From positions 1-48,769 of the forward strand of contig JABDGA010000008.1 in NCBI GenBank assembly GCA_013286285.1: DNA of 48,769 nucleotides, read 5' to 3'. This stretch comes from Alphaproteobacteria bacterium. GTDB taxonomy: Bacteria > Pseudomonadota > Alphaproteobacteria > Rickettsiales > JABCZZ01. This document shows positions 1-48,769 of the stretch, piece by piece (positions within the stretch are counted from its first letter, which is position 1; every line of letters starts with the position of its first letter). The position numbers and the translations under genes were made by a program. The notes beneath the pieces are model-generated. The model saw only the letters and a list, made by a program, of their open reading frames with translations, did no database searches and had not been told where the DNA came from.

Positions 1-567
1 GATCTGATCTGGTCCTTTGTCGTCAATAATTACCTGCTGGGCAAGGATCCTTTTCCTTTCGACCTGCTATACTGGAACGCAGATTCCACCCGCATGCCCG
101 CGAACATGCACAGCTTCTACCTGCGTAATATGTACCAGAAAAACCTGCTCGCAAAACCAGGGGGCATCCATATTGCCGACGTTCCGGTGCATCTGGAGCG
201 GATCACCACGCCAACCTATATGCTTTCCACTCGCGAGGATCATATCGCTCCGTGGAAATCCACCTATGCAGCCACCCAGATTTATAAAAGCCCGATACGG
301 TTCGTGCTGGCGGCAAGCGGCCATATTGCCGGTGTCATAAATCCGCCGGTGAAACAGAAATACAGCTACTGGGTCGGGAAGGATCTACCGAAATCACCGG
401 ACCAATGGTTTGCCAAAGCCCATGAAACAAAAGGCTCCTGGTGGAACGACTGGGAAAAATGGATACAGGAATATAGCGGGGGAAAAATCGCCGTACGTCC
501 TGTGGGAAGCGGTACGCTTAAACCCATTGAAAACGCTCCCGGCAGTTACGTGAAAATCAGGGCCTAG
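1..567 (+). CDS. phaC: Class I poly(3-hydroxyalkanoate) synthase, C-terminal part (5' truncated by window edge)
   Basis: Frame open from base 1: DLIWSFVVNNYLLGKDPFPFDLLYWNADSTRMPANMHSFYLRNMY...REDHIAPWKSTY...SGHIAGVINPP; typical PhaC C-terminal half including the catalytic Asp/His neighbourhoods. Confidence 0.93.
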   Translation, partial: DLIWSFVVNNYLLGKDPFPFDLLYWNADSTRMPANMHSFYLRNMYQKNLLAKPGGIHIADVPVHLERITTPTYMLSTREDHIAPWKSTYAATQIYKSPIRFVLAASGHIAGVINPPVKQKYSYWVGKDLPKSPDQWFAKAHETKGSWWNDWEKWIQEYSGGKIAVRPVGSGTLKPIENAPGSYVKIRA

Positions 568-640
568 TCTTTTTCCATGTTGAATATGGCAGGTGATGGT
601 GTATACCGTCACTTGTCAATATAGCTATCGGGTACACAAT

Positions 641-2614
641 ATGAATAGCTTGCGTTATTACCCCAGACATAATCCTATATACTCTCCAAATTCCGGCTTC
701 ACGTTGATCGAGCTGTCAGTGGTGCTGGCGATTATCGGCGTGATTCTCTATGGCAGCATGAGTTTATTGGTAGTAAGCATTCAGTCTTCACAGGTCAATA
801 CGACGGTGGCTACTATGGATGCAATAGAAAACGCGCTGCTTAACTTCCGGGTGGCGTTTGGACGCATTCCCTGCCCTGCCGATCTTACCCTGTCCGCATC
901 CAACGCCAACTATGGAGTGGAGGCGGCCAATACCGGTAGTTGTACCGGCGGCACGCCTGCTGCAAATTTTATAGCGGCTTCCGGCACAGCGGAAGGCGGT
1001 GTACCCACGCGTGCCCTGCGTCTGCCGGACAGCTACATGTATGACGGCTGGGGCCATAAGTTACGTTATGCGATGAACCCTAATTACAGCGTTAGCACGA
1101 GTACTACTTGCTCTTTAGGCGCAGTTTCAGCCCCCGCCATTACTATAAATGACGCAAGCGGTGCAGCACGAAGTACACAGGCTATTTATGCTATTATCAG
1201 CCATGGCGCGAACGGGCATGGCGCATATACTTCTAATGGCCTCGTCATTAATGCGAAAAACACGAACACAGATGAACAAACCAACTGCCATTGTGATAAC
1301 ACCGGCGCACATACTGGTGGTGCGGGCGTGCTCTCACCGGCAACGTATGTCCAGAAGGCACCGACAATGAGCACTGCGGGCACCCTGCTTACCACGTTTG
1401 ACGACATTGTCGCCTACAAGGAAGCCTGGCAGTTGATGACTACCAGCCTGCCAACAAATTCGTTAGGCTGTACGTTCACTCAATATACGCGTGCGATTAC
1501 GATTGATCATACAAAAGTCGGCACTGTCAATAATACCGATCAAAGCAGTTTTCCCGTGTTGTTTTCTGGCACGTATACCTACCTAAAAACTGTGGCCAAT
1601 GGGGGAAATGTAAACAATGCCAACGGTTATGACATATATTTCTCTTCTGATGCTGCTGGCAATAGCCTTCTTCCCTTCGAGCGTGAAAGCTGGAATGCCT
1701 CTACCGGCGCGTCCGTGTTCTGGGTACAGGTAGCGACCGTTTCCCATAGCAGTGATACCGTCATCTATCTGCAATATGGCAACCCCACTATCTCCACGGA
1801 TAAATCCAATAAAACCGGAACGTGGAACACCAATTATGTGGGAGTCTGGCATTTGGCGGAAACCAGTGGAACCACTAATGCAGATTCCACAACTAATGTC
1901 CTTAACACAACCAAAGTCTCTGCAACGCATCCTAATCCTGCCACCAGTATTATAGGAGGAGGAGGACAGTATAATAATGCTGGCTACAACCATCTTGGAA
2001 CTGATTACAATACGCTTGCCGATAATTCCAAACTGGATTTCGGAGCAAACCAAAATTTTACGGTTTCCGCTTGGGTAAAAAATTCACAAACCGCCATAAG
2101 CAATTATTGGCCCTTTCCCGTATCGAAAGATGACCTTGGCAGTTCCGGTACACGTCAAGGATATAATCTCGTGATGTTTGATACGAGCTGGGGTAATAAT
2201 TACTGGTTTTTTGAAATCTGGCAAGCAAGTAGTAACTATAGAGCATATGGTAGCAGTAGTGTTTCAGATGGTAATTGGCACTATATTGTGGGTTCACGCT
2301 CAGGAAGTACGCTCTATGCGTTTCAAGACGGAGTGCAAACTGCTGCACAAAGCGGTGCCGGATATAATGGCACGCTCAGTAACCCTATTCCCCTGGAGTT
2401 TGGAGACTGTTCAAACTGTAATGCGAATGGCACTAAGGATAGGAATTATATCGGTGGTCTGGACGAAGTGCGTATTTCCAAAACTGCTCTTTCCGCCGAC
2501 TGGGTTAAAACCGAATATAATAACCAGGGTTGGCCGGATAAAGCAACCACCCCTTCCCCTATTCCAAGTGGACTGACAAGCGGATTCTATACGGTGGGAA
2601 GTGCCACACGGTAG
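641..2614 (+). CDS. Type IV prepilin/pseudopilin N-terminus fused to DUF2341-like and LamG/concanavalin-like domains
   Basis: GFTLIELSVVLAIIGVILYGS prepilin cleavage/methylation motif with E5; FPVLFSGTYTYLKT...GYDIYFSSDAAGNSLLPFERESWN (DUF2341-like); GVWHLAETSG...DFGANQNFTVSAWVKNS...LDEVRISKTALSADWVKTEYNNQ (LamG-like). Confidence 0.8.
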   Translation: MNSLRYYPRHNPIYSPNSGFTLIELSVVLAIIGVILYGSMSLLVVSIQSSQVNTTVATMDAIENALLNFRVAFGRIPCPADLTLSASNANYGVEAANTGSCTGGTPAANFIAASGTAEGGVPTRALRLPDSYMYDGWGHKLRYAMNPNYSVSTSTTCSLGAVSAPAITINDASGAARSTQAIYAIISHGANGHGAYTSNGLVINAKNTNTDEQTNCHCDNTGAHTGGAGVLSPATYVQKAPTMSTAGTLLTTFDDIVAYKEAWQLMTTSLPTNSLGCTFTQYTRAITIDHTKVGTVNNTDQSSFPVLFSGTYTYLKTVANGGNVNNANGYDIYFSSDAAGNSLLPFERESWNASTGASVFWVQVATVSHSSDTVIYLQYGNPTISTDKSNKTGTWNTNYVGVWHLAETSGTTNADSTTNVLNTTKVSATHPNPATSIIGGGGQYNNAGYNHLGTDYNTLADNSKLDFGANQNFTVSAWVKNSQTAISNYWPFPVSKDDLGSSGTRQGYNLVMFDTSWGNNYWFFEIWQASSNYRAYGSSSVSDGNWHYIVGSRSGSTLYAFQDGVQTAAQSGAGYNGTLSNPIPLEFGDCSNCNANGTKDRNYIGGLDEVRISKTALSADWVKTEYNNQGWPDKATTPSPIPSGLTSGFYTVGSATR

Positions 2615-2791
2615 CGCGTCATTGCCATTGCTTAAACTAATTCTTGCATACTTCCAATTGCAGTAGATGCATACCGCATCATATACCTTAAAAGAAATTA
2701 CGTTTTACCTTACGGCTGTGAAACAATGTGTATTTTGATACGGTCGCCATTTCGCCGCTCAACAAGTGTTGTTGCATGGCTCTTGAAACAT

Positions 2792-2882
2792 GTCATTCCT
2801 GCGAAAGTAGGAATCCAGGTAGAGCACTGATTAGGCGCAATATGATCTTGTGTGAGATGGATTCTGCCTGCGCGGGAATGAC
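2792..2882. repeat. GTCATTCC...GGAATGAC double-hairpin repeat
   Basis: gtcattcctgcgaaagtaggaatcc ... ggattctgcctgcgcgggaatgac; intergenic. Confidence 0.7.
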
Positions 2883-2908
2883 ATCATAAAAATGCTAAAA
2901 ACAGCCCT

Positions 2909-3039
2909 TATACTCACTTGCCTAAATTCCAATACATATCCGTCATTCCGGCGAAAGCCGGAATCTCAGGCTTCCTCCATGAGATACCGCTGTCAAGCGT
3001 CAGTATGACGATGTCTTTTTATTTAGAAGAATGAGTATA
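2909..3039 (-). repeat. 131-bp MITE-like element, copy 1
   Basis: Ends TATACTCA/TGAGTATA; near-identical inverted copy at 6228-6358 of the same length. Confidence 0.8.
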
Positions 3040-3143
3040 AAAAACAAAAGACCCGAGTCATGCAACAGTGCCGGTCAATCCTTACAATAATAGACATGAC
3101 AAAGGTAAGATAAAGAGCCCCCCACTATACTTATTCGCCTAAT

Positions 3144-3180
3144 AAAAAGGCATCCACCCATAGTTACGGGTGGATGCCTT
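3144..3180 (-). terminator. Rho-independent terminator of the TAXI gene
   Basis: Perfect 11-bp stem ggcatccaccc/gggtggatgcc with 8-nt loop; T5 tract on the minus strand, downstream of the gene ending at 3222. Confidence 0.8.
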
Positions 3181-3221
3181 TACGAAGCAACAGATAAAAA
3201 TTTATTCTCTGCTTTATCTTA

Positions 3222-4277
3222 TTACTTGCCCCTTATGATACCGAGCAAGTCTTTCTCAAGTGCATTATGCTCAGTTTCTGAAGTTTCTCCGCTCATCACT
3301 TTTGCAGAGCAGGTATCACGCTTCCAGTCGCCAACATCGGCGTTCAGGTTCACTTCCTTCCACTTCGGATGGCCGTTGGTCTTTAAGTCATCAATGTTGT
3401 CATAGACCGACTTTACCAGCTTGCCCATATTGGCGCAGTGTTCTTCATAATACTTGCCTTTTTTCAACGTATAATCATAGGTGATAAGCAGCGCGGTCAC
3501 TGAAACCGTCGGCACATTGTCATTCACGAAGCCGTAATCGTCATGCGTGATAGTTGCGGGCTTATACTCCTTGAGGAGACGCTGATCGTTGATGGCAAGA
3601 AAATGTACGTGGTCGAGCTTACCGGCGTTAGATCCGTTGGTAATTTTTCCCAGCTCTTCCATATTCTTGAACATCCGGACCGGCTTGCCACCGACAAATA
3701 CCATGGCATCCGCTTCGCCGTTTAGTACTGCGATAACACCGTGCGGCGGATCGATATGGTACATTTTAGCAGGTTCAACTCCCAGAATAGAGAAAATATT
3801 CACTGCAGTTATGAGGCTGCCGCTGTCTTCGCTGCCAAGCACCACACGCTTGCCAGCCAGATCATTGATAGTCTTGATGTCTTTATTAGCCAGTATGTGC
3901 ACTTCCTCATCATAGAGAGGCACAACCAGCTTCAACTTCTTTGCGATTTCCATGGAGTCCTTGCTCTTGGAACGGCTCAGGAATCCCATCACATCCGACT
4001 GCACAATCGCCAGCCCGACTTTCTCCTTGCTGGTAATGCGGGCGATGTTGTCCACCGATCCCTTGGAATCAAATACATTCACCCGGACTCCTTCTTTCGC
4101 AGCTTCCCGGGCAATATCCCTGCCGACCGCAATGTAAGTGCCAGTCTTGGGACCAGTTACCATGCCGATGGCCGAGGAATCGTCTTCAGCAGGAGTAATA
4201 TTTTCTTCTTTCGCTATCACATTGGCAGAAAAAAACGTACAAAAAGTCAGTAGCAATAGAACGCGTTGCAATTTCAT
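3222..4277 (-). CDS. TAXI family TRAP transporter solute-binding protein
   Basis: Signal peptide; GMVTGPKTGTYIAVGRDIAREAAKEGVRVNVFDSKGSVDNIARITSKEKVGLAIVQSDV; typical TAXI architecture. Confidence 0.9.
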   Translation of the reverse strand: MKLQRVLLLLTFCTFFSANVIAKEENITPAEDDSSAIGMVTGPKTGTYIAVGRDIAREAAKEGVRVNVFDSKGSVDNIARITSKEKVGLAIVQSDVMGFLSRSKSKDSMEIAKKLKLVVPLYDEEVHILANKDIKTINDLAGKRVVLGSEDSGSLITAVNIFSILGVEPAKMYHIDPPHGVIAVLNGEADAMVFVGGKPVRMFKNMEELGKITNGSNAGKLDHVHFLAINDQRLLKEYKPATITHDDYGFVNDNVPTVSVTALLITYDYTLKKGKYYEEHCANMGKLVKSVYDNIDDLKTNGHPKWKEVNLNADVGDWKRDTCSAKVMSGETSETEHNALEKDLLGIIRGK

Positions 4278-4319
4278 AATAACCTCTTTTTATTTACACT
4301 TGAATAATGCTGGCAGGGT

Positions 4320-4934
4320 TTAATCTTTGCTGATGATGGATAGCAAATCCTGCGTAGCAGCCGGATGCGCCGATTGCGGCTTGACGGGAGCCGGTTTTGC
4401 AGCAATCGGCTTTGCAGCAACCGGTTTTTCGGCAACCGTTTCCTCGGGAACTGGAGCAGCCAGAACCGGCTTTTCCGGCTCCATCACCTGAGTCTGAGGT
4501 TGCGTTTTTTCGTTCAGGACAGGCTTCGTCTCCACTGTCTTTATGGGCACGTTATTAGCATTCGACGTATTTTCTTTGACGGATTTGCCCTCATTCTTCA
4601 CGGCAACATTTTCATGCTTGGATACAGGAGTACTATCCTCCGGCCTGTCTTTGTCAAGCAGGGCAATGAGGCCAATATTAACGGCAACAAATACTGCCAC
4701 CAGCAGCAGAGTGAATTTAAAATTCATCGGTGCGTGCTCAGACTTTTCGGTAAAGCTCTCATGAAAAGATCCCGTATCTTCTTCGTCCGTCTCTTTACCT
4801 GCCTCCGATTCCGCTTCGACCAGTTTGAATTTTGAGGCATTTTTATTCTCGTTTACTTCATCCGCGGCTACGTCGCTCTTACCCGCTTTGGCTTTGGCAG
4901 CAGCCGGTTCAGTAATCACTTTTCCACGTGGCAT
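4320..4934 (-). CDS. Single-pass membrane protein with low-complexity Lys/Pro/Ala-rich C-terminus
   Basis: Acidic N-terminus, TM FKFTLLLVAVFVAVNIGLIALL, then EKPVAAKPIAAKPAPVKPQ; same strand and directly upstream of the TAXI gene. Confidence 0.6.
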   Translation of the reverse strand: MPRGKVITEPAAAKAKAGKSDVAADEVNENKNASKFKLVEAESEAGKETDEEDTGSFHESFTEKSEHAPMNFKFTLLLVAVFVAVNIGLIALLDKDRPEDSTPVSKHENVAVKNEGKSVKENTSNANNVPIKTVETKPVLNEKTQPQTQVMEPEKPVLAAPVPEETVAEKPVAAKPIAAKPAPVKPQSAHPAATQDLLSIISKD

Positions 4935-5089
4935 TTCACATCCTTAATTTTCATTTACACTTCTTTAAGCACAATACTGACTATTATGCAACAGTATCTT
5001 TTACCCTTGTGTTTTTTATGGATTCATCTATCATAAAGATGGCGGATTTCTTATGGAATCCGGCGTGTTTTTCCCTTCCGATTTTCTTT

Positions 5090-5380
5090 ATGAAAAATTT
5101 ATTTTTGCTTCTTTTATCCATTTTTATGGTGGCCTGCAACGCTAAGGCGGATGATCCTAATTGCGTCAGGAATAATTGCCTTGGCACCTGCATCGGAAAA
5201 GACGAAGCGCTACACAAAGCAACACCTATGCTATGCCGCGCGCAATATGTGTGCTACCAGGATGTGGAATGCACTATACTCGCAGACGGCAAATGCGGCT
5301 GGAATGCAACACCGCAAATGAAAACCTGCCTTGCTGAAAAGGGCGGAACTATCACCCCTACTCCTGCACAGACGCACTGA
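5090..5380 (+). CDS. Small secreted Cys-rich protein (possible lipoprotein)
   Basis: MKNLFLLLLSIFMVACNAKADDPNC...; eight Cys after the signal sequence; start moved from ORF 4928. Confidence 0.5.
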   Translation: MKNLFLLLLSIFMVACNAKADDPNCVRNNCLGTCIGKDEALHKATPMLCRAQYVCYQDVECTILADGKCGWNATPQMKTCLAEKGGTITPTPAQTH

Positions 5381-5526
5381 CACGCGCAAAAAGCTTGTCA
5401 TTGGAAGTCTTTTGCGCAGTTCTCTTGCGTTCTACCTGTAATCTGGCAGCGACGGCGTACTTGGACGCTGGCACATTAGAAAAAATCAAGAGCGCGTTTG
5501 TATTTTTGCGTAATGGTTGCCCAAGA

Positions 5527-6169
5527 ATGGCTTATCCCGATAACGTGGCTGAGAATGTTAGGCAATACCTACAGGAAAGCAATGCAGCTTTACCCCCGGA
5601 AGTCGCCAATTCCCTTCTCGAGGCTCTCGCAAACACAACGGTGGAATCCCATATCCAAATAGCCCAACGCGAGGCTGAAAAAATATATAAGTCAAGAACT
5701 AATCGACAATATCATCGGCCATTTGCGTGCTGGACATGTGAATACCGAGACGCTTGATGGGATGCTTGATATGCTTGTTGCTGATAAAATATCTCCCTCA
5801 TTACTTGAACGACTCGTAAATCGTGCTGTCAGCGAACCACGAGTACAAGTGGAGGCCATAGAGAATCGCCGAATCGCTGAGCCAGAACAGCCCATGCAGC
5901 AGGCAGACGCTCAAGAACCCGCAGCGGCAGCTCCCCAAAATGGCCTAGGAGGGTTATTCAGAAGATTGTTCGGCGGCAACAGACAACATCATAACGAAGA
6001 AGCCCAACATGCGCCGGAAGCACCACAGGCCGTTCAAGAACAACCTGCCCAGGTCGCTGCCGCTCCCCAGCACGAAGAGAGCATGCCGCATATAGAAGTA
6101 CAGAGCTTTCTTACCCAGCTCGAAGCACGAAAAGTGATAAAGAGCGCGGCAAAGAGTAGGTATCGGTAA
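5527..6169 (+). pseudogene. Hypothetical protein split by a frameshift at an A6 run (5678-5683)
   Basis: ORFs 5395-5757 and 5723-6169 join into one protein (...QIAQREAEKYISQELIDNIIGHLRAGHVNTETLDGM...) if one A is removed. Confidence 0.55.
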
Positions 6170-6227
6170 AAAGTTATTTATCCTTCTACCGTATTTTAGT
6201 AATAGTCACTAACTGTAAAGAGTGAAC

Positions 6228-6358
6228 TATACTCATTCTCCTAAATAAAAAGACACCGTCATACCGCTGTTTGACAGCGGTATCTCATGGAGAAAGCCTG
6301 AGATTCCGACTTTCGCCGGAATGACGGATATGTATTGGAATTTGGGCAAGTGAGTATA
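6228..6358 (+). repeat. 131-bp MITE-like element, copy 2 (inverted relative to 2909-3039)
   Basis: TATACTCATTCTCCTAAATAAAAAGAC ... GGGCAAGTGAGTATA; internal hairpins ataccgctgt/acagcggtat and ttccg/cggaa. Confidence 0.8.
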
Positions 6359-6415
6359 TACGGTACATAAAGAAAATATTTTAGAATTTCTCTTTTCTAT
6401 ACATCGTTATAAAAA

Positions 6416-6491
6416 TGGTGCCGTTGACAGGAGTCGAACCTGCGACAACCGCATTACGAATGCGATGCTCTACCAACTGAGCTACAACGGC
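6416..6491 (-). tRNA. tRNA-Thr(CGT)
   Basis: Minus strand GCCGTTGTAGCTCAGTTGGTAGAGCATCGCATTCGTAATGCGG...GGTTCGACTCCTGTCAACGGCACCA; anticodon loop TTCGTAA; CCA encoded. Confidence 0.93.
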
Positions 6492-6597
6492 ATATAGGTT
6501 ATATAGACGCTTAGTTATCCGCAACCGTAAAAAAACACAATCATAAAAGCTAACACCGTGGCATAAAACTGTTGGAAAAATTGCTATATTCGCTACT

Positions 6598-7344
6598 TCA
6601 GCCCTTATTTCTATTACTCAACAATTCTTCCACGAATTTCGGCACCAGTTCCGTTGCCTTGCCGTGACGGGTTTCATGGAACAACGAATGGGTTTGGGAG
6701 GGTTCAAGATTGATTTCAACGGTATGCGCCCGCCCGGAAGCCCGTGCTTCCGCGACAAACCCCGCGGCAGGATACACATTGCCGGAAGTTCCTATCGAGA
6801 TAAATAGATCGCATTTGCGCAATGCTTCGTAAATCACCGGCATCTCCAGCGGCATCTCGCCAAACCAGACGATATGCGGGCGCAAGGTTCCTATTTCACG
6901 GCAGCAGGGGCACAGCGTCTGCGCGGTAATGTCTTCCGTCCAGTCATAAACCATTTCGGTTTCCGTACACCGGACTTTAGCCAGTTCGCCATGCATATGG
7001 ACAAAACGGAAATTCGCGTTCGCACGGCGCTGCCGGTAAGCGCGCTCATGCAAATTATCGACATTCTGCGTCACCAGCAGGAGCGATCCTTTAAATCCCT
7101 CCGCCAGTTGGGCAAGTGCGTGATGCGCTGCATTCGGTTCTACCGAGAGCAGTTGCGCCCGGCGTTGGTTGTAAAACTGCTGCACCAGCACCGGATTGCG
7201 GGCGAAACCCTCCGGCGTGGCGACATCTTCAATAGGATGGTTACACCACAATCCATTCTCCGCGCGAAAGGTGCTAAGACCAGACTCTGCGGAAATACCC
7301 GCTCCGGTAAGTATCACTATCGAATTCACCGTATGTAAATGCAT
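6598..7344 (-). CDS. cobB: Sir2 family NAD-dependent protein deacylase
   Basis: VILTGAGISAESGLSTFR; TQNVDNLHERA; HMHGEL; C-x2-C zinc site; LRPHIVWFGE; SIGTSGNVYPAAGF. Confidence 0.93.
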   Translation of the reverse strand: MHLHTVNSIVILTGAGISAESGLSTFRAENGLWCNHPIEDVATPEGFARNPVLVQQFYNQRRAQLLSVEPNAAHHALAQLAEGFKGSLLLVTQNVDNLHERAYRQRRANANFRFVHMHGELAKVRCTETEMVYDWTEDITAQTLCPCCREIGTLRPHIVWFGEMPLEMPVIYEALRKCDLFISIGTSGNVYPAAGFVAEARASGRAHTVEINLEPSQTHSLFHETRHGKATELVPKFVEELLSNRNKG

Positions 7345-7464
7345 AGGGATGCTATAACGGATGCCATTCACAGAGCCAAGCTCAAATACTCTTAAAAGTA
7401 GTACACAAATCCCCGACACATCTTTTAGTTGAAAAACTACTCATGATTTGCCACTATAACAACT

Positions 7465-8028
7465 ATGAGAAAAATAATGTGTCTGATCACCCTGCTCTGT
7501 CTCTTAAGCAGTGCGCATACCGCACTTGCGGCTCCGCGGCTCCAGGCTGCCTTTTCTCCGAATCAAGGTGCAACCGAACTGGTGATGCACACTATTGGAG
7601 ACGCCAGAAACACCATTCTCGTCGCTGCCTATGGATTCACTTCTTTCCCTATTGCGCAGGCGCTCATAGACGCACACCAGCGCGGCGTAGACGTCCGAAT
7701 CGTACTGGATGAAAGCAACCGTCATAATACGTATAGTGTACTGAGATTATTGCAAAATGCAGGAGTACCGGCACGTACGAATAATCATTATGGCATCATG
7801 CATGATAAATTCATGATTATTGACGGTACAACGCTGGAACTCGGCAGCTTTAACTACACGAAAGCCGCTGAAACCAGCAATGCGGAGAATGTACTGGTTA
7901 TAAAAGAAGCGCCAGATATTGTAGGCGATTATAGTCGGCAATGGGAAAAATTATGGGCCGAAGGCGCACACCCATTGCCAGGAAATGAGGCAAGGCTTCC
8001 GCATACGCTTGTCCTGCGCGATCAATAA
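7465..8028 (+). CDS. Secreted phospholipase D-like (Nuc-type) nuclease
   Basis: Signal peptide; single HKD motif HDKFMIIDGTTLELGSFNYTKAAE; DVRIVLDESN. Confidence 0.88.
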   Translation: MRKIMCLITLLCLLSSAHTALAAPRLQAAFSPNQGATELVMHTIGDARNTILVAAYGFTSFPIAQALIDAHQRGVDVRIVLDESNRHNTYSVLRLLQNAGVPARTNNHYGIMHDKFMIIDGTTLELGSFNYTKAAETSNAENVLVIKEAPDIVGDYSRQWEKLWAEGAHPLPGNEARLPHTLVLRDQ

Positions 8029-8212
8029 TGAACCTGCCAGATAATGTTGCCCTATAGTGCGGTAACAGAAAATATTCAATAAAGTGTCATAAAAAATTAA
8101 TACTAATCCGCTATTTCCAGGCTTCAAATAATGATATGATGAGCTAATTAACCATCTGTGCTATATATTGGCAAGCGCAGGGGGAAATTCAGAAATATCA
8201 AGGAGATATTGC

Positions 8213-8836
8213 ATGCTATATTCCTCTCAGAAACCAGCAGTCCAACGTCAGGAAGCCGGCCAAAAACGCGGCGCAGCAGGGAAAATGCTTATCCTATCCA
8301 CCTCTCTTGCTTTCGGATTACTGGTCTCTTCAGGATTGACCAACGCCACACAGGCGCAAACTGCAACCTCCGCTCCCCCTTTATTAGGACTATTGACACA
8401 GATACTACAAATCGACCAACAAATCCTGCAGCTTGAGTTACAGCTCCTGCAGGCTGCTGGTACGCCAACGCCGACACCAACCCCGACTGTAACCGCAACG
8501 CCAACACCCACTGCAACTCCGACTCCGATGCCGACTCCAACCCCCACTCCTACCGCAACTCCGACTCCAACACCTACCGCAACGCCGACACCAACCCCGA
8601 CTTCTTCAACCGGTTTGCAGGGAACTTTGACTGAACTGGCTCAAATAGAGGCACAGATTACGCAAATATTACAGCAGGTCGAGACAGAATTAGGCAATGG
8701 CGGTACTGCCACCACCACCTCTACGGCTACAACTACGACAACCACGACTAATACTGGAACAACATCACCTACCAGTTCGGCATTTGGCGCATTGCGGGTA
8801 CCACATTGCACCGGAGAATTTAATTGCGGACACTGA
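8213..8836 (+). CDS. Secreted Pro/Thr-repeat coiled-coil protein, paralogue A
   Basis: Signal-like segment; [28 protein letters not shown] array; [23 protein letters not shown]-terminus CTGEFNCGH. Confidence 0.65.
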
Positions 8837-9027
8837 AGGGATTTTCAATACGTTCGGTTTCCTTTCCTTTCCATGCCGTGCAGACGGGAATGTCATATAA
8901 AATTCATATATATCAGCTACCAAACAGCATAGACCGATGATAATATAGGTATGATGATGCTATGATTACATAGTTAAGTCATATTAATAAGAACAGTAAA
9001 ATTATTACGTCTGCTGGTGAGCCATTT

Positions 9028-9759
9028 ATGTCTAATCGCACCTATCTCAGAACATTATTGTGGACCGTGCCATGCATCATTTCGCTTTTTGCAAGTGATA
9101 TAGCAGTCTCAGATACAGTGGTACCGCCTCCCAATGCTACTTCCATCTCAAGAGATAAAAATGATTTCAGTTTTAAATCGGATAAGCATCATAAAACAGT
9201 CCCCCATTGCCATCCCAAGCCCACCCCGACTACGGCACCAACCTCAACTACAGGCGGTGGCGGAGGAGGAGGTAGTGGTGGACCGACCACTGGCGATGGT
9301 AACTTGCAGCAAATATTGCAGGAGTTACTACAAGTCCAGACACAGATTGAACAAATATTACAGATATTACAGCAGATCCAAGGAGGTACTGGCATCACAA
9401 CGACTCCGACAGCGACTCCTACACCAAGCACAAGCACTACTCCTACCCCGACACCAAGTACAAGTATTACTCCTACCCCAACGCCGAGCACCAGTGCTAC
9501 TCCAACTCCAAGCCCAACTCCATCGCCCTCAATAACCCCAACATCAACTACCGGAACCGGCACTGCAGTTGCAGCACCCACTACCACTCCGACTCCTACC
9601 CCAACGACTCCCTCTGCCTCCTCTGGCAGCTCATCTTCCGGAGGTACGACTGCCGTCCCCACTCCGACTCCTCCCCCGACGCTTTGCGTATTGCTGGGTT
9701 GTAAAGCCAAGCCACAGTATGAATGCGTAGGAGAGTTTAACTGTCCTCCCCCCCAATAG
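9028..9759 (+). CDS. Secreted Pro/Thr-repeat coiled-coil protein, paralogue B
   Basis: Signal-like segment; Gly-rich stretch; LQQILQELLQVQTQIEQILQILQQIQ; TPTPSTST array; C-terminus ECVGEFNCPPPQ. Confidence 0.65.
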   Translation: MSNRTYLRTLLWTVPCIISLFASDIAVSDTVVPPPNATSISRDKNDFSFKSDKHHKTVPHCHPKPTPTTAPTSTTGGGGGGGSGGPTTGDGNLQQILQELLQVQTQIEQILQILQQIQGGTGITTTPTATPTPSTSTTPTPTPSTSITPTPTPSTSATPTPSPTPSPSITPTSTTGTGTAVAAPTTTPTPTPTTPSASSGSSSSGGTTAVPTPTPPPTLCVLLGCKAKPQYECVGEFNCPPPQ

Positions 9760-9765
9760 GGATAC

Positions 9766-11352
9766 TTAGAGGCCTTTTATATCGACCAGTTGCCAGCTCC
9801 CCGATGTGGCGATGCGTTTTATCTGCGCCGAATCCTGAAACCCAAACCTGCTGTCGACAATAATATAGCGGACGTTGAAATGCTGCTTCCAGGCAATGAA
9901 GTTTTCATCCGGCGTGAACGTATTGTAAGGCACATAGATGGTTTTCCAGCCGCTATAATACGCAATATTATCAGCATGGATATTACATCCTACAAGCGCG
10001 CCTTTTTCAATAAAGGGTTTAAAGTCGGCGTATAATTTTACATACCGTGCACCAAAATCATCGCGCTGGAGTTGCGGATATACCATATAAAGCACTGCAA
10101 TAAAAACGGCCGCGCTGAGAGTTGCGGGGAAAAGCATTGCCCTTGATGACGGCAGTTTTTCCACTCCTCCCTTTTTTTCAAGCAGCATAGCAATACCTGC
10201 CGTACCTTGCAGGATAAGCAGCAGGATGGAAGCGCTGAAATAGCGCATTTCGACCAACTGGGTCAGGGACACCGTAACAATATTGACGATGACCCATACC
10301 AGCGACATGCGGATAAAAATATAGGCGGGCCGATTGCCTGCGCTTCGGATAAATCCTGCCGCAGCAAGAGCAAGGATTGCTGCGCCGCCCAGTACCGAAA
10401 CAAAGCCGAAATATACCGGCATCATCACCAGTCCGAGACTGACAGAGGCTTCTCCGAAGGACGGCAACCAGTCCAAAGGAAAAAGCAGGTTATAAATGAA
10501 CCAGATATTTCTTCCGGTACAGAGCAACCGCTGTTTCAGCCACAGCGCCGGGTCGGAAAACCCCATGGGGATCCCGTTCTTAAAGAACGCCAGTATGGGG
10601 TTGCCGGTATAGATCGAAAACACCATCATCGACTGGTTGGCGGCGAAGGGTTTCCCAAATGCCAACAGATTACTTATCCACCATGGGGATAGGGTCACTC
10701 CCAATCCAAGATATATGAAGAACGCATTCCTGAATTTCTCGTTTCTGATCCAGCATAACGCCAAGGGGAAAACCATGCAGAAAGGAGAAGCATCAAAGCG
10801 CGTGAGATATAGCAGCCCGTCCAGTATTCCAAGCACCATGCAACTTACCGGAGCAAGAGGTGCTTTTGCAGCGGACAGATAAAGGATGATAAGCAAAATC
10901 AGGGTGGCAAGGGGTATCGAGCAACCGGTGGTTATTTCATAGATAAACGGCACGTCCGCCATGATGAAGAAATAGCAGGCAAGCGGCACAAGGCAGAACA
11001 GACGACCGCCTGCTTTTTTCCCTATGCAATACACCGCATGGAATATCCCGTAGATGACGACCAGATTGACTATCACCCCGGATGCGATTGCTTTCCTGAA
11101 CAGGGCATCCGTAATACCGCATAGAATCGGGAATAATGGCGGGAAAACCCTGGAATTAAAAGATGCGCCCAGAACGTTTTCCCGGATGGTTGGCGACCAG
11201 TAGCCATTGCCGGAGACGATATTTTTTCCGATAAGATAATACGCGTACGAATCTGAGGAGTAGGTAACACCGAATAAATGTGCTATAGAGAAAACAGTAG
11301 CCGCCCATAAAAGCGGCACTATCAGATAATCATTTTTTTTGAGCAGACCCAT
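9766..11352 (-). CDS. Polytopic membrane protein, GT-C (family 39/ArnT-like) glycosyltransferase-like
   Basis: 528 aa, many TM helices; early luminal SSDSYAYYLIGKNIVSGNGYWSPT; soluble C-terminal domain. Confidence 0.7.
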   Translation of the reverse strand: MGLLKKNDYLIVPLLWAATVFSIAHLFGVTYSSDSYAYYLIGKNIVSGNGYWSPTIRENVLGASFNSRVFPPLFPILCGITDALFRKAIASGVIVNLVVIYGIFHAVYCIGKKAGGRLFCLVPLACYFFIMADVPFIYEITTGCSIPLATLILLIILYLSAAKAPLAPVSCMVLGILDGLLYLTRFDASPFCMVFPLALCWIRNEKFRNAFFIYLGLGVTLSPWWISNLLAFGKPFAANQSMMVFSIYTGNPILAFFKNGIPMGFSDPALWLKQRLLCTGRNIWFIYNLLFPLDWLPSFGEASVSLGLVMMPVYFGFVSVLGGAAILALAAAGFIRSAGNRPAYIFIRMSLVWVIVNIVTVSLTQLVEMRYFSASILLLILQGTAGIAMLLEKKGGVEKLPSSRAMLFPATLSAAVFIAVLYMVYPQLQRDDFGARYVKLYADFKPFIEKGALVGCNIHADNIAYYSGWKTIYVPYNTFTPDENFIAWKQHFNVRYIIVDSRFGFQDSAQIKRIATSGSWQLVDIKGL

Positions 11353-11830
11353 GCGCTGGCTTCTAGTAATGTTATTCCTTCTCCCGCTTTCCGCTCACGC
11401 CGAATCCACCACAGGCAAGCGCGGGCTGACGGCCGTCAAGCAATGCATCATGTCAAATGATTCCCGACTTTGCCATCAATTTATGACGCCAGATTCCTAT
11501 GAGATTTTTGACCGTTTTGCATCCTATAAGCTCATGCCATGCCTGCCCACCGATTTCACCTATGAAAGCGAGCACGTCGCAGGCGAAAAAACTATCGTGA
11601 AAGCCACGATGCCTGCCGATAACCGGACGAGTTATATTTTTCGCCTGGTTTTCATGGGTGGAAAAGACGTAAAACTGGATCTTCCGGAAACGTTGCATAC
11701 CGGCCTGGGCGAAAAATGGCGTGACAAGCTGAACCTTACGGAACAGATATTCCTGATGATGCGCGACCATATGCAAGACAAAGTCACCTGTGATGCAATA
11801 TGGGGATTAGTCAAACCGAACGGGAATTAA
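11351..11830 (+). CDS. Secreted hypothetical protein
   Basis: Signal peptide MRWLLVMLFLLPLSAHAE; start codon overlaps the divergent gene's start codon. Confidence 0.6.
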   Translation: MRWLLVMLFLLPLSAHAESTTGKRGLTAVKQCIMSNDSRLCHQFMTPDSYEIFDRFASYKLMPCLPTDFTYESEHVAGEKTIVKATMPADNRTSYIFRLVFMGGKDVKLDLPETLHTGLGEKWRDKLNLTEQIFLMMRDHMQDKVTCDAIWGLVKPNGN

Positions 11831-11908
11831 CAGAAGAAGGCGTTGCGCGTTTTTCGCTGCACCTGACATAACAGAAAGCATCGCGTAACGGACAACGAAT
11901 AACGTAAG

Positions 11909-12466
11909 TTAATAAGCAACCCTGTCTTTTACGTCAGACGCAACGCGCATAGTGACGATAACATCCGGATCGGTCACCTCGCCACTTCCCGGAGCGCCTT
12001 TTTTGATTTTATCGACAAACTCCATACCGCTGGCTACCTTACCCCAGGCAGTATACTGGCCATCCAGAAAGGTGGAGTCCTTGGTAACGATGAAGAACTG
12101 GCTATCCGCGCTGTCGGGATCACCCGCACGCGCCATGGATACCACACCCCGCACATGGGGTTCCTTGTTGAACTCGGCCTTGAGTTTCTTACCGGAACCA
12201 CCCATGCCCGTACCGGTCGGATCGCCAGTCTGTGCCATGAATCCTTCGATCACGCGATGGAACTTAATGCCGTCGTAGAATTTCTGCCGCACTAACTCCT
12301 TAATACGCGCCACATGCTGCGGTGCAAGATCCGGACGCATCTCTATGATCACACGCCCATATTTCAAGTCAAGATACAGGGTGTTCTCGAGATCCGTTGC
12401 CGCTTCAGCACCTTTGGCCGCAAACAACCCTACGGTCAGCGCGACAATAATTTTCCATATACGCAT
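11909..12466 (-). CDS. Cyclophilin-type peptidyl-prolyl cis-trans isomerase with signal peptide
   Basis: KFHRVIEGFMAQTGDPTGTGMGGSG; VSMARAGDPDSADSQFFI; LDGQYTAWGKV. Confidence 0.93.
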   Translation of the reverse strand: MRIWKIIVALTVGLFAAKGAEAATDLENTLYLDLKYGRVIIEMRPDLAPQHVARIKELVRQKFYDGIKFHRVIEGFMAQTGDPTGTGMGGSGKKLKAEFNKEPHVRGVVSMARAGDPDSADSQFFIVTKDSTFLDGQYTAWGKVASGMEFVDKIKKGAPGSGEVTDPDVIVTMRVASDVKDRVAY

Positions 12467-12569
12467 AAAACCCCTTATTGGATGATGATAATTCATAGAA
12501 CGCGGCTAGGCGGCAACGTGACGCGTGGCGTTTTACCACGACTATCACGACTCACGTGCCAACGGATTA

Positions 12570-13292
12570 TTACACTTCTTCGATTTCGATGTCTTCGTCT
12601 ATCGGCGGAGCGCTGCCATCGAATTCCTTCAGCACATAGCCACGGCCCCAGACGGTATCAATGTAATTCTCACCACCTGCGGCAATGGTCAGCTTCTTAC
12701 GCAGCTTGCAAACGAATACGTCGATAATCTTAAGCTCCGGTTCATCCACCCCGCCGTACAAATGGTTAAGGAACATCTCCTTGGTCAGCGTAGAGCCCTT
12801 GCGTAGGGACAGAAGCTCGATAATCGCATATTCCTTGCTGGTAAGGTGCAGGGGTTTACCATCCACTTCCACCGAACGCGTATCCAGGTTCACAGACAGC
12901 TTACCCGTGCGGATAACGGAATCGGAATGCCCTTTGGAACGGCGCACAATCGCCTGGATGCGTGCAATAAGCTCGCCTTTGTTGAATGGCTTGGTCAGGT
13001 AATCGTCCGCTCCGTAACCCAGCCCCTTGATTTTCTGGTCGGGACCGGAAAGGCCGGAAAGAATGAGAATCGGCGTGGTGATACGCGCTGCACGGAAGCG
13101 GCGCAGCACCTCATAACCGTCAATATCGGGAAGCATCAGGTCAAGAATGATGATATCGTAATCGTAAATTTTACCTATTTCCAGCCCTTCCTCACCCAGT
13201 TCAGTCGTATCGCAGATGATACCCTCCGATGCAAGCGAGAGCTCTATTGCCTTAGCGGTTGACGAATCGTCCTCTACCAGCAAAACGCGCAT
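12570..13292 (-). CDS. ctrA: Cell cycle response regulator CtrA
   Basis: [65 protein letters not shown]...; OmpR-type winged helix ending TVWGRGYVL. Confidence 0.95.
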
Positions 13293-13373
13293 TATATTCT
13301 CCTAATATTTAGATTAGTTACCCTATCATTAACAAGTAACTTATAATAGTTAATTTAAGCATATTTTTAATCC

Positions 13374-13388
13374 TTAAACAACTTTTAA
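13374..13388. promoter_or_regulatory. Candidate CtrA box upstream of ctrA
   Basis: TTAA-ACAACTT-TTAA, 82-96 bp upstream of the ctrA ATG. Confidence 0.5.
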
Positions 13389-13394
13389 TCGTAT

Positions 13395-14306
13395 TTAAGT
13401 TAATTCTTTTGTATAAGAATTCTGAGGGGGATTTTTCCCCACACCCAGATTGGCAAAAATTCCGCTTATCAGATCTGCACGGTTCATAGTGTAGAAATGA
13501 AATTTGCTGACACCTTCAGCCATGAGTTTTTCGCACTGGCCTGTCGCAAACTCTATGGCGGCTTTATCACGCGCATGCGGATTATCGTCCAGCCCTTCGA
13601 ATTTTTCCGCGACCCATGCAGGTATGGAAGTCCCGCACATGGCGGAAAATCGCTTGATGCTGGCAAAATTGCTGATGGGGATGATTCCGGCGACCACCGG
13701 CATCAGAATATTCGCCTTAAGCGCCCGGTCGCGCAGGCGCAGGTAAAATGCATTATCGAAGAAATACTGGGTAATGCCGCGGGTCGCCCCCATCTCGGCC
13801 TTTGTCTTCAGAATTTCAATGTCCTGCTCAAAGGACAGCGATTCCGGGTGTTTTTCCGGAAATGCAGCCACACTGATTTCAAAATCACCGATGTTGCGCA
13901 ACCCCCGCATCAGATCCGTAGCGTAAGCATAGCCACCTTCAAAAGGAATATACTTGAGCGTTCCCTTTGGCGGATCGCCGCGTAAGGCAACGATATGGCG
14001 TATCCCTGCCTGCCAGTGCGTAAGCGCAATCTGATCCACTTCCTGCCGTGTCGCGCCGACGCAAGTCAGATGCGCCGCCACCTTGAGCGCCGGCGCCCGC
14101 TTCAATATGTCCCTGGCGATGTTATGGGTATAGTTGCGCGTCGTACCGCCAGCCCCGTACGTTACCGAGACAAATACGGGTTTAAACGCCGCCACCTGCT
14201 CTATGGCCAGCCACATCTTTTCTTCCGCTTCCGGCGCTTTGGGCGGGAAAAATTCGAATGATAATTCTAAAGGTTTTGACAAGGGAATTCCTTTGATATA
14301 GGGCAA
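13395..14306 (-). CDS. metF: Methylenetetrahydrofolate reductase
   Basis: [49 protein letters not shown]. Confidence 0.93.
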
Positions 14307-14343
14307 ATTACCTATTAGATTAAGAAAACTACAGAATTATGCA

Positions 14344-15573
14344 ATGACCATTTTTATGAATGCGCGCAGAAATACCCATAAAGTTCAGGTTGGCAATGTT
14401 TTTATCGGCGGCAATGCCCCGGTTGTCGTCCAGTCCATGACCAATACCGATACGGCGGACCGTGCATCAACCATAAAGCAGGTGCTGGAACTGGCACGCG
14501 CCGGATCGGAAATCGTGCGGGTAACGGTGAATAATGAGGATGCGGCCCGTGAAGTGCCATATATCGTCGAGGCGTTGCAAAAGCAGAACTGCCATGTGCC
14601 TCTCGTGGGTGATTTTCATTATAACGGCCATCGCCTGCTGGCAGACTTTCCCGATTGCGCGAAAGCGCTGGGAAAATACCGCATCAATCCCGGCAACGTA
14701 GGGTTCGCCGATAAGCGCGATACCCAGTTCGCCCAGATGATCGAATGCGCGATTACGCATGATAAGCCGGTACGCATCGGGGTCAACTGGGGTAGCCTTG
14801 ACGGGCAGGTTATCGCCAGAATGATGGATGAAAACGCCAGGCTGAAAGAACCCAAAAGCGCGGAAGAAGTATCACGCGCCGCGTTGGTGTTCTCGGCGCT
14901 TTCCAGCGCAAAACAGGCGGAAGAAATCGGACTTGCCGCCGATCGTATAGTTATTTCCTGCAAGGTCAGCCGCGTACAGGATTTAATCCTGCTTTACCGC
15001 GATCTGGCAAAAAGCTGCAGCTATGCTCTCCATCTGGGACTTACCGAGGCCGGGATGGGCAGCAAGGGAATCGTAGCTTCCACCGCAGCACTGGCTCCCC
15101 TGCTCATGGAGGGCATCGGCGACACAATTCGTATCTCGCTTACCCCGGAACCAGGCGGCGACCGCACGAAAGAAGTCTTAGTCGCGCAGGAAATTCTCCA
15201 GACCATCGGCATGCGCTCGTTCGCACCAATGGTGACGGCCTGCCCAGGCTGCGGGCGCACTACCAGCACCTACTTCCAGGAACTGGCAGGCAAGATACAA
15301 TCCTTCCTGCGCACGCAGATGCCGGTCTGGAAAACACAATATACAGGCGTTGAAGACATGAACGTTGCCGTAATGGGCTGCATCGTCAACGGTCCCGGCG
15401 AAAGCAAGCACGCCAATATAGGCATCAGCCTGCCCGGCACCGGCGAATCCCCCGTGGCCCCCGTATTCGTAGACGGCAGAAAGACCGCTACCCTGCGCGG
15501 CGAGCATATTGCCGAGGAATTCCAGCAGATGATCGTAGACTATATCGAAAAGAAATATGAGATAAGAACCTGA
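14344..15573 (+). CDS. ispG: 4-hydroxy-3-methylbut-2-enyl diphosphate synthase
   Basis: [55 protein letters not shown]. Confidence 0.97.
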
Positions 15574-15593
15574 CGTCAATAGACGTCGCATTC

Positions 15594-16745
15594 CTATTCC
15601 ACGCTATGCGGCCTGTGGTGCAGAGTGCTGGTAGAAGTGGAGGTGGTAGTAGGATCCGCTACTTCTATCCAAGTCTGACCCGTCCACTTATACCAGTTGT
15701 ACCAAGCGTTCTGCTGATAGATAAAATCATCCAGATATACCAGATATATTACCCTTTTGGTTACCGCATCCACAATGCCATCACGATAAATCTTCTGATC
15801 CGGACCGATGCACCAGGTACTGCCCTGACTGTCCGTTATGGGTGAAGTCGCGCATACCGATGAAGGGGATGCAGGCGTAGGCGCAGGTGTGGAGACAGGA
15901 GCCGAAACAGGGGCAGAAGATGTCGTAATAGAAGTTCCATTACACCGCTCAGGAAGTGTGGCGCCTGCACCGGAACCATGTTGATAGACACGCACATATT
16001 TTACATTGAAGCTTTGCGGGCCGTTGGCAAACGTGCTGCTGTCCACAGTCTTGCCCCAGACATTGCCGTTGAGCGCGTTATTGAGAATAAGATACATGGC
16101 TCCGCTTGGAACGCCGCTGGTAGTACTGTGCCGTACCTGCCCGTCTATATACCAGGTCAGTGAATTCGGTTCCCAGTCTACCGCATAGCTGTGATAGCCT
16201 GCGGAAAAATCCGGATCGCTATCCGTTGTGGCTCCCTGAGTTGCCTGCCCGCTATCATTATGCAGCGTCATGTATACCACATGCGTATCCTGGCCGAGGT
16301 TTTCCATAATATCTATTTCGTTGGGACCGTTTTGCTGCAATTCCCATATTGCCGGCCATTCTCCATTCCCTTTGGGAAGCTGGGCACATACTTCCGTATA
16401 ACCATAGGTATGCGTAAAGATAGTGCCAGGACCATTGCCGACCATGGAGTCGGTATTGATGGCTCCCGACGTATAATTCATTCCGCCCATTTGCTGGGGT
16501 TTGGCAATCATGCTCAAAACGCCGTTGGAAATCACCAGGTTCTGCGGCGTATAATATTCGAGCTCTCCATGATTTTTTTTCCCCCATTGTATCTCCGGAT
16601 CCCATTTGCTGGTATCCAGCGTGTTACTACTGAATTCTTCATCAAATATGATATCCCAGTTATTACCGGAAGGAGGGGCGGCCTGCACCTGAAGCGCATA
16701 CATACAAAATAAGGGAACTACCAGAAGCGCAGATTTATGAAACAT
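15594..16745 (-). CDS. Secreted glycoside hydrolase family 16 protein with Pro/Ser/Ala linker and C-terminal domain
   Basis: Signal peptide; WDIIFDEEFSSNTLDTSKW; catalytic motif NEIDIMENLG; APTPASPS linker; C-terminal domain with WYKWTGQTWIEV. Confidence 0.88.
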   Translation of the reverse strand: MFHKSALLVVPLFCMYALQVQAAPPSGNNWDIIFDEEFSSNTLDTSKWDPEIQWGKKNHGELEYYTPQNLVISNGVLSMIAKPQQMGGMNYTSGAINTDSMVGNGPGTIFTHTYGYTEVCAQLPKGNGEWPAIWELQQNGPNEIDIMENLGQDTHVVYMTLHNDSGQATQGATTDSDPDFSAGYHSYAVDWEPNSLTWYIDGQVRHSTTSGVPSGAMYLILNNALNGNVWGKTVDSSTFANGPQSFNVKYVRVYQHGSGAGATLPERCNGTSITTSSAPVSAPVSTPAPTPASPSSVCATSPITDSQGSTWCIGPDQKIYRDGIVDAVTKRVIYLVYLDDFIYQQNAWYNWYKWTGQTWIEVADPTTTSTSTSTLHHRPHSVE

Positions 16746-16903
16746 ACTATTATTTCCAGAATATATAGCCGGTTAATAATAGTATAATCCAACCCTGCAT
16801 CCCACCATAGTATATTTTTGTTAAGATTTTGTGATGCCTTTTGCCTTTAGTCACAAAAAACACATTCTATATCATCTGGTTACAGACAAAAGGTGAACCT
16901 GTT

Positions 16904-17313
16904 TCATCCTCCCCAGCTAAACTCCACCGGCGCCTGAATATCCGGATGCAGGCTCTTATGTACGGGACAGGTCATAGCGGCATGTTCCAGTTTCCGCTTC
17001 TGTTCTTCGCTCAACGTAACGGGAACATGGATATTCACGGTAAGCTTACCTATCATTCTTACCGGCGCAGCCACCATTTCCTTATATACCACTGCTTTGG
17101 CACCACGCAAATCCACCTTCATGTTTCCCGCTGCGATTCCCATCACCGTTAACATGCAGGTGCCGAGCGCCGTCGCCATCAGATCGGTGGGAGAGAATTT
17201 CTCCCCCTGCCCTGATTATCCTTGGGCGCATCCGTCTCTATAACCGAAGCAGAAGGTTCATGCACCGCCTCGCAATGCAAATCGCCCTGATAGGATACGG
17301 TAACAGCCACCAT
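16904..17313 (-). pseudogene. OsmC family protein, frameshifted in a G5 tract (plus-strand C run 17203-17207)
   Basis: Parts MVAVTVSYQGDLHCEAVHEPSASVIETDAPKDNQGRG and EKFSPTDLMATALGTCMLTVMGIAA... lie in different frames; adding one G joins them as GRGEKFSPTDL. Confidence 0.8.
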
Positions 17314-17317
17314 AGGC

Positions 17318-17959
17318 TTACTCCATCCTTGCACATAAAAGCGACATACCGAAGACCATGAATATCCCACCGCTAATCCGGTTGAAAGACCGCTTTACGT
17401 TTTCACGTCTTAAGTACAGCGAAAGACTCTTGCCGCAGGAAGCATAGACAACATACCATCCCAGCTCCGTCACACTGAAGGTTATGAGCAGAATTGCAAG
17501 CTGCGGAAGCTGCGGGGCATTCGCAGTGATGAACTGGGGAAAGAAAGCAGTGGCAAACAGGATCGCCTTCGGATTGCTGATACCCACCAGAAACCCTTTA
17601 TAGAAATTCTCTTTTGGCGTGACGGAGGATAATTCAGCCAGCCTGCCGGAATCCGCAGCCTGAGCAACCGGCGCCCGCCACGCCTGGATTCCCAGAGCGA
17701 TCAGGTAGGCAGCGCCCATATAACGCAGGAGATTAAATATTACCGGCTCTACCCTGAGCAGCGCCCCAAGCCCGGCGACCGAAAGTGCTACAATGATAAA
17801 CACCGCAAGATAGCACCCGACCATGGTATAGAGCGTACGCCGCAGGCCAAATCTTACACTGCTTGCCACCATCAACAGCATGTTCGGTCCCGGGGTGCCG
17901 CAGATCAGAAACGTGGTAATGAAAAACATCCACCAGGCATGCGTGCTCATATGCCCCAA
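17318..17959 (-). CDS. LysE/RhtB family translocator
   Basis: TPGPNMLLMVASSVRFGLRRTLYTMVGCYLAV; GFLVGISNPKAILFATAFFPQFI. Confidence 0.9.
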   Translation of the reverse strand: MGHMSTHAWWMFFITTFLICGTPGPNMLLMVASSVRFGLRRTLYTMVGCYLAVFIIVALSVAGLGALLRVEPVIFNLLRYMGAAYLIALGIQAWRAPVAQAADSGRLAELSSVTPKENFYKGFLVGISNPKAILFATAFFPQFITANAPQLPQLAILLITFSVTELGWYVVYASCGKSLSLYLRRENVKRSFNRISGGIFMVFGMSLLCARME

Positions 17960-17965
17960 CCGGCC

Positions 17966-19222
17966 TTATTTGTTCATACGATCGAAGAAATCGTCATTCG
18001 TCTTGGCATCCTTGAGCTTGTCGAGCAGGAATTCCATGCCATCCATGACACCCATCGGGTTGAGGATACGGCGCAACACCCATACTTTGGTAAGCATGCC
18101 CTTGTCGTAGAGCAGGTCTTCCTTGCGCGTACCGGACTTGGTGATGTCAATCGCCGGGAAAGTGCGCTTGTCGGCAAGTTTGCGATCCAGGATAAGCTCG
18201 GAATTGCCGGTGCCTTTGAACTCTTCAAAGATGACTTCATCCATACGCGATCCGGTTTCGATAAGCGCAGTGGCGATAATGGTAAGCGATCCCCCCTGTT
18301 CAATATTACGGGCAGCGCCGAAAAAACGCTTGGGGCGCTGGAGCGCATTGGCGTCCACGCCACCGGTGAGCACCTTGCCGGAAGAAGGAATGACCGTGTT
18401 ATAGGCGCGCGCAAGACGGGTGATGGAGTCAAGCAGAATCACCACGTCCTTCTTATGCTCTACCAGCCGCTTGGCTTTTTCAATCACCATTTCCGCCAAC
18501 TGCACATGACGCGAGGCCGGTTCGTCGAAAGTGGAGCTGACGACTTCCCCCTTCACCGTACGCTGCATGTCGGTCACTTCCTCCGGGCGCTCGTCAATCA
18601 GGAGTACAATCAGGAAACATTCCGGGTGGTTGGCGGTGATGGAATGGGCGATATTCTGCAGGATAACCGTTTTGCCGGTACGCGGCGGCGCGACGATCAG
18701 CCCGCGCTGGCCCTTGCCCAGTGGCGCCACAATATCGATTACACGAGTGCTCAAATCGTTCTTATTCGGATTTTTTTCATTCTCCATCTGGAGTTTTTTA
18801 TCCGGATAAAGCGGCGTCAGGTTATCAAAATTTATCTTATGACGGATGGCTTCCGGATCATCAAAATTAATGGTGTTCACCTTGAGCAGCGCGAAATAAC
18901 GTTCGCCGTCTTTCGGGGCACGGATCTCACCTTCCACCGTATCGCCGGTGCGCAGACCGAAACGGCGCACCTGGCTCGGGGAGACATAAATATCATCCGG
19001 ACCGGCAAAGTAATTGGCCTCAGGTGAACGCAGGAAGCCGAAACCATCCTGTAATAATTCGATAACACCTTCACCGATAATCGGCGTGCCTTCCGCCACC
19101 TTCTTCAAAATCGCAAATATAATATCCTGCTTGAGCATGGTGCCGGCATTTTCAATCTGGTAATTGTCAGCAAGCGTTAATAATTCGTCCGGCGACTTGC
19201 GCTTTAATTCTTGTAACCGCAT
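17966..19222 (-). CDS. rho: Transcription termination factor Rho
   Basis: [12 protein letters not shown]-like RNA-binding segment ([13 protein letters not shown]); [48 protein letters not shown]. Confidence 0.98.
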
Positions 19223-19441
19223 AGGGGAAATCTCTTAAAAACTAAGGTTGAAATGGGAAGTTAAGGGGATTTGGATGGATTAGGGATTGTGTGGATAATA
19301 CCAAAAGGGCTTCTTATTGCCAGAACGGCAATCACATAGCATATAATCTATGCGATCATTTCACCATAGTCAACAAAAACTAGAACTTTCAAAACCAGAT
19401 ATATCATTATAGTATGCTTCTATCAATCATGGAATATTTCA

Positions 19442-20020
19442 ATGCTCACCATCATCGCCGGCAAGCATCGCGGCAGGAAAATCGAAACCAAGCGTAACGC
19501 CACCATCCGTCCGACCAGCAGCCGGGCACGGGGGGCGGTTTTCAATATACTGATGCATGGGCAATTCGGCGCGGACGGAAATTCCCCGCTGATTGACAAA
19601 TCCGTTATCGATCTTTTCTGCGGCACCGGCGCGCTTGGGCTGGAAGCACTTTCACGCGGCGCGGCACATGTCACTTTTGTTGACGGTTCTTCCGAATCCA
19701 TAGCACTTGCCAGCGCCAATGTCAAAAACCTGAAAGAAGAGCAAAACGCCCATTTCCTGCGTAATGATTCCACTACACTCCCCCCTGCCCGCAGAACCTG
19801 CAGCCTTGCCTTCCTCGATCCCCCCTACAACAGTGGACTTGCAGTCAAGTCGCTTGCCAGTCTCAGCAGCCAAGGCTGGCTGGAAGACAATGCCGTTGCC
19901 GTGATTGAGCTTTCGGCCAAGGAAATTTTTATCCCGCCCGAGCATTACTTACTCTTTGACGAGCGCAAATATGGCAATAGCAAGATAGTGTTTTTAAGGT
20001 ATGAGAAAGAGAGCGAATAA
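19442..20020 (+). CDS. rsmD: 16S rRNA (guanine(966)-N(2))-methyltransferase
   Basis: IIAGKHRGRKI; RPTSSRARGAVFNIL; DLFCGTGALGLEALSRGA; LAFLDPPY. Confidence 0.95.
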   Translation: MLTIIAGKHRGRKIETKRNATIRPTSSRARGAVFNILMHGQFGADGNSPLIDKSVIDLFCGTGALGLEALSRGAAHVTFVDGSSESIALASANVKNLKEEQNAHFLRNDSTTLPPARRTCSLAFLDPPYNSGLAVKSLASLSSQGWLEDNAVAVIELSAKEIFIPPEHYLLFDERKYGNSKIVFLRYEKESE

Positions 20021-20130
20021 ATTATACTCATGCCGTGTGCAAGTTAATATTTCTTTCAACTTATTGATAACACTAGCTGCCATGCCTGCGAAACCAGGCA
20101 TGACAAGCATGATAGGCCAACACTTTAAGT

Positions 20131-20258
20131 CGTTTTAAATAACCTTCATACATCGTCATACCGCGATTTAATCGAGGTATCTCTTGCTACTGCCTGAGAT
20201 GCCGTGGTCAAGCCACGGCATGACAATGATAGGAAAGATACAAAGGTTATTTAAAACG
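20131..20258. repeat. 128-bp MITE-like element with perfect 16-bp terminal inverted repeats
   Basis: cgttttaaataacctt (20131-20146) and aaggttatttaaaacg (20243-20258); internal core cgtcataccgcg...ggtatctc...cctgagatgccg...catgac. Confidence 0.75.
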
Positions 20259-20280
20259 GCTATAAAACCTGCATACGGCG

Positions 20281-21033
20281 TTATTCGCCACCCTGAGCGA
20301 TAAAATCACCGTTCAGAAAATCAGGCTTACCATATAGAAATGGCTGGCCTTCCGGCAAGGTCAGCTTTCCACCTGCGGCGGCAAGTATTGCATGTCCGGC
20401 AGCCACATCCCACTCCATCGTCGGACCAAAACGCGGATAAATATCGGCCTTGCCTTCGGCAAGCATACAGAATTTTATGGAACTGGCGGAAGGTATGCGC
20501 TTTTCGATATGGTGCGCCACGAGATAACCTTCCGTCGCCGCATTGATATGGGAGTGGCTGACCAGCGCAGTCAGCGGCGCTTCTTTCCTGCGGACATGTA
20601 TTGGCACCTCTGTTCCGTTGCGTTCGCAGAACGCTCCTTGCGCGCTTCCGTAATACATTTCCTTACTCACCGGATCATAGATAACGCCCAATACCGCTTC
20701 CCGCCGGTTATGAATCAGCCCAATATTGACCGTAAAATGCCCTTTTCCACGAATAAAACTCTTGGTGCCATCGAGCGGATCCACCAGCCAGAAATACTCC
20801 GCTTCTGCAATATCGGGCTTTTCCCCTTCTTCCGATACGATGGGTATGCCCGGTGTAATCTGCCTGAGTTTTGCGACAATAATCCGGTCGGCTTCCCGAT
20901 CCGCCTCGGTCACCGGCGAGGCATCGTCTTTCTGAAAAACGGCATGACCGGTCTGGTAACAGGTCATGATATATACGCCTGCAGAACGGGCAGCAGCGAT
21001 GGCCTGTGGCAAGAGAGGGGGAATATCAATCAT
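20281..21033 (-). CDS. cysQ: 3'(2'),5'-bisphosphate nucleotidase (inositol monophosphatase family)
   Basis: DDASPVTEADREADRII; VSEEGEKPD; FWLVDPLDGTKSFIRGKGHFTVNIGLI; EWDVAAGHAIL. Confidence 0.93.
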   Translation of the reverse strand: MIDIPPLLPQAIAAARSAGVYIMTCYQTGHAVFQKDDASPVTEADREADRIIVAKLRQITPGIPIVSEEGEKPDIAEAEYFWLVDPLDGTKSFIRGKGHFTVNIGLIHNRREAVLGVIYDPVSKEMYYGSAQGAFCERNGTEVPIHVRRKEAPLTALVSHSHINAATEGYLVAHHIEKRIPSASSIKFCMLAEGKADIYPRFGPTMEWDVAAGHAILAAAGGKLTLPEGQPFLYGKPDFLNGDFIAQGGE

Positions 21034-21136
21034 CCCATGAGCAATAGGATTCCCCTGCCCGTTTGTAAAGTAATCTTGCGTATAAATATTTTCTTAATAT
21101 CCTGCGCGGACTTATTAACCAGCCCTAAAAATGTAA

Positions 21137-22552
21137 ATGCTCTTTAATTCCTACGAATTCCTACTGCTCTTCCTGCCACTGACGTTATCTGGGATCTACC
21201 TGCTTACCTGGGGCAAGCAAACGAAATGCACTATTTGGTTTGCGGCGTTTGCATCACTCATCTTCTACGCAAGCGGGGAAAAATACATCGTATTCATATT
21301 ACTGGAATCGGTCATCTTCAACTATCTGGTAGGCAGTGCCATATTGCAGTGGCAGGAGAAGAAAAACCAGCGCTATGCAAACATATTACTCCTCATCGGC
21401 ATTACGGCGAATCTTGGGCTTCTCGGATATTTTAAATATACCAATTTCTTTGCCGCGAATCTGGAAAATGCATTCGGCTGGCATCTGGGAATCCCTCCCA
21501 TAGCCCTGCCCATCGGCATCTCATTTTATACCTTCACCCAGATAGGCTTTCTGGTGGATAGCTGGCGCGGGGAAAGCCACCGCTACCGCATCAGCGATTA
21601 TCTTTTATTCGTCACCTACTTCCCTCACCTCGTCGCCGGCCCCATACTCAACCACAAGAAAATCATCCCGCAGTTTGAGCAAAACCGTTTCGGCAGACCA
21701 TCCGCAGAAGCCTTATATAAGGCAGCGATTTTTTTCAGTGTCGGCATGTTCAAGAAAATCATCATCGCCGATAATCTTGCAGGCTATGTCCATATATTTT
21801 TCGATCATCCGGATCAGCTCAATATCATAGAAAGCTGGATGGCCGCACTCCTATATGCCTTACAGCTTTACTACGATTTTTCCGGTTATTCGGAGATGGC
21901 GGTCGGACTTTCGCTGCTCATGAACATTGAAATTCCCATCAACTTTAACTCACCCTATAAGTCCGCATCGATCGTGGAATTCTGGCGGCGCTGGCATATT
22001 TCGCTATCCTTGTTCCTGCGCGATTACATTTATATTCCGCTCGGCGGCAACCGCAAAGGCGAGGCACGGCGTTATTTCAACCTGGTGCTCACCATGTTCC
22101 TGGGCGGCCTGTGGCATGGCGCGGGCTGGACATTCATCCTGTGGGGCACATTGCACGGCTGCGGGCTCGCGATCAACCATATGTGGCAGCGCTTCGCCCG
22201 TCCTCTGCCACGCGTGGTTGCCCTGCCGTTCACCTTTATCTTTGTCATATTCGGCTGGGTTTTATTCCGTTCCCCCAATCTGCATGCCGCCGGACAGCTA
22301 TTTTCCGCCATGCTGGGCGGCCATGCCATACCCAATATATTCCATGGCGCCGATCCGTCATCCTTAGTACATCATGTATCTTCCTCCCTCTGCTGGATTG
22401 CCCTGCTGCTCTTATGGTGCTTTGCCGCACCCAATACCCAGCAATTTGCGGAAAAGCCGCGCTGGTATGTCGCCGTGATAGCCGCCTGCATGCTGGCGGC
22501 ATCGTTTATGAGCATAGACAGTGCCAGTGACTTTCTCTATTTCAAATTCTAA
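21137..22552 (+). CDS. MBOAT family O-acyltransferase (AlgI-like)
   Basis: LPIGISFYTFTQIGFLVDSWRGE; VAGPILNHKKIIPQF; YDFSGYSEMAVGLSLLMNIEIPINFNSPYKS; FWRRWHISLSLFLRDYIYIPLGGNR; GLWHGAGWTFILWGTLHG. Confidence 0.95.
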   Translation: MLFNSYEFLLLFLPLTLSGIYLLTWGKQTKCTIWFAAFASLIFYASGEKYIVFILLESVIFNYLVGSAILQWQEKKNQRYANILLLIGITANLGLLGYFKYTNFFAANLENAFGWHLGIPPIALPIGISFYTFTQIGFLVDSWRGESHRYRISDYLLFVTYFPHLVAGPILNHKKIIPQFEQNRFGRPSAEALYKAAIFFSVGMFKKIIIADNLAGYVHIFFDHPDQLNIIESWMAALLYALQLYYDFSGYSEMAVGLSLLMNIEIPINFNSPYKSASIVEFWRRWHISLSLFLRDYIYIPLGGNRKGEARRYFNLVLTMFLGGLWHGAGWTFILWGTLHGCGLAINHMWQRFARPLPRVVALPFTFIFVIFGWVLFRSPNLHAAGQLFSAMLGGHAIPNIFHGADPSSLVHHVSSSLCWIALLLLWCFAAPNTQQFAEKPRWYVAVIAACMLAASFMSIDSASDFLYFKF

Positions 22553-22553
22553 A

Positions 22554-24047
22554 ATGCTTATGAATCCCTGGAAACGGACATTACGTATCTATCTCGCAGC
22601 CGTCTTTCTGGTCATGGGGATTCCCATGCTGTTCATGCTGATAGTAGACCCCTATAATATTTCCATGTGGGTTACGCGCCCGTGGCTGAATGCCAAAGCA
22701 TCAGAAATCTCCAACCAGAGCCGTCTGGCGAAAGCGGCAGCAATTATACGCCATAAGCCGGACACAATCATCATCGGGAGCTCAGTAGCAGACGGCGGCT
22801 TTGTCGTTCCCGGCTCCACCTACAGCTACGACATCAACCGCGCGGAGCATTTACATGACTATGAAAAGGCTCCTTTTATTTTCAACGCAGGCATACGTGG
22901 CGGTGTGATTGAAGACGGACTGGAAATGCTCAAGCATGCTTACGCCAATAACCCGCAGTTAAAGCATGTGATCGCGGGATACGAATGGGCGCAGTTCACC
23001 GGCATCCGCCCCATCACAGCCATGCATGACACCGAAGTATACGGCAGCACCATGCTTTTTCCCTTCGCCTATAAGAAATACTGCACCTGGACTGCCTTTG
23101 ACGATGCACTCAGGACCATCGAAGCCAATACCGGCATTTCGCGCGATGAATTGCAGGAAAAACTCAAACATCCTTCCAAATGGATTTTCGGGCTTTCCCC
23201 CATCAGCAAAGCAGATGCAGCGGAAAGCCCTATGCTCAAACCGCTACGCATGAGTATCCTGTCCGACTACCCCGTTGTCGCTTTTAATGATCCGGTCTTT
23301 ACGCATGAGTATTATTTTGCCTTCTGGTACACTATCGGACTCAAGGGACGCCTGCTGCAATCCGGCGAAAATGGCGTCATAGACAAGGATGCGCTGGAAG
23401 TATTACGCAAGATAGTGGCATTCACCCGGGAAAAACACATTACCCTGACTCTGTATCTGTCTCCCCAGCCACCAGTATTCTGGGAGATGGTAAGAAAAGA
23501 CGGGTTATGGCCTTACTATGAAAAATGGCTAAAGACGGTAGCTGAAATCTATCCCTATTATGATTTTTCACGTTACCCGGAAGTCGTCAATGATGACGCG
23601 CATAAAAGCTTCGGCGGCGATATCGTGCATTTCCTGCCCACGCTGGGAGAAAAGCTTTTACCCGCATTACTGCGTGACAGCGAACAGGAACATGGGGCTT
23701 ACTATGTGACTTCCCAGACCGTGAATGCGGATATTGCCAGCCGTACTGCTGAGCTGGATACCTGGCTGAACGCCAATCCTGCAAAATCTGGCCTGATTAA
23801 TAAACTGGATTTCGCGTCCGATAAAGGAAACGACGATCTGGCTTCCATCATTCCCACTCCTTTTGAACCGGATTTTCACGGGTTCAGGATTATCCGCCAT
23901 CTGCATGATCAGTATTTTGCCCTGCCGTATAGCAGACAACCCTATGACTTAGAACACGTTATAAATCATGACTACAATACCATGCTCACAGGAGCCTCGG
24001 TGGATGACCTGATGACGAAAATTGCCCATATTAAGGCAGATAAATAA
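22554..24047 (+). CDS. Membrane-anchored SGNH-like protein, putative partner of the MBOAT acyltransferase
   Basis: N-terminal TM; TIIIGSSVADGGFVVPG; FNAGIRGG; located 1 bp after the MBOAT stop codon. Confidence 0.55.
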   Translation: MLMNPWKRTLRIYLAAVFLVMGIPMLFMLIVDPYNISMWVTRPWLNAKASEISNQSRLAKAAAIIRHKPDTIIIGSSVADGGFVVPGSTYSYDINRAEHLHDYEKAPFIFNAGIRGGVIEDGLEMLKHAYANNPQLKHVIAGYEWAQFTGIRPITAMHDTEVYGSTMLFPFAYKKYCTWTAFDDALRTIEANTGISRDELQEKLKHPSKWIFGLSPISKADAAESPMLKPLRMSILSDYPVVAFNDPVFTHEYYFAFWYTIGLKGRLLQSGENGVIDKDALEVLRKIVAFTREKHITLTLYLSPQPPVFWEMVRKDGLWPYYEKWLKTVAEIYPYYDFSRYPEVVNDDAHKSFGGDIVHFLPTLGEKLLPALLRDSEQEHGAYYVTSQTVNADIASRTAELDTWLNANPAKSGLINKLDFASDKGNDDLASIIPTPFEPDFHGFRIIRHLHDQYFALPYSRQPYDLEHVINHDYNTMLTGASVDDLMTKIAHIKADK

Positions 24048-24104
24048 TCAAAAGAGACGTTTCCACGCTTGCTTTCCCGCGGGCAATCGCTTATAAGGCC
24101 GCCC

Positions 24105-25937
24105 ATGACAAACATGAGAAATATCGCGATTATCGCGCACGTAGACCACGGCAAAACCACGCTCGTGGATGCAATGCTGAAGCAAACCGGCACTTTCCGC
24201 GAGAACCAGGAAGTGGCTACCTGCGTCATGGATTCCGGCGATCTGGAAAAAGAACGTGGCATCACCATCTTAGCCAAATGCACCTCAGTGGTGCGTGGCG
24301 ATACGCGGATTAATATCGTGGATACACCGGGTCACGCCGATTTCGGCGGCGAAGTCGAGCGTATATTGTCTATGGTAGATGGAGTCGTCCTGCTGGTGGA
24401 CGCGGCTGAAGGCCCCATGCCGCAGACCAAATTCGTCCTCAGCAAAGCATTGCGCATCGGGCTTAAGCCTATCGTACTTATCAATAAAATCGATCGTGGC
24501 GACGCACGTCCCGACGAAGTTATCAATGAAATATTCGATTTGTTCATAGCGCTGGAGGCTTCCGATGCGCAACTGGACTTTCCGGTGCTCTACGCCTCGG
24601 GCCGCGCTGGCTGGAGCGTCAAGGATCTGAAGGACGAAAAAACCAACCTGGATCCGCTGTTTGAGACGATACTCTCTTATGTCGATGCCCCCGATGTCGA
24701 TAAAGACGCACCATTTTCCATGTTGGCAACCATACTGAATTCCGACCCGTATCTTGGCCGTATCCTTACCGGGCGTATTTACAGTGGCCGCGCGCGCGTC
24801 GGCATCCCTATCAAGGCGATTAACCTCAAGGGGGAAATTGTTGAACAGGGACGGATGACCAAACTGCTCTCCTTCCAAGGCATCAAGCGCGTCCCCATTA
24901 CCGAAGCAGAGGCAGGCGATATCATCTGCATTGCCGGACTGGAACACGCCTCTGTGGCGGATACTATAGGCGAATTGAGCGTTAACACGCCGATAGCGTC
25001 AACACCGGTGGATCCTCCGACCATGGCCATTACCATCGCAGTAAATGACTCTCCGCTCGCCGGGAAAGAAGGTAGCAAAGTCACTTCGCGCCTCATTGCC
25101 GAGCGCCTGTTTGCAGAAGCGGAAAGCAATGTAGCCATTTCCGTCAAGGAAACAGATGGCAAGGATGCGTTTGAAGTAGGCGGACGCGGCGAATTACAAC
25201 TGGGTGTGCTTATTGAAACCATGCGCCGCGAAGGGTTTGAGGTGTCTGTATCGCGCCCGCGTGTCTTGTTTAAGCAAGACCCGGATACCGGAGCCAGACT
25301 GGAGCCGGTCGAGGAAGTGGTTGTGGATGTGGACGAACAATATACCGGCGTCGTGGTGGAGAAAGTATCGTTGCGCAAAGGTGAAATGGTAGACATGCGA
25401 CCTTCGGGCGGCGGCAAGACCCGTATTATCTTCCATGTACCAGCCCGTGGGCTCATCGGCTACCAGAGCGAATTCTTGACGGATACACGCGGCACCGGCA
25501 TCATGAACCGACTGTTTCACGGCTATGCACCTTACAAGGGAGACATTCCCGGACGTAGAAATGGCGCGCTTATCTCCACCGATGCCGGGGAAGCGGTTGC
25601 CTATGCCATCTGGCAGTTGCAGGAACGCGGCATGATGTTCATCAATCCGCAGGATAAGGTATATGAGGGCATGATCGTCGGCGAACACAGCCGTGATAAC
25701 GATCTGGAAATCAATGTACTTAAGAACAAGCAGCTCACCAATATCCGCACCACCAGCAAGGATGAGGCAATCCGTTTAGTCCCCCCTCTTTTGATGACGC
25801 TGGAGCAGATGATTTCCTATATCCAGGACGACGAACTGGTAGAGGTAACGCCAAAATCCCTGCGTTTGCGCAAAAGGTTCCTTGATGCCAATGAACGCAA
25901 GCGTATGAGCCGTGAAAGCAAACGCGAGGCCTCTTAA
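24105..25937 (+). CDS. typA: Ribosome-associated GTPase TypA/BipA
   Basis: MRNIAIIAHVDHGKTTLVDAMLKQTGTFR; VDTPGHADFGGEVERI; RGLIGYQSEFLTDTRGTGIMN; GMIVGEHSRDNDLEINVLKNKQLTNIR. Confidence 0.98.
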   Translation: MTNMRNIAIIAHVDHGKTTLVDAMLKQTGTFRENQEVATCVMDSGDLEKERGITILAKCTSVVRGDTRINIVDTPGHADFGGEVERILSMVDGVVLLVDAAEGPMPQTKFVLSKALRIGLKPIVLINKIDRGDARPDEVINEIFDLFIALEASDAQLDFPVLYASGRAGWSVKDLKDEKTNLDPLFETILSYVDAPDVDKDAPFSMLATILNSDPYLGRILTGRIYSGRARVGIPIKAINLKGEIVEQGRMTKLLSFQGIKRVPITEAEAGDIICIAGLEHASVADTIGELSVNTPIASTPVDPPTMAITIAVNDSPLAGKEGSKVTSRLIAERLFAEAESNVAISVKETDGKDAFEVGGRGELQLGVLIETMRREGFEVSVSRPRVLFKQDPDTGARLEPVEEVVVDVDEQYTGVVVEKVSLRKGEMVDMRPSGGGKTRIIFHVPARGLIGYQSEFLTDTRGTGIMNRLFHGYAPYKGDIPGRRNGALISTDAGEAVAYAIWQLQERGMMFINPQDKVYEGMIVGEHSRDNDLEINVLKNKQLTNIRTTSKDEAIRLVPPLLMTLEQMISYIQDDELVEVTPKSLRLRKRFLDANERKRMSRESKREAS

Positions 25938-26087
25938 AGGACGAGGCAGGCTGAACTGCATGGTTTGGCGGCTACGAAGAGTTATCTGTGCCTGATAACT
26001 TTAATAATTATATAATATATTTTTCATGGATTAGTCATAATCATATGTTATTTTATATGTGTAAACTATTATAAAAAAGGGCTGTAT

Positions 26088-26735
26088 ATGATAAAATATA
26101 CGTTAAATTTGACAAACAGCCTATGCGTCTTATGTTCTCGTTTATCCTTTATCATATCCCTTTGTATTGCCCTCTGCATATTTTCTGCTCAGACTAGTGA
26201 TGCTGGTTCCCCTTCGAGCAAATGCTCTGATGCCGCAGCGGTGGGAGCGACGACGCCACGAGTATATAATGAATGCACCAATGCAGCCAGTTGGTGCAGC
26301 AGAATATGCGGTACAGGCTGGGATGTAACGGTGCATGAGGCCGCCGACTGCTCTTATCAGTGTAAATGCAACCACCAGGGATGCGGTAGCAACAATGGAA
26401 ATAGTAGCAGTAGCGGCGGCGGCAATGGTAGCAGTAGCAGTGGTGGTAACGGTAGTAGTAGTAGTAGTAGTAGTGGTGGCACCACCACTGGCCCCGGAGG
26501 AACTCAGGAATGTAACGCAATCAGTGGTGGCACATCCTCCGGTTCATCCTGCATCTGCAATATTAGCGCTACCGGTTTTAATAATGATGGCACCAGCGTG
26601 TGCCCTCACGCAACGGATAATGGAGTTCCCCTTAACACGTATGACTGCTCGGCAGTAGCGCCAAAAGGTTGCGGCCCAAATTGCTGCGGCAACTCTGGCA
26701 ACGCTAATTGCCAGAGCGGTTGTAACAGCAGGTAA
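26088..26735 (+). CDS. Secreted Cys-rich protein with Ser/Gly low-complexity linker
   Basis: N-terminal hydrophobic segment, about 22 Cys in total, S/G linker including a (GTA)7 microsatellite. Confidence 0.6.
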   Translation: MIKYTLNLTNSLCVLCSRLSFIISLCIALCIFSAQTSDAGSPSSKCSDAAAVGATTPRVYNECTNAASWCSRICGTGWDVTVHEAADCSYQCKCNHQGCGSNNGNSSSSGGGNGSSSSGGNGSSSSSSSGGTTTGPGGTQECNAISGGTSSGSSCICNISATGFNNDGTSVCPHATDNGVPLNTYDCSAVAPKGCGPNCCGNSGNANCQSGCNSR

Positions 26736-26758
26736 TTTTCTGTTTATCGTTTAAGTGC

Positions 26759-27223
26759 TCAATCTCGGCACCGTATGAGCCGTAAAACCCTGCGGAGCTT
26801 TGTGGCATCGCAGGGTTTTGTTAGGTAATCGAATATGCATAGGTCGTGCGTATTTTTCAGATAGCTAAAATGCTTATACTCCGTCAGGATAATGATAGGT
26901 ACGCTGCGTATTTCACCGCTCATGTCCGTCATATCGTTGAGCACCTCAAAGCCGTCCAAGCATGGCAGTCCTAGATCCAGCAGAATCATGTCCGGTGTCG
27001 GCCTACCTGCGAACACACCGCTACGCATAAGGTAGGGCAACACCTCGTTTCCTCTCTTCAGGCGCTCCAGCGTATAAGGAACCTGTATCTCGTCGAGCAT
27101 CATCTTGATGTAGGCGGCATCACTGGAATTATCCTCTACCAGCAGGATATTGTATGGCACAGCAGTATTATAGAAAAATGCATTGGACAATGTCTGTGCA
27201 GTCTGGATCATAAAAATGCTCAA
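26759..27223 (-). CDS. Stand-alone response regulator receiver domain
   Basis: NILLVEDNSSDAAYIKMML; DMILLDLGLPCLDGFEVL; VPIIILTEY; FDYLTKPCD. Confidence 0.9.
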   Translation of the reverse strand: MSIFMIQTAQTLSNAFFYNTAVPYNILLVEDNSSDAAYIKMMLDEIQVPYTLERLKRGNEVLPYLMRSGVFAGRPTPDMILLDLGLPCLDGFEVLNDMTDMSGEIRSVPIIILTEYKHFSYLKNTHDLCIFDYLTKPCDATKLRRVLRLIRCRD

Positions 27224-27610
27224 TTAAATCGTTGTTGCCTGCTCAATCATGAACTTAATTACAAAGCCGCTTTCCTTTCCCTTTTCCACACAATGCCTTG
27301 CCCCGCACAGGATAGCCTGCTGCCGTAGCTGGGGATCATTCACCCCGCTATAGACAATAATCGGAATATCCGGGCGGCTGCCATGCAGGGCCGATACGGT
27401 TGCAACCCCGGTGCTATCCAGCAGGTTCAAATCCAGAAGCATCAGAGAGAACGATTCGCTGTCCAGTGCAGCGAGCGCATCGGCAAGGCGTGATACGGTC
27501 GTAAAGTCATAGCGGATAAAAGAAAGGGATGTTCCCAGCATCTGCTGAATAAGACAGGCATCGCTTGCACAGTCTTCCACCAGAAGAATCTTCTGTATAT
27601 CAAGTGCCAT
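27224..27610 (-). CDS. Stand-alone response regulator receiver domain
   Basis: MALDIQKILLVEDCASDACLIQQML; SLMLLDLNLLDSTG; IPIIVYSG; CVEKGKE; start revised from 27667. Confidence 0.88.
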   Translation of the reverse strand: MALDIQKILLVEDCASDACLIQQMLGTSLSFIRYDFTTVSRLADALAALDSESFSLMLLDLNLLDSTGVATVSALHGSRPDIPIIVYSGVNDPQLRQQAILCGARHCVEKGKESGFVIKFMIEQATTI

Positions 27611-27660
27611 AACAGAATTTACATGCTTAGGTTTATTATATTCATAATAATACAATTTTA

Positions 27661-27675
27661 TTAACATATAGTTAA
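27661..27675. promoter_or_regulatory. Candidate CtrA box upstream of the receiver gene
   Basis: TTAA-CATATAG-TTAA; lies inside a 9-bp dyad acaatttta...taaaattgt (27652-27681). Confidence 0.45.
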
Positions 27676-28055
27676 AATTGTAATTCTATTATAAATAAAA
27701 ACTTATAGTTGTTTTTATGCTGATATTATAAAGTTTACGATTTCGATCCTGAGTGTAGTGTCTCACGCGGTGATTTACCTCTTTTTTTACTCCAGAGCCT
27801 TCCTGTCCTGCACGAGAAAACACTACACCCCAATATAATGGCTAGTATGCTTTTCGTTTCACGCCTGCAGTGTTTTAGCCGTATTACCCATAGTAAACTT
27901 TGCGTGAAACGGCACACTAGCTTAAGTATATTACCCGCTTACACATATGTTAAAAATACAACTATAGATTTATTTATATATGCCAAATTGAGATTCCAAC
28001 TTTACTTACTATCTCAATACGTGTATTTATAAATATATATTATAGGATAAGTTGA

Positions 28056-28514
28056 ATGAATATTTATGCTAGCCTTATTGAAATTCTGCTTGTGGAGGAT
28101 AATCCTGGGGATGTGGAACTCATGCATGAAGCATTCAGTGATTCAAAAATCAGCAATAGCATACATGTTACAGGGGACGGAGAGGCAGCGCTGGATTTTC
28201 TCTACCAACGCAATGGTTATGAAAACGCTGTGAGACCGGATGTCATATTTCTTGACATCAACCTGCCTAAAAGAGATGGTAAGGAAGTGTTGAATATCAT
28301 TAAAAATGATCCTCTCATTAAAGCTATACCAGTCGTCGTCATGACCGGCTCGGCAGCGGAGCGTGACATCCTGAAAAGCCATCGGATCCACGCCGATTGT
28401 TACATCACGAAGCCGGTGACGCTGGCTTCCTTCCTGGAAGTCATACGATCCGTGGGGGAGTTCTGGCTGGGAGCAGTAAAACTTCCGCCGCGTTCCGTCG
28501 AGCAAGCAGCATAA
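28056..28514 (+). CDS. Rcp1-like response regulator
   Basis: IEILLVEDNPGDVELMHEAF; PDVIFLDINLPKRDGKEVL; IPVVVMTGSAAERDI; CYITKPV. Confidence 0.92.
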   Translation: MNIYASLIEILLVEDNPGDVELMHEAFSDSKISNSIHVTGDGEAALDFLYQRNGYENAVRPDVIFLDINLPKRDGKEVLNIIKNDPLIKAIPVVVMTGSAAERDILKSHRIHADCYITKPVTLASFLEVIRSVGEFWLGAVKLPPRSVEQAA

Positions 28515-28523
28515 AGGTGGTGT

Positions 28524-29276
28524 ATGGCAACGCAGGACCCGATATTGCCAGACCCACTTGAAGCCGTAAGAAACGAACTTAATGACTTTACCTATACCGT
28601 ATCGCATGACTTAGGCGCGCCGTTGCGTTCAGTGGTCAGCTTCTCCAAACTGATACAGCAAAAATATGAGCACTCCCTCGATGATAAGGGCAAACACTAC
28701 CTCGAATTCGTGACAAGCGGCGGCGAAAAGGCGCAGGCGATGCTGCAAGGACTATTGCAGTATTCACGCCTGCGCACCCAGGCAAAGCCGCCGGAACCCG
28801 TCAATATTTCCGCGCTTGTCGAAAAATGCCGAATTGCATTGAAGGACAGAATTTCCGCGTGCGCTGCGTTCCTGATTGCCGATAGCCCCCTTCCTATCAT
28901 AGAGGCAGATCCCGATCAGTTGTTCATGCTTTTCATGGCGGTGCTCAATAACTCCCTTACCTACCGCAGGCCAGATGTTGCGCTGCGCATCGTGATTACC
29001 GCCTCCGAAACACAGGATAACTGGAAGTTCACCATTGAGGATAACGGCATCGGTATCCCTGCAGCGCAAAGTACGCGTATTTTCGGCCTGTTCAAGCGCC
29101 TGCATACGGATGAGGAGTATGCCGGCATCGGAATGGGCCTGACACTTTCCCGGCGTATTGTCGAGCGTCATGGCGGCACCATTGGCACCCTACTCGCGGA
29201 AAGCGGCGGCGTGCTGTTATGGTTTACATTGGCAAAATCACAGACGCATCACCCAAAGGAGGCTTCCCGTGACTGA
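28524..29276 (+). CDS. Sensor histidine kinase lacking a recognisable sensor domain
   Basis: DFTYTVSHDLGAPLRSVVSFSKLI (H box); IEDNGIGIP; GIGMGLTLSRRIVERHGG. Confidence 0.92.
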   Translation: MATQDPILPDPLEAVRNELNDFTYTVSHDLGAPLRSVVSFSKLIQQKYEHSLDDKGKHYLEFVTSGGEKAQAMLQGLLQYSRLRTQAKPPEPVNISALVEKCRIALKDRISACAAFLIADSPLPIIEADPDQLFMLFMAVLNNSLTYRRPDVALRIVITASETQDNWKFTIEDNGIGIPAAQSTRIFGLFKRLHTDEEYAGIGMGLTLSRRIVERHGGTIGTLLAESGGVLLWFTLAKSQTHHPKEASRD

Positions 29277-31026
29277 CTCCCTCCCCTCACTTGTCCGGAT
29301 ATTACTGGTTGAGAACTCACCGGATGACGCAGCGCTTTTTCGTGCCTGGCTCGAAGAATCTGACAACAAGACATATGAAATACACCATGTCGGCACCGTG
29401 GCTGGCGCACAAATTGCGCTGGGGAAAGGTACATTTCAGGCAATTATGCTGGATCTGTCGCTACCGGATGCCGATGAACTTCATGGGCTACAGATCATTC
29501 ATAATATGGCGCCGACAGTTCCTATTATCATCCTGACCGGAAACGATAACGAGTATCTGGCGCTTGAAGCGGTGGAAAGCGGTGCGCAGGATTACCTGGT
29601 CAAGGATAAAATGGACAGTGAAAGCATACGGCGAGCCATACATTACGCCATCCACCGAAAAACCTTTGAAAGCAGCATCCTCCATCAGGCGAATTTCGAC
29701 AGGCTTACCGGCCTGGCAAACCGGATGCAATTCGATAGCCGCCTGAATATAGCGCTGGGTCGCACTGCACGATCCGGGGCAGGCATCGCCCTCCTGTTCC
29801 TCGACCTGAACGGCTTCAAGCAGATCAACGATACGTTCGGACATCCGGCAGGGGATCAGGTACTCAGGGAAATCGGCCGCAGGATTAGCAGTTGTGTCCG
29901 CCCTTACGATACGGCGGCACGGCTGGGCGGCGATGAATTCGCGGTGCTGGTGGAAGGCATCTCGGAAGAGCGTGACTGCATGACGGTCGCGCTCAAGCTG
30001 ATCCAGGAAATTAGCGCGCCGATAACCGTAGACACGCAGGAAGTGACGGTAGGCGTCAGCATCGGAATTGAAGCCTGCACCGATGCGGATATCCTGACCG
30101 CGGAGGAGATCATCAACCATGCCGATAACGCGATGTACTCGTCCAAACTCAAAGATGGCAGCAGCTATTGTTTCTATACCCATGATATGGAAGAAACCAA
30201 CAAGCGGCGCATACGGATGGAAACGGAGCTGCGCAAAGCCATCGCCCATGAAGAGTTGACGCTCTGCTACCAGCCCAGGCAGTCGCTTGTCACCGGAAAA
30301 AGCTGCGGCGTGCAGGCGCTGATACGCTGGAACCATCCCGAACGCGGCCTCATGCTGCCGGGGGAATTCATCGGCATCGCCCAAGACATACACATGCTCG
30401 AACAGATCGAAGCATGGGTGCTGCGTAAGGTATGCCAAGATATACAGCGGTGGCACGATATGGACCTGCCCTTTATCCAGGTGTCCGTCCATCTTTCCTC
30501 CAAGCTCTTTGAGTCGCCAACCTTCATTAAAATGATGCAGTCCCTCATTGAGGAAAATGCAATCGATACCGATCAGATATCGCTCGAATTGCCTGAAAAA
30601 GTATTTCTGCTTCCCGACGCGGCGCATGCTTGCATCCTGGCTGAACTTTACCGGCTGGGCATCAGCGTCACCATGAACCAGTTTAATATCCAGACGTCTT
30701 CCCTGCAGTCGCTCAAAGCCATGGCGCTCAGCGAAATAAAGCTCGGGCAGGATTCCGTGGAATATATCGGAAGCAATAGCAAGGATAGGCTGGTGGTAAA
30801 AGCCATTATAGGCTGTGCGCATTCTCTGGGACTGAGGGTGATAGCCTGCGGTGTGGAGTCTGAATCCCTGCGCGATATTCTCAAGGAAGAGCGCTGTGAC
30901 ACTATTCAGGGCTTCATCTTCAGTCGCCCCATGCCCGCAGCCTATCTCGAACATTGGTTACAGAATGCAGGCGATCTGCCGCTATCACCCCATGCGGTTC
31001 CTGATCAGTCATTACAGTATAACTAA
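29269..31026 (+). CDS. REC-GGDEF-EAL protein; GGDEF intact, EAL degenerate
   Basis: ILLVENSPDDAALFRAWL; RLTGLANRMQFD; RLGGDEFAVL; EAL region reads VQALIRW and VTMNQFNIQTSSL; GTG start overlaps the kinase stop. Confidence 0.9.
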   Translation: MTDSLPSLVRILLVENSPDDAALFRAWLEESDNKTYEIHHVGTVAGAQIALGKGTFQAIMLDLSLPDADELHGLQIIHNMAPTVPIIILTGNDNEYLALEAVESGAQDYLVKDKMDSESIRRAIHYAIHRKTFESSILHQANFDRLTGLANRMQFDSRLNIALGRTARSGAGIALLFLDLNGFKQINDTFGHPAGDQVLREIGRRISSCVRPYDTAARLGGDEFAVLVEGISEERDCMTVALKLIQEISAPITVDTQEVTVGVSIGIEACTDADILTAEEIINHADNAMYSSKLKDGSSYCFYTHDMEETNKRRIRMETELRKAIAHEELTLCYQPRQSLVTGKSCGVQALIRWNHPERGLMLPGEFIGIAQDIHMLEQIEAWVLRKVCQDIQRWHDMDLPFIQVSVHLSSKLFESPTFIKMMQSLIEENAIDTDQISLELPEKVFLLPDAAHACILAELYRLGISVTMNQFNIQTSSLQSLKAMALSEIKLGQDSVEYIGSNSKDRLVVKAIIGCAHSLGLRVIACGVESESLRDILKEERCDTIQGFIFSRPMPAAYLEHWLQNAGDLPLSPHAVPDQSLQYN

Positions 31027-33939
31027 CCCCACTCTTTCACCCGCGCCAGATGCGCATAGTCATTATACCGCCCGCTATAGGCCGGAACCGGCATCGCGCG
31101 ATAAGGAAAATCCGGGTTATTGTATTTTTGAATCAAGGTTTCCAGTCCCTGTCTCGCCGTCTTTATCAGATCAACAATTTTTTCAGGAGGAATCTTTTTA
31201 ATCCTCCCTCCCTCTCCCCCCCCCCTGCAATTGCCAGTATTCAAGAGAGGCTATTTTTATGGGAGGAACGCTGCCCCCGCTTTCACTCCGCGAAACCTCC
31301 CCTGCAGGATCGTCGGCTATACCTTCTCCGCATCTTCTCGCACCTTGCTGTAATTCTTGCATAATCACCGCCAGCAGCAGCAACTGGCTTGCAAGCCCGT
31401 TCTCTATATCCATAGTAGTTGGCAGCGCCCCGGTTTTATAATCAATAATCGCCAGGATTCCGTCTTTATACTCCTCTATACGATCGGCGCGGCCTTTAAG
31501 GGTGAAGTTTCCAAACGCGCATTTTCCGTCCACTTCCGTGGCAATCTGCTGGATCGCCGGACGCCGTCCACGTTCGCACTGGAGAATGAATTCAGCTATC
31601 TGCACGAAACGCGGCCACCACAACGCCCGCACGCGATCATTCTGCAACAACGCCTGCAACGCCTCCTGTCCGTATTGCAGCAATGTTTCGTAAGGCTTAT
31701 CCGGCAGGACGGAGGGGTAGGCACGGACAAACGCCTCAAGCGCCTTATGCGCCGAAGTGCCGAAATCCGCTCCATTCAATTCGCGCATCATGGGATCCAG
31801 CGGATATAAATCCAGAATCAGCGCTGCATACAGCGCATACGGATTCCTAAGCCACGTCTCCACCTGCGTCACGGATATCGTCATGGGTCTTGCGGCAAGC
31901 GGCGGTTTGGGCACGGGCGCAGCCACCGGAACGACTTTAGCAGGAAAATCGAGAAGCCTGACCCTCTCACACCACGCATTATCTTCTATCAGGGACTGGG
32001 CGAAGAATTTGGCAAGCAGCACATCCAGCTTCAGCAACCAGCGTGATGGCGTGGTTTTCGTTCCGCCCGTTTTCTCCGCACGCGTAAGATAGACTTCCGG
32101 AGCGCTCGCCAACATGAAGAAGTCATGTGCAGCAAGGCCGATGCTTCGCTCCGGCGCGGGCAGGCCAATCCCGGCGCGCATGGGACGATTGAGCCAAGGA
32201 TCGGCAGTGATGTCTGGCGGCCAGCTTCCTTCATTGAGCCCACCCAGTATAATCCGGTCACAGGATTGCATCCTCGCTTCCATCGCCCCCAAAATCTTCA
32301 GACGTGGATGGTTCCCATACTCAGGACGGAACACCTGGCCTGCCAGCAAGGTGTCGAAGATCTCCGGATAGCTTGGAGTTGCAGGTTGCAGGTTGCAAGT
32401 TGCAAGTTGAATCTCGGCCAGCAATTTAGAAATAGTCTCTGCCTCAGGGCCATCCCATAGCCCATCTCCTGCAAGGGCTTCCGCACATTGCAGGTGAGCG
32501 GCGACGAGAGGTTGAAGGTTGCAAGTTGCAGATTGCAGATTAGCAATGAATGGGGAAAATGCTTTCTCAATATTTTGCATTAATTGCTTCACCCCATCCG
32601 AAACACCACTTGCAACTTGCAACTTGCAACCTGCAACCGACTTGCGCAATACCAGCAGCTCATATTCCCGCGCCGCTTCCAGACACGCAATACGTTCCAT
32701 CCCCGACCTTGCAAGCGGATGCTTGAGCAGCGAGACCAGCTTTACCGCATCCATACCGCTTGCCGCGACTTCCGCCACCAGCCGCAGGAAGACGGCGATA
32801 GGGGTCTGCAGCAATGGCTGACCTGCCGAGTCATCAAGGGTGACGCCGAAGCGTTTCATGATGGCGCATACACGGCGGGCAAGCGCACGGTCATGGGTCA
32901 CAAGCGCCGCCGTTTTCCCCGGATGCTCGAGCGTCTCACGCAGCATCAGCGCTATGACGCCCGCCTCTTCCTGAATATCCGTGCAGATAATCCGTTTCAT
33001 TCCCTGCAAGGCCTTGGGCATATCCATATCCAACGCCTGCCAGCCCTCCAGCATTTCCGCCGGACGCATGATTTCAGAGAGCAACTTGACTCGCTCTTTG
33101 CAACCTGCAACCGGTAACCGGCAACGTATCTCCTGCGCCTCATCCACCTTCAGCCTGCGAAGCAACGTATGCATTCCCCATTGCGGGTGGCTTTCAGTAA
33201 TATTTTCTAAATATGCTTCTCCTGCCTGCGTATCAAAACCCGGCAAGACAATCATGCCCTGCGGCATGGCGGCAACGCTGGCGATGACGTCGGCGCTCGC
33301 CGGAATACTGCCGGTAGTCCCCGCCACTATCACCGGGTGTTCCGGCGGGGCATCACGCCAGCTTTTCGCCAGAGCGACGAGTATCTGATTACGGTAACTG
33401 GCACCGCTCACCATATTTTCTTCCTTCGCGATCTGCGGCCAGTATTCCGAGATGATTTTCAGAAATTCTACCGTTATCTGCCAGTGACTGGCAAAATCCT
33501 CCGGCACCAGGCGAATAAGATCCTTTAACGCAACCTGCTCGCGCTCCAGCTCATCAAACAGCCGCGCCAGCTCCTGCGCCAGACGCAGCGCATGATCCAT
33601 ACGGGAATGGTTATGGCGTTGAATAAGCTGTGCGATGATGAACAGACGTTTAAAATCGAATTGCTCCGCAGAAGGAGGGGCAAGATCCAGGTTACGGGTT
33701 GCCAGAAGCATCCCTTCATCGACATCGCCAATAGGTTGCAGGCGCGGCAATAATAAAGCCTTGCCGCCACTTGCACGTAGAAACGCATCGCGCAGGGCAA
33801 TGCAGGCACGGCGGGTGGGAAGCAGCATCAAGACGCGTGATAATCCGGTAGGCGTAGCATCACACTTCTCCAGCACCCATTGTGCCAACGTATCGGTAAA
33901 AGGAGAATCGGCAGGAATGGTATAGATGTTGTTGGGCAT
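31023..33939 (-). CDS. addB: Double-strand break repair protein AddB; C-terminus displaced by a frameshift in a G10 tract
   Basis: VLMLLPTRRACIALRDAFL; nuclease motif GILAIIDYKTGALPT; last part (ORF 31023-31244) ends RYNDYAHLARVKEWG, as expected for AddB. Confidence 0.85.
32378..32409 (+). repeat. 7-bp tandem repeat array in addB (GTTGCAG/GTTGCAA, 4 units)
   Basis: gttgcag gttgcag gttgcaa gttgcaa gttg. Confidence 0.85.
32511..32538 (+). repeat. 7-bp tandem repeat array in addB (4 units)
   Basis: gttgaag gttgcaa gttgcag attgcag. Confidence 0.8.
32608..32637 (-). repeat. 7-bp tandem repeat array in addB, opposite orientation (4 units)
   Basis: acttgca acttgca acttgca acctgca. Confidence 0.85.
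33098..33125 (-). repeat. 7-bp tandem repeat array in addB, opposite orientation (4 units)
   Basis: ttgcaac ctgcaac cggtaac cggcaac. Confidence 0.75.
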
Positions 33940-33997
33940 GATGGAACCCTATATCATCTTCACTTCTTCGTCATTCCCCGAATTTGCCAGACGAAAA

Positions 33998-34957
33998 TTA
34001 AGCACTGGCCTGCGGAAAAGGCTTATCCGTTACTTCCGGCGGCAGCTTGAAACGGGTGTTTTCGGTGATACCTTCCAGCCGTCGCACTTCGGACGGACGT
34101 AAATCCCGCAGGTGCGCTATCACGTTCTCCACGAGGACTTCCGGCGCGGAGGCCCCCGCGGTGATGCCGACCGTGCTGGCACCGTCAAGCCATTCCGGAT
34201 GAATCGCAGCGGCATCGTCAATCAGATAGGAAGTCACACCCATTTCCTCCCCCATATCGCGCAGGCGGCTCGAGTTGGAGCTGTTCGCCGATCCGATAAC
34301 CAGTATCAAATCCACATGCTGTGCTAACTCGCGCACCGCATTCTGCCGGTTCTGGGTCGCATAGCAGATATCGCGCAGATCGGGGCCTTTAATCGTGGGA
34401 AATTTTACTTTAAGTGCAGCAATGATTTCCCTTGTATCGTCCACGCTGAGCGTCGTCTGGGTGACATAAGCGAGGTTATCGGGATTCTTCACCTGGAGGG
34501 AAGGTATATCCTTCACCGATGCGATCACCTGCATAGGCTGCTTCACCCGCCCTACCGTTCCTTCTACTTCCGGATGCCCGACATGGCCGATGAGAATAAG
34601 CTCACGGCCTTCGGCCTCATAACGCTGCGCTTCCTTATGCACTTTCGTCACCAGCGGGCAGGTCGCGTCAATGATCGGCAGATCACGCAGCTTTGCGGAA
34701 TTCTCGACTTTTTCGGAAATGCCGTGCGCGCTGAACACGGTAATCGCGCCATCGGGAATCTGGCTTACCTCATCCACAAAAATTACGCCCTTGCCACGCA
34801 AATCTTCCACCACCCATTTATTATGAACTATCTCATGGCGCACATAGACCGGCGGCCCATAAATCGTGAGCGCCTTCTCTACAATCTCGATGGCGCGCTC
34901 CACCCCCGCGCAGAATCCGCGCGGCTGGGCGAGTATAATGGTCAGTTTATCCTTCAT
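33998..34957 (-). CDS. ispH: 4-hydroxy-3-methylbut-2-enyl diphosphate reductase
   Basis: [59 protein letters not shown]. Confidence 0.97.
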
Positions 34958-35726
34958 GTATCATTCCTTTTTCTGGGCTGGAAGCACTGGCAACATTGCG
35001 CCTGCCCATCCTGCCTGCCTTGTACGCCAGCCTTCCGGCAATTACGGCATGCTTCATGGCAGCAGCCATCATGATCGGGTCCTGCGCCTCTGCAATAGCA
35101 GTATTAAGCAACACCCCGTCACAGCCCAGTTCCATGGCGATGCTGGCGTCCGACGCGGTGCCGACTCCTGCATCCACCAATATAGGCACGTTTGCATTTT
35201 CCACAATGGTACGGATGGCAAGCGGGTTCTGAATACCAAGACCCGAGCCAATCGGCGCGGCCAGCGGCATCACCGCGACGCAACCGGCAGTTTCCAGCCG
35301 TTTCGCCACCACCGGATCATCGCTGGTGTAGGCCATGACCTGAAACCCGTCTTTTACCAGAATCTCCGCTGCTTTCAGTGTCTCCTGTATATCGGGGTAG
35401 AGCGTTTTCTTATCGCCGATCACTTCCAGCTTCACCAGAGTCCAGCCCCCCGCTTCCCGGGCAAGACGCAGGGTACGCACCGCTTCCTCCGCCGTGAAGC
35501 ACCCGGCGCTATTGGGAAGATAGGTATAATGCTCCGGGTCCAGAACATCCTGTATCGAGCCCTTGTCGCCTGCAAGACTCACACGGCGCAGCGCCACCGT
35601 AATGATCTCAGCACCCGATGCGACAATCGCCGCCTGTGCCTGAGAAAAATCCTTATATTTTCCGGTTCCCACCAGCAGGCGCGACGTAAATCTTCGCCCG
35701 GCGATTATCAAGTCATCATTACTCAT
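34947..35726 (-). CDS. thiG: Thiazole synthase
   Basis: [63 protein letters not shown]. Confidence 0.96.
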
Positions 35727-35773
35727 CTTGTCTCTTCTTTACTTAATCATTCTCCAAAGACCCACCCTCTCAC

Positions 35774-35862
35774 CGTCATTGCGAGCGTAGCGAAGCAATC
35801 CAGATCTTACCACTGGGATAGGTTTCTGGATTGCCGCGCCGCCTGCGGCGGCTCGTAATGAC
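35774..35862. repeat. CGTCATTGCGAGC...AATGAC double-hairpin repeat between thiG and thiS
   Basis: cgtcattgcgagcgtagcgaagcaatccag ... ctggattgccgcgccgcctgcggcggctcgtaatgac. Confidence 0.8.
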
Positions 35863-35868
35863 AAAATT

Positions 35869-36069
35869 CTATCCGCCGCCTATAAACTGCACGATTTCAA
35901 TTTTGTCACCTTCGCATAAAATGGTCTGATCGTAGAGCGAACGCGGCACAATGGCGTGATTGATCTCTATCGCCACCTTGCGGATATTGAGCGCAAGCCT
36001 CTCCACCAGACCGGCCACAGTCCTTACCTCATCCAGCTTTTGTGCTTCCCCGTTGATATAGACCTGCAT
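35869..36069 (-). CDS. thiS: Sulfur carrier protein ThiS
   Basis: 66-aa beta-grasp protein ending EGDKIEIVQFIGGG (terminal Gly-Gly). Confidence 0.93.
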   Translation of the reverse strand: MQVYINGEAQKLDEVRTVAGLVERLALNIRKVAIEINHAIVPRSLYDQTILCEGDKIEIVQFIGGG

Positions 36070-36090
36070 CCATGCTACCTAGAAAACCTT

Positions 36091-37632
36091 ATGAAAAACA
36101 CCTTCTATATCACCACACCCATCTATTATGTCAACGATCTCCCGCATATCGGCCATGCCTATACTTCCGTGGCCTGCGACGTTCTAGCACGGTTCATGCG
36201 GCTTGCCGGACGCGATGTCAGGCTCCTGACCGGCACCGACGAACATGGCCAGAAAGTAGAAAAATCCTCGCAGGCCAAAGGCATAGCCCCCAAGCAGTTT
36301 GTAGACGAAGTATCACGGCATTTCCGCGATCTGGCTAAATTAATGAACATCAGTAATAACGATTTTATCCGCACCACCGAGCCGCGCCATATCAAGGGAA
36401 CACAACTGCTTTGGCAAAAAATGCAGGAGAGCGGGCATATTTACCTCGGCAGCTATGCGGGCTGGTACGCGGTGCGCGATGAGGCATTTTACGCGGAATC
36501 CGAGTTGGTAAACGGCAAGGCCCCCAGCGGCGCGGAGGTGGAATGGGTGGAGGAGCCGAGTTATTTCTTCAGGCTTTCGGCATTTCAGGACAAGCTGCTT
36601 AAGTTTTATGAAGAGCATCCCGATTTCATCATGCCGCAAAGTCGTCGCAATGAAGTCATTAGCTTCGTTAAAGGCGGGTTGAAGGATTTATCCATTTCGC
36701 GCACTACCTTCAACTGGGGCATCCCGGTGCCGGGTGATGAAAAACATATCATGTATGTCTGGCTGGATGCGCTCGCCAATTATATCACCGCGCCCGGTTA
36801 CCCGGATGGAGAGGATTATAAAAAATTCTGGCCCGGCATGCATATGGTGGGCAAGGATATATTGCGCTTTCATGCGGTTTACTGGCCGGCATTTCTGATG
36901 TCCGCCGATCTGCCGCCGCCCAGACGCGTATTCGCGCATGGCTGGTGGACAATTGAGGGCGAGAAAATGTCCAAATCGCTCGGCAATGTCGTTGCGCCTT
37001 CCGAGCTGGTGGAAACATACGGCCTTGACCAGACACGTTATTTCCTGATGCGCGAGGTGCCGTTCGGCAATGACGGTAATTTCGCCCGCGAACGCATGGC
37101 GAGCGTGATTAATTCGGAACTGGCCAATAACGTCGGCAACCTCATCCAGCGCACGCTGAGCATGATCCACAAGAATTGTGGCGGAGTGGTGCCGGACGCG
37201 CAAGGCGTAGCAAAAGACGAACGGGATATGGCTTTCCTGCAAAAAGCGCAGGTAACGGATAGCGTAACGCATCAGGACGTGGAAAAACGGTATTATGACT
37301 GCAAATTCAATGAAATCCTTGCCGACATCATGCACATCGCCAGCGAAGCGAACCTCTATATTGATACCAAAGCGCCGTGGAAGCAGAAGAAAATTGACGA
37401 GAAACTTATGCAGGCGACACTCTATCACCTCGCCGAGGCCATACGCTGCATTGCCATCATGCTGCAGCCTTTCATACCGGACAGCGCCGCAAAGATACTG
37501 GTAATGCTCGGCTATGCGGAAGAAAAGGCAGCAAAAGGCATATCATTTTCCGAGCTTGCGCCGGAATATGCGCTAAAGTCCGGTACGGTTATCGCACCAC
37601 CGCAGCCGCTGTTTCCAAGGATTGAGATTTGA
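36091..37632 (+). CDS. metG: Methionine--tRNA ligase
   Basis: FYITTPIYYVNDLPHIGHAYTSVACDVLARF; TGTDEHGQKV; EGEKMSKSLGNVV (KMSKS). Confidence 0.97.
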   Translation: MKNTFYITTPIYYVNDLPHIGHAYTSVACDVLARFMRLAGRDVRLLTGTDEHGQKVEKSSQAKGIAPKQFVDEVSRHFRDLAKLMNISNNDFIRTTEPRHIKGTQLLWQKMQESGHIYLGSYAGWYAVRDEAFYAESELVNGKAPSGAEVEWVEEPSYFFRLSAFQDKLLKFYEEHPDFIMPQSRRNEVISFVKGGLKDLSISRTTFNWGIPVPGDEKHIMYVWLDALANYITAPGYPDGEDYKKFWPGMHMVGKDILRFHAVYWPAFLMSADLPPPRRVFAHGWWTIEGEKMSKSLGNVVAPSELVETYGLDQTRYFLMREVPFGNDGNFARERMASVINSELANNVGNLIQRTLSMIHKNCGGVVPDAQGVAKDERDMAFLQKAQVTDSVTHQDVEKRYYDCKFNEILADIMHIASEANLYIDTKAPWKQKKIDEKLMQATLYHLAEAIRCIAIMLQPFIPDSAAKILVMLGYAEEKAAKGISFSELAPEYALKSGTVIAPPQPLFPRIEI

Positions 37633-37635
37633 ACG

Positions 37636-38012
37636 CTATTGTTTTGCTATTCCTTGATTTCGAGATGTAATAGCCTGCATTACGCTTTCTAGGTTTTCTT
37701 TGACTTGTTCATCACCTGATATAAAAAGCCGAAAAGCGGGAACGCGTATATGCTCTAATCTACCAACGTCCGGAGGAGGCGATGCAGGAACAAAACCTTG
37801 ACTATTAAGAAATTCACCTAGATCATGTCGTGGATCTCCTTTAGGATATTGGGCCATTTCTGCTTGGCTTCGGAGGACTATTCTACTTGGATCTTCAAGA
37901 ACAGTTAAGGCAAGGATGCCTTTTTGTATTTCTTCAATTTGAAAACTATCAATTGGTAGTTTTTGTATAGTATCAGGAATTCGTGGCTATATAGGTTCTC
38001 TGGGACTAACCA
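37636..38012 (-). pseudogene. Hypothetical protein with in-frame TAG at codon 9
   Basis: gaggaaaaaaatATG start; MVSPREPI*PRIPDTIQKLPIDSFQIEEIQKGILALTVLEDPSRIVLRSQAEMAQYPKGD...; TAG complement at 37986-37988. Confidence 0.55.
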
Positions 38013-38084
38013 TATTTTTTTCCTCGTACATAAATTATGTATTTTAGCAGTTATTCACTATATAGTATTTTTGCTAACAAAATA

Positions 38085-38099
38085 TTAATTTTTTGTTAA
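38085..38099. promoter_or_regulatory. Candidate CtrA box in the divergent tatD intergenic region
   Basis: TTAA-TTTTTTG-TTAA, 56-70 bp upstream of tatD. Confidence 0.35.
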
Positions 38100-38154
38100 A
38101 TAAATATAGGTTTCTAGTATTAAGAATTAGATAGATATAGAATTATTTTTTGCT

Positions 38155-38937
38155 ATGCATCTTATCGACTCGCACTGCCATCTCAATTTCCCAGACTTTA
38201 AGAATGATCTGGAGACAGTGATCACACGCGCGCGGGAAAATGGCATATCCGTTATGCAGACCATCTGTACTGAAGTCGAAGAATTCGAGGAAGTACATGC
38301 CATTGCTGAAAGACATGACGGTATTTACTGCTCGGTCGGGGTACATCCCAATGAGTCCGGGATTAAGCAACCAGCCGATTTACAATATTTGCTGGATAAA
38401 ACCAGGCATCCTAAAGTTACCGGCATCGGCGAAACCGGGCTGGATTACCATTACGAAAACAGCGACCGCAGAATCCAGCAGACAAGCTTCCGCATCCATA
38501 TTGATGCCGCCCGTAAATCCGGCCTGCCGCTGATAGTGCATACGCGTGATGCGGACGAAGACACCATCGCCATACTGGAAGAAGAAATGCAGAAAGGCCG
38601 CTTCACAGGAGTAATACATTGTTTTACTTCTTCACGGAAGCTGGCGGAGAAAGCTATTGAACTGGGATTTTATATCTCGCTTTCCGGCATCATTTCGTTT
38701 AAAAATGCACAGGACATCCGGGATACGGTCAAAATCCTGCCTCAGGATCGCCTGCTCATCGAAACCGATGCGCCATTCCTTGCGCCCCTGCCCCATCGCG
38801 GCAAACGCAATGAACCGGCGTTTGTACACCACACCAACGCGAAGCTGGCCGAAATATTGGAAAGGAAAGAAGAAGATTGCGCGGCGCTTACCGCTGCGAA
38901 TTTCTTCCGGCTGTTTGATAAGGCCCAACCTCTATGA
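38155..38937 (+). CDS. TatD family hydrolase
   Basis: LIDSHCHLNFPDF; SVGVHPNE; GIGETGLDYHYE; IVHTRDAD; LIETDAPFLAP. Confidence 0.95.
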   Translation: MHLIDSHCHLNFPDFKNDLETVITRARENGISVMQTICTEVEEFEEVHAIAERHDGIYCSVGVHPNESGIKQPADLQYLLDKTRHPKVTGIGETGLDYHYENSDRRIQQTSFRIHIDAARKSGLPLIVHTRDADEDTIAILEEEMQKGRFTGVIHCFTSSRKLAEKAIELGFYISLSGIISFKNAQDIRDTVKILPQDRLLIETDAPFLAPLPHRGKRNEPAFVHHTNAKLAEILERKEEDCAALTAANFFRLFDKAQPL

Positions 38938-38947
38938 AATACCCGTT

Positions 38948-39727
38948 ATGAAAGTCACCATCCTCGGCTGCGGCGCGTCCTCAGGCGTACCACTTATCGG
39001 TTGTGAATGCGCGGTATGCAGATCTTCCAATCCTAAAAACAAGCGCACTCGTGTTTCCATCCTTATTGAGCATAAAAACACTACCATATTGGTAGACACC
39101 TCGCCCGATATGCGCGAACAATGCCTCCGTCACAGCATTAAAAAAGTGAACGCCATCATTTATACCCACGCGCATGCAGATCATATCCATGGCATAGACG
39201 ATACCCGTGGCTTTAACTACCAGAATAACGCGCCGCTGGATGTGTATGGCGACGTAACTACTTTGAAACAGATACAGGAGCGATTCAGTTATTGTTTTCT
39301 TCCCCCCAAACCTGCGCAGACCGGCTGGTATCGCCCATGCCTTACCCCTATCCCTATCGAGCCGCCTGCGGCTTTTACCATCGGGGATATTGAAATTCTA
39401 CCGTTTTGGCAGACACATGGGCAGAGCAAGACTATCGGCCTGCGGTTTGGCAATTTCGCTTATTCCACCGATGCTAACGGCTTTCCCGAAGCATCCTGGG
39501 AAATCCTGAAAGGGATAGACATCTGGATTGTAGACTGCCTGCGTTATGACCCCGCCCCTACCCATTCCCATCTTTCCATGACGCTGGAGTGGATCACGCG
39601 GGCAAAGCCGAAATCAGCCTATCTTACCCATATGAACCATGAATTGGATTATGATGTACTAGTACGGACACTGCCCGAAAATGTATTTCCCGCTTATGAC
39701 GGGCTGGAAATTATCGGCAATTACTGA
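38948..39727 (+). CDS. MBL-fold metallohydrolase (PhnP/RNase Z-like)
   Basis: MKVTILGCGASSGVPLIGCECAVC; THAHADHIHGIDD; HSHLSMTLEW; YLTHMNHELDY. Confidence 0.92.
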   Translation: MKVTILGCGASSGVPLIGCECAVCRSSNPKNKRTRVSILIEHKNTTILVDTSPDMREQCLRHSIKKVNAIIYTHAHADHIHGIDDTRGFNYQNNAPLDVYGDVTTLKQIQERFSYCFLPPKPAQTGWYRPCLTPIPIEPPAAFTIGDIEILPFWQTHGQSKTIGLRFGNFAYSTDANGFPEASWEILKGIDIWIVDCLRYDPAPTHSHLSMTLEWITRAKPKSAYLTHMNHELDYDVLVRTLPENVFPAYDGLEIIGNY

Positions 39728-40611
39728 AACGTCGCGCCGACCATAGCCGGATCACGACGGTCAGCCTCCTGTATGGGAGTCCGAGCATCGCGACTGCTGG
39801 TAACAGGCGTTACAGACCCTACCCGCCTGGTATAGATAGATTCCTGAGGAGGTGTGAGCTCGCCATTTTGCCTCAGGCATTCCAGCCGTTCTTTTTTGTC
39901 CTGTATATGCTGCTCATCCATTTCACCCGCTCTTATAGACGATGTTTTTTGTTCCATATCCTGAGTATAGATTTTTGGCTGTTGCGGGTTAGCCGTCGTA
40001 TTGGGAGCAGGCTGGTTTCTGCACTCCCGCAAATACTGTTCCACAGAATCAGCGGTAGTCACCGGCGGTATCTGTGCCCGGATATCTTCTACCGAAACTC
40101 CTTGGCACTGCGCCAACTGGCTTTCCAATTTTGCCTCTCTTGCCACCGTTGCGTCATGCAGGTTAATAGCCTTCGTGGCGGCTATATAACCTTCTCTAGC
40201 CCCTTTTACCTGAAAAAAATGGCTCAATAGACTCGCTAGCACAAATGACAAAAAAGCAGTTGTGCCTATAGCACTTCCGCCCTGAGGTGCCGGCCTGCCA
40301 TTGTTGAATTTAGGATAGAGCCATTCAATAATCGGCTTGCTGCCATATTTTTGATCGTGAACCCATTTTATCCCTTCTCTTGCCTTTCCAATAAGGCCTT
40401 TTGCTCCGGGAATTGGAAGCTTGTCGCCAAACTGCAAGGTCACAAACGTAGCGGCCCATATGATAGCGGTCCACAGGAACCCCACTGCCACCGTCATACC
40501 GGCGCTGTATACTCCCTTGCTTATGCCAAGGCTATTTTTGGCCTCCTTCTTTTTGTGAGCTTCAGCTTCTTGAGGCATTTCTACGTTATGATGCATGGGA
40601 ATAATCCGCAC
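39721..40611 (-). CDS. Hypothetical membrane protein
   Basis: Two hydrophobic segments (MTVAVGFLWTAIIWAATFVTL; TTAFLSFVLASLLSHFF) and a long hydrophilic tail. Confidence 0.6.
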   Translation of the reverse strand: MRIIPMHHNVEMPQEAEAHKKKEAKNSLGISKGVYSAGMTVAVGFLWTAIIWAATFVTLQFGDKLPIPGAKGLIGKAREGIKWVHDQKYGSKPIIEWLYPKFNNGRPAPQGGSAIGTTAFLSFVLASLLSHFFQVKGAREGYIAATKAINLHDATVAREAKLESQLAQCQGVSVEDIRAQIPPVTTADSVEQYLRECRNQPAPNTTANPQQPKIYTQDMEQKTSSIRAGEMDEQHIQDKKERLECLRQNGELTPPQESIYTRRVGSVTPVTSSRDARTPIQEADRRDPAMVGATFQ

Positions 40612-40673
40612 GGTTTTATTTTATTGTAGCCTAAACAGCTTGACATTAGAATACCGTAAAATATGAAGATTTA

Positions 40674-41123
40674 ATGACAATATCCCCTTTCCAACTGGCG
40701 ATAGAACAAGCAAAAGCGGCAAGAATCCATGATGAAGTGCCCATAGGTGCTGTGATTATGGATGCAGCTAGCCGAAAAATCGTTTCCAGCGCCCATAATC
40801 TCACCGAATCCCGGTTAGATCCCACCGCCCATGCGGAAATGCTGGCGATACGTGAAGCGTGCCATACGCTTGGCAGCCCACGCCTGCATAACTGCGATAT
40901 GTACGTGACGCTGGAGCCCTGCCCGATGTGTGCCCAGGCCATATCCTTCGCCCGCATACGCCGGCTTTATTTCGGTGCCTATGACGTAAAAGGCGGCGGG
41001 GTGGAAAACGGGCCACGGATTTTTCATCAAGCGACTTGCCATCACCGCCCCGAGGTTATAGGTGGTATGGAAGAGACCGTATGCGCTGATTTGCTGAAAC
41101 AGTTCTTCGCGGAGAAAAGGTGA
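40674..41123 (+). CDS. tadA: tRNA-specific adenosine deaminase
   Basis: DEVPIGAVI; HAEMLAIREA; YVTLEPCPMCAQAI; deaminase zinc motifs. Confidence 0.93.
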   Translation: MTISPFQLAIEQAKAARIHDEVPIGAVIMDAASRKIVSSAHNLTESRLDPTAHAEMLAIREACHTLGSPRLHNCDMYVTLEPCPMCAQAISFARIRRLYFGAYDVKGGGVENGPRIFHQATCHHRPEVIGGMEETVCADLLKQFFAEKR

Positions 41124-41124
41124 T

Positions 41125-41898
41125 ATGGAAGGAATAAACTGGTTGGGGCTCAAGACCTTATATAAGCGTGAGGTCTGGCGATTCCTGAAAGTCATCAACC
41201 AGACCCTGCTTGCTCCGGTAATTACTACATTGCTTTTCCTGGCAATTTTGACGTTATCCATGGGCGGCCACAGTGCACGGCTGGTGGAAGGCATCCCCTA
41301 CCCTCAGTTCATCGCCCCCGGGCTTATCATGATGGCGGTCGTACAGAACGCCTTTGCCAATACGTCATCCTCACTGATGCTCTCTAAGATCCAAGGAGTT
41401 ATCATAGACCTATTGATGCCGCCGCTTACCGGGAGTGAAATCACCTTCAGCCTGACGATGGGCGGCGTGACAAGGGGCGTGCTCGTAGGCATGGTGGTCG
41501 CAACCGCGGTATATATCTTCGTGCCGTATACGATCCATCACTGGGGACTTGCTCTTTTTTATCTGCTGGCTTCCAGCCTTATGCTTGCCATTATCGGGCT
41601 GCTTACCGGCATCCGCTCGCAATCGTTCGACCAGCTCTCCTCCATCACCAATTACATTATCACGCCGCTCTCCTTCCTTTCCGGCACGTTTTATTCCATA
41701 CGGCAGCTTCCACAATTCTGGTATGATCTGTGCCACTTTAATCCCTTTTTCTACATGATAGACGGCTTCCGCTATGCCTTCACCGATTATGCCGACGGCT
41801 CCATTCCCACCGGTATCGCGGTCATATGCATTACCAATATTGTCCTGTGGACCTTGGCACAACACCTGATTTCCAGAGGATATAGACTTAAAACATGA
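41125..41898 (+). CDS. ABC-2 type transporter permease
   Basis: [69 protein letters not shown]. Confidence 0.9.
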
Positions 41899-42614
41899 GC
41901 GTATTCTCCACCACTATATTGACTTTGTTCCCAGAAATGTTTCCAGGGCCATTGGGATATTCCCTTGCGGGAAAAGCCCTGAAAAACAACCTATGGAATC
42001 TGGAAACCCTACAGATCCGAGATTTTTCCACCGACAAGCATCAAACCGTGGACGATACGCCTTATGGCGGTGGCGCGGGCATGGTCATGCGCCCGGATGT
42101 GTTGGATCGCGCAATTGCAGCAGCAAAAACCCGTGCGCCGGAAGCGACGCTGGTTTACTTTACTCCCCGCGGCGTGCCGCTGACTCAGAAAATCGTCCAT
42201 GATCTGGCGCAAAAACAGTTAATTCTATTGTGCGGTCGCTTTGAAGGTGTAGATGAACGGGTACTGGAAACGCATAAGCCACTGGAAATCAATATCAGCG
42301 ACGTGGTGCTCTCCGGCGGGGAAATCGCCGCGTTTGTCCTTCTGGATGCATGTGTGCGCCTACTGCCGGGAGTGATGGGCGCTGAAGACTCCTTAGCGGA
42401 GGAAAGTTTCGCCTTAAGCGGTGATTTTTCTGGACTATTGGAGTATCCGCATTATACTAAACCTCCCATTTGGAATGGCCGTTCTGTTCCGGAAGTGTTA
42501 TTATCCGGCAACCATGCTGCCATCCGTAAATGGCGAATCCAAGAAGCCGAACGCTTGACAAAAGACCTGAGGTCTGATTTATGGGCGCGTCGCCCAATGG
42601 GTATAAAAGAATAA
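41895..42614 (+). CDS. trmD: tRNA (guanine(37)-N1)-methyltransferase
   Basis: [75 protein letters not shown] overlap with the upstream gene. Confidence 0.97.
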
Positions 42615-42649
42615 ACGGATGGGCAAAAAGAATAAACAGGAATTGTTGT

Positions 42650-43042
42650 ATGAACAGCTTACAGAAACTCGAACAGGAATACACCGCAAAGCTTGCTGAA
42701 GGAAAAACGTTTGATTTTGCCCCCGGCGATACCGTATGCGTCAATGTAAAGATTATCGAAGGTGAAAATGAGCGTATCCAGGCGTTTGAAGGCGTCTGCA
42801 TTGCCCGCAGGAATGCCGGGCTCAACTCATCTTTCACCGTCCGTAAAATCAGCCATGGCGAAGGTGTGGAGCGTATTTTTCCCCTCTATTCCCCGCGTGT
42901 GGACAGCGTAACGCTGGTGCGCCGCGGCAAAGTCCGCCGTGCCAAGCTGTATTACCTGCGCGGCCTGACCGGCAAGGCAGCGCGTATTAAGGAAAAAAAG
43001 CGTGAGTTGGTTGAAACCACTGATGCTGCTTCCAGACAATAA
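42650..43042 (+). CDS. rplS: 50S ribosomal protein L19
   Basis: [91 protein letters not shown]. Confidence 0.98.
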
Positions 43043-43046
43043 ATTC

Positions 43047-43118
43047 AGGTTCTAGTTTCTTGGTGCTAGGTTCTAGAGTCTGTAAAATCCAGCACCTAGA
43101 ACCAAGTAGCTAGAACTC
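43047..43118. repeat. Facing 7-bp repeats (GGTTCTA/GGTGCTA type) between rplS and leuC
   Basis: aggttcta gtttctt ggtgcta ggttcta ... gcaccta gaaccaa gtagcta gaactcc. Confidence 0.8.
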
Positions 43119-43121
43119 CCT

Positions 43122-44522
43122 ATGAAGACCCTTTACGATAAAATTTTTGATGCGCATGCGGTGCATACGTCACCTGACGGTACTGCTATTCTTTACATAG
43201 ATCGCCATCTGATTCATGAAGTTACCAGCCCGCAGGCATTTGAAGGTTTGCGCTCCGCAGGCCGCAAGGTACGCCGCCCGGATGCAACCTTTGCCGTTGC
43301 AGATCATAATGTACCTACCACCCCGGATCGCAAGGAAGGCATTAAGGATAAAACCGCGCGGATCCAGGTACAGACGCTGGAAGATAACTGCAGGGAAGCG
43401 GGCATTACCTATTTCCGCATGGACGACAAACGTCAGGGAATCGTCCATATCGTTGGCCCCGAACAAGGCCTGACCCATCCAGGCATGACCATCGTCTGCG
43501 GTGATTCACATACCGCGACCCACGGCGCGTTCGGCGCGCTGGCGTTCGGCATTGGCACTAGTGAAGTTGAGCATGTGCTGGCGACCCAGACTCTGATCCA
43601 GAAGCGCGCCAAGAACATGCTGGTACGGGTAGACGGCACGCTCGGCCTGGGCGTCACGGCGAAAGATGTGGTGCTTGCCATTATCGGCAAAATCGGCACC
43701 GCTGGCGGAACTGGCTACGTGATTGAATATGCAGGAGACGTTATCAGGGGGCTTTCCATGGAAGGCCGCATGACTGTCTGCAATATGTCCATCGAAGCAG
43801 GCGCACGCGCCGGGCTTATCGCACCCGATGAGACGACTTTTGCCTATATCAAGGGACGCCCGCATGCGCCGCAGGGAGCGGATTGGGATAAGGCCGTCGC
43901 GTATTGGAAAACGCTGGTTTCCGATGCAGGTGCAAAATACGATGCGGTAATCACGCTTAACGCGAATGAAATTGAGCCGCAAGTCACATGGGGAACCAGC
44001 CCGCAAGACGTACTGCCGATTTCCGGCTCCGTACCCGACCCGCAAGCGGAAAAGGACGAAAGCCGCCGCAGGAGCATGGAACGGGCGCTGGAATATATGG
44101 GCCTCTCTGCGGGCACCAAGCTTACCGACGTGCCGATTGACAAAGTGTTCATCGGCTCCTGCACCAATGGCCGTATAGAGGATTTCCGTGAAGCGGCAAA
44201 AATCGCCAAAGGCAGGAAGATTGCGAAGAACGTCATGCTCGCCATGATCGTTCCCGGATCGGGGCTGGTCAAAGAACAGGCGGAAAAAGAAGGGCTGGAC
44301 AAGATCTTCATCGAGGCCGGGTTTGAATGGTGCGAACCGGGCTGCTCCATGTGCCTCGCCATGAACGCTGATAAGCTCTCCCCTGGCGAGCGCTGCGCCT
44401 CCACTTCCAATCGTAACTTTGAAGGCCGGCAAGGCCGCGGCGGCAGGACACACCTGATGAGCCCCGCTATGGCAGTAGCTGCGGCGGTTACAGGAAAACT
44501 TTCGGATGTAAGGAAAATATAG
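43122..44522 (+). CDS. leuC: 3-isopropylmalate dehydratase large subunit
   Basis: [70 protein letters not shown]. Confidence 0.97.
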
Positions 44523-44574
44523 GAGAAGGTTAATCCCGCACAGGCGGAAATCTCTTTTGCCAGGTGAGTAAATT

Positions 44575-44871
44575 ATGAAAGAGAGTTTTTATATTTATAT
44601 CCTTGCGAGCAGACCAAATGGCGCAATTTACATTGGTGTGACATCAGATTTGATTAAGAGAGTTTACCAACACAAAAATGAAGTTACCAAAGGCCATTCA
44701 AGTAAATATAATATAAAGCAACTGGTATATTATGAAATATACGATAGCGCAGAAGAAGCGATATTAAGAGAAAAACGACTAAAGAAATGGACAAGGGCTA
44801 TGAAGAACGATTTGATAAGCAGAATTAACCCGATATGGGAAGATTTATATTTACAACTGGCAACTGCTTGA
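44575..44871 (+). CDS. GIY-YIG nuclease superfamily protein
   Basis: FYIYILASRPNGAIYIGVTSDLIKRVYQHK; EAILREKRLKKWTRAMKNDLISRINPIWEDLY. Confidence 0.9.
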   Translation: MKESFYIYILASRPNGAIYIGVTSDLIKRVYQHKNEVTKGHSSKYNIKQLVYYEIYDSAEEAILREKRLKKWTRAMKNDLISRINPIWEDLYLQLATA

Positions 44872-44880
44872 GAGGCTTTC

Positions 44881-44960
44881 GTCATTCCTGCGAAGGCAGG
44901 AATCCCTGTAGCAAGTTTTCAGGCTTTAGATAAAGAGATTCCCGCCTACGCGGGAATGAC
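44881..44960. repeat. GTCATTCC...GGAATGAC double-hairpin repeat between the GIY-YIG gene and leuD
   Basis: gtcattcctgcgaaggcaggaatcc ... gattcccgcctacgcgggaatgac. Confidence 0.8.
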
Positions 44961-45056
44961 GGTGGAGAGGATGATGGATTGAGAAGCAACTATTAAGCCA
45001 AGCAATAAGAACTCTAAAAATAAAGATTAAGGAATAGACAATAGAAAGATAAGCTG

Positions 45057-45692
45057 ATGCAAAAATTCACCACCCTCACCGCCATCGCCGCGCCTTTGCC
45101 GATTGAAAATGTGGACACGGATATGATCATTCCCAAGCAGTTTTTGACCACCATCAAGCGCACGGGACTTAAGGAAGGGTTGTTTTACGAGATGCGCTAT
45201 GATGTGAACGGCAAACGCAATGACGGTTTCGTGCTACACCGCGAGCCCTATACCCATGCGGAAATACTGGTGGCGCGGGATAATTTCGGCTGCGGCTCCT
45301 CACGCGAGCATGCTCCCTGGGCGCTGCTGGATTTCGGCATACGCTGCATTATCGCGCCGTCCTTCGCCGACATATTCTACAATAACTGCTTCAAGAACGG
45401 CGTGCTGCCGGTCGTGCTTCCCAAGGATGCGGTGGAGAAGCTGCTGCAGACTGCCGAATCCGGCCAGAAAATCAGCGTGGATCTCATGGAACAGAACGTC
45501 ACCGCAGGTAATCACGCATTTTCATTCGATATCGATCCATTCCGCAAGCACTGCCTGCTTAACGGACTGGACGATATCGGCCTTACGATGGAGAAACTTA
45601 AGGATATTGACAGTTTCGAGCAAAAACAGAAATCCGTTACCCCCTGGCTATATACGAGTGGCGAGTGGCAAGTAGCAAGTGGTCAGTTATAA
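45057..45692 (+). CDS. leuD: 3-isopropylmalate dehydratase small subunit
   Basis: [71 protein letters not shown]. Confidence 0.97.
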
Positions 45693-45735
45693 TGTATTTC
45701 TACTTGTCACTAGCCACTTAATCACTTGTCACTAA
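45655..45735. repeat. Facing 7-bp repeats overlapping the leuD stop codon
   Basis: gagtggc gagtggc aagtagc aagtggt cagttat ... acttgtc actagcc acttaatc acttgtc act. Confidence 0.75.
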
Positions 45736-45753
45736 ATTATAAGGTTTAAAATT

Positions 45754-46878
45754 ATGAGCGCAAAACATATCCTGCTTCTTCCCGGTGACGGCATCGGTCA
45801 GGAAGTGGTTAAAGAAGCAGAAAAAGTCATTGCCTGGTTTAACCAGAACCGAGGCACGCAGTTTACCACAAGCAAGGCGTATATCGGCGGCACGGCCTAT
45901 GATAAGACCGGCACGCCACTGCCGCAGGAAACCCTCGATGCAGCACACAAGGCCGACGCCGTGCTCCTTGGCGCGGTCGGCGGCACGCAATGGGAATCAC
46001 TCGATTACTCCCTGCGCCCGGAGCGCGGCCTGCTCGGCATCCGCAAAGCGCTTGGGCTGTTCGCCAATATCCGTCCGGCCATGTGCTTTGACGCGTTGGC
46101 TGATGCCTCGTCACTGAAACGGGACATCATCGCAGGACTGGATATTGTCATCGTGCGCGAGCTTACGGGGGATGTGTATTTCGGCACGCCGCGCGGCGTG
46201 GAGACCCTGCCGGACGGCACACGCAAAGGTATCAACACGATGGTATATACCAGCCCGGAAGTGCATCGCATTGCCCGCATAGCGTTTGAGCTGGCGGAGA
46301 AGCGCAACAAGAAGGTATGCTCGGTGGACAAAGCCAATGTGCTGGAATGCACGGAAATGTGGCGTGAAGAAGTGAAGAAAATACGCGATGCCGAATACCC
46401 GGACATTGCACTTTCCAATATGTACGTGGACAACGCCGCCATGCAGCTTGTGCGCAACCCGAAACAGTTTGATGTGATGGTTACCGGCAACATCTTCGGC
46501 GACATTCTCTCCGACTGCGCGGCGATGCTCACCGGCTCACTCGGCATGCTACCTTCTGCATCGCTTGGAGCAAAGGACAAGAACGGCAAGATCCCCGCCC
46601 TTTACGAGCCGGTACATGGCTCAGCGCCCGATATTGCAGGAAAAAATATCGCCAACCCGATTGCAACCATTTTAAGCTTCGCCATGATGTTGCGCTACTC
46701 CTTTGACCTGAACAAGGATGCGGAATCGCTGGAAAAAGCCGTTACCGGGGTGTTGGCGCAAGGTTTGCGCACCGCCGATATCATGCAGGAGGGAGCGCAG
46801 AAAGTCTCTACAACCGCCATGGGAGATGCTATACTCAAGACGCTGAGTGACTTGAATAAGCAGCAAAAAGTGGCCTAA
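45754..46878 (+). CDS. leuB: 3-isopropylmalate dehydrogenase
   Basis: [106 protein letters not shown]. Confidence 0.98.
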
Positions 46879-46916
46879 AAGATAAACATAAACTCAATCA
46901 ATGGAAATAATTCGGT

Positions 46917-47933
46917 ATGTCATATAAAGTTGCAGTAGTAGGGGCCACGGGAAATGTCGGACGGGAAATGCTGGAAACGCTTTCGGCGCGCAAATTCCCA
47001 GTCAGTGAAGTGGTGGCGCTTGCGTCCAAAAAATCAAAAGGTAAGGAAGTCAGCTACGGCGATACCAAGATCCTGACCAGTCAGGTGCTGGAGGATTATG
47101 ACTTCACCGGCACGGACATCGCCCTGTTTTCACCCGGTGCCTCCGTATCGAAAATCCATGCACCGCGCGCTGCTTCGCAAGGCTGTGTGGTGATAGATAA
47201 TACCTCCTATTTCCGCATGGATAAGGATATTCCGCTGGTCGTGCCCGAAGTGAATGCGGAGGCGCTGAAGAATTTTCGCCATCGCAATATCATCGCCAAT
47301 CCAAACTGCTCTACCATGCAAATGGTGGTAGCGCTGAAGCCACTGCATGACGCCGCTACGATAAAACGTATCGTGGTCTCCACCTACCAGTCGGTTTCCG
47401 GCGCAGGCAAGGACGCCATGGATGAGCTGTTTGAGCAGACCAAGGCATTATTCATGAACGATACTCGCGAGGCGAAGAAATTCACCAAGCGCATTGCTTT
47501 TAACGTCATTCCACATATTGACGTGTTCATGGAAGACGGCAGCACCAAGGAAGAATGGAAAATGGTGGAGGAAACCAAAAAAATTCTAGATCCCCATATT
47601 CAGGTGACGGCAACCTGTGTGCGCGTGCCGGTATTTGTCGGCCACTCGGAATCTATCAATATCGAGTTTGAACGCCCGCTTTCCGCTGATGAAGCACGCG
47701 AAATCCTGCATGATGCGCCTGGAGTGGCCGTAGTAGATCGTCGCGAGAATGGTGGCTACCAAACCCCGGCGGAAGCCACGGGCGAGGACGCGGTGTTCGT
47801 ATCGCGCATTCGTGAGGATCATACGGTTACCAATGGGCTCAACCTCTGGTGTGTCTCCGACAACCTGCGCAAAGGCGCAGCGCTCAACGCCGTACAGATT
47901 GCCGAAGAGTTGGTCGCCAATTACGGGCTTTAA
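46917..47933 (+). CDS. asd: Aspartate-semialdehyde dehydrogenase
   Basis: KVAVVGATGNVGREMLETLSARKFPVSEV; NPNCSTMQMVVALKPL; STYQSVSGAGK; VPVFVGHSESINIEFE. Confidence 0.97.
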   Translation: MSYKVAVVGATGNVGREMLETLSARKFPVSEVVALASKKSKGKEVSYGDTKILTSQVLEDYDFTGTDIALFSPGASVSKIHAPRAASQGCVVIDNTSYFRMDKDIPLVVPEVNAEALKNFRHRNIIANPNCSTMQMVVALKPLHDAATIKRIVVSTYQSVSGAGKDAMDELFEQTKALFMNDTREAKKFTKRIAFNVIPHIDVFMEDGSTKEEWKMVEETKKILDPHIQVTATCVRVPVFVGHSESINIEFERPLSADEAREILHDAPGVAVVDRRENGGYQTPAEATGEDAVFVSRIREDHTVTNGLNLWCVSDNLRKGAALNAVQIAEELVANYGL

Positions 47934-48014
47934 TTTTCAGAAAAATCCTTTTCGATTTTTCTTGACTCCAAGCCCGTTATGCCTAGTGTTTGACCGCATA
48001 TTTTCTGCACCTGT

Positions 48015-48090
48015 GGGGGTGTAGCTCAGTTGGTAGAGCATCTGCTTTGCAAGCAGAATGTCATCGGTTCGATTCCGTTCACCTCCACCA
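48015..48090 (+). tRNA. tRNA-Ala(TGC)
   Basis: GGGGGTGTAGCTCAGTTGGTAGAGCATCTGCTTTGCAAGCAGAATGTCATCGGTTCGATTCCGTTCACCTCCACCA; anticodon loop TTTGCAA; 76 nt with CCA. Confidence 0.97.
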
Positions 48091-48769
48091 AACCATCTTT
48101 TTCATTAGAAAAAGCCTCAAGAACCCTGAATGGCAGCGCTGTACAGGGTTTTCGAAAATCATTTTTGTGAACGTAACTAAGACGCTTGGGAAATACCATT
48201 TTCTGAAGCAAGCGCTTTCTATCTAAATCCCCTATCTGCCACATATGTAAGGGATTGGAAATCAGGTGCATTGCCTCTCCCAAGGCATGTTCAAAGCTGA
48301 TTGCGGAGATGGGCTTGCCATAGAGCTTGGCCTCAATCTCGGTTTTCCTGTCCTGTAGCTTGGTTATTTCCGTGTATAGAAGGTCTTTTACCTTATCGGG
48401 TGCCTTCTTTAAGTCTTTTACATAGTTATCTATATCATTCCCAATAGAGGCTAACTCTTTTTGCCATTTATTTTCTAGACTGCCACGCTCGCTTATATGC
48501 GTATTCCAAGCATCCTGCATAATAGCTTTAATCAGTTCAAGAACTTGTGGCGATGGAGTAAGCGATTCGAGCAGAGCCTCAAATTGAGTGTGCATCAATT
48601 CACGTTTGACAATCTTACTACGAAATACACAACTGGGATTGGCACAATAATAATACGGGTATTTGTTATGACGCCCACCAGACCAACAACTGGTCATCAG
48701 TTTATTACAGCCAGCGCACTCGACAATACCACGTAACGGAAAGTCGTCATTGCGCTTACCATATTTAGG
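48026..48769 (-). CDS. Serine site-specific recombinase, C-terminal part (N-terminus outside window)
   Basis: GKRNDDFPLRGIVECAGCNKLMTSCWSGGRHNKYPYYYCANPSC (recombinase zinc ribbon) then coiled-coil; last ~21 codons are antisense tRNA-Ala sequence. Confidence 0.85.
   Translation of the reverse strand, partial: PKYGKRNDDFPLRGIVECAGCNKLMTSCWSGGRHNKYPYYYCANPSCVFRSKIVKRELMHTQFEALLESLTPSPQVLELIKAIMQDAWNTHISERGSLENKWQKELASIGNDIDNYVKDLKKAPDKVKDLLYTEITKLQDRKTEIEAKLYGKPISAISFEHALGEAMHLISNPLHMWQIGDLDRKRLLQKMVFPKRLSYVHKNDFRKPCTALPFRVLEAFSNEKDGLVEVNGIEPMTFCLQSRCSTN

Follow-up and report, generated by a model that had tools for sequence, protein, structure and literature searches.

Facing heptanucleotide arrays between rplS and leuC of an alphaproteobacterium: a known kind of repeat in many units

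According to earlier work cited in PMC4679880, heptanucleotide repeats are the most frequent class among the long repeats of most prokaryotic genomes. The long heptanucleotide repeats of Mrazek et al. (2007) resemble the arrays described here in the over-representation of period 7, and slippage was proposed for them; the parts of that work accessible through PMC4692102 and PMC4679880 contain no rule of layout or orientation. Polymerase slippage has been proposed for the heptamer excess in both of these later papers (PMC4692102, PMC4679880). A study by Rehm et al. (2015; PMC4692102) described the GGGAATC heptads of Xanthomonas, which have one fixed unit, form 70-75 convergent pairs per genome and take the same seat against genes as the present arrays. 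The Xanthomonas GGGAATC and Nostoc GGGGA(C/T)T repeats share with the present class a 7-nt unit with variable positions, mostly about four units per array, a mainly intergenic location and convergent pairs in which the G strand leaves the nearest gene into the gap (PMC4692102). TAACTGA heptads, known from Beggiatoaceae, cyanobacteria and Bacteroidetes (MacGregor 2015; PMC4679880), likewise occupy gaps immediately before start codons and are scattered over phyla, but they are direct repeats of a single unit with one inverted case only. Rickettsia palindromic elements, REP and MITE sequences are also intergenic or in-gene palindromes; they have a conserved sequence and are inserted as a block, whereas the arrays below have no conserved sequence and do not appear to be inserted in this way. 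Heptad repeats have so far been treated as separate species-specific curiosities, such as GGGAATC and TAACTGA.

The locus studied here lies in a 48,769-nt stretch of DNA, the window, from an alphaproteobacterium of the Rickettsiales (contig JABDGA010000008.1; assembly of 1.45 Mb in 77 contigs, 53% complete). Upstream is rplS, encoding ribosomal protein L19 (42650-43042, plus strand; Pfam PF01245, E 4.8e-47; start codon inferred), and downstream is leuC (43122-44522, plus strand; Pfam PF00330; 78-90% identity to orthologues). The 79-nt gap between them is almost entirely taken up by a hairpin, whose two arms are arrays of 7-nt units facing each other. The 5' arm (43048-43077, plus strand) reads as the G/T-rich heptads AGGTTCT, AGTTTCT, TGGTGCT and AGGTTCT followed by AG. 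After a loop at 43078-43087 (the AGTCTGTAAA region), the 3' arm (43088-43117) reads on the minus strand as GAGTTCT, AGCTACT, TGGTTCT and AGGTGCT. The units are thus degenerate, of AGGTTCT/TGGTGCT type. The base of the stem is 5 nt past the rplS stop codon (43040-43042) and its end is 4 nt upstream of the leuC ATG.

In the window, Tandem Repeats Finder reported period 7 with the unit AGGTTCT at 43047-43076. An inverted-repeat search paired 43049-43077 with 43088-43116, arms of 29 nt that are 83% complementary and 10 nt apart. The segment 43040-43122 folds at -32.4 kcal/mol, compared with -16.3 +/- 2.7 for 200 dinucleotide shuffles (z about -6), none of which folded as well. Re-reading, repeat search and folding therefore agree with the facing heptads that a sequence-only reading had placed at 43047-43118; its spacer of about 16 nt is right if counted between whole units, and the inverted repeat reduces it to about 10 nt. 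The leuC start has no obvious Shine-Dalgarno sequence. A terminator scan found no intrinsic terminator (stem then T run) in the gap, and no Rfam family scored above its gathering threshold there, the only Rfam matches in the window being two tRNAs.

This locus belongs to the known heptad-repeat kind. It has the tandem 7-nt unit, with period 7 above others, of a heptanucleotide simple sequence repeat, and the convergent pairs and gene-leaving G strand of the Xanthomonas type. It differs in the unit. Xanthomonas and Nostoc have one G-quadruplex-forming unit per species (PMC4692102), whereas here there are many units per genome and most have no G runs. Within this genome, AGGTKCT, AGTTGCA, AGTGGCA, AGGTTTC and GGGAATA occur, AGGTTCT, AGTTGCA and other units of its arrays have no GGG run, and no unit of GGGNATC type was seen at the focal locus. 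A genome search with the focal hairpin found facing AGGTKCT-type arrays on six further contigs (C30, C12, C22, C70, C28 and C21), and sampled stretches added AGGTTTC, GGTTGCC, GGGAATA and AATCTGG. The density of array pairs in G000 is about one per 50-70 kb.

The period is not due to chance. The statistics rest on sampled stretches of this genome and of relatives in its order, about 1.55 Mb in all; hairpins were listed at 15 or more of 20 pairs, and lags 4-13 were compared. Period 7 was present in both arms of 19 hairpins, with at least ten different units, and none of the other periods compared in more than two. The focal arm is degenerate and was missed by this strict detector. In a species-representative collection, the listed matches to three copies of AGGTKCT include genomes of Gammaproteobacteria, Bacteroidota, Chloroflexota, Planctomycetota, Patescibacteria type and others. 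Among the matches listed, 119 loci of many phyla held 37 period-7 hairpins near the query arrays, a number biased by the search, and 13 away from them, which are less so; other periods reached seven at most. Period-7 palindromes thus exceed chance in the genome, the order and the 119 loci, and a class held together by period and facing layout, not by sequence, as the sequence-only reading supposed, does exist in the order sample and the 119 loci.

The direction of the arrays is constant. It was scored by G versus C, independently of complementarity, for neighbours within 120 nt. In the order, the G strands point at each other in 11 pairs of neighbouring arrays and away from each other in none; among the matches listed from diverse loci, 26 such pairs are convergent, nine divergent and 18 tandem. 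The seat against genes follows the same rule. For 30 of 33 intergenic arrays in the order, the nearer gene lies behind the G strand (median distance 4 nt to the gene behind and 57 nt to the one ahead), and among the matches listed from diverse loci it lies behind in 112 and ahead in 55. Individual array-gene distances are approximate, as gene calling relied on a simple longest-ORF rule. Stop and start sides follow this rule of seating alike, with 13 and 14 cases within 20 nt, which makes a translation signal an unlikely origin of the polarity.

The two arms of a pair are related more loosely. Units can differ between them. Were the arms inverted copies, rare unit variants would be mirrored; an exact-unit test of this order gave 16 where 15.2 were expected (p 0.38). 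At the nucleotide level, arm pairing exceeded that of arms with permuted unit order (p 0.005), and folding energy was below that of permuted-unit arms for 17 of the 23 pairs (p 0.0024), with arm boundaries set by eye for both tests. Taken together, the three tests indicate that the shared unit gives most of the complementarity, with a modest true mirror signal that is strongest in G002 and G044. The symmetry or palindrome ascribed to these arrays from sequence alone therefore stands as a constant direction, with only weak mirroring of unit order. The idea that the arms are exact inverted copies gains no support from the exact-unit test and weak support from the other two.

Related genomes carry such hairpins at the same site, a check that had been proposed with the original reading. 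At least four relatives have heptad hairpins of other units in the rplS-leuC gap, and a fifth has a hairpin of decayed period. The units are of AGGTTTC type in G001, AGG-anchored and degenerate in G003, GGTTCTA/GGGGCTA in G023, GTTATCA/GTTGCCG in G044 and, placed after a terminator, TTTCAGG/TGTCAGG in G049. In G002 the hairpin is strong (z -5.6, arm pairing 87%) and lag-7 identity is at the background of 0.25. In other relatives the gap contains either an ordinary terminator or no such structure. Heptad-bearing gaps are mostly 74-82 nt. The six rplS-gap sequences of this and five other species cannot be aligned by unit; five have folding energies far below those of shuffled sequence (z -3.1 to -7.0) and the sixth, of G023, has z -2.0. 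In six species the stem takes up the whole gap, beginning no more than 9 nt past the rplS stop codon and ending no more than about 6 nt short of leuC. Upstream of gatC, the gap of G000 contains heptads that face each other, that of G001 a heptad remnant on one side and that of G025 a related array of 6/7-nt units. Since arrays recur in the rplS-leuC and gatC gaps of relatives, array sites are shared beyond the expectation from density, with different units. Upstream of gatC, locus L253 has a facing array of alternating 6- and 7-nt units (AGTGCT/AGTGGCT/AGTTGCT).

Turnover is clearest in Shewanella and Pseudoalteromonas. One Shewanella site lies after a stop codon and ahead of the associated terminator; between closely similar flanks it holds AGGTGCT in seven copies in one genome and AGGTTCT in 13 and 17 copies in two others. 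A fourth genome has a unit of 8 nt, and no array is present in the others. The 8-nt unit, AGGGTGCT in nine copies (locus L308 of the Shewanella-type genome G066), shows that the period itself can change. Arrays add length at this site. At a Pseudoalteromonas site with left flanks 98-99% identical, the unit is GAGTTGC or AGCTATC, the latter in two to 11 or more copies and, where the flanks are the same, in two against 11. A more distant flank comes with the unit AAAGGTG. Both sites behave like slippage arrays, in which unit number varies between close relatives and a site swaps its unit yet remains an array. A genome-wide exclusive choice of one unit was rejected, as AGGTTCT and AGGTGCT coexist in most Shewanella and Pseudoalteromonas genomes. 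The reversed-pattern control for these two units gave no array in any Shewanella or Pseudoalteromonas genome searched. Another Shewanella-type locus, L291, has at around 1830-1900 a 14-nt unit, AAAAGCTTAGGTTA, that is twice seven.

Within the window, four arrays of about 30-40 nt each lie inside addB: AGTTGCA/GGTTGCA at 32377-32410 (plus strand), GGTTGCA at 32509-32541 (plus) facing 32603-32642 (minus), and a weaker one at 33098-33126 (minus). The focal hairpin had been said to match them in layout; this is so for the one facing pair, only two of the four arrays pairing at hairpin distance. They overlie variable linkers of AddB. Compared with seven homologues, the lengths between conserved anchors are 35 amino acids against 31-39, 72 against 54-79 and 58 against 56-66. 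The four arrays give zero net gain in AddB length and are thus no simple insertions; the insertion element implied by the sequence-only reading is not borne out. Fill-in of a double-strand break between the arms is also unlikely in addB, as the intervening 73 nt align as AddB sequence.

What is new in comparison with the described systems is the indifference to unit, the single orientation rule across units, the presence of several units per genome and the replacement of units at conserved sites; a unit-independent description of the class was not found in the openly available literature searched. The novelty claimed for the focal hairpin holds for a unit-independent class, whereas the layout is not wholly new (Xanthomonas, PMC4692102; Beggiatoaceae, PMC4679880). 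If period, direction and gene seat define one class, a single mutational or enzymatic process across phyla must explain the 7-nt step and the polarity, and explanations bound to one unit, such as quadruplexes or one binding protein, cannot be general. Shewanella and Pseudoalteromonas are rich in perfect arrays, which makes the process testable in culture.

Quasipalindrome correction is an established part of bacterial biology. The reading placed first, which has about an even chance of being right, is that the focal feature represents old, decayed convergent heptanucleotide arrays, renewed by slippage and with arms kept roughly complementary through the hairpin. Replication slippage in 7-nt steps would create and renew the arrays, and a site may lose one unit type and regrow another. 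Rough complementarity would follow from the same unit type facing itself and from changes copied across the stem, by hairpin-dependent template switching (quasipalindrome correction) or through mild selection for the hairpin. Slippage with hairpin-mediated correction is ranked first on the strength of the observed copy-number steps and unit turnover, and of the established nature of the correction; slippage and template switching as the mechanism are inferred. Against it, simple slippage does not predict length-neutral addB arrays and accounts for neither the 11:0 polarity nor the gene-end seat. Two-copy exact duplications of 7 nt are also only slightly in excess, and part of this excess comes from the arrays. 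That the G-rich strand always runs into the loop is left unexplained.

The main rival, possible though rather doubtful, is a functional RNA hairpin of operon gaps, whose stem would loop the gap out or protect or end transcripts, with selection keeping the hairpin while the sequence drifts. In its favour, co-directional gaps hold 30 of the 33 arrays in the order, compared with their 57% share of all gaps of 30-300 nt. In six species the stem also shortens the distance from the rplS stop to the leuC start to about 10 nt or less, and it is kept in G002 despite the decayed period. However, period 7 is not explained in this way, many of the arrays elsewhere lie between convergent genes or are solitary, and those in addB are intragenic. 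The focal gap has neither a terminator nor an Rfam family, and that of other relatives has an ordinary terminator or no hairpin.

A mobile palindromic element of REP, MITE or Rickettsia-palindromic-element type, inserted whole by a transposase, is improbable and already largely refuted. The AGGTKCT unit is common to several loci of the genome, but no fixed core, end or target duplication was seen, sequence is not conserved across copies, units differ even between the arms of one pair, the orthologous gap is filled by different units and the addB arrays are not simple insertions. About as improbable is a putative trans-acting enzyme, a polymerase or reverse transcriptase moving in 7-nt steps, that would extend 3' ends with G/T-rich heptads and overwrite non-coding DNA outward from the centre; it would yield independent convergent arms of any unit with no net addB length, seated where selection halts them at gene ends. 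Chance, or ordinary protein or terminator sequence, is scarcely credible given the folding z, the enrichment of period and layout and the hairpins in the same gap of relatives, even though the focal arm is degenerate enough to escape the strict detector.

Other repeats were recorded in the window. An AGTGGCA array (45653-45683, plus strand) overlaps the 3' end of leuD, and its facing arm (45697-45733, minus strand) ends before leuB. The heptad array at 45653-45692 codes for the final residues of LeuD, which is shorter at its end in relatives. The leuC-leuD spacing (44523-45056) is 534 nt, compared with about 5 nt in G001 and G002; the insert contains an ORF of 98 amino acids and the inverted repeat CGTCATTCCTGCGAAGGCAGGAATCCC (44880-44961), and that of G003 is different. 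The C-terminal stretch of AddB at 31201-31360 (residues about 861-896) resembles short segments that lie in frame at four more sites of the genome (C27, C37, C30 and C12) and in G001 and G002; it is a dispersed coding repeat, possibly akin to the Rickettsia palindromic elements. Tandem Repeats Finder also reported low-complexity ACT/CCC-rich repeats in ORFs at 8465-8602 and 9421-9511, with periods of 12 and 30, which are likely to be Thr/Pro-rich protein linkers.
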